64,000 nucleotides of DNA. Source: an uncultured Paraprevotella sp. (GTDB taxonomy: Bacteria; Bacteroidota; Bacteroidia; Bacteroidales; Bacteroidaceae). Location of the stretch: NCBI GenBank assembly GCA_900546665.1, contig URDY01000001.1, positions 124,001 to 188,000 on the forward strand, read 5' to 3'. The notes beneath the pieces are model-generated. The model searched no databases. It was not told where the DNA came from and was given only the letters and a program-made list of their open reading frames with translations. The first letter of the stretch is position 1. Every line of letters starts with the position of its first letter. Positions 1-64,000 of this stretch are shown here, piece by piece. Both the position numbers and the translations under genes were made by a program.

Positions 1-230
1 CCTGCATGCACAAAACGTACCGTAAGAAGTGAGCTTGTCACTGACGATTGCAACATAGCCGTGACTAATGCTCCCGTCAGCAATGATGTCATACGGTTGG
101 TAGCTAAAGAATCTAAAATATGACGAAGTTTATTGCCTGCCATCTTTTGTAAACTCTCGCTCAGCAAATTCATACCATACATTAACATTCCGAGACAGCC
201 CAAAAGTTTTAAAAATGCTAAAACCACCAT
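1..230 (-). CDS. Na/Pi cotransporter family protein, N-terminal part (cut by window edge)
   Basis: Read on the minus strand from the ATG at 230-228, about 76 codons stay open to the window edge. The translation starts MVVLAFLKLLGCLGMLMYGM and continues with LLSESLQKMAGNKLRHIL and then a hydrophobic stretch with GALVTAMLQSS. This is the pattern of the first transmembrane repeat of sodium-dependent phosphate cotransporters of the NptA/PF02690 type, where a G-A-x-V-T-A-x-x-Q-S-S motif lies in the transport path. The rest of the gene, often including a PhoU-like C-terminal domain, lies outside the window, so the full architecture cannot be judged. It diverges from the nucleoside kinase at 317. 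Confidence 0.8.
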   Translation of the reverse strand, partial: MVVLAFLKLLGCLGMLMYGMNLLSESLQKMAGNKLRHILDSLATNRMTSLLTGALVTAMLQSSVTSSLLTVRFVHA

Positions 231-316
231 CGTTTCCACTATATTAGTCAAATAAATTACTTTTTCTCACCGTAAATCTTTAATTTTAAGCACTTAAAAT
301 CTAAAATTTTACTTTT

Positions 317-1978
317 ATGGTACAAGAAGTGCAAATCAGATGCAAAAATAACAAAAAATCTATTAATATCCCTATCGGAAGCACACTTTGGGACGCCTAT
401 GTCGCTCTAAAACTAGAAATGCCTTATGGACCAGTCAGTGCCAAAGTCAATAACAAAGTAGAAGGATTACATTACCGTTTTTATAATGCCAAGGATGTAG
501 AATTTCTTGATCAGACTTCCCCTTCAGGCATGCGGACATATACCCGTTCTTTATTTTTCGTATTGGTAAAAGCCACTAAAGACCTGTTCCCCGACAGCAG
601 TATAAAAATAGAAATGCCCATATCCAGAGGTTATTACTGCGATTTGCGCATCGGTCGCCCTCTGACAGATAAAGATGCTCAAGACATAGAACAACGAATG
701 AGAGAAATTGTCAATCAGGATATTCCTTTTCACCGCATTCAAAGTCCTACAGAAGAGGCTATCGAACTGTTCAGATCAAAAGGAATGCTCAGTAAAGTCA
801 AATTATTGGAAAGTTCCGGCACCATATATACCCACTACTATAAACTTCAAGATACCGTCAATTATTTCTACGGTTCACTGCTTCCAAGCACAGGCGGTCT
901 CAAAGTGTTTGGTGTAATCAGATATTATGACGGTTTGCTGCTTCGCATCCCTTCCAGAAAAAATCCCAACGAACTGGAAGAAATCATTCCTCAAGAAAAG
1001 ATGATGGAAATATTCAAGGAACATCATCACTGGCAAGAAATTGTAGGTCTTAACACTGTAGGAGATTTCAACAGAGCATGTCAGGAAGGTCACGCTACAG
1101 ATATGATTAACGTAGCAGAAGCCTTGCAAGAAAAAAAAATAGTCAAAATTGCAGATGAAATTCAGGCACGTCCTGACGTCAAACTGATTTTAATTTCCGG
1201 CCCATCCTCCAGTGGAAAAACCACTTTTAGCAAGAGATTATCCATTCAGCTCATGACCAATGGGTTACACCCCTACCCGATTTCACTGGATGATTATTTT
1301 GTCAACCGCACAGACACCCCTAAGGATAAAAACGGAGATTATGACTTCGAATCACTTTATGCTTTGGACATCCCATTCTTCAATGCCCAATTAAAAGATC
1401 TTATGGACGGAAAAGAAATAGAACTGCCACGGTTTAATTTTCAAAAGGGAGAAAGAGAAAAAAGCGGAAAGAAAATACGGTTAGAAAAAAACATGATACT
1501 GATCCTTGAAGGTATCCACGCACTCAATCCAGAACTCACACCACAAATACCCGATATTCAGAAATACAGAATATACGTATCCGCACTGACTACCATCATG
1601 CTTGATGTACACAACTATATTCCTACTACAGACAACAGACTGTTAAGACGCATCATACGAGACTATAAATACAGAGGATATTCAGCATTGGAAACAATCA
1701 GAAGATGGCCTAGCGTACGGGATGGAGAGGACAAATGGATATTCCCCTATCAGGAACAGGCAGACGCCATGTTTAACAGTGCCTTACTATTTGAACTGGC
1801 AGTAATAAGAAATCAGGCACTACCCATATTGGAACTCGTTCCTGAAAACGCTCCCGAATATTCGGAAGCATACCGCTTACGTAAATTCCTCAGGTATTTT
1901 ATACCAATGTCGGACAACGTCATTCCTCCGACTTCACTTTTAAGAGAATTTTTGGGAGGAAGCTCTTTCCAATATTAA
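317..1978 (+). CDS. Nucleoside (uridine-type) kinase with N-terminal TGS/ThrRS-like domains
   Basis: 553 residues, a usual length for the long uridine kinase-like family of Bacteroidetes and Firmicutes. Residues about 1-70 look like a TGS/ubiquitin-like fold. About 75-240 resemble the second additional domain of threonyl-tRNA synthetase (YTRSLFFVL, FHRIQSP). From about 290 on lies a P-loop kinase domain: GPSSSGKTTF beginning at G295, then ISLDDYFVNR and a lid region with RRIIRDYKYRG. The family phosphorylates uridine/cytidine or related nucleosides in the cytoplasm; the substrate of the long form is not fixed by sequence. The ATG at 317 follows an AT-rich leader and is the only sensible start. 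It converges with nadB across a hairpin at 2025-2060. Confidence 0.85.
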   Translation: MVQEVQIRCKNNKKSINIPIGSTLWDAYVALKLEMPYGPVSAKVNNKVEGLHYRFYNAKDVEFLDQTSPSGMRTYTRSLFFVLVKATKDLFPDSSIKIEMPISRGYYCDLRIGRPLTDKDAQDIEQRMREIVNQDIPFHRIQSPTEEAIELFRSKGMLSKVKLLESSGTIYTHYYKLQDTVNYFYGSLLPSTGGLKVFGVIRYYDGLLLRIPSRKNPNELEEIIPQEKMMEIFKEHHHWQEIVGLNTVGDFNRACQEGHATDMINVAEALQEKKIVKIADEIQARPDVKLILISGPSSSGKTTFSKRLSIQLMTNGLHPYPISLDDYFVNRTDTPKDKNGDYDFESLYALDIPFFNAQLKDLMDGKEIELPRFNFQKGEREKSGKKIRLEKNMILILEGIHALNPELTPQIPDIQKYRIYVSALTTIMLDVHNYIPTTDNRLLRRIIRDYKYRGYSALETIRRWPSVRDGEDKWIFPYQEQADAMFNSALLFELAVIRNQALPILELVPENAPEYSEAYRLRKFLRYFIPMSDNVIPPTSLLREFLGGSSFQY

Positions 1979-2024
1979 TCAGTTCTCTAGCTATAAAGAA
2001 AACGTGGATTATCCAAACCTATAA

Positions 2025-2060
2025 CAGCTGCATTCTTTAATAAGAAAAAGAATGCAGCTG
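2025..2060. terminator. Hairpin between convergent nucleoside kinase and nadB
   Basis: A perfect 14-bp stem, CAGCTGCATTCTTT (2025-2038) with AAAGAATGCAGCTG (2047-2060), closes an 8-base loop in the short gap between two converging genes. No long T run follows on either strand, so it may act as a weak bidirectional terminator or mainly as a 3'-end stabiliser. Confidence 0.55.
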
Positions 2061-2079
2061 CCATAAATATTCCCTTTAC

Positions 2080-3669
2080 TTATTTCTGATCATAAGCATG
2101 CTTAGGATAATCAATAGTATAATGTAACCCACGGCTCTCTTTCCGTTCTATAGCCTGGCGCGTAATCAGATAACCTACATTGATCATATTGCGCAACTCA
2201 CAAATATCTTTTGTGGCTTTCACACGCTTGAACAGTTCTTCTGTTTCTTCATACAACAAATCCAAACGAGTCCAGGCACGTTTCAAACGCAGATCGCTTC
2301 TGACAATACCTACATAATTACTCATAATCTGGCCAACCTCTTTCATATCCTGAGCAATCAGCACCTTTTCCTCATTTGTCATCGTTCCCTCATCATTCCA
2401 TTCAGGAACCTTGTCGTTAAATTCATATTGGTCAATGACACTTAAACTATGCTTTGCAGCCGCATCAGCATATACAACAGCTTCAATAAGGGAATTGCTA
2501 GCCAAACGGTTTCCTCCATGAAGTCCCGTACAAGAACATTCACCTACAGCATAAAGCCTTTTTATGCTGGACTGACCATTTAAATCCACCTTGATTCCTC
2601 CGCACATATAATGAGCACAAGGTACAACAGGAATATACTGTTTCGTGATATCAATTCCAATACTCAAACACTTGGCATATATATTGGGGAAATGATGTTT
2701 GGTTTCTTCCGGATCTTTATGCGTCACATCCAAACAGACATGATCCAGTCCGTGAATCTTCATTTCCTTATCAATAGCTCTTGCTACAATATCCCGGGGA
2801 GCCAAGCTTAAACGTTTGTCATATTTCTGCATAAATTCCTCACCATTGGGCAAACGCAATATACCACCATATCCTCTCATCGCTTCCGTAATAAGGTAAG
2901 CTGGATGAGTTTCCCCTGGATTGAATAATGCTGTGGGATGAAACTGTACGAATTCCATACCCTGCACAGTTCCTTTTGCTCTGTAAACCATAGCTATGCC
3001 ATCTCCTGTGGCAATATTGGGATTGGTTGTTGTAGCATAAACAGCACCAGTACCTCCTGTAGCCATCAAAGTGACCTTTGAAAGGAACGTATCAATTTTA
3101 TTGGTGTCCGGATCCAATATATAGGCTCCATAACACTCGATATCCGGTGTACGTCGCGTCACTTCTATACCCAAATGATGCTGTGTGATAACCTCTACTG
3201 CAAAATGATTTTCCAAGATTGTAATGTTAGGTTCCCGACGTACAGCCTCCATCAGACCACGTTGAATTTCAAATCCGGTATCATCGGCATGGTGAAGAAT
3301 ACGGAATTCAGAATGTCCTCCCTCTCGATGCAAATCAAACTCTCCTGTATCCGTCTTATCAAAATTAACGCCCCATTTTACCAAATCCTTTATACCTTGC
3401 GGAGCATTTCTAACGACTTGTTCCACAGCCTCGGGATCACTGATAAAATCACCGGCGATCATCGTATCCTGGATATGTTTTTCAAAATTATCTAATTCTA
3501 AATTTGTCACAGAAGCAATACCTCCTTGGGCTTTTGCCGTATTCGCTTCATCCAAAGTCGTTTTACAGACAATAGCCACCTTACCTTTACCGGCACGGGC
3601 CACTTTAAGCGCATAACTCATTCCAGCTACACCGGAACCAATTATCAAAAAATCAAATTTACGTATCAT
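2080..3669 (-). CDS. nadB: L-aspartate oxidase
   Basis: 529 residues, normal for NadB. It oxidises L-aspartate to iminoaspartate, the first step of de novo NAD synthesis; in anaerobes fumarate can be the electron acceptor. The N-terminus has the FAD-binding Rossmann motif LIIGSGVAGMSYALK. The substrate-side motifs AQGGIA, HREGGHSEFRILH and GMEFVQFHPTA are present, as is CTGLHGGNRLASNSLIEA, which separates NadB and SdhA/FrdA-like flavoproteins from other oxidoreductases. The C-terminal helical domain is complete. There is no nadA or nadC beside it in the window. The gene has its own minus-strand promoter (-7 box at 3693-3700). Confidence 0.95.
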   Translation of the reverse strand: MIRKFDFLIIGSGVAGMSYALKVARAGKGKVAIVCKTTLDEANTAKAQGGIASVTNLELDNFEKHIQDTMIAGDFISDPEAVEQVVRNAPQGIKDLVKWGVNFDKTDTGEFDLHREGGHSEFRILHHADDTGFEIQRGLMEAVRREPNITILENHFAVEVITQHHLGIEVTRRTPDIECYGAYILDPDTNKIDTFLSKVTLMATGGTGAVYATTTNPNIATGDGIAMVYRAKGTVQGMEFVQFHPTALFNPGETHPAYLITEAMRGYGGILRLPNGEEFMQKYDKRLSLAPRDIVARAIDKEMKIHGLDHVCLDVTHKDPEETKHHFPNIYAKCLSIGIDITKQYIPVVPCAHYMCGGIKVDLNGQSSIKRLYAVGECSCTGLHGGNRLASNSLIEAVVYADAAAKHSLSVIDQYEFNDKVPEWNDEGTMTNEEKVLIAQDMKEVGQIMSNYVGIVRSDLRLKRAWTRLDLLYEETEELFKRVKATKDICELRNMINVGYLITRQAIERKESRGLHYTIDYPKHAYDQK

Positions 3670-3692
3670 ACTCCTTTATCATTTGGTTAGTG

Positions 3693-3700
3693 CAAAACTA
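3693..3700 (-). promoter_or_regulatory. nadB promoter, -7 box TAGTTTTG
   Basis: Minus-strand TAGTTTTG fits the Bacteroidetes -7 consensus TAnnTTTG and lies 24 bases before the nadB start. No clear TTTG -33 box sits at the usual distance. Confidence 0.55.
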
Positions 3701-3744
3701 CTCAAAAACTAAATTGCTTATAATGATATTTATAAAAAAAATTG

Positions 3745-3752
3745 TATCTTTC
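3745..3752 (+). promoter_or_regulatory. Probable promoter of the PH-like protein/dacB pair
   Basis: TATCTTTC differs from TAnnTTTG only in the last base and sits 17 bases before the ATG at 3769. This argues against the in-frame TTG at 3742 as the start, because that codon would overlap the promoter. Confidence 0.45.
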
Positions 3753-3768
3753 GCCCAAATTGATTATT

Positions 3769-4173
3769 ATGACACGCACCTTTCATGCAAAACTAAGTAA
3801 AAAGACGCTGTTTTTATGTCTTTTACCGAGCACAGTAATGGCTATTTATTTTTTTTGGATCAAATGGCCTCTTATCGCATTCATATTTATCATATTCATG
3901 GTCATTATCATCGAACGGCTCATTCACACGGCCTATATCATTACCTCAGATGACAAACTGATTATCTTTAAAGGAAGGTTCTCACAAAGCAAGACTATCC
4001 CTCTGTCTGATATCAGGACCGTTGAACATATCAAACCATCTTCAGTCAACTTTATGACAAGTCGGGATATTGTCTGCATTACCCTAAAAAACGGAGGAAT
4101 TAAACTTATCTCCCCTTTTCCCGCCAATGATTTCTGCAATTATATCAACAAAAAAATCCATGAAAAAAACTGA
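3769..4173 (+). CDS. Small membrane protein with bacterial PH-like domain
   Basis: 135 residues from ATG 3769 (MTRTFHAKLSKK). Two hydrophobic segments at about residues 12-50 are followed by a soluble stretch with the rhythm of a bacterial PH (DUF304/PF14470-type) domain: ITSDDKLIIFKGRF, then IPLSDIRTVEHIK, then ITLKNGG and SPFPANDFCNYINKKI. Such proteins are membrane-associated, but their biochemical role is not known from sequence. The gene overlaps the start of the following DD-carboxypeptidase by 14 bases, so the two are co-transcribed, which hints at a cell-envelope setting. The upstream in-frame TTG (3742) is rejected because it lies in the promoter. Confidence 0.7.
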   Translation: MTRTFHAKLSKKTLFLCLLPSTVMAIYFFWIKWPLIAFIFIIFMVIIIERLIHTAYIITSDDKLIIFKGRFSQSKTIPLSDIRTVEHIKPSSVNFMTSRDIVCITLKNGGIKLISPFPANDFCNYINKKIHEKN

Positions 4174-5365
4174 CGGACTCATCATTTTACTGCTGATATC
4201 ATTTTTCCAGACGAGCCATGCCATTGCTTCAGGGCTCGTCCGGCATAACGACATAGAAGACAGCACATGGATATCCGACTTGCACAAAGATATTACCGAC
4301 CTGACCAACAATGAGTGGTTTGAAAAGACGCAGTTGGGATTATGTATTTATGACCTGACTACCGACACTGTCTTATTTGAACATAATCCCCACCAAAGAC
4401 TACGTCCGGCCTCAACACTGAAACTGCTTACCGCCATCACGGCACTTTCCGAACTGGGTGGCGCTTACCAATTCAATACCCAATTACATTATACAGGCTT
4501 TGTACAGGACAGTGTCTTACATGGCGACATATATGTCACCGGAGGATTCGATCCACGTTTCGGATATGACGATATGCAAGCTTTCATCAACGCAATCTCT
4601 ACATTGGCCATTGATTCCATCACAGGAGGATTATATGCAGACTTATCATTAAAAGACACTCTAAAATGGGGCTACGGCTGGTGTTGGGACGACGACATGC
4701 CTGTTCTGACGCCCTTATTGTACGAAGGAAAGAACCATTTTATCGACAAGATGATTCAACAAATGCAGGAAACCGGCATTTCATGCCATCATACCGGCCC
4801 AAAAGACTGTCCCCAAGAAGCAATAGAATTATGTACACGAAGCCACTCCATCGACCAGATATTGATTCCCATGATGAAAGAAAGCAACAACCTATATGCT
4901 GAAGCCTTATTTTATCAGCTAGGGAAGCTACAGAAAAAAAAATTTGCCTCCTACAAAGAAGCCAGTCAGCCTATACACCAAATGACCCATAAACTCAATG
5001 TAAGCCATGAAGGTTGTCTGATAGCAGACGGAAGCGGCGTTTCACTGTACAACTATATTACCCCCAGTGTTGAAATCGCATTTTTGCGCCATGCCTATAA
5101 TCATCAGGAAATTTTCCAGCACTTATACAATTCATTACCGATTGCAGGAAAAGACGGCACTTTAAAAAACAGAATGAAAAAAGGAGCCGCCCATAAAAAC
5201 ATACGTGCCAAAACAGGAACTCTGGAAGGTATTATAAGTCTGGCCGGATATGCCCAAGCCTCTAATTCCCATCTACTTGCATTCTGCATCATCAATCAGG
5301 GAGTTGATGATGTCCGAAAAGCACGTGACTTTCAAGACAGAATCTGCGAATTGCTATGCCAATAA
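4160..5365 (+). CDS. dacB: D-alanyl-D-alanine carboxypeptidase/endopeptidase, PBP4 family
   Basis: 401 residues from ATG 4160 (MKKTDGLIILLLISFF), which gives a clean signal peptide; the longer reading frame start at 4127 would add an unlikely charged extension. The penicillin-binding motifs are all present: SxxK (STLK) at S85-K88, SxN (SNN) at S242, and KTG at K351. The protein trims peptidoglycan stem peptides or cleaves D-Ala-meso-DAP cross-links in the periplasm. The distance between SxxK and SxN is about 157 residues, shorter than the roughly 244 in the E. coli enzyme, so the inserted domains II/III are reduced, as often seen in this phylum. Translationally coupled to the PH-like protein. 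Confidence 0.9.
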   Translation: MKKTDGLIILLLISFFQTSHAIASGLVRHNDIEDSTWISDLHKDITDLTNNEWFEKTQLGLCIYDLTTDTVLFEHNPHQRLRPASTLKLLTAITALSELGGAYQFNTQLHYTGFVQDSVLHGDIYVTGGFDPRFGYDDMQAFINAISTLAIDSITGGLYADLSLKDTLKWGYGWCWDDDMPVLTPLLYEGKNHFIDKMIQQMQETGISCHHTGPKDCPQEAIELCTRSHSIDQILIPMMKESNNLYAEALFYQLGKLQKKKFASYKEASQPIHQMTHKLNVSHEGCLIADGSGVSLYNYITPSVEIAFLRHAYNHQEIFQHLYNSLPIAGKDGTLKNRMKKGAAHKNIRAKTGTLEGIISLAGYAQASNSHLLAFCIINQGVDDVRKARDFQDRICELLCQ

Positions 5366-5473
5366 GCACCAATTCTTTGTTTCATAAGACTCTTCCTAAC
5401 CTGAAAACAGACTTTATCATAGGCCAAACAGCAATTTAAAGTTTGAGAATTCTTTTTTTAGTAAAATTCTCAC

Positions 5474-5481
5474 TATCTTTG
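5474..5481 (+). promoter_or_regulatory. Promoter -7 box before the orphan ORF at 5511
   Basis: TATCTTTG is an exact match to TAnnTTTG, 29 bases before ATG 5511. A TTTG at 5442-5445 is too far upstream (28-base spacer) to be a convincing -33 box. Confidence 0.55.
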
Positions 5482-5510
5482 TATTTAAATTCATAAGGTC
5501 TTTATAAAAG

Positions 5511-5906
5511 ATGGAGTTCAAAAGGAAAATATTATGGAATCTGCTGATGACAACAACAATAGCCATCATCACATTTCTTTGTACTTTTGAAACAACCACA
5601 CCAAACGATCAGAACACATCTATAAATGTTCACAAAACCTCACGGTGTCTGACCACTCACCATGAATATATAAAAAACGACGTTGCCTATATTTTCTTTA
5701 CTGATATATTCATTCCTTCCTATGCGACAGGTTGCTCTGTGAATGAATATCAATACAGTTTGAAATTACCGTTACAGGATTCTTTCCTGACACGTATAAA
5801 AGGACTAAACAGGAGCAACCAGACAAATACAATCCACCTGCACAGTATATCCATCATTATCAAGGATATATCCAGTCATTTATGCAGATGGCTCATATAC
5901 ATATAA
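5511..5906 (+). CDS. Uncharacterised 131-residue protein upstream of nuo operon
   Basis: I do not recognise this protein. It begins MEFKRKILWNLL and has one hydrophobic segment (residues about 10-26, TTTIAIITFLCTF) that could be a signal anchor, followed by a polar, serine/threonine- and histidine-rich region without a known motif. The support for a real gene is positional: an exact -7 box lies 29 bases upstream, and it fills the space between dacB and the nuo promoter. Its stop at 5906 lies just before the nuo -7 box at 5912. It could be a fast-evolving envelope protein or a spurious frame in a regulatory region. Confidence 0.4.
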   Translation: MEFKRKILWNLLMTTTIAIITFLCTFETTTPNDQNTSINVHKTSRCLTTHHEYIKNDVAYIFFTDIFIPSYATGCSVNEYQYSLKLPLQDSFLTRIKGLNRSNQTNTIHLHSISIIIKDISSHLCRWLIYI

Positions 5907-5911
5907 TCATG

Positions 5912-5919
5912 TATCTTTG
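5912..5919 (+). promoter_or_regulatory. nuo operon promoter, -7 box TATCTTTG
   Basis: An exact TAnnTTTG box lies about 100 bases before the nuoA start at 6020. It implies a leader of roughly 90 bases. The -33 position holds only an imperfect TTTA. Confidence 0.6.
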
Positions 5920-6019
5920 TACAAGCATGTAATTAACTATTATTCAAGTATATTACATGCCATTTTTTATATCCAGTCATTATCTGTCTATAAACAATTC
6001 AAATAATATATTCGATCAA

Positions 6020-6376
6020 ATGACAAATTTTATTATTCTATCTGTTGTCCTTATTGCAGCTGCAGTGCTTGTAGGGGCAGCATTGACAGTGGCACGGCTC
6101 ACTGCGCCACGCAGCAATAACCCCCGTAAAGGAGAACCTTATGAATGTGGTATGCCGCCTCGTGGAGGGGCCTGGATGCAGTTTAAGGTAGGATACTATC
6201 TGTATGCAATTCTATTTCTCATGTTTGATATAGAAACTGTATTTCTGTTTCCTTGGGCAGTAAGATGCACAGGCATGACTGCCTCTGCCGGAATGCTTAG
6301 TATAGGATTGTTCATGTGTGTGTTGGTGCTGGGATTGGCCTACGCCTGGCGGAAAGGAGCTTTACAATGGAAATAA
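6020..6376 (+). CDS. nuoA: NADH-quinone oxidoreductase-type complex I subunit A
   Basis: 118 residues from ATG 6020 (MTNFIILSVVLIAAA); an upstream in-frame ATG at 5957 would add a polar 21-residue extension not seen in the family. Three membrane segments and the conserved loop EPYECGMPP followed by FDIETVFLFPWA identify NuoA, the membrane-arm subunit near the quinone site. It opens an eleven-subunit operon and overlaps nuoB by ten bases. Co-transcription and the membrane location fit assembly of a respiratory complex I-like proton pump in the inner membrane. Confidence 0.95.
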   Translation: MTNFIILSVVLIAAAVLVGAALTVARLTAPRSNNPRKGEPYECGMPPRGGAWMQFKVGYYLYAILFLMFDIETVFLFPWAVRCTGMTASAGMLSIGLFMCVLVLGLAYAWRKGALQWK

Positions 6377-6978
6377 AAAATATTCCTGCTCCGAAGGACA
6401 TGCAGAATCAGGAAATGAATGAAAACGAAGTCCTCGTCAAAATGGCTGAAGAACTCAACGCTACAGGCGCCGGAGTCATAGTAGGCTGGGCCGACAAGCT
6501 CATTGACTGGGCACGCAGTAATTCTCTCTGGTCACTGACTTTCGGTACAAGCTGCTGCGCCATTGAATTCATGGCGCTTGGAGCTGCTCAATATGATATG
6601 GCCCGTTTCGGTTTTGAGGTTACACGTAACTCACCACGCCAGGCAGACATGATTATGGTCCTGGGTACCATAACTCACAAAATGGCTCCTGTACTGCGCC
6701 GTCTTTATGATCAGATGGCTGAACCCAAATACGTGATAGCTGTTGGAGGATGTACTATTTCCGGTGGTCCTTTTATCGGATCTTATCATGTGATTGACGG
6801 AATCGACAAGATAGTACCCGTTGATGTATATATTCCGGGATGTCCGCCGCGTCCTGAAGCCTTTTATTACGGCATGATGCAGCTACAGCGTAAAATCCGG
6901 CTTGAACCTTTCATTGCTGCAAAAATCAAAGATAAACATCATTCATTCAACCAAAAGGAGGACAACAACAATGACTGA
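6367..6978 (+). CDS. nuoB: Complex I subunit B, N2 iron-sulfur cluster carrier
   Basis: 203 residues from ATG 6367, which overlaps the end of nuoA; the longer frame from 6316 merely reads through nuoA. The four cysteines for the terminal 4Fe-4S cluster N2 are visible: the tandem pair in GTSCCAIEF (C63, C64), C129 in VGGCTISGG and C159 in PGCPPRPEAF. This subunit passes electrons from NuoI to quinone at the junction with NuoD. It overlaps nuoCD by eight bases, and the region near its 3' end carries an unusually strong Shine-Dalgarno sequence for nuoCD. Confidence 0.96.
   Translation: MEIKNIPAPKDMQNQEMNENEVLVKMAEELNATGAGVIVGWADKLIDWARSNSLWSLTFGTSCCAIEFMALGAAQYDMARFGFEVTRNSPRQADMIMVLGTITHKMAPVLRRLYDQMAEPKYVIAVGGCTISGGPFIGSYHVIDGIDKIVPVDVYIPGCPPRPEAFYYGMMQLQRKIRLEPFIAAKIKDKHHSFNQKEDNNND
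6954..6962 (+). promoter_or_regulatory. Strong Shine-Dalgarno sequence for nuoCD
   Basis: AAAGGAGGA lies within the 3' end of nuoB, eight bases before ATG 6971. It fixes nuoCD's start. Near-perfect Shine-Dalgarno sequences are uncommon in Bacteroidetes, which generally rely on A-rich leaders. Confidence 0.65.
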
Positions 6979-8620
6979 TCTGCATACAGAAAGCTCTATT
7001 AACCCAGAAGACATACTTAAAAAGTACTGCCCGCAAGCCCAAGCTGAAAACCAGGACAGTCCCAATGGCGCAGAATGTGTCTGGATCATTCCATGCGAAG
7101 AAATTCCTTCAGTTTGCACGAAACTAAAATCTGAAGCCGGCATGGACTTCCTGTGGGATATGATGGGTACAGACGAAGGCGATATGCTCACAGGAGTATA
7201 TTACTTCCTTGAACGGACAAGCGACAGCAAAACGCTTGTTTTGAAATCCACAGCCAAAGAATGGATGCCTACTGTCAGCCATATATGGCAGGCTGCGTTG
7301 ATCAAGGAAAGGGAAATAATGGACTTTTTTGGTCTGAAATTCACAGACCATCCGGATATGCGCCGGTTATTTCTTCGCGAAGACTGGCATGGGTATCCGT
7401 TAAGAAAAGACTATAAACCGGATCCGCTTGACAACGAATTGTCAGATGAAACAAATGCCGATACGACTGTCTGCTACAGCTTAAACCCGGCTACAGGAGA
7501 AATTGAGGCCCAACAAAAAGTCATTTTTAATGAAGGCGATTTTGTGGTCAACATTGGTCCGCAGCATCCATCCACTCATGGTGTATTACGCATGCGTACG
7601 GCTATTGAAGGTGAAACCGTCAAACGCATCGACCCTATCCTGGGATATATTCACAGAGGTATAGAAAAACTTGCAGAACAGCGTAATTACAGACAAACTC
7701 TGGCATTGACCGATCGTCTGGATTACCTCAGTGCACATCATAACCGCCATGCCATGTGTCTTTGCGTTGAAAAGGCCATGGGCATCGAGGTTCCCCCACG
7801 TGCACAGTGTATACGAACCATGATGGACGAGCTGCAACGTATTAATTCTCATTTGCTGTTCTTCTCCTGTCTGGCAATGGATATGGGTGCACTTACTCCT
7901 TTCTTCTATGGATTCCGTGAAAGGGAAATGATTCTTCATATTATGGAAGAAACAACAGGTGGACGTCTCATACAGAACTACTATAAATTCGGAGGAGTTC
8001 AGGCAGACGTACAGCCGGATTTCATCCAAAAGGTCAAGGAATTCACTTCACACATGAGAGAGGTATTCAAAGACTACGATAACATCCTGACCAAAAATGT
8101 CATTGCACAGAACCGACTTATGGGAGTTGGCCTGCTTTCCAAGGAAGACGCCATAAGTATAGGCACAACAGGAGGTACCGGACGTGCTTCAGGATGGGCA
8201 AACGATGTCCGCAAGCGTCATCCTTATGCATGGTACGACCGTGTGGACTTCAAGGAAATCATCTATTCACACTGCGACAGTTTCGACCGTTACAAGGTTC
8301 GTATGGATGAAATTCTGGAATCATGCCACATTCTTGACCAGTTGGCAGACATGATGCCCGAAGGCCCTGTTTGCTGCAAGACACCTGCCATTATCAAATT
8401 ACCGGCCGGAGTATATACAGCTTCAGTAGAAGCCAGCAGAGGCAACTTCGGTGTCTGCATCGTCAGCGATGGCGGTAAGACACCAACAAGATTGCACTTC
8501 CGGTCAACAGGTTTGCCATTAGTACAGGCCATGGACACAGTATGCAAAGAAGGTAAAATAGCCGACCTGATAGCAATTGGCGGTACTCTTGACTTTGTCA
8601 TTCCGGATATTGACCGATAA
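6971..8620 (+). CDS. nuoCD: Fused complex I subunits C and D
   Basis: 549 residues from ATG 6971 (MTDLHTESS), chosen because of the strong ribosome site at 6954-6962. Residues about 1-170 are NuoC (SHIWQAALIKEREIMDFFGLKF, FLREDWHGYPLRKDY). From about 190 on the protein is NuoD (VVNIGPQHPSTHGVLRM, GYIHRGIEKLAEQR, YLSAHHNRHAMCL, FDRYKVRMDEI). The fusion joins the hydrogenase-like large subunit that forms the quinone pocket with its 30-kDa partner. NuoC-NuoD fusions occur in several lineages including this phylum. It is the last peripheral-arm gene before the membrane subunits except for nuoI. Confidence 0.95.
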   Translation: MTDLHTESSINPEDILKKYCPQAQAENQDSPNGAECVWIIPCEEIPSVCTKLKSEAGMDFLWDMMGTDEGDMLTGVYYFLERTSDSKTLVLKSTAKEWMPTVSHIWQAALIKEREIMDFFGLKFTDHPDMRRLFLREDWHGYPLRKDYKPDPLDNELSDETNADTTVCYSLNPATGEIEAQQKVIFNEGDFVVNIGPQHPSTHGVLRMRTAIEGETVKRIDPILGYIHRGIEKLAEQRNYRQTLALTDRLDYLSAHHNRHAMCLCVEKAMGIEVPPRAQCIRTMMDELQRINSHLLFFSCLAMDMGALTPFFYGFREREMILHIMEETTGGRLIQNYYKFGGVQADVQPDFIQKVKEFTSHMREVFKDYDNILTKNVIAQNRLMGVGLLSKEDAISIGTTGGTGRASGWANDVRKRHPYAWYDRVDFKEIIYSHCDSFDRYKVRMDEILESCHILDQLADMMPEGPVCCKTPAIIKLPAGVYTASVEASRGNFGVCIVSDGGKTPTRLHFRSTGLPLVQAMDTVCKEGKIADLIAIGGTLDFVIPDIDR

Positions 8621-8674
8621 ACCGATATCGTCAACATATAAAAATAGAACGAATAAAAGTAATACTTATCATTT

Positions 8675-9772
8675 ATGGATATTACAACAAACTATTATAA
8701 CATAGCACCTTTAGCAGAAAAATTCCACGAGGTACTGGCCAATGCTGCCGGTGAGAAAGCTGCTGTAGCCATAGAAGGGCTCGTTTTGGCTGTAGGTCTC
8801 ATTCTGGTATATGCCATATTGGCGGTTGTGCTGATTTATATGGAAAGACGTGTATGTGCAGCCTTCCAATGCCGAATCGGACCGAACCGAGTAGGTGGAC
8901 GCGGAGGACTTTTGCAGGTCCCTGCCGATGTTCTCAAGATACTGACCAAAGAAATCATACGACTCAAGAATGCGGACCATCTGCTTTATGAACTGGCCCC
9001 TTTCTTTGTCATAGCCGGTTCGTTCGTCAGTTTTGCCTGCCTGCCATGGCACAAGGGAGCTCCCGTTCTCGATTATGAAGTAGGCATTATGCTTCCACTT
9101 GCTGCATCCGGACTTGGAGTATTAGGTATTCTGATGGCCGGTTGGAGCAGTAACAGCAAGTATGCGGTCATCGGAGCCATGCGTAGTGGAGCCATGATGA
9201 TCAGCTACGAACTTTCAATGGGTATAACCGTTATAGCCATTGTGGCCTTGAGTGGGACAATGAGTATCTCTGGCATTGTAGAAAGTCAGGAAAATATATG
9301 GAATATTTTCAAAGGTCATATTCTGACCATTATCGCTTTCTTTATTTATATCATTTCCGGTAATGCTGAAGCAAACAGAGGTCCGTTCGACCTTGCAGAA
9401 GCCGAACAGGAACTGACTGCCGGATACCATACTGAATATTCAGGTATGCATTTCGGTTTCTTTTATCTGGCAGAATACCTCAACCTGTTCATCACAGCAG
9501 GAATCTCTGTCACACTGTTCCTTGGAGGATGGATGCCATTGCACATATCCGGACTTGATGCCCTCAACCAGGTCATGGATGCCATTCCCGGAGTTATATG
9601 GTTCGTAGGCAAGACTTTTGCAGTCGTATTCCTGCTAATGTGGATCAGATGGTCATTCCCGCGCTTGCGTATCGACCAGGTACAGACATTGGAATGGAAA
9701 TACCTCATGCCTTTGTCTTTAATCATTATGATGGCCACTGTAATATGTAAAGTATACGGTTTGGTTTTCTAA
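8675..9772 (+). CDS. nuoH: Complex I subunit H
   Basis: 365 residues, eight or more membrane helices. The family signatures are ERRVCAAFQCRIGPNRVGG in the first cytoplasmic loop and the acidic stretch NRGPFDLAEAEQELTAGYHTEYSG, which lines the quinone entry channel and couples redox chemistry to proton movement. The gene follows nuoCD after a 54-base gap and lies directly before nuoI, the standard order. Confidence 0.96.
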   Translation: MDITTNYYNIAPLAEKFHEVLANAAGEKAAVAIEGLVLAVGLILVYAILAVVLIYMERRVCAAFQCRIGPNRVGGRGGLLQVPADVLKILTKEIIRLKNADHLLYELAPFFVIAGSFVSFACLPWHKGAPVLDYEVGIMLPLAASGLGVLGILMAGWSSNSKYAVIGAMRSGAMMISYELSMGITVIAIVALSGTMSISGIVESQENIWNIFKGHILTIIAFFIYIISGNAEANRGPFDLAEAEQELTAGYHTEYSGMHFGFFYLAEYLNLFITAGISVTLFLGGWMPLHISGLDALNQVMDAIPGVIWFVGKTFAVVFLLMWIRWSFPRLRIDQVQTLEWKYLMPLSLIIMMATVICKVYGLVF

Positions 9773-9822
9773 TTATCATTAAAACCTATCAAGATTATCA
9801 ACAAGTAGAATAATAATTAAAA

Positions 9823-10323
9823 ATGAACAGTAGCTTAAAAAAATATATCAGAAGATATCTGCGCGGAACCAAAAGCCTGTTTGTAGGTATGAATACATCC
9901 ATGAAAGTGATGTTACAAAAAAAGGTTACTGAAGAATACCCCGAAAACCGGCATACCACGCTCCACGTACCACAACGCCACAGAGCCTGTCTGCAAATGG
10001 TAGCCAATGAAGACGGACAGTGGCGATGCATCGCCTGCGGACTTTGTCAGGCCGCCTGTCCCAATGGCACCATCAAGATAGAATCAGAATGGACTGTTGA
10101 CGATGAAGGAAAGAAAAAGCGCCATCTACTGGCATGGCATTACGATTTGGGATCATGTATGTTTTGCGGCTTATGCGTAGATGCATGCCCTCACGAGGCT
10201 ATCAAATTCAACAATCATTTCGAAAATGCCGTATTCCGGCGTGACAGCCTCAAATTAAGATTAGACCTGCCTGACAAAGAAAAGTGGGCCGAAAACGGAA
10301 CACGAATCAGTAACGGCGAATAA
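9823..10323 (+). CDS. nuoI: Complex I subunit I, 2x[4Fe-4S] ferredoxin-like
   Basis: 166 residues. Two CxxCxxCxxxCP motifs bind clusters N6a and N6b: C69/C72/C75/C79 in CIACGLCQAACPNG and C112/C115/C118/C122 in CMFCGLCVDACPHEA. The subunit relays electrons to NuoB. Because nuoE, nuoF and nuoG are not encoded in this operon, NuoI would be the first iron-sulfur subunit met by the electron donor, as in the eleven-subunit complex I forms of chloroplasts, cyanobacteria and some archaea. Confidence 0.94.
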   Translation: MNSSLKKYIRRYLRGTKSLFVGMNTSMKVMLQKKVTEEYPENRHTTLHVPQRHRACLQMVANEDGQWRCIACGLCQAACPNGTIKIESEWTVDDEGKKKRHLLAWHYDLGSCMFCGLCVDACPHEAIKFNNHFENAVFRRDSLKLRLDLPDKEKWAENGTRISNGE

Positions 10324-10393
10324 AAGGAAGAGGCCAATTTGACAAACGGACTCGATACAACATTAAAAATTACATTCATACAAACATCATCCT

Positions 10394-10906
10394 ATGAATA
10401 TCACTTTTCAACAAACGGTATTTATTATCGTATCACTGCTAATTATCACAGGAGCAGTGGCCGCAGTCACGGCCAAACATATTCTCAGAGCCGTCACCGC
10501 ACTGCTCATGGTGTTGTTTGGAACAGCTGCATTCTATTTCATGCTTGATTATACGTTTTTGGGAGTTGTTCAGATAACAGTCTATGCCGGAGGTATAGTC
10601 ATCCTGTATGTGTTCTCCATCCTGCTCACACGTTCGCAGGCCACTTTACGTTCGAAGCTACCCAAAGGCAGACTCACAGCCATACTGGCGACCATTCTTG
10701 TGGGTTTAGGTCTCACACTATGGTTGTTGTTCACAGCCGGATTTGCCGGTAACGTTTTGCCGGAAGGCGGTGAACTCTCACCGGCTCTCATTGGCGAAGC
10801 TTTGGTCGGAGCCGGAAAATACCAGTTCGTACTGACCTTTGAAGTCATCAGTGTACTCCTTCTGGCATGTATCATCGGAGCTGTCATGATAGCCCGCAAA
10901 CGTTGA
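10394..10906 (+). CDS. nuoJ: Complex I subunit J
   Basis: 170 residues with five predicted membrane helices. VVQITVYAGGIVILYVFSILLT is the hallmark of NuoJ/ND6 around the pi-bulge helix that takes part in the coupling movement. The gene sits between nuoI and nuoK. The ATG at 10394 (MNITFQQ) follows a short spacer after nuoI. Confidence 0.93.
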   Translation: MNITFQQTVFIIVSLLIITGAVAAVTAKHILRAVTALLMVLFGTAAFYFMLDYTFLGVVQITVYAGGIVILYVFSILLTRSQATLRSKLPKGRLTAILATILVGLGLTLWLLFTAGFAGNVLPEGGELSPALIGEALVGAGKYQFVLTFEVISVLLLACIIGAVMIARKR

Positions 10907-10938
10907 AATCAGATTATCAATCAAACATTACAAGAATC

Positions 10939-11250
10939 ATGGATATTACATTATTATATTATCTGGTACCGGGAACCATTATGATGTTCTGCGGTGTATA
11001 CGGATTCTTCACCAGACAAAGTCTGCTGGCAGTCCTGCTTTCAGTAGAACTGATGCTTAATTCTGCCAACATCAATTTTGCTGTATTCAACCGCTTTCTT
11101 TTTCCAAACGCTCTGGAAGGACATTTCTTCTCACTGTTCGGCATTGCCATCTCTGCCGCAGAAACTGCTGTAGCCATTGCCATCATGATCAATGTATACC
11201 GCAATCTGAACAGCATCAATACGGACGATATACGAAAAATGAAAGGTTAG
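10939..11250 (+). CDS. nuoK: Complex I subunit K
   Basis: 103 residues from ATG 10939 (MDITLLYYLVPG); the longer in-frame start at 10867 lies inside nuoJ and adds a hydrophilic stretch absent from the family. Three membrane helices carry the two conserved glutamates, in SVELMLNSANINF and in SAAETAVAIAIMI, that form part of the half-closed proton channel (ND4L homologue). Stop at 11250, then nuoL after 43 bases. Confidence 0.95.
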   Translation: MDITLLYYLVPGTIMMFCGVYGFFTRQSLLAVLLSVELMLNSANINFAVFNRFLFPNALEGHFFSLFGIAISAAETAVAIAIMINVYRNLNSINTDDIRKMKG

Positions 11251-11293
11251 ACAATATCACAATTTACAGACTCTATAAAACATTAGTTTTTAT

Positions 11294-13180
11294 ATGGAAT
11301 ACACGCTTTATATTCTGTTACTGCCAGTATTGAGTTTTCTGGTTCTGGCATTGGCCGGCATGAAGATGAGCCATCGTACAGCCGGCCTCATAGGCACAGC
11401 TTCACTGACTATCACCGCCATACTGGCCTGGACAGCAGCTTTGGGCTATTTCTCATCTGCACGTGTTGACGGTATATTACCGGAACTGACCACATTCAAT
11501 ATCTCATGGCTTCCTTTCAATGAAGGATTGCATATTGACATGGGTTTTCTTCTGGATCCCCTGTCAGCTCTCATGCTGATTGTAGTCACGACTGTTTCCC
11601 TTATGGTTCACATCTATTCATTTGGCTATATGAAAGGTGAAAGAGGATTCCAGCGTTACTATGCTTTCCTCAGCCTGTTCACATTTGCCATGCTTGGTCT
11701 GGTGGTCGCTACCAACATTTTCCAGATGTATATTTTCTGGGAACTCGTAGGTGTTTCTTCTTATCTGCTCATCGGATTCTATTACACGAAGCCGGAAGCT
11801 ATCGCAGCTTCAAAGAAAGCATTTATCGTTACCCGATTTGCCGATCTCGGCTTCCTTATCGGTATTCTCATCTATGGTTACAATTTAGGAACATTTTCTT
11901 TCTCACCGACAGAAGAAGCTCTCATGCAAGGTGGGCTGATGATGCCAATGGCATTAGGACTGATGTTTATCGGCGGAGCCGGAAAAAGTGCCATGTTCCC
12001 GCTCCACATCTGGTTACCGGATGCAATGGAAGGACCGACTCCTGTCTCTGCCCTTATTCATGCGGCAACCATGGTGGTAGCCGGTGTTTATCAGGTTGCC
12101 CGTCTTTTCCCGATCTATATCGATTATGCTCCTGACACGCTCCACCTGATTGTCATTGTCGGTGCATTCACGGCATTCTATGCTGCAGCAGTAGCCTGCG
12201 TACAGAGTGACATCAAACGCGTATTGGCATTCTCTACCATCTCGCAGATCGGATTCATGATGGTTGCACTGGGAGTCTGCACTTCCGACAATCCGCATGA
12301 AGGCGGATTGGGATATATGGCTTCCATGTTCCACCTCTTTACTCATGCCATGTTCAAGGCACTGCTCTTCCTGGGAGCCGGTAGTATCATCCACGCCGTA
12401 CACAGTAATGAAATGAGCACAATGGGTGGTCTGCGCAAATACATGCCGCTCACTCATATTACATTCCTGATCGCTTGTCTGGCTATTGCCGGAATACCTC
12501 CATTCTCAGGATTCTTTTCTAAAGACGAGATTCTGACAGCCTGTTTCCGTTACAGCCCTGCAACCGGTTGGATCATGACAATCATTGCCGGTATGACAGC
12601 ATTCTATATGTTCCGCCTTTACTATGGCATTTTCTGGGGTAAGGAAAACAAAGAACTGCATGAAGCCCATCATCCTCACGAAAGTCCTTTTACCATGACT
12701 TTCCCGTTGCTTTTCCTGGCCTTGATTACCTGCGGTGCCGGTTTCCTTCCTTTCGGACACCTTATTTCGGCTGACGGAACAGCTTACGATATCCATCTTG
12801 ACGCTAGCGTTGCCACAACCAGCATCATCGTTGCCGTTTGTGCCATACTATTGGCTACATGGATGTATGCTCGTGAGAAACAGCCTGTCGCAGATGCACT
12901 AGCCCAAAAATTCCCACGTCTGCACGAAGCAGCATATCGCAGATTCTACATGGACGAGATCTGGCTGTTCATCACCAAACGTATCATCTTCAGATGCGTG
13001 TCACGTCCAATAGCCTGGTTCGACCGTCATGCCATTGACCAGTTCTTCAACTTCTCGGCATGGGGTGCCAATGCTACGGCAGAAGAAATCCAGCCCATGC
13101 AAAGCGGCAATATCCAGAACTATACTATTTGGTTCTTTATCGGCATTCTGGCCGTCAGCCTCATCGTTCTGGCTCTATAA
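11294..13180 (+). CDS. nuoL: Complex I subunit L, antiporter-like proton pump
   Basis: 628 residues with about 16 membrane helices. The Mrp/antiporter core is clear: FWELVGVSSYLLIGFYY (conserved glutamate), PLHIWLPDAMEGPTPVSALIHAATMVVAGVY (channel lysine/histidine helix) and VQSDIKRVLAFSTISQIGFM. The C-terminal part contains the long amphipathic helix that braces the membrane arm, ending in a final anchor helix. It is the most distal of the three antiporter-like subunits and pumps protons across the inner membrane. Confidence 0.96.
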   Translation: MEYTLYILLLPVLSFLVLALAGMKMSHRTAGLIGTASLTITAILAWTAALGYFSSARVDGILPELTTFNISWLPFNEGLHIDMGFLLDPLSALMLIVVTTVSLMVHIYSFGYMKGERGFQRYYAFLSLFTFAMLGLVVATNIFQMYIFWELVGVSSYLLIGFYYTKPEAIAASKKAFIVTRFADLGFLIGILIYGYNLGTFSFSPTEEALMQGGLMMPMALGLMFIGGAGKSAMFPLHIWLPDAMEGPTPVSALIHAATMVVAGVYQVARLFPIYIDYAPDTLHLIVIVGAFTAFYAAAVACVQSDIKRVLAFSTISQIGFMMVALGVCTSDNPHEGGLGYMASMFHLFTHAMFKALLFLGAGSIIHAVHSNEMSTMGGLRKYMPLTHITFLIACLAIAGIPPFSGFFSKDEILTACFRYSPATGWIMTIIAGMTAFYMFRLYYGIFWGKENKELHEAHHPHESPFTMTFPLLFLALITCGAGFLPFGHLISADGTAYDIHLDASVATTSIIVAVCAILLATWMYAREKQPVADALAQKFPRLHEAAYRRFYMDEIWLFITKRIIFRCVSRPIAWFDRHAIDQFFNFSAWGANATAEEIQPMQSGNIQNYTIWFFIGILAVSLIVLAL

Positions 13181-13217
13181 TCAGTTTTAAAAATCCCGAT
13201 TAAAACACATCAAAATT

Positions 13218-14705
13218 ATGAATATATTAAGTCTTTATGTTTTGATTCCGTTACTGATGCTGCTGGCTTTATGGCTAGCACGTAACGTGAACCAGGTCAG
13301 AGGCGTCATGCTGACAGGCGCATCTCTCTTACTGGCTCTGTCAGTATGGCTTACTATCACTTATCTGAACTGGCGGGGAGCCGGAAGCCATGAAGCTATG
13401 ATGCTGACCGACAGTCTGCCATGGTACAGTCCGTTACATATCTGCTATGCTGTAGGTGTAGATGGCATTTCCGTAGTCATGCTTCTCCTAAGCGCAATCA
13501 TCGTATTCACCGGTACATTTGCCTCTTGGCAGCTAAAACCGATGACTAAGGAATATTTCCTGTGGTTTACATTATTAAGCCTTGGTGTTTTCGGCTTTTT
13601 CATTTCCACCGATCTTTTCACCATGTTCATGTTCTATGAGGTAGCCCTTATTCCCATGTACCTCTTAATCGGCGTATGGGGCAGCGGCAAGAAGTCTTAC
13701 GCAGCCATGAAGCTGACACTTATGCTCATGGGTGGTTCTGCTTTCCTTCTTATCGGTATTCTGGGTATTTACTACGGTGCCGGAGCCGACACCATGAACA
13801 TACTGGAACTGGCGGAAAGACATATTCCATCCGAAATACAACATATCTTCTTCCCTCTTATATTTTTGGGATTCGGTGTACTTGGAGCCTTGTTCCCATT
13901 CCATACATGGAGCCCCGACGGTCATGCCTCAGCTCCTACAGCTGTAAGTATGCTGCATGCCGGCGTTCTGATGAAACTGGGAGGTTACGGTTGTTTCCGC
14001 GTAGCCATGTATCTGATGCCGGAAGGTGCTGCCATGTGGGGTAATGTATTCCTTATCCTCACCACTATCTCTGTCGTATACGGTGCCTTAAGCGCTGTGG
14101 TACAGACCGACCTGAAATATATCAATGCCTACTCTTCAGTCAGCCACTGCGGACTGGTCTTGTTTGCCTTACTGATGATGACACGTATCAGCTGCACCGG
14201 AGCCATCCTTCAGATGTTGAGCCACGGTTTGATGACAGCTCTCTTCTTTGCCCTGATCGGTATGATCTATGGCCGTACCCACACACGTGACGTGCGCCAG
14301 TTGCGCGGACTGATGAAAATCATGCCTTTCCTGGCTGTAGGCTATGTCATTGCCGGATTAGCCAATCTCGGACTTCCGGGATTGAGCGGATTCGTAGCCG
14401 AAATGACCGTTTTCGTAGGATCATTCCAGAATGCTGACGTATTCCACCGCACCTGCACGATCATTGCTACAACCAGTATCGTGATCACCGCCGTATACAT
14501 TCTGCGTGTCGTAGGCCGTATCCTGTACGGTACCTGTACGAATGATGCACACTTGAAACTGACAGATGCCACATGGGATGAGCGCGTGGCCGTCATCTGC
14601 CTCATTATAGCTGTTGCCGGTCTTGGTCTGGCACCGTGGTGGGTAAGCGATACGATCAGCCAGAGCGTTGAGCCGATTGTTTCACGTCTGGCCCTGTCGC
14701 TATAA
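13218..14705 (+). CDS. nuoM: Complex I subunit M, antiporter-like proton pump
   Basis: 495 residues, 14 membrane helices. The core motifs FYEVALIPMYLLIGVWG (glutamate in TM5), FPFHTWSPDGHASAPTAVSML and VQTDLKYINAYSSVSHCGLV identify the ND4/NuoM type. It begins 37 bases after nuoL and precedes nuoN, as in most complete nuo operons. Confidence 0.96.
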   Translation: MNILSLYVLIPLLMLLALWLARNVNQVRGVMLTGASLLLALSVWLTITYLNWRGAGSHEAMMLTDSLPWYSPLHICYAVGVDGISVVMLLLSAIIVFTGTFASWQLKPMTKEYFLWFTLLSLGVFGFFISTDLFTMFMFYEVALIPMYLLIGVWGSGKKSYAAMKLTLMLMGGSAFLLIGILGIYYGAGADTMNILELAERHIPSEIQHIFFPLIFLGFGVLGALFPFHTWSPDGHASAPTAVSMLHAGVLMKLGGYGCFRVAMYLMPEGAAMWGNVFLILTTISVVYGALSAVVQTDLKYINAYSSVSHCGLVLFALLMMTRISCTGAILQMLSHGLMTALFFALIGMIYGRTHTRDVRQLRGLMKIMPFLAVGYVIAGLANLGLPGLSGFVAEMTVFVGSFQNADVFHRTCTIIATTSIVITAVYILRVVGRILYGTCTNDAHLKLTDATWDERVAVICLIIAVAGLGLAPWWVSDTISQSVEPIVSRLALSL

Positions 14706-14753
14706 TATTGATAAACATCTATTATGTGTAACATAAAAAATTATTGATCTACA

Positions 14754-16190
14754 ATGAATATATTTGCTATTTTATCCTTACACGCAGAATTATGGCTAAT
14801 GGCAGTCATTCTTCTTGTGCTAGTGGCAGACTTATTCATGGGTTCACTGCGCAAACGCTGGTTTCACCCTCTGTTATGCGTACTCATGTGTATCCAGATA
14901 ATTCTGTCTGTAACTCCCGATACACGACAGGTTTTCGGAGGTATGTATATCAATACCCCATTCCTTTCCATAGCTAAAGCCGTATTGGCTGCCGGTACAC
15001 TCCTGGTATTTCTACAAAGCAACAAATGGCTGGACCAGAAAGATACCCATTTCAAACGTGGTGAGTTTTACGTTCTCACCCTATGCACCCTGCTGGGTAT
15101 GTTCTTCATGCTTACAGCCGGACATTTCCTTCTTTTCTATCTGGGTCTTGAAATGGCCAGCATTCCTATGGCCTGCATTGTCGCACTCGACAAATACCGC
15201 CATAACTGTGCAGAAGCCGGTGCAAAGTTCATCCTCAGTTCCATGTTCTCTTCCGCCTTTCTGCTCTACGGCCTGTCCTTACTCTACGGCACATGTGGTA
15301 CGCTTTATTTTGCCGATCTGCCTTCACTCATACACGGTACGGCTCTTCAGCAATTTGCCATGGTTCTCTTCATTGCCGGCATAGGCTTCAAGATGAGTCT
15401 GGTTCCCTTCCATTTATGGACTGCCGATGTCTACCAGGGCGCTCCAACCACTGTATCCGCCTATTTGAGTGTCATCTCCAAAGGCGCTGCTGCCGTAGCA
15501 CTGGCCGGCATTCTTCTGCATATATTCGGACCGATGAAAGAAGACTGGGGATCAGCCATTGCCTTACTGGTCATTGTGACAATCACCATCGGTAACCTGA
15601 TGGCTTTGCTTCAGCAGGACATGAAAAGATTCATGGCTTTCAGTAGTGTTTCCCAGGCTGGCTACATCTTGCTGGGTGTTCTGGCCGGTTCGGCTCAAGG
15701 TATGGCTTCACTGCTATTCTACCTGACCATCTATATAGTTGCCAACATCGGCGTATTTGCCGTGATCGGTTCCATAGAACAGGCTACGGACGGACAGGCA
15801 CTGACGCGTGACAACTATCGCGGTCTCTACAAGACCAATCCCCGCCTGACCTTCCTGATGACCCTGTGCCTGTTCTCATTGGCCGGTATACCTCCGTTTG
15901 CAGGATTTTTCTCAAAATTCTTCATATTCTCCGCCGCGTTCCATTCCGGATGGTGGATTACCGTATTCATCGCATTGGTCAATACCGTCATCTCACTGTA
16001 CTATTACCTTCTTGTCGTCAAGGCGATGTATATTGAAGAACCGGAAGAAGGTTTGTCACCTGTTCCCACATTCAGAGTACAGGGCACAAGTCGTCTCTGC
16101 ATGGCCATCTGCCTTGTCGGTGTATGTGTTTTAGGTTTGCTCAGCTTCATTTATGAAGGCATGTTCCATTGGGCAGACGTTCTTTTTTAG
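14754..16190 (+). CDS. nuoN: Complex I subunit N, antiporter-like proton pump
   Basis: 478 residues, 14 membrane helices. FYLGLEMASIPMACIVALDK, FHLWTADVYQGAPTTVSAYLS and LQQDMKRFMAFSSVSQAGYIL mark the ND2/NuoN family. It is the last gene of the operon; a stable hairpin followed by T residues lies 28 bases after its stop. Confidence 0.96.
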   Translation: MNIFAILSLHAELWLMAVILLVLVADLFMGSLRKRWFHPLLCVLMCIQIILSVTPDTRQVFGGMYINTPFLSIAKAVLAAGTLLVFLQSNKWLDQKDTHFKRGEFYVLTLCTLLGMFFMLTAGHFLLFYLGLEMASIPMACIVALDKYRHNCAEAGAKFILSSMFSSAFLLYGLSLLYGTCGTLYFADLPSLIHGTALQQFAMVLFIAGIGFKMSLVPFHLWTADVYQGAPTTVSAYLSVISKGAAAVALAGILLHIFGPMKEDWGSAIALLVIVTITIGNLMALLQQDMKRFMAFSSVSQAGYILLGVLAGSAQGMASLLFYLTIYIVANIGVFAVIGSIEQATDGQALTRDNYRGLYKTNPRLTFLMTLCLFSLAGIPPFAGFFSKFFIFSAAFHSGWWITVFIALVNTVISLYYYLLVVKAMYIEEPEEGLSPVPTFRVQGTSRLCMAICLVGVCVLGLLSFIYEGMFHWADVLF

Positions 16191-16218
16191 TTCCAGACAT
16201 TTTATATCATAATATTTA

Positions 16219-16256
16219 AAAACGGGTTGCAGCTATTCTGTTGCAGCCCGTTTTTA
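16219..16256 (+). terminator. nuo operon terminator
   Basis: AAAACGGGTTGCAG (16219-16232) pairs with TTGCAGCCCGTTTT (16241-16254), with two G-T wobbles and an 8-base loop, followed by T residues. A second, smaller hairpin (CAGACA/TGTCTG at 16270-16289, then a T-rich run) could act as backup. Confidence 0.75.
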
Positions 16257-16585
16257 GGTTTAAAACATTCAGACATTCATCCCTGTCTGGCTTTATTTTT
16301 TTCACAGGAAGAACAACATACTTCGATAAAATCAAGATTATGTAACACATATTTTTTCTTATGAAACATCGCTCTTTTTTCCTTTTGGCAATGTTTGATT
16401 TTATAAATGCGAATGTTTTACTTTGTGACAGGACAAGAACATTGGATTTTTATTTAATAAATGAACTGACTCGAAATTCAGTCATTTGACCAGCCTGCCA
16501 GTATAGCCGTTTTCCGGTCAAAAGGCATCACACGAAACAGATACTTAAATCAATAAATACTCCAATCAACATTGATGTATAAACT
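16257..16585 (+). other. Intergenic region before GH43 gene, with possible promoter
   Basis: After the terminators this stretch holds one promoter-like pair: TTTG at 16394-16397 and a shortened -7 box TACTTTG at 16419-16425, 21 bases apart. It would give a leader of about 155 bases before ATG 16586. I see no ORF, repeat or recognisable RNA structure here. Confidence 0.4.
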
Positions 16586-18160
16586 ATGAAACCTAACAGG
16601 AAAAAGCATTTATGCAGAATGTGCCACATCACTCTGGCAACTTTTCTGAGCGTCTATGTCAGCGCACAGAATATACAGAAAGGTGGATGGCAAGACTTTG
16701 GAATAACCCAAGAAGACACGGTTATCCACATTAATTGCACGGACCTATCAACCAATAACCGGAGTCATTTGTTTTATGCAGATTTCCGTCATTCCTTTAA
16801 GATCTCTTTTTCTGCCTGTTTCAACACCCAACTCACCGAACAGGTATTCTTGTGCAAAGAAGGCTTGAAAGGAGAAATTTTTGCTGATCTGATGATCGGG
16901 TTTGATCCCGGAACAGAACAGATTTTCGCCGAAATCAAAGACAACAGACAAAAACTGCACCGTATATTTGCGGGAGAGAAGGCTGAAAAGGGAAAATGGT
17001 TTGATATAACTCTCCAATCTGAATATAAGTCACCACAGAAAAAATCTGAAATGACCCTGACCGTCAGATCATGCGACACGGGTAAGACAGCAACATCACG
17101 TATAGATTATCCTGGTTTTGCACTGACTTACAATGTCACGAAATGGGTAATAGGAAGAGGATTCCCAGGCGGTTTTCCCAATTCCCTGCAGGTACGCAAC
17201 GGCCTGATCAGGAATCTGAAAATAGAGGGTATCGGCAAAGAACGTGTCAAAGGACAGAACCCGATCTTTACCGACCGCTTCACCGCAGATCCGGCATGCA
17301 CGGTAGTAGGAGACCGTATTTATGCCTTTGTCGGCGAGGATAAAGCTGGTGTCGGCGGGTGGTTTAACATGCCCCATTGGGTTTTATACTCTTCTGCAGA
17401 CATGATCAACTGGACAGATCATGGTGTCATACTGAAGGCCAGTGACTTTCCTCATGCCAATCCGTATGGTGCATGGGCCGCACAAATGGTCGAAAAAGAC
17501 GGTCTGTATTATTATTACGTCACATTGGACGATACCCGAAACGGCAAACACATGATCGATGTGGCCGTAAGCAATAACTCGACAGGCCCTTACAAACCGG
17601 CACGCCAAGACGGAACGCCTCTGGTCACAGATGACATGACTCCCGATTCACACCGCAAGAACGCTGATATTGACCCTACCGTCTTTATCGATGACGACGG
17701 AACACCATGGATGGCTTGGGGTAATGGCGACTGTTATATGGTACGCCTGAAACCTAACATGATTGAACTCGACGGTGAAATACGGCATATAGGCTTACGC
17801 AACTACTCCGAAGGTCCATGGCTGTTTAAACGCAAAAACCTTTATTATCTCGTTTATGCCGCCGACGCACCTGGCATACAGGCCGAACAGATTGCTTATT
17901 CTACAGCCACTTCCATAGAAGGCCCATGGACATATAGAGGACTACTCACTACATCAGCCAAATACGGATTTACAATCCACCCCTCTGTCAACGAATTCAA
18001 AGGTAAATGGTATTTCTTCTACCACGACGGTTCATACATGCTCAATGGAGAACCCGGCGGAGACTGCCGGCGACAGGTATGCGTAGAAGAAATGAAATTC
18101 AATAAGGATGGTACCATTCAACCTATTACATTGACAGAAAAGGGAATTGCAGACAAATAA
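16586..18160 (+). CDS. Secreted glycoside hydrolase family 43 enzyme with N-terminal beta-sandwich
   Basis: 524 residues. The N-terminus is a signal peptide ending near VSAQ. Residues about 30-225 form a LamG-like beta-sandwich (FADLMIGFDPGTEQIF, KGKWFDITLQSE). The GH43 five-bladed propeller follows, with the three acidic residues in their usual contexts: D235 in FTADPAC (base), D363 in DIDPTVFIDDDG (pKa modulator) and E409 in YSEGPWLF (acid). Members cleave arabinofuranosyl or xylosyl links in arabinoxylan, arabinan or galactan; the exact bond cannot be read from sequence. It lies 60 bases before the GH98 gene in the same direction, so the two are probably co-transcribed. Confidence 0.85.
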   Translation: MKPNRKKHLCRMCHITLATFLSVYVSAQNIQKGGWQDFGITQEDTVIHINCTDLSTNNRSHLFYADFRHSFKISFSACFNTQLTEQVFLCKEGLKGEIFADLMIGFDPGTEQIFAEIKDNRQKLHRIFAGEKAEKGKWFDITLQSEYKSPQKKSEMTLTVRSCDTGKTATSRIDYPGFALTYNVTKWVIGRGFPGGFPNSLQVRNGLIRNLKIEGIGKERVKGQNPIFTDRFTADPACTVVGDRIYAFVGEDKAGVGGWFNMPHWVLYSSADMINWTDHGVILKASDFPHANPYGAWAAQMVEKDGLYYYYVTLDDTRNGKHMIDVAVSNNSTGPYKPARQDGTPLVTDDMTPDSHRKNADIDPTVFIDDDGTPWMAWGNGDCYMVRLKPNMIELDGEIRHIGLRNYSEGPWLFKRKNLYYLVYAADAPGIQAEQIAYSTATSIEGPWTYRGLLTTSAKYGFTIHPSVNEFKGKWYFFYHDGSYMLNGEPGGDCRRQVCVEEMKFNKDGTIQPITLTEKGIADK

Positions 18161-18220
18161 GAGATCGGCTCAATCCAATTATCCAGAAAAGACAAATATA
18201 CTTTATAACTTCATCAAATT

Positions 18221-20842
18221 ATGAAAAAAACAGTTTTACATCATTTTTTTGCCATCTTGTCATTGGTTCTGCTGATACAGCCGGTTTTCGCACAGCAACG
18301 AAGACCCATCAGCTCAGAATCTCCATTATGGCTGATCCATATTGACGTATGGAATCAGGCAGACCCACAGAAAATCATTGATCTGATACCCGAAGAGATC
18401 AAACCGTATGTCTGTCTGAACCTATCCCTTTCATGCTCGTATGACACCGACCGGGATGTTTACAAGATGCCTCAGAATGCCATCAGGACCTATAAATCAT
18501 GGGCTTCCGTATGTCAGGCCAATAAGATGTGGTTTACCTGTCAGCCAGCCAGTGGAGGACATACCCATCTCATGGACGATGATCTTGAAATATTCGAATA
18601 CTTCTACAAACGGTATCCCAACTTCCTGGGCTGGAACTATGCAGAACAGTTCTGGGGTTTCAACGAACCGGGAGATGAAAGTTCGAGCACTATCGAAGAG
18701 CGTCTGGAACTGTTTGCCAAACTGGTACCAATGGCCCACAAATACGGTGGCTTCCTGACCATCAGTTTCTGCGGCAACATCTGGTCTCACGACCTTAACT
18801 CCATAGGTATGATGAAACAGAACAAGGAACTCTACGAGGCCTGTCAGAAATACCCTGACGCCATTCTCTGGCTTTACAAGTATACCACAGCCAGCTGTTT
18901 CTACAACAACGAAAGTGTCACGTTCTCGCCGTTCGTATCCGGCCTGTCCAATTATTATGGTGTCCGCTACGACAATTGCGGATGGAACGGTGCCTTGTCG
19001 GACCTTTTCGGAGAAAACAATGGAAAAACCTATCCCGTATCTGCCGGAATAGGTACCGTCATGGAACAGACCTGCGTAAACGGAGGAGCTGTATGGGACG
19101 GTCCTGAGCTGATCTGGACAGAAGACTTCCAAAACCTCAGCAATACGGTTGTAGACGGATACACACGCAGAAACTGGGGCACATTCCCGGGATTCCGCAA
19201 TGCCTGGCTGGACATGTTCCGGAAAATCATCGACGGAACCATGTATATCCCATCCCGCAAGGAGGTTGTGGAGAATACCAAGATCATCATCATCAACGAT
19301 ATAACAACAGGTTCAAGCGAAGAAAGAAATGCATCATGGGCCGAACTCTATGACGGACTTTACAAACAGACCGACCCATTCAATAACAATAACGGTTACT
19401 GGATGGACAATCACTGTTATTTCAAGAAAACCGGCCGTTACCGTACCATACCTGTCACCATCGGACTAAATGATGAATTAGCTAAAAGTATTCCGGTACA
19501 GATCAAAAAATCGGCCTACAAAAGAGAATGGCCTATCCTCAACAAAAAAATCGGTGAATTCAACGCCCAATACCCGGAAATCAGCAAGGGTGATCTGTTC
19601 GTTTCCAGATTCAAGAACCAGCTGGTCACTTATACTCCGTATACTTACCTGAACAGCAAAACCACAGCTTCTGCCATTGTCCCTTTGGAATACAACACCT
19701 GCGACAGCATTAACCTCACATGGGGTAAACTCAGCAGCGGTATCGTTAGAGAATACGCAGATCATATCGACTTCTATCTGAACAATTACCGTACGGATAC
19801 CACGGACATGGTACTCGACAAGATCGTCGTGTACGGAGCAACCACAGAACCTACCTTCCAGCTGACAGACCGCGTGGAAGCCGTATCAAAAACATCTGCG
19901 GAATGGGATGCCGAAACCAAACAATATACCCTTAACGTATGGCATATGGGACCTGTAGATGTAACCGTCAACTGTTCAGGAACCGCCACAGAACGGCGTA
20001 CAGACTTGGCAGCCAGCTCACCGCTGCAACTCCCCAAACAGCCGGATGACTATTATGGAGAGATCATCATCGAGGCCGAGGATATGGATTACAAGAATAT
20101 CAAAAAATGTGTAGTTGATCCTTACTACAGCTATCCTGATGTATTCGGACATGCCGGCAACGGCTTCATGGATATGGGCAATGACAAGAACGGTACGCTC
20201 AGACATAACCTGAATATTGAAAACGCAACTGACTATAACGTCACAGTCAGATACACCTCCCCTGAAAATGCCGGATTCATCGCCATAGCCGTCAACAGTA
20301 CGCGAAGAATGGTAAAATGTGAAAAGACTGAAAAAAACGAATGGAAAAAACTCAGTCTGAAATTTACAATGAAAGAGGGCGAAAACAAAACAACCATCTA
20401 TAATCCCAACGGCCTTGACATCTATATCGATAATGTCACTTACACGCCGACGGACATACCTGAAGAAAAATTCCTTATCACCATCAGAGAAGCAGAAAAC
20501 GGAAAAGCTATCGCCAGCGCCGATTCAGCTGCTGAAGGAGAACTCGTCACCGTTAACCCCGTCCCCAACGCAGGATATGAATTTGCAGGATGGAACATCA
20601 TACATGGCAATATCAATATGAGTGATGACAACACCTTCACCATGCCAGATGACATCGTAACTCTACAGCCGATATTCGCAGTATCCACTGCCATCAACAC
20701 ACCGACCGTATCAGATGTCTTGCCCGGAACTCAATGTAAGGAAATCTATGACATCAACGGAATCAAAAGAAATGATCTTGGCAAAGGACTCAATATCATC
20801 AAAACCGCCAATGGAAGTATACGCAAAATTTATATCAAGTAA
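18221..20842 (+). CDS. Secreted glycoside hydrolase family 98 with carbohydrate-binding module
   Basis: 873 residues. Signal peptide to about PVFAQ; GH98 catalytic barrel at about 28-340, including the diagnostic NYAEQFWGF with the likely acid E142, followed by the family's beta-rich C-terminal domain to about 610. Residues about 615-742 resemble a CBM6/CBM35 sandwich (IIIEAEDMDY, then GFMDMGND). About 745-822 resemble an InlB B-type repeat (GYEFAGWNI). The last 45 residues (YDINGIKRN ... IKTANGSIRKIYIK) look like a type IX secretion C-terminal domain. GH98 contains blood-group endo-galactosidases and, in gut Bacteroides, endo-xylanases. The GH43 and GH51 neighbours favour xylan as substrate, by inference. 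Confidence 0.8.
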   Translation: MKKTVLHHFFAILSLVLLIQPVFAQQRRPISSESPLWLIHIDVWNQADPQKIIDLIPEEIKPYVCLNLSLSCSYDTDRDVYKMPQNAIRTYKSWASVCQANKMWFTCQPASGGHTHLMDDDLEIFEYFYKRYPNFLGWNYAEQFWGFNEPGDESSSTIEERLELFAKLVPMAHKYGGFLTISFCGNIWSHDLNSIGMMKQNKELYEACQKYPDAILWLYKYTTASCFYNNESVTFSPFVSGLSNYYGVRYDNCGWNGALSDLFGENNGKTYPVSAGIGTVMEQTCVNGGAVWDGPELIWTEDFQNLSNTVVDGYTRRNWGTFPGFRNAWLDMFRKIIDGTMYIPSRKEVVENTKIIIINDITTGSSEERNASWAELYDGLYKQTDPFNNNNGYWMDNHCYFKKTGRYRTIPVTIGLNDELAKSIPVQIKKSAYKREWPILNKKIGEFNAQYPEISKGDLFVSRFKNQLVTYTPYTYLNSKTTASAIVPLEYNTCDSINLTWGKLSSGIVREYADHIDFYLNNYRTDTTDMVLDKIVVYGATTEPTFQLTDRVEAVSKTSAEWDAETKQYTLNVWHMGPVDVTVNCSGTATERRTDLAASSPLQLPKQPDDYYGEIIIEAEDMDYKNIKKCVVDPYYSYPDVFGHAGNGFMDMGNDKNGTLRHNLNIENATDYNVTVRYTSPENAGFIAIAVNSTRRMVKCEKTEKNEWKKLSLKFTMKEGENKTTIYNPNGLDIYIDNVTYTPTDIPEEKFLITIREAENGKAIASADSAAEGELVTVNPVPNAGYEFAGWNIIHGNINMSDDNTFTMPDDIVTLQPIFAVSTAINTPTVSDVLPGTQCKEIYDINGIKRNDLGKGLNIIKTANGSIRKIYIK

Positions 20843-20877
20843 AGACTGAAACTAATATACCTTCCAATCTTTTTTAG

Positions 20878-20929
20878 TTCCGACCTCTGTCTGTACGACT
20901 ACCCATACAGCAGCGGTCGGAATTTTTTT
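20878..20929 (+). terminator. Terminator after GH98 gene
   Basis: TTCCGACC (20878-20885) pairs with GGTCGGAA (20915-20922), with an inner CTGTA/TACAG stem (20891-20895 with 20906-20910), followed by seven T residues. It ends the GH43-GH98 unit and separates it from the GH51-GH43 gene. Confidence 0.8.
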
Positions 20930-21053
20930 ATGCAGCAAATCTTATATTCCGGGAAGTTCTCTATCTGCATAAGAAAACATCAACAATCAAAAAAACGGTC
21001 AAACAGAATTATACCATAAAACAGTTTTCTTTCCTACATATTCTTTATACAAA

Positions 21054-21542
21054 AAACTCCTTCACCTCTTCACCTTCCTTTATTTATGCCGGACAAAAAG
21101 TGAACCGGCTCCTTCACCACCCCTTCACCATCTCCTTCAACCTTTATTTTGTCCTATATAAATCCCGATTTCCTTGTATTGAAAATATAAGACATTTTCA
21201 AAAAAGTAAAGCTTACTTTTTAAAAAGTAAACCTTACTTTTTTGAAAGTAAGCTTTGATTTTTCATAAGTAAGCCGAAGTATTAATCCAAAAATATTCTT
21301 TTTTGTTGACAGATTGAAAAATTTGGAAAAAACAGGAACAAAAGAAGGATGAAGCACACATATTCATCTATAACATACTGATTACAAATACATTAAAAAC
21401 AGAAGTGAAGAGGTGAAGTATTTTATAGGGTTTTCTTTCTTGGGAGAGATGTTTTTATCCTCTGTTCATAGTTCCGGGATCACCGAATCTGCACAATCTT
21501 CTCCCTTTGTAAAAAACCATTTAAGGGAAAAACATAGGGACC
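21054..21542. repeat. Non-coding repeat element, copy A
   Basis: This 490-base element recurs at 62967-63463. It has near-terminal inverted repeats, CTTCACCTCTTCAC at 21060-21073 and its exact reverse complement GTGAAGAGGTGAAG at 21405-21418. A central core at about 21191-21275 is built from AAGTAA and TTACTT units in alternating orientation. A conserved tail beyond the right repeat ends in AAAAACATAGGGACC (from about 21529). The core and repeats are conserved between copies while the intervening bases have drifted. No ORF of convincing quality lies inside. It fills most of the 986-base gap between two CAZyme genes. It could be a MITE-like element or a structured regulatory or recombination element. 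Confidence 0.7.
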
Positions 21543-21633
21543 CAACCCAATATGTCTCAAACCGAATAAAAGGAATAATTGGCATTTTAACAATTATTTC
21601 ATATCAATGATACAAACAATTGGCTTATAATTT

Positions 21634-21664
21634 TTTGGATAATTAAAAGATATTCATACCTTTG
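21634..21664 (+). promoter_or_regulatory. Promoter of the GH51-GH43 gene
   Basis: A textbook Bacteroidetes promoter: TTTG at 21634-21637, a 19-base spacer and TACCTTTG at 21657-21664. It implies a leader of about 160 bases before ATG 21829. Confidence 0.8.
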
Positions 21665-21828
21665 CGTGTCAGCACAGAAATAAGTGCAAATATTACGCTT
21701 TAAACAATACTTGAAAAATAAGATAAAAAAAAGTCAACATCACTAATCTGTGAAAATAAAAGGAACAAAACATTTTCAACCTAACATTATAAAAACATAA
21801 CGGAATTTCCAAAAAACATCCAGTTATC

Positions 21829-24800
21829 ATGAAAACACATCTACTGAAAGCGATCTGTGGCAGTCTGTTAGGATGTGCCATAAGCATGACTACTTATGCC
21901 AAGACCATTGAGATGCAAATCAACGCATCACGCACCACAAACGCCATCGGAAGCAGACACTATGGCTTGTTTTTCGAAGAAATCAATCATGCCGGCGACG
22001 GAGGCTTATACGCCGAACTGATTCAAAACCGTTCGTTCGAGGACAATGTTTATAATCCCGACAAATGGTGGACTGTAGGTTCCGCCAACATGTCCCTGAT
22101 TTCTGAAGGACTTCTTAACGATGTTCAGTCAAAAGCACTTAGAGTCAAATTCAATGCAAATGGGGACGGTATCAAGAACGAAGGTTTCTGGGGTATCAAC
22201 GCTGTCAAGGACAGAACATACACATGCTCATTCTGGGTTAAGTCAAACACTTGGAACGGCACTCTTACCGCTGCTATATGTAATGAAAACGGTACCCGGC
22301 TAGGCGAAACCGCAATTACTGTTTCCGCTTCAACAGAATGGAAAAAATATACTGCCACCATTACATGCAATGGCGACGATCCGAAAGCATGGTTCTTCCT
22401 GACAGCCGACAAAGCTGGCTCTCTGGATATTGATATGGTCAGCCTCTTCCCTCCTACATTCAAGGATCGTCCTAACGGATGTCGTCCGGATCTGGCACAA
22501 CTGCTTTACGATATGAAACCGGCCTTTGTCAGATTCCCCGGAGGATGCTTTGTAGAAGGAGCTTGGGCAGACGGACAGACCAACCGCTTCGAATGGAAAA
22601 AAACAATAGGACCGATAGAAGAACGTCCCGGACACCGTAACGTCAACTGGAACTATCGCGTTTCAGACGGTATGGGATTCCACGAAATGTTACAACTGAC
22701 AGAAGATCTCGGTGCAGAGCCGTTATTCGTTGTCAACATGGGTATGGGACATGGATGGTGCGAACCCTATACTGAAATAGACGAATACATTCAGGAAGCA
22801 CTTGATGCCATTGAATATTGCAACGGAGACGTGAATACCAAATGGGGAGCACTGCGAGCTGCCAACGGTCATCCCGAACCGTTCAACCTGAACCTGATTG
22901 AAATCGGCAACGAAAATTACAATTTCTCGTCACAGAACAACAACGACCAGAGTGACCATTATGCCGAACGATACATACAGTTCTATAATGCCATCAAGGA
23001 ACGTTACCCGGAAATGACCATCATAGGTAACGTAGAAGCATGGGGTACAGACAGTCCTTCATGGAGAAACCCACATCCGGTGGATGCCGTCGACGAACAT
23101 TATTACCGTTCACCCGACTGGTTCACCAGCCAATACAACAAATATGACAGCTACAGCCGCTCTTCTCATAAAATATATGTCGGCGAATATGCAGTCACAC
23201 AAAATTTCGGCGATTGCGGCAATCTGGATGCTGCTCTCGGCGAAGCAGTGTTCATGCTGGGTATGGAACGCAATGCCGATGTCTGCGTCATGAACAGCTA
23301 TGCTCCTATTTTTGTCAATGAAAACGACCAGAAGTGGAGACCGGACATGATCCGTTTCAACAGCGAAATTTCATACGGAACGCCTTCTTACTATGTTCAG
23401 AAACTGATGCCTAACAACATTGGTACTCATAATCTGAGCTATACGGAAAAAAATGTTTTCTACGCTGAAGATGGCGGACAGATCGGTATGAGCACATGGG
23501 CTACAACAGCGCAGTTTGACAATGTCCGTCTGACTGACGAAAACGGACAGGTCATCTTCTCTGATGATTTCCAGAATAGCGCCAACAGTAAATGGATCAT
23601 GCCTCAAAAGGGCGCATGGAACATCAACAATGGCGTGTTGGAACAAACCAATCCTTCAACCGAAGGTTCCATCTGTCACCTTGACATAGACGGCATGTCA
23701 TCATACACTTTCGAAGCAGATGCAACCAAACTATCAGGAGCTGAAGGTTTTCTTATCGTATTCAATTATAAAGATGACCAGAACTATGCCTGGTGGAACT
23801 TAGGTGGATGGGGCAATACCAAACATGGTGTAGAAATATGCCGTAACGGAAACAAAACAACCGTAACAAATACAAACGGCAGCATTGAAACCGGACGAAC
23901 TTACAGAGTAAAGATTCAGGTAAAGGGCAACCAGGTAACCTGCTATCTTGACGATACAGTTATCCATCAGTTCACTATCAATCAGGACAGAAAGATCTAC
24001 ACAGCTGTCAATATTGACCAGAATGACAATCAGATGTATGTCAAAATTGTCAATACAAAAGGACAGGCTCAAACTGTAAGAGTCAATGTAGACAATGCTA
24101 CTGTAGAAGACGGAACAGTCATCCAACTGACAGCTGCCAGCAACAAAGAGGAAAACAATGTCAATAACCCGTACAATGTTACCCCGAAAGAGCAGGCAGT
24201 CACTACCGATGCAGAAGGACTGACTTACGAAGTTCCCGCTTACTCTCTTAATATCATAAAACTTAAAGTCAGCGATATCCAGGAAGACAATACACCCGAT
24301 CCAGAACTTCCCGATCCCGTTGTAGCTTACACGTTCGAAAACGGACAACCTGCAGATGACAAAAACCAGTATGAAGGCAGTCTGACCGGAAGTGCAGACA
24401 TCATAGCCATGAATGACGGCAACAAGGTCCTCTACACCGGAAACGGTGATAATGGCGGATGGATGGACCTGGGATCTGATATGGCCAAACAAATCCTGTC
24501 ACAACTGACCGGCGACTTTACCATTACGGCAGATATCATGTTTCCCGGAATAGGTTCACTCGAAAAATATTGCTGGGCACTGGCAATGGCCAACGGTACA
24601 GACGAATACCTGGGTCTTGTCAATACAAACAATAATACTGACTGGTACTTCACCATGAAGGACAAAGAAAGCGGCAACGAATATGCCCGTTCCAAAAGCG
24701 GTATCTCTTACGGAAAATGGCACACCTTGACTTTCGTCATGGAAGGAAACAAAGGTTCATTCTATCTGGACGGATACAAATTGTCTGAAAGTGAATTCAG

Positions 24801-27141
24801 CTCACGTCCTGAACATTTTGCATCAACAGTCACTTTGGCTGCATTGGGCCGCTCACCATACGCCGATGATGCCATCATGAAACAGATGGCCATCGACAAC
24901 GTACGTTTCTATTCCCAGGCTTTGAATAACGAACAAGTCAAGAAGATCTATCAAAGCGCTGAAAAAATGGATGCTCAGTCTTCTGAAATAATCAACAACG
25001 AGGATGTATCCGAAATAGCTCACTTCATCTCAAAATTCAATTTTCTCCATGCCTCAACAGATCTGCCGGCTGAAACTGAAAACGGTGCGACTATCACATG
25101 GAGCTGTGACATTACCGAGAATGGCTATGTAGAATTGACAGAAGAAAACGGAAAACAGCGCCTGAACGTACTTCAATTGCCGGCTGCCGACAGCAAAGCT
25201 CTGCAAGTAGCCCAACTGACTGCAACTTTGCATCACCAGAACGGAACAAGCAGCCAAAAGACACAACCTGTCATACTGGCTCCGGACGACAACCGTTACG
25301 GCTATCTCTACTGCTTCATGAATGCCAACAAGGAAATTACAAACTTCGCACTGGGTACAAAAGAAGATAAAGGACAGAATTTCAAAGTCCTGCTCGGCGG
25401 TACGGAAATTTTCGACACAGAAGAAATTGCCGGTATCGAACATGGTACCCGCGATGCTTATATCACCAGAGGAGAAGACAACGACGGTTACCTCATGACA
25501 ACCACCGATATGAAACAGCACGCATCAGGTATCTGGAACAACCATGGATTAAACCTGATCAAATCCAAAGATCTCATCCACTGGGAAAGTGTAACTTTCG
25601 ATTTCAATAAAGGCAAGCAGATCTTCTCTGATCCGGAAGCTACAACCGGTTGCTATGATACGGATGAAGAATATGCCAAAATCAACAGAGTTTGGGCTCC
25701 TCAGGTGATCTGGGATCCGAGCGTACAGAAATATCTGGTCTACTACTCTATCCTGTCTTCCAATGAAGGTGACTCATACGACAAGATCTATTACTCATAC
25801 GCAGACCGTGATTTCAAGACACTGACCCAACCCCGTCTGTTCTTCGATCCGGGACGCGCAGTCATTGACGGTGATATTGTTTATAATCCCTACGACGGTC
25901 TCTATCACATGTATTATAAAAGAGAAGGAGCCAGCGGTGCCACTAGAGGAATCTACGAAGCAACGAGTCCGACACTGGTCAGTGATACATGGACAGACAT
26001 CCTGCATATCACCAACGAAGGCGAGGAACAGGTAGAAGGATCATCTACGATACGCCGTATCAATGAAGATGTCTACAACGTATACTACATGCGTTACTCT
26101 GGCGGAAGTGCCTACAAATATTGTGAAACCGACCATTTGGGACAGAACATCTCCTTCTCTTCCAATCTGCAGGGAGACGGTGCATTCCAGCACGGTTCAT
26201 TCATGACACTGACAGAAACAGAATATAAAATGCTTGAGTCATGGAGCAAATTATGCCTGTTCCTGCCGGAAATAGAAAAAATGGCCGAAAACGGTAACAG
26301 TCAGGTGCTCAATGAAGCTATCGCCACAGCCAAGGAAGCTCTGGCACTCACTTCTGTAGAACAGCTTGCAACAGAACTGCCCAAAGCCTATGACACATTG
26401 CTCGAGGCTCGCGAAACTTATCTGGAAGAACTTTTTTCCAATCTGGAAGTAGGAGAAACCACTGACATCACTTCACTTTTGAAGAATCCGGATTTCAGCC
26501 AGGGAACATACGGATGGAATGGAACAGCTTTCACTCAAGCCACAGCCGGTGTAGCCGAACACTATAACAAGACCTTTGATACTTATCAGGTGCTCGAAAA
26601 CATGCCAGCCGGAGAGTATATATTCTCTTGCCAGGGTTTCTATCGCTACGGTGGCATACAAAATGCCTCAACAGCACACCAGAACGGAACAGAAGCTCTA
26701 TTAGCCAAAATCTATATCAACGACCAGACGGACGAGTTCATGTCTCTGTATGATGAAACAGACTATTCACTTGACCCGTACACATTCCCGGATAATGTAA
26801 CCAGTGCCAACAACGCATTCAACAAAGAAGACAATTATCATGGAAATACGGTCACTTATACTTTGAACGAAACCAGTGATCTTAAATTGGGAATCAGCAA
26901 AACCGAATTCATCTCTCAGGACTGGACCTGCTTCGATAACTTCAAACTGTATTACAAGCGTACGAAGGCAGATGCCATACAGCAAATCGACTTCGAAAAG
27001 TCCATGCAGAACGCTGATGTCTATACAGTCTCTGGCGTTCTTGTCCGTTCAGGTGTCAACAGTAAGCTCGACATCCAGGATCTTCCGGTAGGTGTTTACA
27101 TTCTAAAATCCGGTAACAAGAGCGTTAAGATCATGAAGTAA
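21829..27141 (+). CDS. Secreted GH51 alpha-L-arabinofuranosidase / GH43 fusion, multi-domain
   Basis: 1770 residues. After a signal peptide (1-24), residues about 26-540 form a GH51 arabinofuranosidase with acid/base E362 in IGNEN and nucleophile E453 in VGEY. A jelly-roll module (about 574-715, SDDFQNSANSKW) is inserted before the remaining C-terminal beta domain of GH51 (to about 805). Then come a LamG module (about 830-1046), an Ig-like linker, and a GH43-type propeller (about 1150-1480) with D1209 in GTRDAY, D1349 in IDGDIVYNP and E1403 in VEGSS. A helical linker, another sandwich (about 1540-1720) and a type IX-like C-terminal domain (VYTVSGVLVRSG ... GVYILKSGNKSVKIMK) end the protein. 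Two catalytic sites on one chain suggest coordinated removal of arabinose side chains outside the cell. Confidence 0.85.
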   Translation: MKTHLLKAICGSLLGCAISMTTYAKTIEMQINASRTTNAIGSRHYGLFFEEINHAGDGGLYAELIQNRSFEDNVYNPDKWWTVGSANMSLISEGLLNDVQSKALRVKFNANGDGIKNEGFWGINAVKDRTYTCSFWVKSNTWNGTLTAAICNENGTRLGETAITVSASTEWKKYTATITCNGDDPKAWFFLTADKAGSLDIDMVSLFPPTFKDRPNGCRPDLAQLLYDMKPAFVRFPGGCFVEGAWADGQTNRFEWKKTIGPIEERPGHRNVNWNYRVSDGMGFHEMLQLTEDLGAEPLFVVNMGMGHGWCEPYTEIDEYIQEALDAIEYCNGDVNTKWGALRAANGHPEPFNLNLIEIGNENYNFSSQNNNDQSDHYAERYIQFYNAIKERYPEMTIIGNVEAWGTDSPSWRNPHPVDAVDEHYYRSPDWFTSQYNKYDSYSRSSHKIYVGEYAVTQNFGDCGNLDAALGEAVFMLGMERNADVCVMNSYAPIFVNENDQKWRPDMIRFNSEISYGTPSYYVQKLMPNNIGTHNLSYTEKNVFYAEDGGQIGMSTWATTAQFDNVRLTDENGQVIFSDDFQNSANSKWIMPQKGAWNINNGVLEQTNPSTEGSICHLDIDGMSSYTFEADATKLSGAEGFLIVFNYKDDQNYAWWNLGGWGNTKHGVEICRNGNKTTVTNTNGSIETGRTYRVKIQVKGNQVTCYLDDTVIHQFTINQDRKIYTAVNIDQNDNQMYVKIVNTKGQAQTVRVNVDNATVEDGTVIQLTAASNKEENNVNNPYNVTPKEQAVTTDAEGLTYEVPAYSLNIIKLKVSDIQEDNTPDPELPDPVVAYTFENGQPADDKNQYEGSLTGSADIIAMNDGNKVLYTGNGDNGGWMDLGSDMAKQILSQLTGDFTITADIMFPGIGSLEKYCWALAMANGTDEYLGLVNTNNNTDWYFTMKDKESGNEYARSKSGISYGKWHTLTFVMEGNKGSFYLDGYKLSESEFSSRPEHFASTVTLAALGRSPYADDAIMKQMAIDNVRFYSQALNNEQVKKIYQSAEKMDAQSSEIINNEDVSEIAHFISKFNFLHASTDLPAETENGATITWSCDITENGYVELTEENGKQRLNVLQLPAADSKALQVAQLTATLHHQNGTSSQKTQPVILAPDDNRYGYLYCFMNANKEITNFALGTKEDKGQNFKVLLGGTEIFDTEEIAGIEHGTRDAYITRGEDNDGYLMTTTDMKQHASGIWNNHGLNLIKSKDLIHWESVTFDFNKGKQIFSDPEATTGCYDTDEEYAKINRVWAPQVIWDPSVQKYLVYYSILSSNEGDSYDKIYYSYADRDFKTLTQPRLFFDPGRAVIDGDIVYNPYDGLYHMYYKREGASGATRGIYEATSPTLVSDTWTDILHITNEGEEQVEGSSTIRRINEDVYNVYYMRYSGGSAYKYCETDHLGQNISFSSNLQGDGAFQHGSFMTLTETEYKMLESWSKLCLFLPEIEKMAENGNSQVLNEAIATAKEALALTSVEQLATELPKAYDTLLEARETYLEELFSNLEVGETTDITSLLKNPDFSQGTYGWNGTAFTQATAGVAEHYNKTFDTYQVLENMPAGEYIFSCQGFYRYGGIQNASTAHQNGTEALLAKIYINDQTDEFMSLYDETDYSLDPYTFPDNVTSANNAFNKEDNYHGNTVTYTLNETSDLKLGISKTEFISQDWTCFDNFKLYYKRTKADAIQQIDFEKSMQNADVYTVSGVLVRSGVNSKLDIQDLPVGVYILKSGNKSVKIMK

Positions 27142-27186
27142 TCATTGTACTTATTGTAGAGTAGTTATTACTCAAACATAAATTGG

Positions 27187-27236
27187 GATCCTGATCATCT
27201 GTATCTCTGCATACAGCATGATCAGGATCTTTTCTT
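27187..27236 (+). terminator. Terminator after GH51-GH43 gene
   Basis: An 18-bp stem with a single bulged C: 27187-27204 pairs with 27211-27229 (outer GATCCTGATCAT with ATGATCAGGATC, inner CTGTAT with ATACAG), followed by TTTTCTT. Confidence 0.85.
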
Positions 27237-27342
27237 ATTAAAGAATCATTAAAAAACAGCAACCCGAATGCAGGGAAATGTTTCAATCTGTTGCAAACAC
27301 AAAAAGATTGTCACGGGATATGGTTATATTCAAAAATCTCAT

Positions 27343-27350
27343 TAACTTTG
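27343..27350 (+). promoter_or_regulatory. metK promoter, -7 box TAACTTTG
   Basis: Exact TAnnTTTG box. It places the transcript start just before the riboswitch-like structure at 27365 and leaves a leader of about 130 bases before metK. Confidence 0.65.
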
Positions 27351-27364
27351 CATCCGAAAATAAA

Positions 27365-27445
27365 TGTGGATAGATTTGGGCGGCTTGCAACCACAGAAAA
27401 AAATGCTAAAATTTCAGTTTCTACAACTACGCATTCCTTCCCAAT
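27365..27445 (+). ncRNA. SAM-II-type riboswitch in the metK leader
   Basis: Stem TGTGG (27365-27369) pairs with CCACA (27391-27395) around a loop containing GATTTGGGCGGCTTGCAA, followed by an A-rich joint and TGCTAAAA (27404-27411). This order matches the SAM-II fold: P1, then GAUUU-x-CGGCUUGCA in the loop, then GCUAAA beyond P1. The pseudoknot partner is less clear; TTGGG (27376-27380) could pair with CCCAA (27440-27444). SAM-II elements control methionine and SAM genes in alphaproteobacteria and Bacteroidetes, and the gene here makes SAM, so feedback repression is the natural reading. The 3' boundary is uncertain. Confidence 0.65.
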
Positions 27446-27489
27446 GAAACCCCATTCTCATTAATTAATTTCTTTTAAAATCAATAGAA

Positions 27490-28776
27490 ATGGGTTACTT
27501 ATTTACTTCAGAATCAGTATCAGAAGGTCATCCTGACAAAGTTGCGGACCAGATTTCGGACGCCGTACTGGATGAATTGTTGGCTTTTGACAAAGACTCA
27601 AAAGTAGCATGTGAGACAATGGTTACAACCGGACAGGTAATCTTGGCCGGTGAAGTGAAATCATCAGCTTATGTTGATCTTCAGGAAATAGCCAGACGTA
27701 CAATCAAACGGATCGGATATACCAAAGCCGAATATAAATTCGAATCAGAAAGCTGCGGTGTACTGTCGGCTATCCATGAGCAAAGCGCTGACATTAACCG
27801 TGGTGTAGAACGCGAAGATCCGATGAACCAAGGCGCTGGCGACCAGGGTATGATGTTCGGTTATGCTACCAACGAAACGGAAAACTATATGCCGCTTCCT
27901 TTGGACTTGTCTCACAAGATCCTTCAGGTGTTGGCAGAAATACGCCGCGAAGGCAAAGAAATGACTTATCTTCGTCCCGACTCAAAAAGCCAGGTCACAA
28001 TTGAATATAACGATGAAGGCAAACCAGTCCGCGTAGATACCATTGTCGTTTCAACCCAGCACGATGACTTCATCAAACCAATTGACGGCAATCAGGAAAA
28101 AGCAGACATGCAGATGCTGGATATCATCCGCAAAGATGTCATCAATATCCTTATGCCTCGCGTCATAGCCGAAATCCATGCCCCCGAAATCCTGGCACTG
28201 TTCGACGACCATATCACTTACCATGTCAATCCGACCGGTAAATTTGTTATTGGCGGTCCTCATGGAGATACTGGTCTGACAGGACGTAAAATCATCGTAG
28301 ATACATACGGTGGCAAGGGCGCACACGGAGGAGGTGCATTCTCAGGAAAAGATCCTTCAAAAGTAGACCGTTCGGCAGCTTACGCAGCCCGTCATATTGC
28401 CAAGAACATGGTAGCAGCCGGTGTAGCGGACGAAATGTTGGTTCAAATCAGCTATGCCATCGGTGTAGCAAAGCCTGTCAATATATATGTCAACACTTAT
28501 GGCAAGAGCAAAGTCAACATGTCGGACGGCGAAATTGCCCAGAAAATTTCCGAACTGTTTGACCTTCGCCCCAAAGCTATCGAAGACCGGCTGAAACTGC
28601 GTAATCCGATATATGAGGAAACTGCCGCATATGGTCACATGGGTCGCCAGCCACGTAAAGTCATCAAGGTTTTCCACAGCAGATATATGCCTTCCAAAAC
28701 CATGGAGGTAGAACTGTTCACCTGGGAAAAATTAGACTATATAGACAAAATAAAAGAAGCTTTCGGATTAAAATAA
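27490..28776 (+). CDS. metK: S-adenosylmethionine synthase
   Basis: 428 residues, full length for a bacterial MetK. It makes SAM from methionine and ATP in the cytoplasm. [17 protein letters not shown] at the N-terminus, [12 protein letters not shown] in the middle and [16 protein letters not shown] near the tripolyphosphate site are the family signatures. The gene sits behind a probable SAM-II riboswitch and is followed after five bases by a LOG-family gene, so the leader may control the following genes too. Confidence 0.97.
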
Positions 28777-28781
28777 CACAA

Positions 28782-29369
28782 ATGAACAAGATTCAGTCAG
28801 TATGCGTCTATGCCGCTTCCAGCACGAAAGTGCCTGAAATCTATTTTAATACCGCACATGAACTTGGTACGCTACTTGCCATGCATCATCTCCGTCTCAT
28901 CAATGGTGCAGGCCGGCAGGGTCTCATGCGTGAGTGTGCCGATGCCTGCATGGAACACGGCGGACAGGTCACCGGAGTCATCCCTACGTTCATGATAGAA
29001 CAGGGCTGGCAACATACAGGACTGACAGAACTGATTGAAACAAAAGACATACATACCAGAAAACAGACAATGGCCCGTCTCTCCGACGGTGTCATTGCCC
29101 TTCCTGGTGGTTGTGGCACCCTGGAAGAGCTGTTGGAAATCATTACATGGAAACAACTCGGGTTATATCTCAATCCGATCGTTATCTTGAATGTAGACGG
29201 ATTTTTCAACAACCTGCTCGACCAGTTGAAGCTGGCTGCAGATGAAAACTTCATGCGCTCCGAACATTTGAATATATGGGAAGTAGCTTCTACACCAAAA
29301 GAAGCTATCGATCTGCTATACACAACACCGGTGTGGAACCAAGAAATCAGAAAATTTGCAGCAATTTAA
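28782..29369 (+). CDS. LOG family protein (nucleotide 5'-monophosphate phosphoribohydrolase type)
   Basis: 195 residues. The Rossmann-like fold shows the LOG signature PGGCGTLEE at 108-116 and GAGRQGLM near residue 45. LOG proteins hydrolyse the N-glycosidic bond of nucleoside monophosphates: cytokinin precursors in plants, and purine or pyrimidine nucleotides in bacteria. Residues DxxMxR-type (HTRKQTMARLSDG) are present. It is packed between metK and the DUF4271 gene with gaps of five and three bases, so all are co-transcribed. Confidence 0.88.
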   Translation: MNKIQSVCVYAASSTKVPEIYFNTAHELGTLLAMHHLRLINGAGRQGLMRECADACMEHGGQVTGVIPTFMIEQGWQHTGLTELIETKDIHTRKQTMARLSDGVIALPGGCGTLEELLEIITWKQLGLYLNPIVILNVDGFFNNLLDQLKLAADENFMRSEHLNIWEVASTPKEAIDLLYTTPVWNQEIRKFAAI

Positions 29370-29372
29370 GCC

Positions 29373-30386
29373 ATGAACGCAGATACTTTGGCCGTCAGGC
29401 AAACAGGAGAACAAACACTTCATAAAAAGACAGCACCTTTTAATGTCAAAAGAATAATAGAAAGTCTGCCAGAAAATGCGACACCTTCCCAACAAGATTC
29501 TGCCGTACAGGCCAACCTGCCGCAAAGGCCGTCATTTCGCTCCACACAACCGGACACACTGAATTTACCCGGCTGGAATATCCCTAAATCAAAAACAGAC
29601 TCTGCAAGTCTGCCTTTATATTATCAGGAGAACTTTTTCAAGAAAGATTCTCTGTATCATCCGGAGCTTCCCTATAATGCCCAAGGCATGATCGGGCAGC
29701 CATTACCATATCAACTGCGTTATGACGACTGGATTACGGGTATCCTGCTGTTTTGCTTTTTTGTCATGATTTCCATCTTTTCAAAAAGCAGAAAACTTAT
29801 TCTTCAAATGATGCAGGACTTTTTCTTTGCAAAACCCGAGCATTCCTCCACAGTAACAGAAGAGACTGGGCGTGAAAAACGCGAAACAATCTTTCTGCTA
29901 TTCCAGACAAGCCTGCTTATCAGTTTATTCTTCTTTGACTACACCCAATATACTGCCGACCTGAGCATAGGAAGTATGTCCTCTCATACTCTATTAGCCA
30001 TATATGTGGGCATTTGTTTGATTTACTTTGCCGCCAAACATATTCTGTATCGTTTTATAAATTGGATTTTCTTTAACAAACAGCAGCATAAATCATGGAC
30101 CAGGGCCTATTATTTCCTGCTATCTACAGAAGGAGTACTGCTATTTCCACTGGCTATGCTCACTGTCTATTTCAACACATCGTTAGAAAAAACGGCATTA
30201 ATCTTTCTTATTCTCTTGTTTATCGTCAAGATTCTCCTGTTTTATAAATACTTCTCAATATTTTTCCCTAAATTTTATGGATTTCTGCATTTAATTGTGT
30301 ATTTTTGTGCCCTCGAAATACTACCGACAATAAGCGCGTGGCAAGCACTATTATATACAAACGATATTTTCATTATAAAATTTTAG
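29373..30386 (+). CDS. DUF4271 family membrane protein
   Basis: 337 residues. The first 130 residues are soluble and polar (proline- and serine-rich, YYQENFFKKDSLYHPELPYN), followed by about eight membrane segments from residue 127 on. This is the DUF4271 architecture found beside hemD in Bacteroidales. No catalytic motif is visible, and the function is unknown. The tight link to hemD (seven bases) suggests only co-expression. Confidence 0.75.
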   Translation: MNADTLAVRQTGEQTLHKKTAPFNVKRIIESLPENATPSQQDSAVQANLPQRPSFRSTQPDTLNLPGWNIPKSKTDSASLPLYYQENFFKKDSLYHPELPYNAQGMIGQPLPYQLRYDDWITGILLFCFFVMISIFSKSRKLILQMMQDFFFAKPEHSSTVTEETGREKRETIFLLFQTSLLISLFFFDYTQYTADLSIGSMSSHTLLAIYVGICLIYFAAKHILYRFINWIFFNKQQHKSWTRAYYFLLSTEGVLLFPLAMLTVYFNTSLEKTALIFLILLFIVKILLFYKYFSIFFPKFYGFLHLIVYFCALEILPTISAWQALLYTNDIFIIKF

Positions 30387-30393
30387 GACACTT

Positions 30394-31137
30394 ATGATAA
30401 AGAAGATTCTGGTTTCACAACCAAGACCAACTTCAGAGAAGTCACCTTATTATGAAATCGCTTCCAAGTATGGTGTGGAATTAGTTTTCAGACCATTTAT
30501 CAAGGTCGAAGGTTTGACGGCAAAGGAATTCCGTCAACAAAAAGTTTCTATTTTGGACTATACTGCCATTGTCTTCACGTCAAGAAACGCTATAGACCAT
30601 TTTTTCCTGCTGTGTAAAGAACTGCGTGTGACTATTCCGGAAGACATGAAATATTTCTGTATTACAGAAACTGTAGCCTTATACATCCAGAAATACGTCC
30701 AATACCGTAAACGCAAGGTTTTCTTCGGAGCAACAGGCAAAATTGATGATCTCCTTCCTGCTATGGTCAAACATAAAACGGAAAAATACCTTGTACCTCT
30801 GTCAGACGTACATAATGATGAAATAAGCAACATGCTTGAGTCTAAAAAGCTTGTTCACAAAGAAGTTGTCATGTACCGCACAGTCAGCAATGACTTTGGA
30901 CCGGACGAGGAATTTGACTACGACATGCTCATCTTCTTCAGCCCATCAGGTATCCATTCATTATTGAAGAACTTCCCCGAATTCAAACAGGGCGATATCG
31001 CCATAGGCTGTTTCGGTCCGACAACGGCAAAAGCCGTAAAAGAAGCCGGACTGCGGCTGGATATGGAAGCGCCTACGCCCCAATATCCGTCTATAACGGC
31101 AGCACTCAGTGATTTTATCAAATCACGCAATAGCTAA
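30394..31137 (+). CDS. hemD: Uroporphyrinogen-III synthase
   Basis: 247 residues. Two-domain HemD fold with weak sequence conservation typical of the family: YTAIVFTSRNAIDHFF in the first domain, and FDYDMLIFFSPSGIHSLLKNF with IGCFGPTTAKAVKEAG in the second. The enzyme closes hydroxymethylbilane with inversion of ring D, the branch point of tetrapyrrole synthesis. No other hem gene is adjacent. Confidence 0.85.
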   Translation: MIKKILVSQPRPTSEKSPYYEIASKYGVELVFRPFIKVEGLTAKEFRQQKVSILDYTAIVFTSRNAIDHFFLLCKELRVTIPEDMKYFCITETVALYIQKYVQYRKRKVFFGATGKIDDLLPAMVKHKTEKYLVPLSDVHNDEISNMLESKKLVHKEVVMYRTVSNDFGPDEEFDYDMLIFFSPSGIHSLLKNFPEFKQGDIAIGCFGPTTAKAVKEAGLRLDMEAPTPQYPSITAALSDFIKSRNS

Positions 31138-31228
31138 GGTCATTCAGACAAAGACCCTGTATTCATAATACAGTCATATCGCTTATGAAAAGGTCTGTTT
31201 ACTGAACGTAAATCCAGACCATCACCAC

Positions 31229-31282
31229 AGTGAGGAATCTGTTTGCCTATCACCAGTAAAAACAGGTTCCTCACTTCGTTTT
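31229..31282 (+). terminator. Terminator after hemD
   Basis: AGTGAGGAATCTGTTT (31229-31244) pairs with AAACAGGTTCCTCACT (31260-31275) with one mismatch, followed by TCGTTTT. It closes the metK-hemD unit before rnpA. Confidence 0.7.
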
Positions 31283-31326
31283 AAGAACATCCAGCATGCT
31301 TTAACCTCGTTTTTTACATAGCTACC

Positions 31327-31746
31327 ATGGATAAAAAACATCAGAACAGATTTCAGAAAGCTGAACGATTATGCAGCAAACGAATGATTGAGACCCTTTT
31401 TGCAGGAGGAAACAAATCATTTGCCGTATTCCCGTTGCGCGTGGTTTTCATGACATTGCCTTCTTCTCAACAAAATTCTCCGGCCTCTATTCTTATATCC
31501 GTACCCAAACGACACTTTAAACATGCTGTCACACGCAACAGGACCAAAAGACAAATAAGAGAAACTTACAGGCTCAACAAGCATGAACTCTACGAAATCC
31601 TTGAGAAAAATGACAAACGTATTGTCATCGCTTTCCTGTGGCTGGCGGACAAATTATATCCCACAAAAGAAATTGAGAGTTGCATGAAACGCTTGCTTAC
31701 GAGAATATCAGAATGCCTCAACTCAGAAATCTGCCATGACAAATAG
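31327..31746 (+). CDS. rnpA: Ribonuclease P protein component
   Basis: 139 residues, basic. [16 protein letters not shown] is the RNase P protein signature that contacts the catalytic RNA, preceded by FPLRVVFM and [14 protein letters not shown]. It assists the RNA subunit in 5' maturation of tRNAs. The 3' end overlaps yidD by 11 bases, the common rnpA-yidD arrangement, here without rpmH or yidC. Confidence 0.93.
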
Positions 31747-31981
31747 ACTAACAAGAAAAATCAGACAATTTCTTGTCGTGATCCTAATTACTCCCATCAG
31801 ATTTTACAGGACCTGTATTTCTCCTCTGACTCCGCCTTCCTGCAGATTCACTCCCACCTGTTCACAATATGCCATTGAAGCTATCCAAAAACACGGTCCA
31901 TTCAAAGGACTTTATCTGGCTGTCAGACGTATTTTGCGTTGCCACCCCTGGGGAGGAAGCGGCTATGACCCCGTACCATGA
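31736..31981 (+). CDS. yidD: Membrane protein insertion efficiency factor
   Basis: 81 residues. The three-cysteine pattern [22 protein letters not shown] and [17 protein letters not shown] is diagnostic of YidD, a small amphipathic inner-membrane-associated protein that aids YidC-dependent insertion. It overlaps rnpA upstream and the TatD gene downstream by four bases (ATGA), so all three are translationally coupled. Confidence 0.95.
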
Positions 31982-32649
31982 ATCCACGTATGACCTACCT
32001 GAATTTTCACACTCACAGGCTCTCCCATACTCAGGATGAAACCCCTGTAATCAATCTATCAACAGCCTGTCCCATAGATTCTGATTTTAAGGCATGGTAT
32101 ACAACAGGAATTCATCCATGGTCTGCAGCCGACATAACAGATATCGAGAAGGCCTTGCACGAAATCCGACAGCAGGCATCAGTCCCCCAATGTGTAGCCA
32201 TTGGCGAAATCGGTCTGGATTATTGTAAACCCGTCCCCAAAGACATACAAAAGCAAATTTTCGCCAGCCAAATCCAACTCGCAGAACAACTGAATCTTCC
32301 AATCATTATACATTGCGTAAAAGCATGGAATGACCTGCTTGACATCCACAAACGTTTGTCTGTCAATGTACCATGTATTGTTCATGGTTTCAGAGGCAAA
32401 CCGGAACTGACATCCCAACTGATCAAAAAAAATTTCTACCTGAGCTTCGGTGTCAGGCATAATCCTGAAAGCCTTAAAATATGCCCTGTAAACCGTCTGT
32501 TTCTGGAAACAGACGAAGACGAATATCCCATTGCAGCCCTTTACCAAACTGCAGCTGTTCTTCATACACTCTCCACGGAAGAAATGAAAGCACAATGCTG
32601 GCGTAATTTTCAGGCAATCAAAACCGGAAAGCCAGAAAAGGGTATATAA
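31978..32649 (+). CDS. TatD family metal-dependent hydrolase
   Basis: 223 residues, slightly shorter than the usual 255-265. Metal ligands of the TIM barrel are visible: NFHTHR (HxH), AIGEIGLDY (Glu), IIIHCVKAW (His), IVHGFRG (His) and [10 protein letters not shown] (Asp). TatD-type enzymes are DNases or D-aminoacyl-tRNA deacylase-like hydrolases. The protein lacks a long C-terminal extension, so it may be one of the compact Bacteroidales paralogues. Confidence 0.85.
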
Positions 32650-32689
32650 AAATTAATACGCTTTAGTTGCAAGTTTCAATGAAAGGTCG

Positions 32690-32697
32690 TACTTTTG
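32690..32697 (+). promoter_or_regulatory. tyrS promoter, -7 box TACTTTTG
   Basis: Exact TAnnTTTG match, 37 bases before the tyrS start. An imperfect -33 element (GTTGC) lies about 20 bases upstream. Confidence 0.6.
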
Positions 32698-32734
32698 CAC
32701 CTGTCTATTATTTAAAAATACATGTAATCATTCG

Positions 32735-34027
32735 ATGAATTTTGTAGAAGAATTAAAATGGAGGGGTATGATCCATAACATCATGCCCGGCACAGAAGAG
32801 TTACTCGCTAAAGAACAGGTAACAGCTTACTTAGGTATTGACCCGACAGCAGATTCTCTGCATATCGGACATCTTTGCGGCGTAATGATGCTCAAGCACT
32901 TCCAGCGTTGCGGACACAAGCCTCTGGCCCTGATCGGTGGAGCAACAGGTATGATAGGTGATCCTTCTGGTAAAAGTCAGGAACGTAATCTGCTCGATGA
33001 AGAAACCTTACGCCACAACGTAGAATGTATCAAGAAACAATTAGCACGTTTCCTTGATTTCGACAGCGATGCCCCCAATCATGCAGAGCTTGTCAACAAT
33101 TATGATTGGATGAAGAATTTCACTTTCCTGGATTTCGCACGGGAAGTAGGCAAACACATCACCGTCAACTATATGATGGCCAAAGACAGCGTCCAGAAAC
33201 GTCTGAATGGCGAGGCACGTGATGGTCTTTCTTTCACAGAATTCACATATCAATTGCTTCAAGGCTACGATTTCCTTTATCTGAACGAACATAAAAACTG
33301 TAAGCTACAATTAGGCGGAAGCGATCAATGGGGTAATATCACCACTGGTGCTGAATTGATTCGCCGCACGAACGGACGCGAAGTTTTTGCTCTGACCTGT
33401 CCTTTGGTAACCAAAGCAGACGGAACCAAATTCGGAAAAACAGAAAAAGGCAATATCTGGTTGAACCGCGATTATACCAGTCCTTATGCATTCTATCAGT
33501 TCTGGCTGAACGTAGCAGACGACGATGCCAAACGTTATATCCGTATCTTTACCACTCTTGAAAAAGAAGAAATCGAAAGCTTGATTGCAGCTCACGATGA
33601 AGATCCGGGACAACGTATCCTTCAGAAGCGTCTTGCCCGTGAGATCACGATTATGGTACATAGCGAAGAGGATTACAATATGGCTGTAGAAGCCAGCAAT
33701 ATCCTATTCGGAAAAGCCACTAAGGATAATCTGACCAAATTGGACGAACAGACTCTCCTTGATGTCTTTGCAGGAGTTCCGCAATTTGAGATAAGTAAAG
33801 ATGCACTGAACGAAGGAGTCAAGGCAGTAGACCTGATGGCAGAAATGACACAGTGTTTCCCAAGCAAAGGCGAAATGCGTAAAATGACACAGGGAGGAGG
33901 CGTTTCCCTTAATAAGGAGAAACTTACAGCCTTTGATCAGATGATTACAACTAACGATCTTCTGAACGGTAAATATCTGCTTGTACAGCGTGGCAAGAAG
34001 AATTACTTCCTGCTGATTGCAAAATAA
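32735..34027 (+). CDS. tyrS: Tyrosyl-tRNA synthetase
   Basis: 430 residues, usual bacterial TyrS length. It charges tRNA-Tyr. The class I signatures are HIGH at 43-46 ([14 protein letters not shown]) and KFGKT at 232-236, the TyrS form of KMSKS. The C-terminal 65 residues ([17 protein letters not shown]) form the S4-like RNA-binding domain. It has its own promoter and is followed by tRNA-Gln. Confidence 0.96.
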
Positions 34028-34078
34028 ATAAAGCGTCTCGGAATGTTTTGTGAATATTTGCAAAAAGACTTAAAAATC

Positions 34079-34110
34079 TTTGCATAAGACAAAAAAACAT
34101 CCTATCTTTG
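34079..34110 (+). promoter_or_regulatory. tRNA-Gln promoter
   Basis: TTTG at 34079-34082, a 20-base spacer and TATCTTTG at 34103-34110 form an ideal Bacteroidetes promoter about 30 bases upstream of the tRNA. Confidence 0.8.
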
Positions 34111-34141
34111 CACCGCTTTCGAAAGAAAGCCCTATAAGGAT

Positions 34142-34215
34142 TGGGCTATGGTGTAATGGTAGCACAAGACATTTTGGTCGTCTTAGTTCTGGTTCGAAAC
34201 CGGATAGCCCAACCA
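34142..34215 (+). tRNA. tRNA-Gln (anticodon TTG), CCA encoded
   Basis: Acceptor arms TGGGCTA (34142-34148) and TAGCCCA (34205-34211) pair fully. The discriminator A and an encoded CCA follow (34212-34215). D-arm, TTCGAAA T-loop and a seven-base anticodon loop TTTTGGT (34172-34178) with anticodon TTG at 34174-34176 read glutamine codon CAA and by wobble CAG. The last anticodon-stem pair is A-C rather than Watson-Crick. Confidence 0.95.
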
Positions 34216-34257
34216 AAAAGACCGGATCTCTCAATGAGAGATCCGGTCTTTTTTTAG
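34216..34257 (+). terminator. tRNA-Gln terminator
   Basis: A perfect 17-bp stem, AAAAGACCGGATCTCTC (34216-34232) with its complement at 34236-34252, three-base loop, extended T run. It begins directly after the CCA end. Confidence 0.92.
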
Positions 34258-34278
34258 AAGCATAAACCCAAGCATTGT

Positions 34279-35649
34279 ATGAAACATTTATACGAAGAAC
34301 GACTGGGAACAGCTCCCATGTGGTCATTGATCTTCAAAATGGCCCTGCCGGCCGTAGCAGCTCAATTTGTCAACCTGCTATACAGTATTGTCGACCGTAT
34401 ATATATTGGCCATATTCCCCATATTGGGACAAACGCACTGGCCGGCATAGGAGTTGCCAGCTCTGTCATCATTCTTATATCTTCATTTTCTGCTATCGTA
34501 GGAGGAGGTGGTGCCCCATTGGCTGCCATCGCACTGGGGCAAGGCGACCGTGAAAGAGCTGGCCGCTTTCTCGGTAATGGCTGCAGCCTGCTTATTTTAT
34601 TCACACTGATTACATCCAGTTTATCCTATCTCTTCATGCAGCCTATCCTGTCTTTTGCCGGAGCCTCACCACAAACAATAGGTTATGCCTCCGACTATTT
34701 GTCTGTTTATCTGCTAGGCACCCTTTTTGTGGAATTATCAGTCGGTCTGAATACATTCATCAATACTCAGGGACGTCCGTCCATAGCCATGTGGTCCGTC
34801 ATTATCGGCGCCATACTCAATATTCTGCTGGATCCTCTTTTTATTTTCACTTTCAACATGGGAGTAAAAGGAGCTGCCTTGGCCACGATCATTTCCCAGG
34901 CGTGCAGTGCCATCTGGATCATTTCCTTTCTGACATCTTCACGTGCTTCCCTGCGGCTAGAAACAGCATACATGAAACCCGACAGACGCATTCTGGCAAG
35001 CATGCTTGCATTGGGTATCTCACCATTTATCATGGCAAGTACAGAAAGCATGATCGGATTCGTTCTCAACGGAAGTCTGAAAATATATGGCGATATCTAC
35101 ATCAGTGCACTGGCCATTATGCAAAGTGCCATGCTTTTCGTTAGCGTCCCCCTCACTGGATTTGCACAAGGCTTTGTACCTGTTGCAAGCTACAACTACG
35201 GACATGGCAACCGTGAACGTGTCCAATCATGTTTTAATATAGTCCTTAGGATTATGTTCACTTTCAATCTCGTTCTGATTGTATTCATGCTGTGTTTTCC
35301 CTCAATAGTAGCCTCTGCCTTTACCAACGACACCGAACTGATCAATACGGTGTCCCGAGTCATACCCTGGTTTCTCTCCGGTATGAGCATTTTCGGCCTG
35401 CAACGAGCCTGTCAGAACATGTTTGTAGCCCTCGGACAAGCTAAAATTTCTGTTTTTATTGCACTCCTGCGTAAAATCATACTTCTGATCCCTCTCGCCT
35501 TGATTCTCCCCCATTGGCTGGGCGTTAAGGGGGTATTCATCGCCGAATCCATATCTGATGCCACTGCGGCTATTTGCTGCAGCACGCTTTTCGCCATACA
35601 GTTTCCTAAGATTCTCGGAAAGATGAAAGGGGCAGATTCACCCTCTTAA
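34279..35649 (+). CDS. MATE family efflux transporter
   Basis: 456 residues, twelve membrane helices in two pseudo-symmetric halves. LPAVAAQFVNLLYSIVDRIYIGHI in helix 1-2 and VPLTGFAQGFVPVASYNYG at the start of the second half are typical of the MATE (DinF/NorM) group, which exports cationic compounds against sodium or protons at the inner membrane. No substrate can be inferred. It starts 21 bases beyond the tRNA terminator and has no close partner gene. Confidence 0.92.
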   Translation: MKHLYEERLGTAPMWSLIFKMALPAVAAQFVNLLYSIVDRIYIGHIPHIGTNALAGIGVASSVIILISSFSAIVGGGGAPLAAIALGQGDRERAGRFLGNGCSLLILFTLITSSLSYLFMQPILSFAGASPQTIGYASDYLSVYLLGTLFVELSVGLNTFINTQGRPSIAMWSVIIGAILNILLDPLFIFTFNMGVKGAALATIISQACSAIWIISFLTSSRASLRLETAYMKPDRRILASMLALGISPFIMASTESMIGFVLNGSLKIYGDIYISALAIMQSAMLFVSVPLTGFAQGFVPVASYNYGHGNRERVQSCFNIVLRIMFTFNLVLIVFMLCFPSIVASAFTNDTELINTVSRVIPWFLSGMSIFGLQRACQNMFVALGQAKISVFIALLRKIILLIPLALILPHWLGVKGVFIAESISDATAAICCSTLFAIQFPKILGKMKGADSPS

Positions 35650-35781
35650 TATAACCCTATACCCCAAAACTGCAGATATAACCGGGATCTACCATCATGG
35701 AATGCACTTTTAAAGAGAATGTCATACCTTTTAAAAATATTTTTCCTTACTTTGCCATAAAAGCATTAAAAACAAAGTATT

Positions 35782-36552
35782 ATGAAAAAATTTCGAACTT
35801 GCATTCTCTCTATGTTTTTCTGTATGGCTATGCCACACCTGCAAGCACAAACCAAAGTCATTGCACACCGCGGTTTCTGGAATACAGAAGGAAGTGCCCA
35901 AAACTCACTGACCAGTCTTAGAAAAGCTGCGGAAGCCCGTCTATACGGATCTGAGTTTGATGTACAGATGACAGCAGACAGTATCATTGTAGTCAATCAT
36001 GATAATGCCATTGGAGGATATATTATAGAAAAAACGCCCTATTCGAAAATCAAATCACTAAAAATCAAAAACGGAGAGTATCTGCCAACCTTACAATCCT
36101 ACCTGAAAGAAGCACAAGAACTGGACATACGTCTCATTCTGGAAATAAAACCTCATAGCACAAAAACACGCGACGATGTAGCCGTAAAGAAGATTGTGAA
36201 TATGGTCAGGTCTATGGGACTGGAAAAACAAACGGAATACATCTCATTCAGCATGAATATCTGCGAACGCCTGGTTGAAGAAACCCAAGGCCAATCAGAA
36301 ATATTTTACCTGAATGGTGATATGTCTCCTCTTTCGGTCAAAGCTAAAGGATTGACTGGCATTGATTATCATTATAAGGTCTTCCAGATAAATCCGGAAT
36401 GGATCAAAGAAGCGCATGATTGCGGACTCAAAGTTAACACTTGGACAGTTAACCAGGAGAATACGCTTAAAAAGATGGTCAGCATGAATGTAGATTTCAT
36501 TACGACAGATAATCCATTGGAGGCCACAAAAATTATCACTGAAAACAAATAG
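35782..36552 (+). CDS. Secreted glycerophosphodiester phosphodiesterase
   Basis: 256 residues. A signal peptide (MKKFRTCILSMFFCMAMPHLQAQ) precedes a GDPD TIM barrel: VIAHRGFW (first catalytic His), SEFDVQMTADSIIVVNHD (metal Glu/Asp and second His), LILEIKP, and the C-terminal VNTWTVNQ and FITTDNPLEA. It would hydrolyse glycerophosphodiesters from lipid turnover in the periplasm or outer membrane. A near-consensus -7 box TACTTTG lies at 35748-35754. Confidence 0.9.
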   Translation: MKKFRTCILSMFFCMAMPHLQAQTKVIAHRGFWNTEGSAQNSLTSLRKAAEARLYGSEFDVQMTADSIIVVNHDNAIGGYIIEKTPYSKIKSLKIKNGEYLPTLQSYLKEAQELDIRLILEIKPHSTKTRDDVAVKKIVNMVRSMGLEKQTEYISFSMNICERLVEETQGQSEIFYLNGDMSPLSVKAKGLTGIDYHYKVFQINPEWIKEAHDCGLKVNTWTVNQENTLKKMVSMNVDFITTDNPLEATKIITENK

Positions 36553-36580
36553 TACATATTGTATGTCGTTCAAAAATTCA

Positions 36581-36618
36581 AAATCCGGATTCAGAAAACT
36601 GAACCCGGATTTTTTTAT
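36581..36618. terminator. Bidirectional terminator between GDPD and the 1203-residue gene
   Basis: AAATCCGGATTCAG (36581-36594) pairs with CTGAACCCGGATTT (36599-36612) with one mismatch. T runs flank it on both strands, as suits two converging genes. Confidence 0.8.
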
Positions 36619-36659
36619 TCTACAATCAAAAGATAATTTTATCTATTGACCGAACACCC

Positions 36660-39600
36660 TTATTTCAACATAAACTTATAAGTCTTCACAGAACCGTCTC
36701 TCATTTCATCCTTACGGATATAGAAACCTCTCTGAGTAGGCTGGGCAATCTGTGCACCACCGATAGTATAATAAGTAGAACGAACCACTTCTGATACACC
36801 ATTCTCTACATTCTGTACACCATCCGGACGGTTCTCTTCTCCGCTACCATAATAATAGAGCTTGAAGTTATCAAAGATAGTCCAGTCACCATCTACATGC
36901 TCATCCTTACGGATACCGATATTGGCATAAGTCTGTCCTTCCTTTACCTCAAAATAAAGCTCGTTCAAATACAATCCCTTATTGAATGCAGGACCTGCAT
37001 CTTCCATCGCATTTGGAATGAACCAGTATTCGATAGGATTCTCTTCCGTAGTCAAAGAATCAGCTACATTGGTGTTCTGTGATGCAGTTGCCGTAGGCTG
37101 ACCTTCTTCAATGATAGACATGATCGGTGTATAAACCCATGAGTCTTCCGGACCGGCATACAACATCGCATTCAACTGTTCCTTATCGTCGCGATATTTT
37201 GCAGCTGCATCCATTGGCCATCCTTCACGATAGAAGGCATTACAAGTCAATTTATAGAATCCCGGAGTCAAACCATATAAAGTCTGATGAATATCAAAGC
37301 TGTTGTTATTATAGAATTCACCTGCTGAGATACGGAAGTTCACATCACCGCCGTCACGCTCCTGAATCCATCCGTCACCACTGTCTGTTGTTACACCTGA
37401 CTCTTCATCATAAATAGAGAAGCCCGGATTAATGATCAGATCACTCAACTCAACCGGATTATCTTTTGAAGCACCGGCAATCTGTCCGCCCTGTATAGTC
37501 TGAGTCAACAAAGTGTTGATCTGTACAATATACTCATTAGCTTGTTCAACAGACTCAATCTCGTTATTTTCCAAAGTCACTGACACTTCATCAACAACTT
37601 CATAAACAGCACTCAGGTCATAACCCGCATTCTGCAGATTCTCACCACGTTCTCCGTAAACGTCATTAACGAGATCAGACAAAGACAATACAACCTCAAT
37701 TGACTTGTTTGCATAAGAAATGGATTCCGTCAACTCGTTGATAACACTCTTGGCTTCTTCTATGGTAGATGATTCTGTAACCAGGCTGGCATTAGTCATT
37801 GCAGTTTCAAGCTTCGTAATAGCATCAACAGTTGCAAACGCTTCAAAACCGGTAATCTTGGTATATAATGCAGAAGCCTCATCATACAAGGTTGAAATGG
37901 TTGGCAAATAATATTCTACACTATTGCCCATATAAACGATACGGAATTCATCAAAAGCCGACCAGTTGTTACTCAAAGACTCACTGCTCTGCATTCTCAC
38001 ACCGAAACGCAACTTGCCATCCAGAACCACACTGGTAACTTCATTGGCATATTTACCCTGACCAAATGCCACTTCCGCACTCGCCAAATCATTAGGAATA
38101 TATTTTCCACCCAAAGCTGCAAAAGAATAGTCATTGGTAGAACCATCTTCCTTCGTAATATATGGTGTATCAGAAAGCTCATCACAAATATGATGCAAAG
38201 CTACTGTATTTTCATTTCCATACAGATAAGCATATACATTATTGGTTATACCGTCATCCCAACCTGCATCAATTACATCATTACCACTTGGACGATAGTA
38301 TCCTTTGGCCGTAATCTTGTATGCTCCTTCTGGAAGTCCGTCAAGTTCCTGATAAACATCATACTGTTTGTTGAAGACTTCTGCCACGTGATTATTGGCT
38401 GTAGGACCTCCGTTCCATCCTGACGCTCCATTAGTAAAGTCAGGTGACTGAAGCAAACCATACAGATCATTTGTCAAGTCGGCATTGACCATATCCAGAA
38501 TATCCTCACGGAATACACTGTCTATATTTGCAGACAATTTGTCAAAATCATTAGGATCAAATTCTCCACTGTTATATGCAGCCTCTACCGCATCCGTATA
38601 ATCATAGGTCTTAATAAAGGCTTCCGGATTATTAGACAACTCTGCGTATGGCTCGTAATTATTGATATGCTCATCCAGTTTACCATCAACCACACCCTTA
38701 ATCTGAGCATATACTGCCACATCATTTTTCAGATTATCTATACTCTTTATCAAAGATAAACGAACGGCGATCACGCTGTCTTCTGTAATCTGATCATTAT
38801 CCATTGCTTCCTGAGCCAAAGCTAAATTAGCCTCAAACTTACTATATCCGGCATTACTGTACTTGGCTTGATTTTCTTCCAATTCGCCCTGATATGCCAA
38901 AGCTTCATCTATGGTCTTCTGCAACTCAGACTTGGCGAAATTATCACTCTTGCCTAAATAATACAATTTGAAATTGTCTACACCGACCCAGTTCATGTTG
39001 GTAGAAATAGTACGGAAACCGATCGTAGCTTCATCGCTAAATACGACAAAATCTACTGTTTCCGTATGGGCTACCGGACGATTATCTGAAGTAAATTCAT
39101 AAGTACGTGTTTCCACACGTGTCTCTCCAGAACCACCGTCTGCAAATAAATAAGCACCCTTCAATTCTTCCGGAGCCATCGTATTATCAGACTGCTGGAA
39201 TCCGATCACGTCAGCCTGCAACCTATATTTACCTTGTGGCAATCCCTTAATGGTCTGCTGAATATAAAGATCAGACAATGAATTGCCACCAGCAACCCAT
39301 TTTTCAGCAAAACGGAACATCAAATCACCGTTTTCATTATAATATTTATCTGTTTCTGCAGTACGGCTCATATCCATATTGTTGTCCCAGCCGTCCTTGA
39401 CACCATCAGGAAAATCAGCATTCTTTATCTTTCCTGTCATATCAATCGGGTTGTCTTCTGTTGCTCCTCCGGCCAACCAAGTATCTACTTCACTGATCAA
39501 AGCTTCAGCAGCTTCAGTGATTTCTGTTACTGAAGCAGAAGAACCGTTATAAATTTCCTCGTACTTCGCATAATCAGTATATTCTTTTTCTACTGCATAT

Positions 39601-40271
39601 TCCAAAGCGTCTTTCAGAACGAGCTTGGCTTCATAAAGAGCATATTCATCTTCTGTCACAAAAGCCCAGTCCAATTCAGCCTTTTCATAACCGGCACTGT
39701 TTTTGTCAATGGTAGGCATTACAACCGTATTATTCATTGTGCCATCCTCATTCAACAAGCCGTCCCAGCCCATATAAGCATTGGCGTACAAACCATCCTG
39801 TGCCTCAAGACCAAAATTAGGATCCTCATCAGGCATCTTGATACGGTATGTATCTGAATCGGCATTCTTGGTTATCTTCCACACATAATGACCATCAGTC
39901 TGCAAGTTAAAATCCACATAGGCATTAGCTCCGTCTCCGGTTAACCAGATATATTTGGGCTTTCCACCGTTGTTAGCAGGTGCATCCGGCATTTCCAAAG
40001 TCCAACCTGAAACAGAAAATCTAGAATCTTCTGCTGGCTTGACTCTTATCTTCAAACCTTTTTTAGCCAACGAAAGTTGGGTATTATAGGAATTACCATT
40101 GACCATAAACATCTTAGTAGCCGGATGATAGACGAAATATGTACCACCTGCTTCAAGATCAATCGTAACTGTTTGAACTGTAGGATCTTCCCACTCTGTT
40201 GCAGCCCAAAGAGGCATAGAAGACATTGTTGCTCCGCACAATGCCACTAACGTAAGTAAATGACTTTTCAT
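36660..40271 (-). CDS. Secreted 1203-residue protein with three CBM-like modules
   Basis: Not a known enzyme: I see no catalytic signature. A signal peptide (to about PLWAA) and an N-terminal region (25-200) are followed by three related beta-sandwich modules at about 275-440, 605-780 and 940-1145. Each has a start like NPxF...GW, a middle like GLPxGxYKLxxxxxYR and an end like W-x-x-F-D-x-F-K-L-Y-Y-x-G. They are joined by helical linkers resembling FIVAR regions. The same module occurs near the end of the GH51-GH43 protein (about 1540-1720). The last 45 residues (YYTIGGAQIAQP ... YKFMLK) are a type IX-like C-terminal domain. A surface carbohydrate-binding or adhesion role is likely but inferred. 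Own promoter at 40308-40315. Confidence 0.7.
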   Translation of the reverse strand: MKSHLLTLVALCGATMSSMPLWAATEWEDPTVQTVTIDLEAGGTYFVYHPATKMFMVNGNSYNTQLSLAKKGLKIRVKPAEDSRFSVSGWTLEMPDAPANNGGKPKYIWLTGDGANAYVDFNLQTDGHYVWKITKNADSDTYRIKMPDEDPNFGLEAQDGLYANAYMGWDGLLNEDGTMNNTVVMPTIDKNSAGYEKAELDWAFVTEDEYALYEAKLVLKDALEYAVEKEYTDYAKYEEIYNGSSASVTEITEAAEALISEVDTWLAGGATEDNPIDMTGKIKNADFPDGVKDGWDNNMDMSRTAETDKYYNENGDLMFRFAEKWVAGGNSLSDLYIQQTIKGLPQGKYRLQADVIGFQQSDNTMAPEELKGAYLFADGGSGETRVETRTYEFTSDNRPVAHTETVDFVVFSDEATIGFRTISTNMNWVGVDNFKLYYLGKSDNFAKSELQKTIDEALAYQGELEENQAKYSNAGYSKFEANLALAQEAMDNDQITEDSVIAVRLSLIKSIDNLKNDVAVYAQIKGVVDGKLDEHINNYEPYAELSNNPEAFIKTYDYTDAVEAAYNSGEFDPNDFDKLSANIDSVFREDILDMVNADLTNDLYGLLQSPDFTNGASGWNGGPTANNHVAEVFNKQYDVYQELDGLPEGAYKITAKGYYRPSGNDVIDAGWDDGITNNVYAYLYGNENTVALHHICDELSDTPYITKEDGSTNDYSFAALGGKYIPNDLASAEVAFGQGKYANEVTSVVLDGKLRFGVRMQSSESLSNNWSAFDEFRIVYMGNSVEYYLPTISTLYDEASALYTKITGFEAFATVDAITKLETAMTNASLVTESSTIEEAKSVINELTESISYANKSIEVVLSLSDLVNDVYGERGENLQNAGYDLSAVYEVVDEVSVTLENNEIESVEQANEYIVQINTLLTQTIQGGQIAGASKDNPVELSDLIINPGFSIYDEESGVTTDSGDGWIQERDGGDVNFRISAGEFYNNNSFDIHQTLYGLTPGFYKLTCNAFYREGWPMDAAAKYRDDKEQLNAMLYAGPEDSWVYTPIMSIIEEGQPTATASQNTNVADSLTTEENPIEYWFIPNAMEDAGPAFNKGLYLNELYFEVKEGQTYANIGIRKDEHVDGDWTIFDNFKLYYYGSGEENRPDGVQNVENGVSEVVRSTYYTIGGAQIAQPTQRGFYIRKDEMRDGSVKTYKFMLK

Positions 40272-40307
40272 AACAACAAATTAAGTTAATAATTAATGAT
40301 TTAGTTA

Positions 40308-40315
40308 CAAATATA
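40308..40315 (-). promoter_or_regulatory. Promoter of the 1203-residue secreted protein
   Basis: Minus-strand TATATTTG, an exact -7 box, with a TTTG -33 candidate (CAAA on the plus strand at 40332-40335) 16 bases away. Leader about 30 bases. Confidence 0.65.
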
Positions 40316-40605
40316 CACTTTTAAGATTTTTCAAAAAGAATTTTAAGTACTAAAAATGCACCTTTTATGCTATCAAACATAAAAACATAGTCTCAAGGTC
40401 AAAATACTTTCCCACATTTTTCTTTCCAAATACATTGGAGGCTCCATTCTTTGATCAATATCCTGTCTTTATCTGCGATCCTATTTCATTAAACCTTTGG
40501 AAAAATATGATATTAAAGTAGATTTTTCTATTTTTGCACTACTTGATTATCCATTTAAAGAACCATCTATCAGAATAATTACATTATAAACAAAAACATT
40601 CATAA
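40316..40605. other. Divergent intergenic region
   Basis: The 334-base gap between the leftward 1203-residue gene and the rightward TolC-like gene holds the promoter at 40308-40315 on the minus strand and an exact -7 box TATTTTTG at 40529-40536 on the plus strand. The TTTG at 40496-40499 is too far from the latter (29 bases). No further structure is seen. Confidence 0.5.
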
Positions 40606-41787
40606 ATGAAAAAACTTTTTATTGTTTGGACTTCTCTTTTCGCATTTAGTCTTTCAATTTCTGCCCAATCACAAACCATAGATGAAATATTGAAAGAAAT
40701 AGAAAAAAACAACAAGACCATTCAGGCAGCCAAAATGGCTGATAAAGCAGCTATCGCAGAAATCGATGCCAGCAACACACTGGAAGATCCTTCCATTGAA
40801 TATAGTTCACTCTACAACAGAGCAACAACAGGTCAAGCCGAATCTGAATTAATCATAACCCAAGGATTTGACTTTCCCACAACCTATACCGGAAGAAACC
40901 GCTTCGGAAGGATCAAAAAAGAAGCCATAGACTGGCGCCAACAGGAACTAAGGCAAAATATTCTTCTGGAAGCCCAATTACTATGTCTGGACATCATCAG
41001 ACTTAACAAAACAAACATGTTGCTCAACGAAAGAAAAAAGAACGCGGACAAACTTTTGGAACTGTATAAGGAAAAAGTAGAAAAAGGCGATGCTTCTAAA
41101 ATTGATTTCAATAAAACTAAAATTGAAAGCATGAACATTCAGACCGCCTTACTAACCAACGACGCAGCCCACCGCAAAGCCCTGCAAGATCTTCTTGCCC
41201 TTAATGGCAACAAGCCGCTTGCTTTCGAAGCGACAAGCTATCCACCCCTACCCGAGAAAGAAGAAATCTGGATGATCATAAACGAAGCTATAAGCAATAA
41301 TCCCAGTCTGAAAGCGATTGAGACGGACTCACGAGCAGCTCAGAAAAATATAACGGTAAGCAAACTGAACTGGCTTCCCAAAATAGAAATAGGCTACAGA
41401 CGAAATACGGCAGACGGCCTTAAAGAACACGGTTTTATAGTAGGAGGATCCATTCCTGTATTTTCAAATAAGCGTAACGTAGAAATAGCCAAAGCTCAAG
41501 CCATCAATGCCACTCTCAGTTACGAAGACGCGACTCTACGAGCAAAAGCACAGCTTGAAAGCCAAATCAATGAATTCCACAAGCTGGACAAAGCCATGAG
41601 CATGTATGATATAGATATCATGTATGAAACACTGGATATGATGAAAGAAAATGTAGAAAGAGGAGAAAGCTCACTTATCGATTATTTTTCCGAATCGGAA
41701 ATGATTTATCAGAATCTTCAGGCATATTATGATCTGGAGTGCCAATATCAAAAAGTCTTAGCCCAACTTCTATGTACGGCACTTTAA
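40606..41787 (+). CDS. TolC family outer membrane efflux protein, stand-alone
   Basis: 393 residues, a little shorter than typical TolC/OprM (430-490). Signal peptide to about ISAQS, then two homologous halves dominated by long alpha-helices (IQAAKMADKAAIAEIDAS, LDIIRLNKTNMLLNERKKNADKLL) with beta segments such as GFIVGGSIPVFS. It would form a trimeric outer-membrane tunnel. No membrane-fusion protein or RND/ABC pump gene lies beside it, so its partner must be elsewhere. It resembles the CusC-like TolC group in Bacteroidetes metal efflux, but nothing local fixes the substrate. Confidence 0.85.
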   Translation: MKKLFIVWTSLFAFSLSISAQSQTIDEILKEIEKNNKTIQAAKMADKAAIAEIDASNTLEDPSIEYSSLYNRATTGQAESELIITQGFDFPTTYTGRNRFGRIKKEAIDWRQQELRQNILLEAQLLCLDIIRLNKTNMLLNERKKNADKLLELYKEKVEKGDASKIDFNKTKIESMNIQTALLTNDAAHRKALQDLLALNGNKPLAFEATSYPPLPEKEEIWMIINEAISNNPSLKAIETDSRAAQKNITVSKLNWLPKIEIGYRRNTADGLKEHGFIVGGSIPVFSNKRNVEIAKAQAINATLSYEDATLRAKAQLESQINEFHKLDKAMSMYDIDIMYETLDMMKENVERGESSLIDYFSESEMIYQNLQAYYDLECQYQKVLAQLLCTAL

Positions 41788-41858
41788 AAAAAACTGATAA
41801 AATCCAGTCTATTTGAAAAATCTGTCTGATTTTGTGCACGTATATCAATTTCTTTTTT

Positions 41859-41866
41859 TAACTTTG
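41859..41866 (+). promoter_or_regulatory. Promoter of the SDR gene, -7 box TAACTTTG
   Basis: Exact TAnnTTTG; TTTG at 41831-41834 lies 24 bases upstream, slightly longer than ideal. Confidence 0.6.
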
Positions 41867-41901
41867 CTTGAAAGGCAACATCTTATCTAAATTATAATAA
41901 T

Positions 41902-42711
41902 ATGGAAAAAAATTTTTTGCAGAATTTCTCATTGGAAGGTAAAATAGCCCTGGTAACAGGCGCTTCTTACGGAATCGGTTTCGGTATAGCAACAGCCTTT
42001 GCCCGTTGCGGTGCTACAATTGTTTTTAATGATATCAAACAAGAACTCGTAGACAAAGGTTTGGCTGCTTATAAAGAACTTGGCATCGAAGCTCACGGTT
42101 ACGTATGCGACGTTACTGACGAAAACGCAGTCAATGCTCTTGTAGCTCAGATTGAGAAAGAAGTAGGCGTAATTGATATCCTGGTTAACAATGCCGGTAT
42201 CATCAAACGTATTCCTATGTGTGAAATGTCTGCTGCTGAATTCCGTCAGGTTATCGACGTGGATCTGAATGCACCGTTCATTGTATCCAAGGCTGTCATT
42301 CCTGGTATGATCAAAAAAGGACATGGTAAGATCATCAACATCTGCTCTATGATGTCCGAACTCGGACGTGAAACTGTTTCTGCCTACGCTGCAGCCAAAG
42401 GTGGCCTCAAGATGCTGACCCGCAACATCTGCTCAGAATACGGTGAATACAACATTCAGTGTAACGGTATCGGCCCGGGTTATATCGCTACTCCGCAGAC
42501 AGCTCCTTTGCGTGAGCGTCAGCCGGACGGCAGCCGTCATCCGTTCGACAGCTTCATTGTAGCCAAGACTCCTGCTGCACGTTGGGGAACTCCGGAAGAT
42601 TTGCAGGGACCTGCCGTATTCCTGGCTTCTGACGCTTCCAACTTCGTCAACGGTCTTGTTCTTTACGTTGACGGCGGTATTTTGGCGTACATCGGCAAAC
42701 AGCCCAAATAA
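41902..42711 (+). CDS. Short-chain dehydrogenase, gluconate 5-dehydrogenase/KduD-like
   Basis: 269 residues. NAD(P)-binding TGASYGIGFGIA near residue 20, NNAGI, and the catalytic Ser...YxxxK (SAYAAAKGG) are complete. The insert QTAPLRERQPDGSRHPFDSFIVAKTPAARWGTPEDL matches the gluconate 5-dehydrogenase / 2-deoxy-D-gluconate 3-dehydrogenase branch of SDRs, which acts in sugar-acid catabolism. In pectin-using relatives this enzyme usually sits with kduI; here it stands alone. The substrate is uncertain. Confidence 0.85.
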   Translation: MEKNFLQNFSLEGKIALVTGASYGIGFGIATAFARCGATIVFNDIKQELVDKGLAAYKELGIEAHGYVCDVTDENAVNALVAQIEKEVGVIDILVNNAGIIKRIPMCEMSAAEFRQVIDVDLNAPFIVSKAVIPGMIKKGHGKIINICSMMSELGRETVSAYAAAKGGLKMLTRNICSEYGEYNIQCNGIGPGYIATPQTAPLRERQPDGSRHPFDSFIVAKTPAARWGTPEDLQGPAVFLASDASNFVNGLVLYVDGGILAYIGKQPK

Positions 42712-42740
42712 CAGTTATAACTGCATAACATACAGTTTTT

Positions 42741-42780
42741 AAGAAAGTCCGGCAACAGCACATCTGTTACCGGACTTCTT
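42741..42780. terminator. Bidirectional terminator between SDR gene and queG
   Basis: AAGAAAGTCCGGCAACAG (42741-42758) pairs with CTGTTACCGGACTTCTT (42764-42780), one mismatch, with T-rich flanks on both strands between converging genes. Confidence 0.8.
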
Positions 42781-43724
42781 TATTTTTTATTTCTCATCAT
42801 TGCTTCCAGATTACGTTTCAACCCTTCATATTTGGCTCGTTTGACAGCTGAACCTTTAAAGAGACGCCGATAATCATCTACGGACAAATTCATCCACTTT
42901 TCTTCTGTCATTTCCATCAGTTCTGGTTTGAGACAAAAAGCGTCCTCCTGACTGGGTTCAGAAAAAGCCAGATGAGGACAAGCTTTCAGACATCGGTCAC
43001 AACCATAAAAATAAGGATACATTTTAGAAGCGGCATCAACCGGAATGTCTCCTCTGTTTTCTATTGTAAGATAACTCAAACAACGTCGGGCATCCAATCC
43101 CTCAGTCGGTATTAAAGCACCTACCGGACAGGCCTCGACACATCGTCTGCAAGTACCACAGTCTCTTTGGATCGGCTTGTCATAATGGTCTGCCACGCAA
43201 TCCAACAACAGTTCTCCCAAAAAAAAGGTACTGCCAGCATGAGGCACAATCAGCTGGGTATGTTTGCCTATCCAGCCTATCCCACACTGACAAGCCCAAT
43301 ATTTCTCCAGAACGGGTGCCGTGTCACAAAATGCCCTTCCGTTGACAGAAAAACCAGCCCTGCACTGAATCCGGTTTAAAAGCTGGTACAGTTTTTCTTT
43401 CATCACATCATGATAATCCTTTCCGTAAGCATACCAGGATAGTTGCAAACCGGAAGACGGAATCTGTCTGGAAGGAAAATAATTCAATGCGACAGAAACA
43501 ACCGTTGTCGCACGCTCCATCAGGAGCGTCGGATCCAGTCTTTTATCAGTATGATATTCCATATACGCCATATCGGCCTGACAGCCTTTTAACAGCCATT
43601 TCCTGAAGAAATCAGCATGGTCAGTACTGACCGGACCGGCTTTGGCCATACCACAAGCAGAAAAGCCGAGGTCATTAGCCTCGGCTTTTATCATATCAGC
43701 AGAAATTACATCTGTATTGTCCAT
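42780..43724 (-). CDS. queG: Epoxyqueuosine reductase
   Basis: 314 residues from ATG 43724 (MDNTDVISADMI); a longer in-frame start at 43769 lies inside the preceding gene. Two 4Fe-4S motifs are present, CGTCRRCVEACPVGAL and a later CDRCLKACPHLAF, after a cobalamin-binding N-terminal region (GIGWIGKHTQLI). The enzyme reduces epoxyqueuosine to queuosine in the anticodon of certain tRNAs. It lacks the C-terminal HEAT-repeat extension of the longer QueG form. It starts two bases after the polysaccharide deacetylase stop, so it is the last gene of that operon. Confidence 0.93.
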   Translation of the reverse strand: MDNTDVISADMIKAEANDLGFSACGMAKAGPVSTDHADFFRKWLLKGCQADMAYMEYHTDKRLDPTLLMERATTVVSVALNYFPSRQIPSSGLQLSWYAYGKDYHDVMKEKLYQLLNRIQCRAGFSVNGRAFCDTAPVLEKYWACQCGIGWIGKHTQLIVPHAGSTFFLGELLLDCVADHYDKPIQRDCGTCRRCVEACPVGALIPTEGLDARRCLSYLTIENRGDIPVDAASKMYPYFYGCDRCLKACPHLAFSEPSQEDAFCLKPELMEMTEEKWMNLSVDDYRRLFKGSAVKRAKYEGLKRNLEAMMRNKK

Positions 43725-43726
43725 TC

Positions 43727-44338
43727 TTATTCGAGCACTTTGAATTGATACCCCTGAGCTATCAACCATTCCAAAGATTCCGGTAATGCGGTATGCAGCT
43801 TATTGATGCTCTTCAATGAATCGTGAAACGTAATGATGGAGCCGTTACGGGTATAGCGTTTGACATTGTTCACCACGTCCTCAGCAGTCATACACTTGCT
43901 ATAGTCCCGTGTCACCACATCCCACATCACGATTCTGTAATGCTTGCGCAGCAGTTTAAACTGTAATAATCTCATCCAACCATGAGGCGGTCTGAACAGA
44001 TTGGTATGAAGCAAGGCATTTGCCTTGTCAGCATTCTCCAGATACTCCTTGTTTGAATGCCTGAATCCGCTGATATGATTGTATGTATGATTGCCTATGC
44101 GATGACCCCGTTTGACCACCATATCATACATATCCGGGTATTTCCGGACATTATCACCAACCATGAAGAAAGTCGCCTTTATACCGTAACGATCCAACGT
44201 ATCCAGAATGAAAGGCGTGGCCTCAGGTATCGGACCATCGTCGAATGTCAGATAAACGACCTTCTTCTTTCTGCTCATGCGCCATAGGGCCTTAGGATAT
44301 ATCCACCTCAAAAAGACAGATGGTTGCTCTATAAACAT
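43727..44338 (-). CDS. Polysaccharide deacetylase (NodB family)
   Basis: 203 residues from ATG 44338, ten bases after the DUF2723 gene; upstream in-frame starts lie inside that gene. The NodB motifs are complete: TFDDGP (base and metal Asp), HRIGNHTYNH (metal His pair), RPPHG (motif 3), MWDVVTRDY (motif 4) and IITFHDS (motif 5). It removes N- or O-acetyl groups from a glycan, perhaps peptidoglycan or a surface polymer. The N-terminal hydrophobic patch (VFLRWIYPKALW) may anchor it to the membrane. Confidence 0.9.
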   Translation of the reverse strand: MFIEQPSVFLRWIYPKALWRMSRKKKVVYLTFDDGPIPEATPFILDTLDRYGIKATFFMVGDNVRKYPDMYDMVVKRGHRIGNHTYNHISGFRHSNKEYLENADKANALLHTNLFRPPHGWMRLLQFKLLRKHYRIVMWDVVTRDYSKCMTAEDVVNNVKRYTRNGSIITFHDSLKSINKLHTALPESLEWLIAQGYQFKVLE

Positions 44339-44348
44339 AACTTCTATG

Positions 44349-47300
44349 TTACAAGTGAACGCCTCTTTCCATACACTGCTGCATGTAAGTCTGCAAAGCA
44401 GCACGATATTCCGTAGCTTTTTGAGATTTACAATTCTCCAGAATACCTGATACCTCATCCAGAACATAAAGGTTCATCATACAGTCTCTTGAAGACTGGA
44501 TCAACCGGGATGTATTCAGACTCAAATACCAGTTCATATATTCCTTCGCCGTATTTCCTACAGCTACTGCTATCTTTTCAGCTTCAGCCGGTTTTCCTAA
44601 GATATTCCATGCTTTGGCCATTTCGATAGAACCTCCTTGCATGCTATGTGGCAAAGTCTTGGCCGGAATTGCCTTTTCGGCATATTCCATCACTTTAAGC
44701 GCTTTGTCTTTCTTACCTTCCTTAATAAGCTCCATAGCCAGCAGACTGAACAGACGACGATGTGTCAGACACATTCTCCATACCGTCTCATCAAGATAGA
44801 TGTCCGGATTGTCCAAACCGCCGAACTTGAACTTATTCATCAGGTTGTTATACATACGTTCCGTATCTACCGTCTTTCCGCTTTGCTTGGTGTCGAATGG
44901 TGTAATACGGTAAACCAGACCTTCCTGTACGAAGTTATCTCCCAAATGACCATAATTTTCCGAACCTACAGTCATGGCGATATAAAGCGGACGAGTCCAG
45001 TTAGCCTGCGAAATCATCTCAAGCATCATCAGTTCACTCTTGTAAATGGCACGTTTACCCTTGAGAGAAATGTGCATGACATCCGGAATGGAATCCGCGG
45101 CAATCATCATGCCGGAACGCTTGACTGCTTCTTTGTCAATCGTCACGACAATACTGTCTGTCGGGATTATCTGCAGATCAGGATTATCATTCAATACCCA
45201 ATATTTCATGATATTCTTCAGTTCATACGGGTTTTCTCCGATCGTCTGTTTCAAACCTTCAGGATCATCCTTATAATAAGCCATCACCTGCTGCAAAGCC
45301 TCAGGATGTACCTGGATACCTTCACGCGTACCTGCTACGTATTGCAAACGGGTCCAGCTGATCGGCAATGACGGAGAATCATAAGCCGGACGTTTCATCT
45401 GGTCAATATACCAGTCTGTCTGCAGATAGCTCAGGTTACAAACACGTGCATCCGTACGGAAGCCTTCTGTCTCCTGGTTATACCACAACGGGAAAGTATC
45501 ATTATCACCATTGGTGAAAATCACCGGATTACCTTTTTCATCAAGTGAACTCAGATAATTCTGGCCGAAATCACGACAAGTGTATCTTCCGCTACGGTCG
45601 TGATCATCCCAAGTCTGTCCGGCCATCTGTATCGGTACGAGAATACCGATCAACGAAGCAATGACAGCAGCCGGTGTCTCACCCAGCTTCAGACGTTTCA
45701 AGCCGTCTACGATTGCTGCAACTCCCAGACCGACCCAAATAGCAAAAGCATAGAATGAACCGGCATAAGCATAATCTCGTTCACGAGGTTGAAGCGGTGT
45801 CTGATTCAGATAAATCACAATGGCAATACCTGTCATAAAGAACAGGAAAAATACCACCCAGAACTGTTTGACTCCCTCCTGATTCTTGTAAGCCTGCCAG
45901 AACAATCCTAGCAAACCGAGCAACAACGGCAAACAATAGAAGACATTATGTCCCTTGTTGTTCTTCAACTCACTGGGCAACTTGTCCTGATCTCCCAAAC
46001 GGGCATTATCGAGGAACGGAATACCGGAAATCCAGTTTCCATGTTCCAGTTCACCGTTACCCTGAATGTCATTCTGTCTACCGGCAAAATTCCACATGAA
46101 ATAACGCCAGTACATGAAGTTCAACTGATAACTGAAGAAGAAACGCAGATTTTCAAACTGTGAAGGCACTTTCACCATCACGGTCTGTCCACACTGGTCA
46201 CAAGGCACTTCCTTGCCGTCTACTCCTCCCATCCATTCTTCATAAGCCTGGGCATGACGGTCAGAATACATTCTCGGGAACAGCATATTCTGCGCATAGA
46301 CATATTCCATATCATGTCTGACAATCTCATAAGCATCCTTTTCATCAGCCGAATGTTTCTCCACACGCTGATATACCGGAGCTCCCTGCTTGGTTTTGGG
46401 AACACAATAACCCTCATCCGTAGCTTCCAGTTCCATACGTGAAGTATAGGCAGGTCCATAGAACAAAGGACGCGTTCCATACTGTTCGCGGTTAAGATAC
46501 TGTCCAAGCGTAAACACATCTTCCGGAGAATTCTGGTCCATCGGCGGATTGGCAGTAGAACGGATCACGATTACAGCATAAGTGGAATATCCGATCATGA
46601 TCATCAGCATACACAACAGAGACGTGTTCATCACACGCGGGCTGACCAGCGGTTTGCCCTCTATCGTTCTGTTGATCACAAAAGCCACACAAGCCAACAC
46701 TATAATACCAATAATCAGACTGCTCCAGCCATGACCGTAGAAAGGAATACCCAACATGCCTATGGCCAGCAGATAAGAGATATTCATCCGCTTACGGCTA
46801 CGCTGGGCCTGAGTTTCCCATATAGCCCACAATACAATGGCAATCAGACAGAATATATAAATAATCAGTCCGGTATTGAACGGCATCTTCAAAGTGTTCG
46901 TAAAGAACAGTTCAAACCATCCGCCCACTTTCACAATACCCGGTACGATACCATAAAGCACGGCAGCCACCAATATGAACGAAGCCACAAGTGCCCACAG
47001 TGATCCTTTAAGATTGGCATTGGGGTTCTTGCGGTAATAGAATACAAGTACGATTGCCGGCAAACACAACAGGTTCAACAAGTGAACGCCGATAGAAAGA
47101 CCGGTCAGATAAGCGATCAGAACCAGCCAGCGGTCGCTATGCGGTTCGTCTGCATGATCTTCCCACTTCAATATCAACCAGAATACAATGGCGGTAAACA
47201 ATGAAGAATAAGCATAAACCTCACCTTCTACGGCACTAAACCAGAATGTATCACTAAAGGTATAGACCAAAGCACCGGCCAGACCGCATCCTTCAATAGT

Positions 47301-47654
47301 CAGAAGTTTGCCAAAGGTCATCTCATCTGTATCCTTACATAACAGTTTCCTGGCCAGATGCGTAATACTCCAGAAAAGGAACATGATACACATCGCACTG
47401 AAAAGCGCAGACATGGTATTCACCATTTTGGCCACCTGAGAAGGATCACTGACAAGCTGTGAAAACAAATTGGCTGTCAACATAAAGAAAGGAGCGCCGG
47501 GCGGATGTCCTACTTCCAGCTTATAGCCGGTCGTAATAAATTCCGGACAGTCCCAAAAGCTGGCTGTCGGTTCTATCGTGGAACAATACACGAAAGCAGC
47601 GACAGCAAATGTAACCCAACCGATAAGGTTGTCTACAAGTTTGAACTGTTTCAT
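44349..47654 (-). CDS. DUF2723 membrane protein (GT-C-like glycosyltransferase)
   Basis: 1101 residues. About eleven membrane helices fill the N-terminal half, starting with FVYCSTIEPTASFWDCPEFI, where the acidic residue in the first loop is characteristic of DUF2723. A large soluble C-terminal half carries TPR-like helices near the end (KDKALKVMEYAEKAIP). DUF2723 proteins are GT-C-fold members resembling protein O-mannosyltransferases; in Bacteroidetes they have been linked to glycan transfer on envelope proteins or lipids, but the donor is unknown. It heads a three-gene unit with the polysaccharide deacetylase and queG. Confidence 0.85.
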   Translation of the reverse strand: MKQFKLVDNLIGWVTFAVAAFVYCSTIEPTASFWDCPEFITTGYKLEVGHPPGAPFFMLTANLFSQLVSDPSQVAKMVNTMSALFSAMCIMFLFWSITHLARKLLCKDTDEMTFGKLLTIEGCGLAGALVYTFSDTFWFSAVEGEVYAYSSLFTAIVFWLILKWEDHADEPHSDRWLVLIAYLTGLSIGVHLLNLLCLPAIVLVFYYRKNPNANLKGSLWALVASFILVAAVLYGIVPGIVKVGGWFELFFTNTLKMPFNTGLIIYIFCLIAIVLWAIWETQAQRSRKRMNISYLLAIGMLGIPFYGHGWSSLIIGIIVLACVAFVINRTIEGKPLVSPRVMNTSLLCMLMIMIGYSTYAVIVIRSTANPPMDQNSPEDVFTLGQYLNREQYGTRPLFYGPAYTSRMELEATDEGYCVPKTKQGAPVYQRVEKHSADEKDAYEIVRHDMEYVYAQNMLFPRMYSDRHAQAYEEWMGGVDGKEVPCDQCGQTVMVKVPSQFENLRFFFSYQLNFMYWRYFMWNFAGRQNDIQGNGELEHGNWISGIPFLDNARLGDQDKLPSELKNNKGHNVFYCLPLLLGLLGLFWQAYKNQEGVKQFWVVFFLFFMTGIAIVIYLNQTPLQPRERDYAYAGSFYAFAIWVGLGVAAIVDGLKRLKLGETPAAVIASLIGILVPIQMAGQTWDDHDRSGRYTCRDFGQNYLSSLDEKGNPVIFTNGDNDTFPLWYNQETEGFRTDARVCNLSYLQTDWYIDQMKRPAYDSPSLPISWTRLQYVAGTREGIQVHPEALQQVMAYYKDDPEGLKQTIGENPYELKNIMKYWVLNDNPDLQIIPTDSIVVTIDKEAVKRSGMMIAADSIPDVMHISLKGKRAIYKSELMMLEMISQANWTRPLYIAMTVGSENYGHLGDNFVQEGLVYRITPFDTKQSGKTVDTERMYNNLMNKFKFGGLDNPDIYLDETVWRMCLTHRRLFSLLAMELIKEGKKDKALKVMEYAEKAIPAKTLPHSMQGGSIEMAKAWNILGKPAEAEKIAVAVGNTAKEYMNWYLSLNTSRLIQSSRDCMMNLYVLDEVSGILENCKSQKATEYRAALQTYMQQCMERGVHL

Positions 47655-47701
47655 TGTTTTGATCTTTAAAATATATAATTTATAAATTTACATTGAAAGC
47701 A

Positions 47702-47709
47702 CAAAATTA
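47702..47709 (-). promoter_or_regulatory. Promoter of the DUF2723 operon
   Basis: Minus-strand TAATTTTG is an exact -7 box 48 bases before the DUF2723 start. It separates this unit from the znuC operon upstream. Confidence 0.6.
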
Positions 47710-47767
47710 GTAACTTTTTTCGTTTTCAACCGCTCTTTTTCTAACTTTAAAACATTATACCACAGAT

Positions 47768-48529
47768 TTAACGATGTTTGTGGCATTTAAGAACGCGATG
47801 CGGCATATTACCATGACCGACCAGATCAATAGGACAATTCAATTTTTCTTCCAGCCAACCATCCGGCAATTCGGTATCCGGATGATAATCCAATGTTTCA
47901 TTGACACAGGCTATCGAACGGACATTCTGAAGCACCGCACCTATATCATGACTGACCAGCACCACGGCACACTCCTTGTTTATTTCCTCCAGGATATAAT
48001 AAAGCTGGCTTTCAAACTGTTTGTCCATATAAGTATTGGGTTCATCCAGAATAACCATTTCCGGTCTGGAAATAATGGCGCGTCCCAACAATACACGCTG
48101 TATCTGTCCGCCGCTCAAAGCACCAATAGGACGGTCGGCCATATTTTCTACACCCATTCTTTTCAACATGGAACGGACGGCTTCATGATCGGCTTTCGAA
48201 TAGCTTTTCCACCATTTCTTCTTCAGGCCGGACAATATCACGTCATAAACCGTTATCGGAAATTTCTTATCAATCTGATTATACTGAGGCAGATAACCTA
48301 TAGAAATACCCTGCACCGGCTTGCCTTCTGAATAAAAAGTCAATGTCCCTTCCGTCACCGGCAGCAGTCCCAGAATCGTCTTGACCAAAGTTGTTTTTCC
48401 ACCTCCGTTTGGCCCGATAATACCCAGAAAGTCTTTCTCCCTGACAGTCAGGCTGACATCGCGCAAAACTTGTTTTCGCCCATAAGATACGGCTACATTT
48501 TTCAGTTCCACTAATACCGGTTCATTCAT
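47768..48529 (-). CDS. znuC: Metal ABC transporter ATP-binding protein
   Basis: 253 residues. Walker A GPNGGGKTTLVKTIL, signature LSGGQIQRV, Walker B MVILDEPN and the switch histidine VSHD are intact. The sequence groups with ATPases of zinc/manganese/iron uptake systems. It overlaps the substrate-binding protein gene by four bases (ATGA). No permease (znuB) follows; the next gene is on another transcript. Confidence 0.88.
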   Translation of the reverse strand: MNEPVLVELKNVAVSYGRKQVLRDVSLTVREKDFLGIIGPNGGGKTTLVKTILGLLPVTEGTLTFYSEGKPVQGISIGYLPQYNQIDKKFPITVYDVILSGLKKKWWKSYSKADHEAVRSMLKRMGVENMADRPIGALSGGQIQRVLLGRAIISRPEMVILDEPNTYMDKQFESQLYYILEEINKECAVVLVSHDIGAVLQNVRSIACVNETLDYHPDTELPDGWLEEKLNCPIDLVGHGNMPHRVLKCHKHR

Positions 48530-49359
48530 TGCTTGCTTAATATTTTTGCGATTTGCCGAAGTTCCTTATCATAGTCATATGCCAACGGGTTGATCGAAAC
48601 AAGTTGCGTACGAGTCTCTCTGGCGATCAGCTCCGCATTCTTACGGTCAAATTCTTCCTGAATAAAGATAACACCAACGTTCTCTTTCCGGCATTGTTCT
48701 ATCAGTTCTGCCAGACGCTGGGGGGAAGGCTCCTTGCCTTCATTCTCTATGGCTATTTGCATCAGCCCATAATCTTCTGCAAAATAAGTCAGTGTAGGAT
48801 GATATATCAGAAACGCACGCTGCCGTACAGACTGTAATTCCCGTTGTACCTCCTGATCGGCTGCTTCTAACGAAGAAACGGTTTTCTTCAGATTGGCCTT
48901 AAAATACTCCTGATGTTCAGGATCCGCATCACACAATGCCTCACAAATAACCCCGGCCATCTTGATCAAACGGCGGTATGACGTCCATACATGAGGATCT
49001 GCATTGGCAGCCTGCCGGCCTGAAGTGTTGACAAACGACACGTCCGGTGCATTCTCCTTAAACTTATCCAACCATGTTTTCTCAAAGCCCAAATCTCCTA
49101 CCGCCAAATAGACCTTGCTTTCCTGCAAGTGCATCATCTGTCGTGGAGAAGGTTCATAAGTTTCCGGACTACCTCCCTTAGGTACCATGGTCTCTACCTG
49201 AAAGTAATCTCCGGCAATCTGCTCTGTCAAACATCTCAACGGTTCTATCGAAACCATCACTTTTGGTCGTTCTCTTTCCGCATTCCGACGGTTTCCACAC
49301 GCGGCCAGATTTATCAAAAGAAAACCGAACGCCGCTATCAATAAGGCAATTTTTCTCAT
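48526..49359 (-). CDS. znuA: Metal ABC transporter substrate-binding lipoprotein
   Basis: 277 residues from ATG 49359 (MRKIALLIAAFGFLL); upstream in-frame starts overlap the yqaA gene. A lipobox LAAC anchors it in the membrane. The cluster A-I fold is clear, with metal-site contexts ADPHVWTSYR, YHPTLTYFAEDYGL and the C-terminal acidic site in VIFIQEEFDRKN. The usual first histidine (in P-H-T-F-E-P) is replaced by glutamate (SPETYEP), so the metal preference may differ from classic zinc-binding ZnuA. No histidine-rich loop is present. Confidence 0.85.
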   Translation of the reverse strand: MRKIALLIAAFGFLLINLAACGNRRNAERERPKVMVSIEPLRCLTEQIAGDYFQVETMVPKGGSPETYEPSPRQMMHLQESKVYLAVGDLGFEKTWLDKFKENAPDVSFVNTSGRQAANADPHVWTSYRRLIKMAGVICEALCDADPEHQEYFKANLKKTVSSLEAADQEVQRELQSVRQRAFLIYHPTLTYFAEDYGLMQIAIENEGKEPSPQRLAELIEQCRKENVGVIFIQEEFDRKNAELIARETRTQLVSINPLAYDYDKELRQIAKILSKQ

Positions 49360-49369
49360 GCTTTGAATA

Positions 49370-49819
49370 TTAAATAAATGAAATGGCATAAACCAGAATG
49401 GCATACCTTAACAGTTTGCCGATAAATATGGCCAGCAGGCTGATAAAAGGATTGGCCCTCATAAATCCCATTGTGACAGCGATCACACTACCCAGAATCG
49501 GCAGAAAGCAAAGCACACCCATCCAGGCGCCGCGTTTCTCCATCCAGGCCTGAGTCTTTTCCACCTTCTCTCTTTTCACATGCAGATATTTCTCAACCCA
49601 TTCCATCTTTCCCAGACTGCCAATCCAGTAATTAAACATACTGCCAGCCACATTGCCCAAAGTACCCCAGATAAGCAAGGACATCGGATTCAGGCCGGCC
49701 AGTTGCAAGCCAGCCATCACAGCCTCCGAACTGAACGGAAACACACTTCCTGCAATAAACGCAGCGATAAACATGCCCCAGTATCCATACTGTATCAAAA
49801 GCTCTATAACGGTATCCAT
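49370..49819 (-). CDS. YqaA family membrane protein (DedA/SNARE-associated type)
   Basis: 149 residues from ATG 49819 (MDTVIELLIQYGYWGMF). Four membrane segments with PFSSEAVMAG in the re-entrant region and GAWMGVLCFLPILGSVIAVTMG near the C-terminus identify the compact YqaA branch of the DedA superfamily, proposed to act in lipid or membrane homeostasis. It overlaps the preceding membrane-protein gene by 16 bases and ends ten bases before znuA, so it is inside the long operon. Confidence 0.85.
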   Translation of the reverse strand: MDTVIELLIQYGYWGMFIAAFIAGSVFPFSSEAVMAGLQLAGLNPMSLLIWGTLGNVAGSMFNYWIGSLGKMEWVEKYLHVKREKVEKTQAWMEKRGAWMGVLCFLPILGSVIAVTMGFMRANPFISLLAIFIGKLLRYAILVYAISFI

Positions 49820-50748
49820 AAATTCAAAACTGCTATAATAAAAAACGACATCAACATGCAAAGAAACAAAATAAGACTGAAACGTCCTTTGGCAAAAACA
49901 AAATAATGGGCAAGAATCGGAGCCGTATTCATCAGAAACAAAACATACAGCATTCTGAAATGAACAGGCTGAAGCAATATGAAGATCAAAAGAAGCAGTT
50001 CCTGAGCTATGATCAGGTAATAAAACATACGTGTCTTGATCTTGTCATTAAAACAGGTTTTTAAATAATGCCCGCTACCTATCAGAACCAAAAAGACCAA
50101 CACCGCCAGTGAAATCATATCAGTCACACTGAGACTGGCATAAAGCATACGGTCAAAAGGCTGGAATACGATCAACCGGCTAAAATGCTCCAACAGCCAG
50201 CCTGTTTTTCCTGCTGCAAGACAGTAAGCTCCGGCAAACCAGTATGGCAAGACAGTCCCAACCAAAGCGGCACAAAAGCCCCGCAAAGAAAGCGACCGGA
50301 GAAAGACAACAGAATACCACAAATAGAACGGTACAAAATAAAGCAACTGAGGAAAAAACAGACTGCCCAGACCGATACACAGAAAAGCATGAAAGACTGC
50401 CCCTACATCAGATGGATTCTGATAGCTCTGGAAAAGCTGATAATAGGAAATCAGCATAAACGTACAGACAAACCAGGCATCCTGCAACTGATGAAGGTAA
50501 ACCGTAATACCGACAAGAAGTACAAAAAGCGACGGAGTCATAAGACTTCTTACTCGCATCAGAGCATGGGTATTGTTGGTTTCAATCCAAAGATAAGAAT
50601 TTATTCCGCAAAAAAGCCATCCCAACAGCCTGCTCCAGTCATAAACATTCTCTGCCACCCAGAGCAGGGTTGCAATTAAAGCGGCGACGGGCAGTATAAA
50701 ACCGCTCGTCGCCACTATAGTATGAATTTTATTTTTCTGATTCATCAT
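49804..50748 (-). CDS. Polytopic membrane protein of unknown function
   Basis: 314 residues with about ten predicted membrane helices spread over the whole length; no charged catalytic motif or transporter signature is recognisable. Conserved-looking loops include SYQNPSDVGAVFHAF and SRLIVFQPFDRML. Its start overlaps the purD stop by one base (TAATG) and its end overlaps yqaA by 16 bases, which points to tight co-expression but not to a specific role. It resembles the class of Bacteroidetes membrane proteins now placed in DUF6427-type families, though I am not sure of that assignment. Confidence 0.7.
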   Translation of the reverse strand: MMNQKNKIHTIVATSGFILPVAALIATLLWVAENVYDWSRLLGWLFCGINSYLWIETNNTHALMRVRSLMTPSLFVLLVGITVYLHQLQDAWFVCTFMLISYYQLFQSYQNPSDVGAVFHAFLCIGLGSLFFPQLLYFVPFYLWYSVVFLRSLSLRGFCAALVGTVLPYWFAGAYCLAAGKTGWLLEHFSRLIVFQPFDRMLYASLSVTDMISLAVLVFLVLIGSGHYLKTCFNDKIKTRMFYYLIIAQELLLLIFILLQPVHFRMLYVLFLMNTAPILAHYFVFAKGRFSLILFLCMLMSFFIIAVLNLWIPL

Positions 50749-52016
50749 TATAAATCCTGGCCTATGTCAGACCGGAAATATTTCTTGTCGAATTTGATTT
50801 TCTGAGCCTGCGTGAAAGACTGCCGGAGAGCTTCCTCCTTATTCTCACCATAAGAACTTACCGCAATCACACGCCCGCCGGCCGTTACCAGTTGTCCTTC
50901 TTTCATGGCTGTACCGGCATGGAACACTATACTGTCTTCCACTTCATCGGTACCCGTAATGGGGAATCCTTTTTCATAAGCCTCCGGATAACCGCCAGAA
51001 ACAAGCATCACGCATACGGCACTTCGCGGATCGGTCACCAGTTCTTTTTCGTCAAGATTACCTTGAGCCACACCTTCAAACAGGTCTACAATATCACTCT
51101 TGATACGCAACATTACAGATTCTGTTTCCGGATCACCCATTCTGACATTATATTCAATCACCATAGGTTCACCGTCTACATTGATCAGACCGAAGAAAAT
51201 GAATCCTTTATAATCGATTCCCTCTTCTGCCAGTCCGTCTACGGTCGGTCTGATGATCCGGTCTTCCACCTTCTGCATCCATTCCTTGGTTGCAAACGGT
51301 ACCGGTGACACACTACCCATACCACCTGTATTCAGGCCCGTATCATGCTCACCGATACGCTTATAATCCTTGGCCTCAGGCAGAATCTTGTAATTCTTAC
51401 CGTCAGTCAATACAAATACAGAACATTCGATGCCGCTAAGAAACTCCTCGATAACGACAGAAGCTGATGCCTTTCCGAACATGCCTCCGAGCATTTCCTG
51501 AAGTTCCTTTCTGGCTTCCTCAAGTGTAGGAACGATCAGCACACCCTTTCCTGCACACAAGCCGTCTGCTTTCAACACATAAGGCGGACGAAGCGTTTCC
51601 AGAAACTGAAGTCCCTCCTCCAGAGTTTCTCCCGTAAAAGTGCGGTAGGCTGCCGTCGGGATCTGGTGACGTTTCATAAAGCCCTTGGCAAAGTCCTTGC
51701 TTCCTTCCAGTACGGCTCCCTTTGCAGAAGGACCAATCACCGGAATATTTGCCAACCGGCTGTCTGACTTGAAATAATCATAAACCCCCTTCACCAACGG
51801 ATCTTCAGGGCCTACAACCACCATATCTACAGCATGCTCCAGCACGAACCGGCCTATACCGTCGAAATCGTCAGCCTTGATAGCTACATTCTCGCCCACT
51901 TCTGCCGTACCAGCGTTTCCCGGCGCTATATAAAGTTTTTCCACTTTCGGACTTTGCGCAATCTTCCATGCCAAAGCATGTTCACGCCCTCCGCTTCCCA
52001 ACAGTAAAAGTTTCAT
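50748..52016 (-). CDS. purD: Phosphoribosylamine-glycine ligase
   Basis: 422 residues. ATP-grasp enzyme of purine synthesis joining phosphoribosylamine and glycine. [16 protein letters not shown] at the N-terminus, [11 protein letters not shown] in the ATP-binding domain and [24 protein letters not shown] at the catalytic core match the family fully. It lies between the dipeptidyl peptidase gene (30-base gap) and the membrane-protein gene (one-base overlap). No other pur gene is in the window. Confidence 0.96.
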
Positions 52017-52046
52017 AATCCTGTCTATTTTTGAATTCCTGAATGT

Positions 52047-54254
52047 TTATTTTAAATAATCCTCAAAATACTGGGTAATCCTTTCGTGCAGATGCACCTG
52101 GTCCATACCGAACATATTATGTTCATCACCCGGATAAGTGAAGAAATCCACCTGTTTGCCGGCATCTATGCAAGCCCGCATAAACGAAAGGGTATGCTGG
52201 GGTACACAAACCGGATCATTATAACCTATGATAATCTGAAGTTTGCCTTTCAGCTCAGGAGCCTTCAGGCGCAGGTTGCTGCCCTTGTAACCTTCCGGAT
52301 TATCCTGTGGACGGTCCATATAGCGTTCGCCATACATCACTTCGTAATACTGCCAGTCAATAACCGGTCCGCCGGCTACACCAACCTTGAACACGTCGGG
52401 ATAAGTCAGCATCAGATTGATGGTCATGAAACCACCGAAAGACCATCCGTGCACACCAATACGGTCTGCATCCACATAAGGCAATGATTTCAGGTATTTT
52501 ACGCCCTCCATCTGGTCTTTCATTTCTTCCACGCCCAAATGACGGAAGGTCACATTCTCAAAATCTATACCCCTGAATTCAGAGCCTCTGTTGTCGAGTA
52601 CGAAAATGAGATAACCTTTCTGAGCCATATAGATTTCCCATCCGCGAGTCAGATAGTTACGGCTCGCATCTACATTGTGTGCATGCGGTCCTCCATATAC
52701 GTAAACCACAGTAGGATATTTCTTGGCCGGATCAAAATTCACAGGCTTCACCATACGATAATACAGATCGGTTTTTCCGTCTGCAGCCTTGATACTGCCG
52801 CCAGTGATTTCCGGTACGTTATAATCTTTCCATGGATCTTCCGCGGTCAGCAGATTAACAGACTTGCCATTGCCGGTCTCTGTCAGGTTGATGCTTCTGG
52901 ATACCTTGGGTGAACTGTATGAATCGACGATATAAGTACCACTGGCACTCAGCTTGCCGTAATGCACGCCTTCGCCGCAATCCAGCAGTTTCCGTGAACC
53001 GTCGGCTATCTTCACGCTGTAAATATCAGACTGGATAGGATGTTTTTCGTTGCTGCAAATCAGAATGCTCTTATTCTTCTCATTGAATCCCAGAACCTTC
53101 TTGACCACCCATTCACCGGAAGTCAACTGGATCACTTTGACATTCTCCAGCCACTGGCCGTCATGTCCGGCCTTGTTTTTCCACTCTCCCTTTGTCTTCT
53201 TTGACAAATCAAACAGATACAAGTGATTATATCCGTCACGCTGGCTCTGATAGATGAACTGACTACTGTTCCAGGGCAGGAAAAGCAAACCGTTCATAGG
53301 TTCTACATATTTAGGATGACGTTCCGTATACAGACAAGCCTCTTTCTTTCCGGTCTGTGCATCATAACACATCAGGCTGGCTTCATTCTGTTCGCGGTTC
53401 ACTTCTATCATATAGATCTTTCTGCTGTCAGGACTCCAGGTCACATTAGTAAAATAACGGTCCGTCGGATCACCGGCCTGCAACCAGACTGTCTTTTGGG
53501 TAGAAGGATTGAACACACCCACTGTTACCTTGTGCATTTTCTCACCGGCCATCGGATATTTACAAGAATAGGTCGTAGCTATCCGGGTAGTGATATCAAC
53601 CTGCGGATAATCCGGCACCATGCTCTGATCCATACGGTAAAAAGCTAAAAGCTGTCCGTCTGGACTCCAGAATGTACCTTTATAAATACCGAACTCATCA
53701 CGGTGTACGCTCTGACCGTAAACCAGATCATTGCTTCCGTCGGTAGAAACAGCCATACGGTGGCCTTCAGCATCCTGCACATAAAGATTGTGCTGATAGT
53801 TATAGGCCAAAGCGCGCGATGATGCACACCAGTCGCCATGTGTCAGACCTTCCTGACGATCCTGCGTCCAGACGGTCTTTCCCTTGCGGAAATCTGCCAG
53901 ATACCATTTGGACGGTGTCTTCACCAACACATACGGTTGCTCGGCATAAGGGAATTCCAGATTATAGCAACTTCTGACTACCGGTTTCTCCTCACCTCCC
54001 AGCCATCCGTTAAGCTGGTCCAGAGAAAAGAGTACGGTCTTTTTCCCATTCTTAGCCGAAATTACCCGACATTCGTCCAAAGAAGTCTCTATACACTGAT
54101 CCCCCCACCATGTAGTAAACATGTTCTCAGGCTGTAATCCATAAAATGTATTACCTCCCGGAAGCAGGTCATTCAATGTAAAGCTTTTCTTTTCCTGAGC
54201 CATGGCCATAATTGAAAAGAACGACAATATCAGACATAACTTAATCTTCGTCAT
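52047..54254 (-). CDS. Dipeptidyl peptidase IV-type S9 serine peptidase
   Basis: 735 residues from ATG 54254 (MTKIKLCLILSFFSIMAMA), giving a proper signal peptide; another ATG two codons earlier is equally possible, while the far-upstream start lies within the rlmL tail. An eight-bladed propeller precedes the alpha/beta-hydrolase domain with catalytic S605 (GWSFGGFM), D680 (YNDPV) and H712 (DEHNM). Such enzymes remove X-Pro dipeptides from peptides in the periplasm. The start overlaps the end of the rlmL gene by 14 bases. Confidence 0.92.
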   Translation of the reverse strand: MTKIKLCLILSFFSIMAMAQEKKSFTLNDLLPGGNTFYGLQPENMFTTWWGDQCIETSLDECRVISAKNGKKTVLFSLDQLNGWLGGEEKPVVRSCYNLEFPYAEQPYVLVKTPSKWYLADFRKGKTVWTQDRQEGLTHGDWCASSRALAYNYQHNLYVQDAEGHRMAVSTDGSNDLVYGQSVHRDEFGIYKGTFWSPDGQLLAFYRMDQSMVPDYPQVDITTRIATTYSCKYPMAGEKMHKVTVGVFNPSTQKTVWLQAGDPTDRYFTNVTWSPDSRKIYMIEVNREQNEASLMCYDAQTGKKEACLYTERHPKYVEPMNGLLFLPWNSSQFIYQSQRDGYNHLYLFDLSKKTKGEWKNKAGHDGQWLENVKVIQLTSGEWVVKKVLGFNEKNKSILICSNEKHPIQSDIYSVKIADGSRKLLDCGEGVHYGKLSASGTYIVDSYSSPKVSRSINLTETGNGKSVNLLTAEDPWKDYNVPEITGGSIKAADGKTDLYYRMVKPVNFDPAKKYPTVVYVYGGPHAHNVDASRNYLTRGWEIYMAQKGYLIFVLDNRGSEFRGIDFENVTFRHLGVEEMKDQMEGVKYLKSLPYVDADRIGVHGWSFGGFMTINLMLTYPDVFKVGVAGGPVIDWQYYEVMYGERYMDRPQDNPEGYKGSNLRLKAPELKGKLQIIIGYNDPVCVPQHTLSFMRACIDAGKQVDFFTYPGDEHNMFGMDQVHLHERITQYFEDYLK

Positions 54255-55671
54255 CGTCATAACGGTCGTTTTTACGGTTTCTGCTATACGGTTTGCGTCC
54301 CTTGTCGAATGATTTGCCTTCGCGCTTGAACGTACGTTTTTCATGTGAACGGCCGTCTCTGCTGTCGCGTCCGTCAAAACGTGACGGACGTTTCTTGCCA
54401 TATCTGCTGTCATCATCCTCTTCTACTTCATCAATGGCCTTTTTGAATTCACGATGCATCTTGAAACGCTTTTTCTCTGCCATCTGACGACGGTCTTCGG
54501 CAGTCTTGATTTCACGTCCCTCAGCACGGGCTTCCTTATATTTACCACTGAATATCTGATATTTGCGGAACTCGCATTCCAAAGAGCCATTATAAAGAGG
54601 TATCTTCAGCGAAGGCTTCAGGCCGATCTGCTCGAAACATTCTTCACGATAACTCAATATCCAGGCTTCATTATCCTGGAACTGATGTTTCAGACGCTCA
54701 CCTATCATCTTATACAACCCCAACAGGTCAGGTGTTGAGATACGCTCGCCGTAAGGAGGATTAGTAATGATGATACTCTTTTCAGCCGGCTGCGTAAACT
54801 TATGGAAATCCTGAAGGTTGATTTCAATATCCTTTGTCAGACCGGCAGCCTTGACATTCTTGGTGGCTATTTCTATGGCGTTACGGTTATTGTCGTAAGC
54901 ATATATCTTATGTTCAAACTCCTTCTCGGCAGAATCGTCATTATAAATGGCATCAAAAAGCTCCTGATCAAAATCAGCCCATTTTTCGAATGCATACTGC
55001 TTGCGGAACACACCGGGGGCAATATTACGCGCGATCAGGGCAGCTTCGATAGGAATGGTGCCTGATCCACACATCGGATCAATCAGATCACATTCGCCAT
55101 GCCAACCGGTCATCAGAATCATACCGGCAGCCAGCACTTCATTAAGCGGTGCTTCCACTGCTTCCTGACGGTATCCTCTGCGGTGCAATGATTCACCGGA
55201 ACTGTCCAGTGAAAGCGTACAGTCATTTTCCGCAATATGGATATTCAACTGCAAGTCAGGATTTGTCACACGGATATTCGGACGCGAACCTGTCTTTTCT
55301 CTGAAAAAGTCGACAATGGCGTCTTTAACCTTGTAGGCTACAAACTTGCTGTGACGGAATTCCTTGGAGAAAACCACAGAATCCACAGCAAAGCTGGTTT
55401 CATTGTTCAAATACTTCAACCAGTCTATTGCTTTTACGGCCTCATATACTTCATCGGCCGACATAGCCTTGAAATGTTTGATGGGTTTAAGGATACGGAT
55501 TGCTGTACGCAACGCGAAGTTTGCACGATACATCAATGCCTTGTCACCCGTAAAGGAGACCATACGGCGTCCTATCTGTATATTGTTGGCGCCCAGGTCT
55601 GTCAGCTCTTTAGCCAATACGTTTTCCAGACCCTGAAACGTTTTGGCGATGAGTTCAAATTCAGTTTCCAT
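54241..55671 (-). CDS. rlmL: THUMP-domain 23S rRNA guanine-N2 methyltransferase (RlmL N-half type) with charged tail
   Basis: 476 residues. An N-terminal ferredoxin-like/THUMP region (FALRTAIRILKPI) is followed by a SAM-dependent methyltransferase domain: DPMCGSGTIPIEAALIA and the catalytic NPPYGER. This corresponds to the first half of E. coli RlmL, which methylates G2445 of 23S rRNA. Residues about 395-476 are an almost purely charged tail rich in K, R and D (HEKRTFKREGKSFDKGRKPY), probably an added RNA-binding or ribosome-targeting extension. It follows cysE closely (50 bases). Confidence 0.87.
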   Translation of the reverse strand: METEFELIAKTFQGLENVLAKELTDLGANNIQIGRRMVSFTGDKALMYRANFALRTAIRILKPIKHFKAMSADEVYEAVKAIDWLKYLNNETSFAVDSVVFSKEFRHSKFVAYKVKDAIVDFFREKTGSRPNIRVTNPDLQLNIHIAENDCTLSLDSSGESLHRRGYRQEAVEAPLNEVLAAGMILMTGWHGECDLIDPMCGSGTIPIEAALIARNIAPGVFRKQYAFEKWADFDQELFDAIYNDDSAEKEFEHKIYAYDNNRNAIEIATKNVKAAGLTKDIEINLQDFHKFTQPAEKSIIITNPPYGERISTPDLLGLYKMIGERLKHQFQDNEAWILSYREECFEQIGLKPSLKIPLYNGSLECEFRKYQIFSGKYKEARAEGREIKTAEDRRQMAEKKRFKMHREFKKAIDEVEEDDDSRYGKKRPSRFDGRDSRDGRSHEKRTFKREGKSFDKGRKPYSRNRKNDRYDDDED

Positions 55672-55721
55672 TTTAATTCGTTCTATGGATAGCTTTTATA
55701 AAAAATATTTAGTTATTGTTT

Positions 55722-56633
55722 TTATTTGTATTTCTTCTGCACGAGACGTGCGCCGGCCGGCACGTCTTCCGTCACCCAGATATTACCGCCTATCGTGGCT
55801 CCCTTGCCGATGGTGATACGCCCCAGTATGGTGGAATTGGCATATACGATCACATCGTCTTCCAGTATGGGATGGCGCGGAATACCTTTGATAGGATTAC
55901 CGTTTTCATCCAGCGGAAAACTTTTCGCACCCAAAGTGACCCCCTGGTACAGTTTCACATTATTGCCGATGATACAGGTTGCTCCAATCACCACGCCTGT
56001 ACCATGGTCAATCGTGAAATGATGACCGATACGGGCACCGGGATGAATGTCGATACCGGTTTCGGAATGGGCCATTTCCGTAATGATACGGGGAATGAGA
56101 GGCACACCGAGTACCAGCAATTCATGTGCAATACGGTAATTGCTCAAAGCCTTGATAATAGGATAACAGCTGATGATCTCGCCATAACTTTCCGCAGCAG
56201 GATCACCGTTGTAAGCCGCCTCCACGTCCGTACCCAATATCTCACGGAGATAAGGCAAACGCGAAATGAACTGTCCGGCCAAAGCAATGGATTTTTCTCT
56301 ATAAAGATCACAACTTGGAAATTCTGAAGCATTTTCTTCATCCAATTCCCTTGAAAAACACAAACCGGCCTGTATCTGCTCTGTCAACAAGTTATACAAA
56401 CGTTCCACATTGACGCCGATATGATAGGCTATCGTGTGATGGTTGACGCTGGATTTTCCATAAAAACCGGGAAAAAGAATGGCACGGCATAATTCGATGA
56501 TCTCATGCAAGACTTTTCCTGAAGGAATGGGGTCTCCATCCTGATGTTCATGAAACAAACCTTTTAACGAACTGCTTTCTGACAGATCTGTCACCGTTTG
56601 TGCTAAAAGATGAGTGAAATTCAAAGGACTCAT
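55722..56633 (-). CDS. cysE: Serine O-acetyltransferase
   Basis: 303 residues. It makes O-acetylserine for cysteine synthesis. The N-terminal helical domain (DVEAAYNGDPAA, LSNYRIAHELL) precedes a left-handed beta-helix of hexapeptide repeats with the active-site context DIHPGARIGHHFTIDHGTGVVIG. It matches the EpsC/long SAT type. It has a perfect promoter on the minus strand and opens an operon that runs to znuC. Confidence 0.92.
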   Translation of the reverse strand: MSPLNFTHLLAQTVTDLSESSSLKGLFHEHQDGDPIPSGKVLHEIIELCRAILFPGFYGKSSVNHHTIAYHIGVNVERLYNLLTEQIQAGLCFSRELDEENASEFPSCDLYREKSIALAGQFISRLPYLREILGTDVEAAYNGDPAAESYGEIISCYPIIKALSNYRIAHELLVLGVPLIPRIITEMAHSETGIDIHPGARIGHHFTIDHGTGVVIGATCIIGNNVKLYQGVTLGAKSFPLDENGNPIKGIPRHPILEDDVIVYANSTILGRITIGKGATIGGNIWVTEDVPAGARLVQKKYK

Positions 56634-56664
56634 TTATCGTTGTAAATATGTAACATACTTCTTG

Positions 56665-56672
56665 CAAAGATA
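56665..56672 (-). promoter_or_regulatory. cysE operon promoter, -7 box TATCTTTG
   Basis: Minus-strand exact TAnnTTTG, 31 bases before the cysE start. Confidence 0.7.
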
Positions 56673-56687
56673 AGAAAAGATAAATTA

Positions 56688-56720
56688 AAATGGCATTTCC
56701 TTTTAAAAAAAATGCCATTT
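56688..56720 (-). terminator. Terminator after the U32 gene
   Basis: AAATGGCATTT (56688-56698) pairs with AAATGCCATTT (56710-56720); on the minus strand it is followed by T-rich sequence, ending the U32 transcript before the cysE promoter. Confidence 0.7.
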
Positions 56721-56761
56721 CAATTAAAATATTTAAAAAGGAATATCCTGCTCCTATTGAT

Positions 56762-58012
56762 TTAATCCTCGGTTTCCACCTTTACCAACTTGTACAGTTT
56801 GTCACTGGGCCGTATTTTGTCCGGAACTTTAAACGAAACACGCATGCCTTTGCTGACCGTCTGTACGGGCTTCAGATCATAACGCACTTCTTCCAGATCC
56901 AGAAACATGGCTCCCGTGGTTGGTCCGGTAATCAGCAATTTGTCACCCACACTCAAATCAGAAGCCTCAATCTGGAATTCACCTACGCTCAGATTCGAAA
57001 AATATTTAATGACCTTGCCCACGTATACTTTCTTTTCCGTAGCGGCAGAGCCATAATTCTTGGTCCATTCACCCAACCATTGTCCCTGATAATAACCGTC
57101 CCAGAATCCACGGTTGAACACACGTTTAAGCCGCTCGTCCCAAGCGTCCTTTTTCTCTTCCGTAAAGTTTCCGTCCAGCACGCTCTGGATGGCTTCCTTA
57201 TAACAGCGCACCACCGTATCCACATACTCGGGACCTCTGGCACGGCCTTCGATCTTGAACACGCGGACACCAGCCTTCATCATCTTGTCTATGAAGCGGA
57301 TGGTTTTCAGATCCTTCGGGCTCATGATGTACTTGTTGTCTACTTCCAGTTCTATACCGGTTTCGCGGTCTTTCACCAAGTAGCCTCTTCTGCAGATCTG
57401 CATGCAGGCTCCCCGATTGGCCGAACGTCCCGTATTGTCCAGGCTCAAATAGCACTTGCCACTCACAGCCATGCATAGCGCACCGTGACAGAACATCTCG
57501 ATACGCACCTGCTCTCCGCTCGGACCGCAAATATGCTGTTCCTCTATCTGTCTGTAAATATCGGCTACCTGCGACATGTTCAGTTCACGGGCCAGCACCA
57601 CCACATCGGCAAACTGGGCATAAAATTTCAGCGCTTCAATATTGCTGATGTTCAGCTGTGTTGAAAGATGTACCTCCTGGCCTACCTGGCGGCAATACAT
57701 CATCACGGCCACGTCTGAAGCGATCACAGCCGAGATACCGGCTTCCTTGGCCGCATCAATGATGGTATGCATCAAAGGGATGTCCTCACCATAGATGATC
57801 GTATTGACCGTCAGATAACTCTTGACTCCGTGTTCCGCACAAGTCTTTGCCATCTGCTTCAGGTCGTTGATGGTAAACGTACTGGCCGAATGCGCACGCA
57901 TATTCAGATTTTCGATTCCGAAATAAATGGAATCTGCTCCGGCATGTAATGCGGCAGCCAAAGATTCAGGTGAACCCACTGGCGCCATTATCTCAAAATC
58001 AGTCCTTGTCAT
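56762..58012 (-). CDS. Peptidase U32 family protein (RNA hydroxylation type)
   Basis: 416 residues from ATG 58012 (MTRTDFEIMAPVGS). The U32 signature EMFCHGALCMAVSGKC is followed by cysteines in RGACMQICRRGY, which bind an iron-sulfur cluster in this family. Despite the name, characterised relatives (TrhP, RlhA) take part in prephenate-dependent hydroxylation of tRNA or 23S rRNA. The length matches the TrhP/YegQ branch. A minus-strand -7 box is just upstream. Confidence 0.88.
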   Translation of the reverse strand: MTRTDFEIMAPVGSPESLAAALHAGADSIYFGIENLNMRAHSASTFTINDLKQMAKTCAEHGVKSYLTVNTIIYGEDIPLMHTIIDAAKEAGISAVIASDVAVMMYCRQVGQEVHLSTQLNISNIEALKFYAQFADVVVLARELNMSQVADIYRQIEEQHICGPSGEQVRIEMFCHGALCMAVSGKCYLSLDNTGRSANRGACMQICRRGYLVKDRETGIELEVDNKYIMSPKDLKTIRFIDKMMKAGVRVFKIEGRARGPEYVDTVVRCYKEAIQSVLDGNFTEEKKDAWDERLKRVFNRGFWDGYYQGQWLGEWTKNYGSAATEKKVYVGKVIKYFSNLSVGEFQIEASDLSVGDKLLITGPTTGAMFLDLEEVRYDLKPVQTVSKGMRVSFKVPDKIRPSDKLYKLVKVETED

Positions 58013-58033
58013 ATTCTTCTGTTCATTTGACTG

Positions 58034-58041
58034 CAAAGATA
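58034..58041 (-). promoter_or_regulatory. U32 gene promoter, -7 box TATCTTTG
   Basis: Exact minus-strand TAnnTTTG box 21 bases before the chosen start at 58012, which would give a very short leader. This supports 58012 over the upstream in-frame ATG at 58036, which would overlap the box. Confidence 0.7.
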
Positions 58042-58315
58042 CAACATTTCAGCGGGATAATCGGTTTCCGAAAATAATTCATCACATTTTTAAATCAACT
58101 TCACCAATATTCTCAGCTGTTTGGAATGCCCAAAACACGATATTTTTCACCCTACATCATGACTGCCCGCGAATGACAACAACCGACCAAAGGAAACATC
58201 GGCATTCATTCCGTCCCGTAAGTGTGATCCCAATCTTCTTATTCAGAATGACCAATAGATTTATTCAGTAAGACCTAATTAAGTATTTGTTAATATTATT
58301 AAGTGATATACATTT

Positions 58316-60637
58316 TTAATCCATATTCCAACTTTTATCCAAATCTCGAATAATACTTTGACATAATATATCATAACAATCAGAACTTGACAGATAGGTA
58401 TAAATATCATCTTTTGTACCACCTTTAAATATTCCAAATGAGACTTCTTGACATATCCATTCATCAATTTCCCAAGTAAAGAATAACTTATATTCATTTT
58501 TATTGCGTACTTTTCTGATTATAGTACCAACATTTTTAATGGGACTATTAGGAGAATCAATATTATATATATGCTTACCTGTCGTAATATGAGAAGAAAA
58601 ATAATCTCGCAATTTATGCCTTACTGAATTAAATAAATATTCCCCATAATCCATTCTTTCTTTCAAACGTAACTCAAACTTGAAATTTTTTATATGTCCT
58701 GCCTTACCCCAGTATACATGACTTCCCGTCAGATTATATAACTTCTCATATATTTGTTCTGCCTCATCCAACATTCGTTTAGTTTCTGGATTTATTTTAT
58801 AATCCGTTGTTTGCCAATGTACATATGTTGCTATCCGCTCTATACAATTTGCAATACTTTCCTGATATATATATGGGTCTTCTTTAGCCAATTCTTGATA
58901 TTTTAATAATGCTTGACGACAAAAGCTCTCAGCTTCTTTATAGTCATTCTTCATCTCATACATCAATGAAATATCAAGTAGTACATTAGGATGTAATTTC
59001 TTTAAACTTAATCCTTTGGTAATATATTCACATTCTATGATAATCTGATTAAATTCTTCGATATTTTCATTGACATATAATGTAATAGCATAATGAGTAA
59101 GAGCAGATAAGAGAAACTCTTTTGAAAGATTCGTTGTTCTAATATAATCTAACAATCTATTATGAGCTTTCCTGATACTATAATTATCACCATTGTGAAT
59201 CTTATATGTCGTTAAGCAATTTAATGAATAAAAAATATCTTCTGAGAATTTATTTTGGGTATTTAATTCCTCGAATATATCAATAGATCTTTCAAGATAT
59301 TCTTTTGCTATTTTTTTGTAGTTATCCCAGCGCCTCATCACTTGCTTGTGAATTTTATCTTTTGATTTATCCATCCATTCTCCTTCTGTAGGATCATAAT
59401 CTATTTCATAAACTGATTTCGTAAAAAATTGACCTGCAAAGAAAAGCATATCCCCGTATACAGATAAATCAGAAAATGGGATTGTATTTAACGATTTCAT
59501 CAAGTCTATACATTCTATATAATAAGAAATAGCTAAAACATCAGGTGCGTAATTATCGATAAATCTTGCTGCCTCAAATAGGATTTTAGCAAATACCAAA
59601 GGAGATACATAGCCTCTAGTTTCTCCAATTAAGATTTGGTACTCATTGATTATTTGCTCTGTCCAACCAGCCTCTAGCAACACTTTTTCTGCTTTTATTC
59701 GAAATTGAATTTCATTAGCAGCACGTTCGATACAAGCTAATTCATGTTCTTGCAAAGTATTATACAATTCTATTTTTGCCTTTGAACTCTTAATATCAGA
59801 TATAATATCTTGTATGTCAAGTAATTTAACAACAGCATTAAGTTCACCCATCTCAAAAAGTTTTCTAGCTTCAATCATACGAGCAGACATTTCATACAAG
59901 CTTTGTTTCGAAAAATTTTTAGCCAAACTTATCATATTATCCTCCATCTCTATACGTTTCTCAAGCAACGTATGTAATTCTTTCTGTTCTTCAAGATCAT
60001 CAGGATATTTGATTAACCTATTTCTTTGCTTCTCAATTTGTTGTTGTAAAGAAATATAGTTATTATTTTTGGCAGCAAAAGAAACATTCTTCAAATCTAC
60101 AAATGACATTCCATCAACTGTTACGTATGAATTATCTACTGCTATTAATTTGCTAATATCAATTATTTCATTTTTGAAAATTTCAAGTTGCAATAAAAAA
60201 TTCAATTTAAGAGTATCCCCATTTTCAAATACACTATAGAAATGACCAAAAACTTCTTCAAACGTATTTTTAAATTCTGCCATCTCTTCAGACATAAAAG
60301 CTGGTTCCTTAAAAAACACATACAGCCGTTGAGGATTACGACCAGCACATAATTCGTCATAAGCAGTTTGAAATTCTTCAACTGTATATTTACCCAAATT
60401 GTTCCATAAAATAACAATACATATGTCACACTGCCGTAGTTCTTCATTATACTCATCTTGTTTTCTTTTTCTAGACATGGAACTATTAAGGTACTCCCAC
60501 ATGACTAGCTCAAGTTCAAGACCATGTGGCTTAAATATACGATTCAGTTGATTAATCAAACTTGCAAAGCTATCTCGCTCTATCTCAAGTTCTTTAGAAG
60601 AAACTAGAAATATTTTTATTGTTACAGGAGTAAGCAT
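58316..60637 (-). CDS. DUF4062/TIR-like N-terminal domain protein with helical TPR-like body
   Basis: 773 residues. Residues about 6-130 show a Rossmann/TIR-like fold of the DUF4062 type: IKIFLVSSKELEIERDSF, then LELVMWE, then RQCDICIVILWNNLGKYT and VEEFQTAY. A coiled-coil-like stretch (about 190-290) and a long helical region with tetratricopeptide-like repeats (NDYKEAESFCRQALLKYQEL near 600) follow, ending in a small domain of unknown fold. Domains of this kind occur at the N-terminus of bacterial signalling and anti-phage proteins, but no nuclease or NTPase domain is visible. Base and codon use (ATA, TTA, AGA) are visibly more AT-rich than in the neighbours, suggesting horizontal acquisition. 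No partner gene is evident. Confidence 0.65.
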   Translation of the reverse strand: MLTPVTIKIFLVSSKELEIERDSFASLINQLNRIFKPHGLELELVMWEYLNSSMSRKRKQDEYNEELRQCDICIVILWNNLGKYTVEEFQTAYDELCAGRNPQRLYVFFKEPAFMSEEMAEFKNTFEEVFGHFYSVFENGDTLKLNFLLQLEIFKNEIIDISKLIAVDNSYVTVDGMSFVDLKNVSFAAKNNNYISLQQQIEKQRNRLIKYPDDLEEQKELHTLLEKRIEMEDNMISLAKNFSKQSLYEMSARMIEARKLFEMGELNAVVKLLDIQDIISDIKSSKAKIELYNTLQEHELACIERAANEIQFRIKAEKVLLEAGWTEQIINEYQILIGETRGYVSPLVFAKILFEAARFIDNYAPDVLAISYYIECIDLMKSLNTIPFSDLSVYGDMLFFAGQFFTKSVYEIDYDPTEGEWMDKSKDKIHKQVMRRWDNYKKIAKEYLERSIDIFEELNTQNKFSEDIFYSLNCLTTYKIHNGDNYSIRKAHNRLLDYIRTTNLSKEFLLSALTHYAITLYVNENIEEFNQIIIECEYITKGLSLKKLHPNVLLDISLMYEMKNDYKEAESFCRQALLKYQELAKEDPYIYQESIANCIERIATYVHWQTTDYKINPETKRMLDEAEQIYEKLYNLTGSHVYWGKAGHIKNFKFELRLKERMDYGEYLFNSVRHKLRDYFSSHITTGKHIYNIDSPNSPIKNVGTIIRKVRNKNEYKLFFTWEIDEWICQEVSFGIFKGGTKDDIYTYLSSSDCYDILCQSIIRDLDKSWNMD

Positions 60638-60719
60638 TGATTTATGAATTAGCTGGGGTTTACTAAATAATCATTTCTCATAAAGCCTGCTAAAAATAGA
60701 ATCTTGGCAGGATTATTTT

Positions 60720-60866
60720 TTAGTACCTTAAAGTGGTAGTCAAAATCTCGAATTTTAAAAGAAAATCCACCATATCCGAAATGGTACGAAGAAGTCCTTT
60801 CAAGAACTTCATCACATTTTTTGCAAAGTCTAAAACAAACTGTTTATGCTGTAAAGTATACTTCAT
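60720..60866 (-). CDS. Short basic ORF of 48 residues
   Basis: ATG at 60866-60864 to stop at 60722-60720, beginning MKYTLQHKQFVLDFAKNVMK and continuing FLKGLLRTISDMVDFLLKFE. It is amphipathic and basic, with no known motif. It lies in the AT-rich accessory gap upstream of the TPR gene in the same direction. It could be a small real protein, a toxin-like peptide or a remnant of a larger gene. Confidence 0.25.
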   Translation of the reverse strand: MKYTLQHKQFVLDFAKNVMKFLKGLLRTISDMVDFLLKFEILTTTLRY

Positions 60867-61160
60867 ATTTCTTCGTTTTAATATCTAAGGATATTTCGGT
60901 GAATCTAACAGAATTTTAAATATAATAATGTAATATATTTATTCCGTAAACTCAAATAATCTTATTTACGGATTTCCAAAAGCTTTGTATGCCAACCTGA
61001 TGCTTTTCCATTATAGGCCACGTCTGTAAAAACCTGACAGTGCAAATATACTCAAAAAAAATTTTTTACCAAACAATCAGGCTTTTTAATGTAATCTCTT
61101 TTGACTATAATGAAAAGATGGAAATCCTTGCTTCATATTGGTTTTATCGTCGACAGGTCC
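60867..61160. other. Intergenic region of the accessory block
   Basis: Apart from the gene fragment at 60955-61055 this stretch is AT-rich with no ORF of note. A poly-A/T patch at about 61053-61066 precedes the 3' end of the intact ATPase gene. Confidence 0.4.
60955..61055 (-). pseudogene. Decayed 5' fragment of a second AAA-ATPase/PD-(D/E)XK gene
   Basis: The minus-strand sequence from 61055 downwards repeats the promoter and start region of the intact gene at 62708. Both have a TATATTTG -7 box (61043-61050 here, 62735-62742 there), the following CTGTCnGGTTTTTA, an ATG (61011 here), and the first codons VGIQSF. After about 16 residues the frame stops (MEKHQVGIQSFWKSVNKII). Only the 5' end survives; the 3' part is gone and AT-rich sequence takes over. 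This marks a deletion or replacement junction. Confidence 0.65.
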
Positions 61161-62708
61161 TTAACCTTCCACCAGCCACCCTTCTATGCCTCTGGTCTCT
61201 CTGCTGAAGTTCACACCTATCTTATACAGTTTACGCGGATCGGAAGCAAAAGCCCGGGCATAGTGCCTGTCATTTATCTGCTGCAAGGCATCCTCGGCAC
61301 TGCCGTCCAACTTGAACTCCATCACGTAAATGTACTTGTCCGTTTTCACCAACAGGTCTATGCGGCCATGGGAAGTATGGTATTCGGCCTGAGTATAGAA
61401 ACCTAACAGCTTGAACACGATGAAAAGCACGTTCTGATAGTGCAGTTCAAGGTCACGCGCCAACTCATAGGGACTGTCTGCAAAGAAACTTTGCAGGCGT
61501 CTCAGGAAACCATCCGCATCACCCTGACGGACATCCTTGACGAAATTCATGATCTCGAAGGAAGGATTGCCTGTTTCAAGATGGGCATAGCAGGGCAACA
61601 GGAAACGGGTAAAACCTTCTTCCACTTCCCGGTTGGGAAAACCCAGATAATAAACCTGGAACTCACTGTCGTACCCCTTGATGGTCAGGTAACCGCTCTG
61701 GTAAAGGATAGGTACAGGGTTGGTGTTCATGTGGTCTATACCGCCCAACGAATCAACCGAGGCCATCTCTTTGGCCAGCCGCTGCAAGTCGTACCCGCTA
61801 TGTTGGAGCAACTTCACCAGAAACGTCGGAGTACCGGTCTCGAACCAGTAACTTCCGAACTTCATTTCTGCAAACGTATTCAACAGGCTGAACGGGTTGT
61901 AAATATCATCGCCGTCTTTCACAAAATGATAGCCGTCATACCTCTCTTTCAGCGCGGTTTTGGTTTCCTTTTCTCCCATCCCGTTTCTTTGCCCAAGCTC
62001 CAGGATGTCTTCTCTGAAATCCCTATAAAGTTCTTCCTCGGTTATCCCGCAGATATTGGCAAACCGGTCGGACAGGGAAATATCCATCAGATTGTTCAAG
62101 TCGCTAAACACGCTGACCTTGCTGAATTTGGTCACACCGGTTAACAGGGCAAACTTGATGTAACTGTCACAGCTCTTCATGACCCCGTAGAAGGCTTTCA
62201 GCGTATTGCGATAGTCTGCCAGCAGTTCCTCATTGCCAATGGCCTGAAGCATGGGCTTGTCATACTCATCAATAAGGATAACTACATTGCGGCCGGTCAC
62301 CGTACTGATTTTTTCTATGATATAAGAAAAACGCTCTTCAGGCGACCGGTCGTTCTTCTCGTCACCATAAACAGCCTCCCATTTTTCAAGATGCTGGTTC
62401 AGTATTTCATCAAGCGAAGAATGATTTTCATATTTTTTAGTATTAAGATCCACATGCAGGACCGGATACTCCGCCCATTCGTCCTCCAACCTTTCCATGG
62501 CCAGTCCTCCGAAAAGCTCTTTCTTACCTTGGAAATAAGCTTCCAAGGTAGAAACCAACAAACTTTTCCCGAACCGGCGGGGACGGCTCAGGAAATAATA
62601 TTTGCCACTCTCCACCAGCCTGTGGATCAAGGCCGTCTTGTCCACATAGACGTAATTCCCCTTACGGAGTTCCTCAAAACTTTGTATGCCTACCGGGTAT
62701 TTTCTCAT
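61161..62708 (-). CDS. AAA-ATPase-like / PD-(D/E)XK nuclease domain protein
   Basis: 515 residues. The N-terminal AAA-ATPase_like domain (PF09820) shows KYPVGIQSFEELRKGNYVYV, the Walker A SRPRRFGKSLLV with K48, and Walker B VVILIDEYDKPML. The C-terminal PD-(D/E)XK region (PF08011) has D451 in GRIDLL and E464-x-K466 in VMEFKL. These genes occur in many copies in Bacteroidetes genomes; their function is unknown, with possible mobile or defence links. It carries its own TATATTTG promoter, and a truncated sibling lies just downstream. Confidence 0.9.
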   Translation of the reverse strand: MRKYPVGIQSFEELRKGNYVYVDKTALIHRLVESGKYYFLSRPRRFGKSLLVSTLEAYFQGKKELFGGLAMERLEDEWAEYPVLHVDLNTKKYENHSSLDEILNQHLEKWEAVYGDEKNDRSPEERFSYIIEKISTVTGRNVVILIDEYDKPMLQAIGNEELLADYRNTLKAFYGVMKSCDSYIKFALLTGVTKFSKVSVFSDLNNLMDISLSDRFANICGITEEELYRDFREDILELGQRNGMGEKETKTALKERYDGYHFVKDGDDIYNPFSLLNTFAEMKFGSYWFETGTPTFLVKLLQHSGYDLQRLAKEMASVDSLGGIDHMNTNPVPILYQSGYLTIKGYDSEFQVYYLGFPNREVEEGFTRFLLPCYAHLETGNPSFEIMNFVKDVRQGDADGFLRRLQSFFADSPYELARDLELHYQNVLFIVFKLLGFYTQAEYHTSHGRIDLLVKTDKYIYVMEFKLDGSAEDALQQINDRHYARAFASDPRKLYKIGVNFSRETRGIEGWLVEG

Positions 62709-62734
62709 TTATATAATATAAAAACCAGACAGTA

Positions 62735-62742
62735 CAAATATA
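62735..62742 (-). promoter_or_regulatory. Promoter of the AAA-ATPase/PD-(D/E)XK gene
   Basis: Minus-strand TATATTTG, exact -7 box, 27 bases before the start. The same box and flanks recur at 61043-61050 before the decayed copy. Confidence 0.65.
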
Positions 62743-62966
62743 CACAAAGCCAGACATATTGACAAATAAAACTGTCATTTTCGGAATAAGCCACTATGAT
62801 CTTAGTCTTCTGCTAAATACCCGAGGATTTTATTTAGGCAAGTGAACCCACTTCTTCCATTTTCTCCCCAAACTAAACCTTTTCATAATCCGATTTTTTT
62901 ATCTGTCATACAAGAAGACTGCTATTCATTCACCCTCTTGATAGCTCCCCTTACTGTTTCTTGCCA

Positions 62967-63463
62967 AAACCCCTTCACCTCTTCACTTCCCTTTATTGAT
63001 AAGGGATACGGCGTGACAGAGATCCTTCACCACTCCTTCACCACCCCTTCATTTCTGTATCCGACAGACTTTTTAACTTTTCAACAACCAATTTACATAA
63101 ATCAAAATTCAGGACATTTTTAAAAAAGTAAAGCTTACTTTAAAAAAAGTAAACCTTACTTTTCCGAAAGTAAGCCTTACTTTTTCCCAAGTAAGCCAGG
63201 CTTCGAAAGGGTTAAACTGTTATTTTTATTTACAAATTAAGATTTTAGGAACACAGGATGACATAAGGATGGTGAAGGATGCTTGTTCACCTATAACAAA
63301 TTAACAATCAAACTATTACAATACGAAATGAAGAGGTGAGGCATTTTTATGGGATTGGCCTCCTTGGGAAAGAGCAAAACCACCCCATACCTGATCCGGA
63401 AACCCCGTTCCCTGCCTGCTTTTCTCCTACGAAAAATCACACTCAAGAAAAACATAGGGACCA
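62967..63463. repeat. Non-coding repeat element, copy B
   Basis: Homologous to 21054-21542. Left repeat CTTCACCTCTTCAC at 62973-62986 and a right repeat ATGAAGAGGTGAGG at 63328-63341 (near-complement). A second nested pair, ATCCTTCACCA (63022-63032) and TGGTGAAGGAT (63270-63280), is perfectly complementary. The core at 63122-63197 has AAGTAA/TTACTT units in alternating orientation, more regular than in copy A. The tail ends in AAAAACATAGGGACC. Nested complementarity would let the whole element fold into one long imperfect hairpin. Confidence 0.7.
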
Positions 63464-63552
63464 AAAATACTTGAAAACGACAAAAAAGAACCATAAAAGA
63501 CGACAGATGACCACAAACGACAAAAATAGCCTATCCTCTTCCGGCCATGTCG

Positions 63553-63560
63553 TATCTTTG
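63553..63560 (+). promoter_or_regulatory. Promoter -7 box before the right-edge gene
   Basis: TATCTTTG, exact TAnnTTTG, 17 bases before ATG 63578. No good -33 box is seen. Confidence 0.6.
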
Positions 63561-63577
63561 TATAAAAACAGATAAAG

Positions 63578-64000
63578 ATGAAAGAACTCAAACAGGTTAT
63601 CAGACAGGCAGTCAGCCGTTGGATAGAAAGAAGAAAGGCAAAAGGCGATAATGAAACGATGGAAAAAACAGCAGTTTCTACCCCCGAAACAAACGATACG
63701 GCCTGTTGCCCTACATTTACGGTTTCTACGGACAAACAGCTGGAAATCAAACGGACAGAAAAACAATATCTCCAGTACGTCCTTGAACTTTTACGGATAT
63801 TCTTCCTAGAATATACCGTGGCAGACAATACCATTACACAGGAAACTTTCAGAATCCCATGCAAATCCACAGATAAGAATATACTTTCAATAATCCAGCC
63901 AATTTTTCAACAGGGTTATTTTCTCCCTGCTTACATATATCTCACCTTGAAATTCAGGAAATATATAAATACGGTACTTATTATTAAAATAAGGCTCCAG
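63578..64000 (+). CDS. Uncharacterised protein, N-terminal part (cut by window edge)
   Basis: 141 codons from ATG 63578 stay open to the window edge. The protein begins MKELKQVIRQAVSRWIERRK, a basic amphipathic helix, then a threonine-rich linker (EKTAVSTPETNDTACCPTF), then a possible helical domain (EKQYLQYVLELLRIFFLEY) and hydrophobic LPAYIYLTLKFRKYI. I do not recognise a family. An exact -7 box upstream supports expression. It lies directly after repeat copy B. Confidence 0.5.
   Translation, partial: MKELKQVIRQAVSRWIERRKAKGDNETMEKTAVSTPETNDTACCPTFTVSTDKQLEIKRTEKQYLQYVLELLRIFFLEYTVADNTITQETFRIPCKSTDKNILSIIQPIFQQGYFLPAYIYLTLKFRKYINTVLIIKIRLQ

Follow-up and report, generated by a model that had tools for sequence, protein, structure and literature searches.

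The window, by which we mean the whole 64,000-nucleotide stretch of DNA analyzed here, contains two copies of a non-coding element. Copy A (21054-21545) is flanked by two plus-strand genes, and copy B (62966-63465) has a minus-strand gene on one side and, on the other, a plus-strand frame that begins at about 63578 and runs off the window. BLAST aligned the two copies at 69% identity over 414 bases (E 2e-38), which bore out the statement in an earlier note on this DNA that the same order of blocks recurs 42 kb away. In that order, the left end module is followed by additional CCTTCACC boxes spaced by about 11 bp (a lag of 11 was enriched in both copies), and then by a palindrome core, an inverted right end and a short tail (Table 1). 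At gathering thresholds, an Rfam scan of the window returned only a SAM-II riboswitch and a tRNA; the riboswitch (27360-27419, 58.2 bits) lies ahead of metK at 27490 and is ordinary.

Comparison of the copies by segment indicated that the ends and core were conserved (left end 75%, core 87%, right end 77%, tail 76% identical) and that the filler between them had drifted (left spacer 45%, right spacer 55%, stretch from right end to tail 42%), as the earlier note had described, with outer flanks only 34% and 40% identical. The exact reverse complementarity that it reported for CTTCACCTCTTCAC (21060-21073) and GTGAAGAGGTGAAG (21405-21418) was confirmed. The window contained one exact 14-nt inverted pair at a distance of 60-400 bp, and 30 random sequences had 0.17 such pairs on average and at most 1. 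This pair is weak evidence taken alone; the element is far from chance because the second copy aligns at the E value given above. Up to two mismatches allowed, AAAGTAARSYTTACTTT occurred six times in the window, each time inside one of the two cores, compared with 0.03 occurrences expected. The note had set a conserved ORF across the core against its own interpretation; the frame that is open across the core of copy B hits a TAA in copy A, and no core-spanning ORF open in both copies was found when both sequences were read.

To describe the ends we used R1, a sequence profile from 19 aligned end modules (16 from genome G682, one from locus L149 and two from the window). Copies A and B are both among these sequences, so their matches to R1 are partly by construction, and at E 0.01 the profile does not reach the right end of either copy.

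Table 1. Parts of the two copies of the element, in window positions.
Feature	Position	Strand	Evidence
Copy A left end module (CCTTCACC-TCTTCACC ... GTGA)	21059-21103	+	Profile R1 match 21060-21103, E 1.5e-7 (partly by construction)
Copy A inner boxes CCTTCACC, CCTTCACC, CCTTCAACC, at a spacing of about 11 bp	21111-21148	+	Sequence; lag 11
Copy A core, 21-bp-phased palindromes	21196-21277	.	Top lag 21, z 13.4
Copy A core units	21203-21219, 21224-21240, 21245-21261 (two mismatches), half unit from 21266	.	AAAGTAARSYTTACTTT pattern
Copy A right end, inverted box pair	21405-21424	-	Inverted repeat I3, 90% over 20 nt
Copy A tail AAAAACATAGGGACC, conserved	21527-21545	+	94.7% over 19 nt to copy B, E 0.05 (separate BLAST piece)
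Copy B left end module	62972-63016	+	Profile R1 match 62973-63016, E 4.7e-9 (partly by construction)
Copy B inner boxes	63024-63057	+	Sequence, A/B alignment
Copy B core	63118-63198	.	Top lag 21, z 26.3
Copy B core units	63125-63141, 63146-63162, 63167-63183, half unit from 63188	.	AAAGTAARSYTTACTTT pattern
Copy B right end, inverted box pair	63325-63348	-	Inverted repeat I3, 79% over 24 nt
Copy B tail, conserved	63447-63465	+	Alignment to copy A

The window core consists of 17-bp palindromes, AAAGTAARSYTTACTTT, at an exact 21-bp step, with three and a half units per copy. The earlier note had recognized a palindromic core; the loose alternation of AAGTAA and TTACTT units that it saw there is instead a series of tandem palindromes at this fixed step. 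A similar periodicity was found elsewhere. The top lag was 21, 22 or a multiple in 27 of 28 chosen regions, a count that is partly circular as some regions had been picked by a 21-bp pattern. A non-circular count came from 40 loci fetched by the end module alone, in 33 of which the strongest lag belonged to the 21/22-bp series with z>5, compared with 5 of 80 control stretches in the same loci (20 of the 80 had some lag with z>5). An inverted pair of modules 80-800 bp apart was present in 19 of these 40 loci, the other 21 being scored as having a single module, and 17 of the 19 had their strongest lag in the 21/22-bp series with z>5. In G682, 86 of 89 unit spacings were 22 bp. The arrays of eight of nine loci in genome G720 were also mostly at 22-bp spacing; the totals of that set are spoiled by a spurious chain at the ninth, L253, and no count was taken from it. 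A tandem repeat of about 66 bp, corresponding to three 22-bp steps, is located near an array from position 905 of L253.

Related elements were identified in several searches. Copy B matched six of 399 genomes of the Alloprevotella family, of which G682 alone was counted as real; the other five matches were rejected, by reading only, as coding sequence or, once, a terminator-like hairpin. The inverted ends of G682 match the left end of the window element at 83% over query positions 5-51 in both orientations, and its core palindrome is different. Searched with its own element, G682 produced 58 matches; 24 regions were taken and 22 had an array, accompanied by both end modules, one or none, and L130 was a module without an array. 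Within the genus of G682, R1 at E 0.01 matched 34 of 149 genomes, many as plus/minus pairs 200-600 bp apart, and had no match in the other 115, scans of more than 40 genomes being scored under stricter filters. These numbers, with many relatives elsewhere, support the view in the earlier note of a dispersed non-coding element, and the restriction to two copies in any genome that would have spoken against it was not what we found.

The genus of G682 is very probably Bacteroides, as supported by the L193 element of G690, a genome of the same genus. Among plasmid records, this element had matches in 12 from Bacteroides finegoldii TSDC17.2-1.1. The best of these was 95.6% identical along the entire element, with groES-groEL next to it and no annotated feature at the matching position; three unannotated phage records also matched. 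The record L242 (NZ_OY725899.1) is a plasmid of B. finegoldii TSDC17.2-1.1 by its label; it contains groEL-groES and resembles a contig from the chromosome.

None of the other genomes searched contained the element in the version seen in the window. R1 at E 0.001 found the end module in none of 20 genomes of the family nearest the window by tyrS, that family being the one with the best full-length tyrS match (71-72% DNA identity, with one partial match of 76%). A three-unit core pattern matched 2 of 251. A search of genome contigs for two palindromes 21 bp apart returned 35 stretches, five of them in Bacteroidales SUG481 and eight in Bacteroidetes palsa_967, and many of the remaining matches are probably due to chance. 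SUG481 (L016, L017, L023, L024, L033) and palsa_967 (L018-L020, L025, L040) have many dispersed 21-bp arrays of GTAAGCGTTAC or GTAAACCTTAC units, with 18 and 58 forward matches per genome at up to one mismatch, and these arrays are possible relatives of the element. A search around the cores of L017, L033, L024 and L057 detected no inverted repeats of the set length, and L007 had only weak long-range ones, so the SUG481 and Alloprevotella arrays are putative relatives of the element on the basis of spacing and core letters.

Among viral contigs, the core pattern matched six stretches that by reading were unlike the window element, and the tail pattern matched 16, none with the core motif nearby. 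Two viral contigs (L003, 13663-13694, and L004, 4786-4817) each have a pair of GTAAACCTTAC palindromes, at a spacing of 21 bp, in a stretch that looks non-coding and may be a phage operator or a relative. Copy A had no match among plasmid records, copy B had none among phage records, and one G682 and one G251 element had none among plasmid records.

Across these relatives, the letters of the core unit vary between lineages and the phase is constant. Units resembling GTCYYGYRRGAC occur in G682 and G720, AAAYGMARNYTKCRTTT in a finegoldii-type group (G690, G723, G564, G739, G715, G794, G788, and G729), CATTATAGC in G739 and G715, AACTGGAGTCGTCCGATCGG in G732, and CTGCGGGCYG in G576, on the other strand in G720 and in degenerate form in G251. 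As several genomes can hold one unit type and several types can occur in one genome, the link of unit type to lineage is loose. In finegoldii-type elements, reading of the sequences indicated directional boxes, AAACTTCYTTT, on both sides of the core; they are mirrored and keep about the same 22-bp step. The window unit has the frame AAA-GTA-AR-N-YT-TAC-TTT and the finegoldii type AAA-NNN-AR-N-YT-NNN-TTT, both on 21 bp, and this common frame and step suggest that the two units are homologous. The purine/pyrimidine pattern RTCYYRYRRGAY is kept by the 106 units of the 22 G682 arrays, in which transitions are free: a hand count gave 16 violations in 1272 positions and 354 transition variants. Because a unit with more than two departures from the pattern was not accepted, this count is biased against violations. 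Several elements (L181-L188 of G251; L123, L125, and L138 of G682) have another palindrome family, TTTTGATRTAYATCAAAA, immediately beyond them; in G251 its step is 22 bp. Based on its position just outside the end modules, the elements may be composites of several arrays.

Both neighboring genes were obtained with a simple ORF caller for 52 of 54 elements, of which 23 lay in convergent, 27 in tandem and 2 in divergent gaps, compared with 5, 23 and 7, respectively, of the other gene pairs in the same loci; this count leaves out L146, L189, L190, L196, L208, L211-L213, L216, L219, and L220. When six loci with a flank common to another were removed, 21 convergent, 23 tandem and 2 divergent placements remained (hand count). 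In the tandem gaps, the element was closer to the end of the upstream gene in 20 of 27 cases, with one tie (hand count). Copy B of the window, between divergently placed genes, is an exception to this location behind genes.

Comparison of neighbors also provided information on the history of the elements. Both neighbors were kept between two species each for L193/L198 and L194/L196, with flanks 92-98% identical. Only one was kept for L202/L191 (left 91%; right merely 58 bp alike), L203/L197, L197/L195, and L192/L199, and L210 has the left neighbor of L202 and L191, its right side having been cut at an arbitrary point. The possibility that six aligned elements represented one locus of six species was rejected by the same comparison: three have one common left neighbor, two have another, and one of these has the right neighbor of the sixth. 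Several elements are thus at synteny breaks, as would be expected if copies recombine, and the related copies with a single common neighbor suggest that element copies may mediate inversions or other rearrangements. The array at L141 was also present in G720, a sister species, where the same right-hand gene adjoins it and the left-hand gene is about 13 kb away. It was absent from the same gene end in all 12 of the other relatives read, which indicates that the array is dispensable there. In four orthologous array pairs, one of them badly aligned, 112 of 422 aligned positions differed (80 transitions, 32 transversions), compared with 161 of 827 (89 transitions, 72 transversions) in their ±150-bp flanks, which include coding DNA. 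As the orthologous arrays differ more than their flanks, the letters of the arrays are not strongly conserved.

Such dispersal could reflect a decayed, non-autonomous MITE with a passenger minisatellite, similar to BrickBuilt, in which the array would have no function of its own. The inverted ends and many copies are consistent with this, as are similar copies at unrelated places of one genome (in G564, L198 and L199 agree at 86% over 477 bp, and their flanks are unrelated; in G251, L181 and L184 are 84% alike) and the unit order kept in paralogues (window copies A and B; L198/L199). That the six aligned elements are not one locus also weighs slightly toward a MITE. Against it, the target-site duplications that the earlier note had proposed to look for were absent from 26 flank pairs (mean longest repeat 4.15 vs 4.12 when shuffled), although this test is weakened by rearranged copies, an uncertain outer boundary (the likeness extends outward in G251) and a few ends cut by the profile. 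In addition, the ORFs between the distant module pairs of L208 and L211 show no transposase by reading of the ORF lists, and a MITE leaves unexplained both the single phase across unlike units and the purine/pyrimidine constraint. We regard a MITE as possible, with a probability well short of even.

According to the sections of its description consulted, the BrickBuilt MITE of Porphyromonas gingivalis is intergenic and multi-copy, with 23-nt tandem repeats between two flanking segments; some copies are without one or both flanks, and whole units are gained or lost between strains (PMC4596501). The elements described here resemble it in their intergenic, multi-copy nature, in repeats near two helical turns between flanks and in unit gain and loss. 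On the same partial basis there are several differences: BrickBuilt has a distinct leader and tail, whereas the ends here are one module, inverted; a table places its ends beside an IS5-family end, and three of four testable copies have duplications, whereas none were found here; its host range is described as limited, whereas the present elements occupy part of a genus plus the window's genus with unlike units; and it has a 23-nt unit and GAGACC-type ends, whereas here the units are 21/22 bp and the ends CCTTCACC (PMC4596501).

The end module is about 44 nt long, with the consensus CCTTCACC...GCGGGTGA. Its pairing was analyzed in 32 unique modules (of 47 modules 44 nt long, 39 were in one register), and kinship among the modules inflates all the values that follow. 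The inner pairs 16-32, 17-31, and 19-29 were Watson-Crick above shuffled pairings (fractions 0.0006, 0.0012, and below 0.0002), pair 15-33 had a weak excess only (0.062), and 14-34 and 18-30 had none. Outer pairs 3-43 and 1-45 exceeded the shuffles, as did -3/49 (0.003), the alternative C-G pair at 3-43 coming from five G251 modules aligned out of register; the remaining outer pairs hardly varied or had no clear excess. Slid controls were below expectation at -2, -1, and +1 and above it at +2 (54 vs 45.1). The module, then, co-varies in part like a hairpin.

The core units gave a different result. In the G682 units, pairing at either dyad was never clearly above shuffle (lowest fractions 0.06-0.08, at two inter-unit pairs) and A.C mismatches were about as frequent as G.T, and 40 unique units of the finegoldii-type group, from a list in which four are off register by one base, had no pairing excess (lowest fraction 0.13). 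Compensatory changes, which the earlier note had also proposed as support, were therefore present at some pairs of the end module and absent from the core units of both groups. Three cores, taken as single strands, folded far better than shuffles (z -5.0 to -7.6). Because there was no pairing covariation, and any palindromic DNA folds well, we favor the core being recognized as a double helix by a protein over a role as RNA.

A transcribed RNA element, such as a terminator, a 3'-UTR stabilizer or a small RNA from the hairpins, would account for that folding, for the compensatory changes that the end module has at three of its inner pairs and for the location behind genes. The lack of covariation in the core units and the trivial folding of palindromic DNA argue against it. 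Moreover, no terminator-like site was found in 20800-21900 or 62650-63650, and no Rfam family reached threshold on the element in the window scan. We consider an RNA element improbable. A mutational process that makes 21/22-nt tandem duplications with an unselected product is just as hard to credit, if not slightly harder. It would fit the common step of unlike units, some within one genome, and one difference of exactly 21 nt, by which the array of L191 is shorter than those of L202 and L210, which have its left neighbor, but predicts neither palindromic units nor the near absence of purine/pyrimidine changes. Although hairpin-like modules in inverted pairs recall a REPIN moved by a RAYT (Y1 transposase), with the end modules as inverted REPs, this is very unlikely, as PF01797 was present in just 5 of 11 module-bearing genomes, none of seven RAYT loci had a module even at E 10, and inspection of four RAYT loci revealed long inverted repeats that differ in sequence from the modules in three of them and no more than a weak repeat in L223. 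The RAYT genes with inverted repeats of other sequence, L147 (G682), L221 (G251), and L222 (G794), apparently belong to REP/RAYT systems separate from the element.

Dispersed intergenic elements are well studied in enterobacteria. The BOX elements of pneumococci consist of central repeats, variable in number, and of two end parts that differ from each other; they are modular like the present elements, but their central parts are longer and without two-turn palindromes, and they belong to a different phylum. Plasmid iterons and partition-site arrays have repeats of about 19-22 bp on which one protein binds side by side; those are single replicon loci adjoining the protein gene, whereas the arrays here are dispersed over the genome. 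The nearest published kinds, as far as the consulted parts of both sources extend, are BrickBuilt and the REP/BIME elements (PMC3733652, PMC4596501). Like the elements here, REPs and BIMEs are described as intergenic palindromes, often in opposite-orientation pairs, mostly in convergent or same-direction gaps downstream of coding regions; REPs, however, are 20-40 bp with a GTAG or CGTC tag (PMC3733652), and here a module of about 44 nt, with neither tag at the ends of its consensus by reading, is joined to a 21/22-bp-phased array. In those same parts, neither REP/BIME nor BrickBuilt unites hairpin modules in inverted orientation with a two-turn array of palindromes and with units that are unlike under shared ends. 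Among the matches listed in open-access literature, titles and abstract starts contained no description of the element.

The elements are dispersed, non-coding, modular, phase-locked and mostly behind genes, with relatives in several Bacteroidaceae genomes, and in many copies hairpin-like end modules in inverted orientation enclose a palindrome core at two helical turns (21 or 22 bp). We tentatively interpret them, at close to an even chance, as REP/BIME-like mosaic non-coding intergenic elements that would carry a helically phased protein-binding array with a cooperative binder and a BIME-like role. The earlier note had named a protein-binding array, a structured RNA and a MITE as candidates; the array fits the core best because of the rigid 21/22-bp phase, the palindromic units and the absence of covariation, an RNA is unsupported for the core, with the end module partly compensatory, and a MITE is possible. 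In the protein-binding interpretation, each palindrome would be a putative dimer site, and all sites would face the same side of the helix. They would be bound by a cooperative, sequence-specific protein with a specificity that varies by lineage, which would allow the unit letters to change as the phase is held. With less confidence, we speculate that the bound array at gene 3' ends may act as a BIME-like insulator, roadblock or supercoil-handling platform between transcription units. The exact 21-nt difference of L191, the location behind genes and the elements that keep both neighbors between species are in line with the protein-binding interpretation. The location also fits neutral insertion tolerated only there, however, and further points against the interpretation are the dispensable array at L141, the letters that differ more in orthologous arrays than in their flanks, the loose link of unit type to lineage, the divergent setting of copy B, and the genomes of the genus and of the family nearest by tyrS that R1 did not match.

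A bolder proposal, which we consider doubtful, is that these elements form a dispersed address system in Bacteroides chromosomes, in which one-face arrays of dimer sites would be read by a protein family of drifting specificity, the ends and geometry being inherited and the code rewritten. If true, this would be an undescribed kind of chromosome-organizing or transcription-insulating element in a dominant gut genus. If the array binds a protein, this would point to a new nucleoid or insulator factor, for which the array is a ready bait sequence. With the geometry fixed and the letters changing, sister species would offer a way to test whether a DNA-binding protein and its sites co-evolve, and the copies at synteny breaks suggest a part in genome rearrangement.
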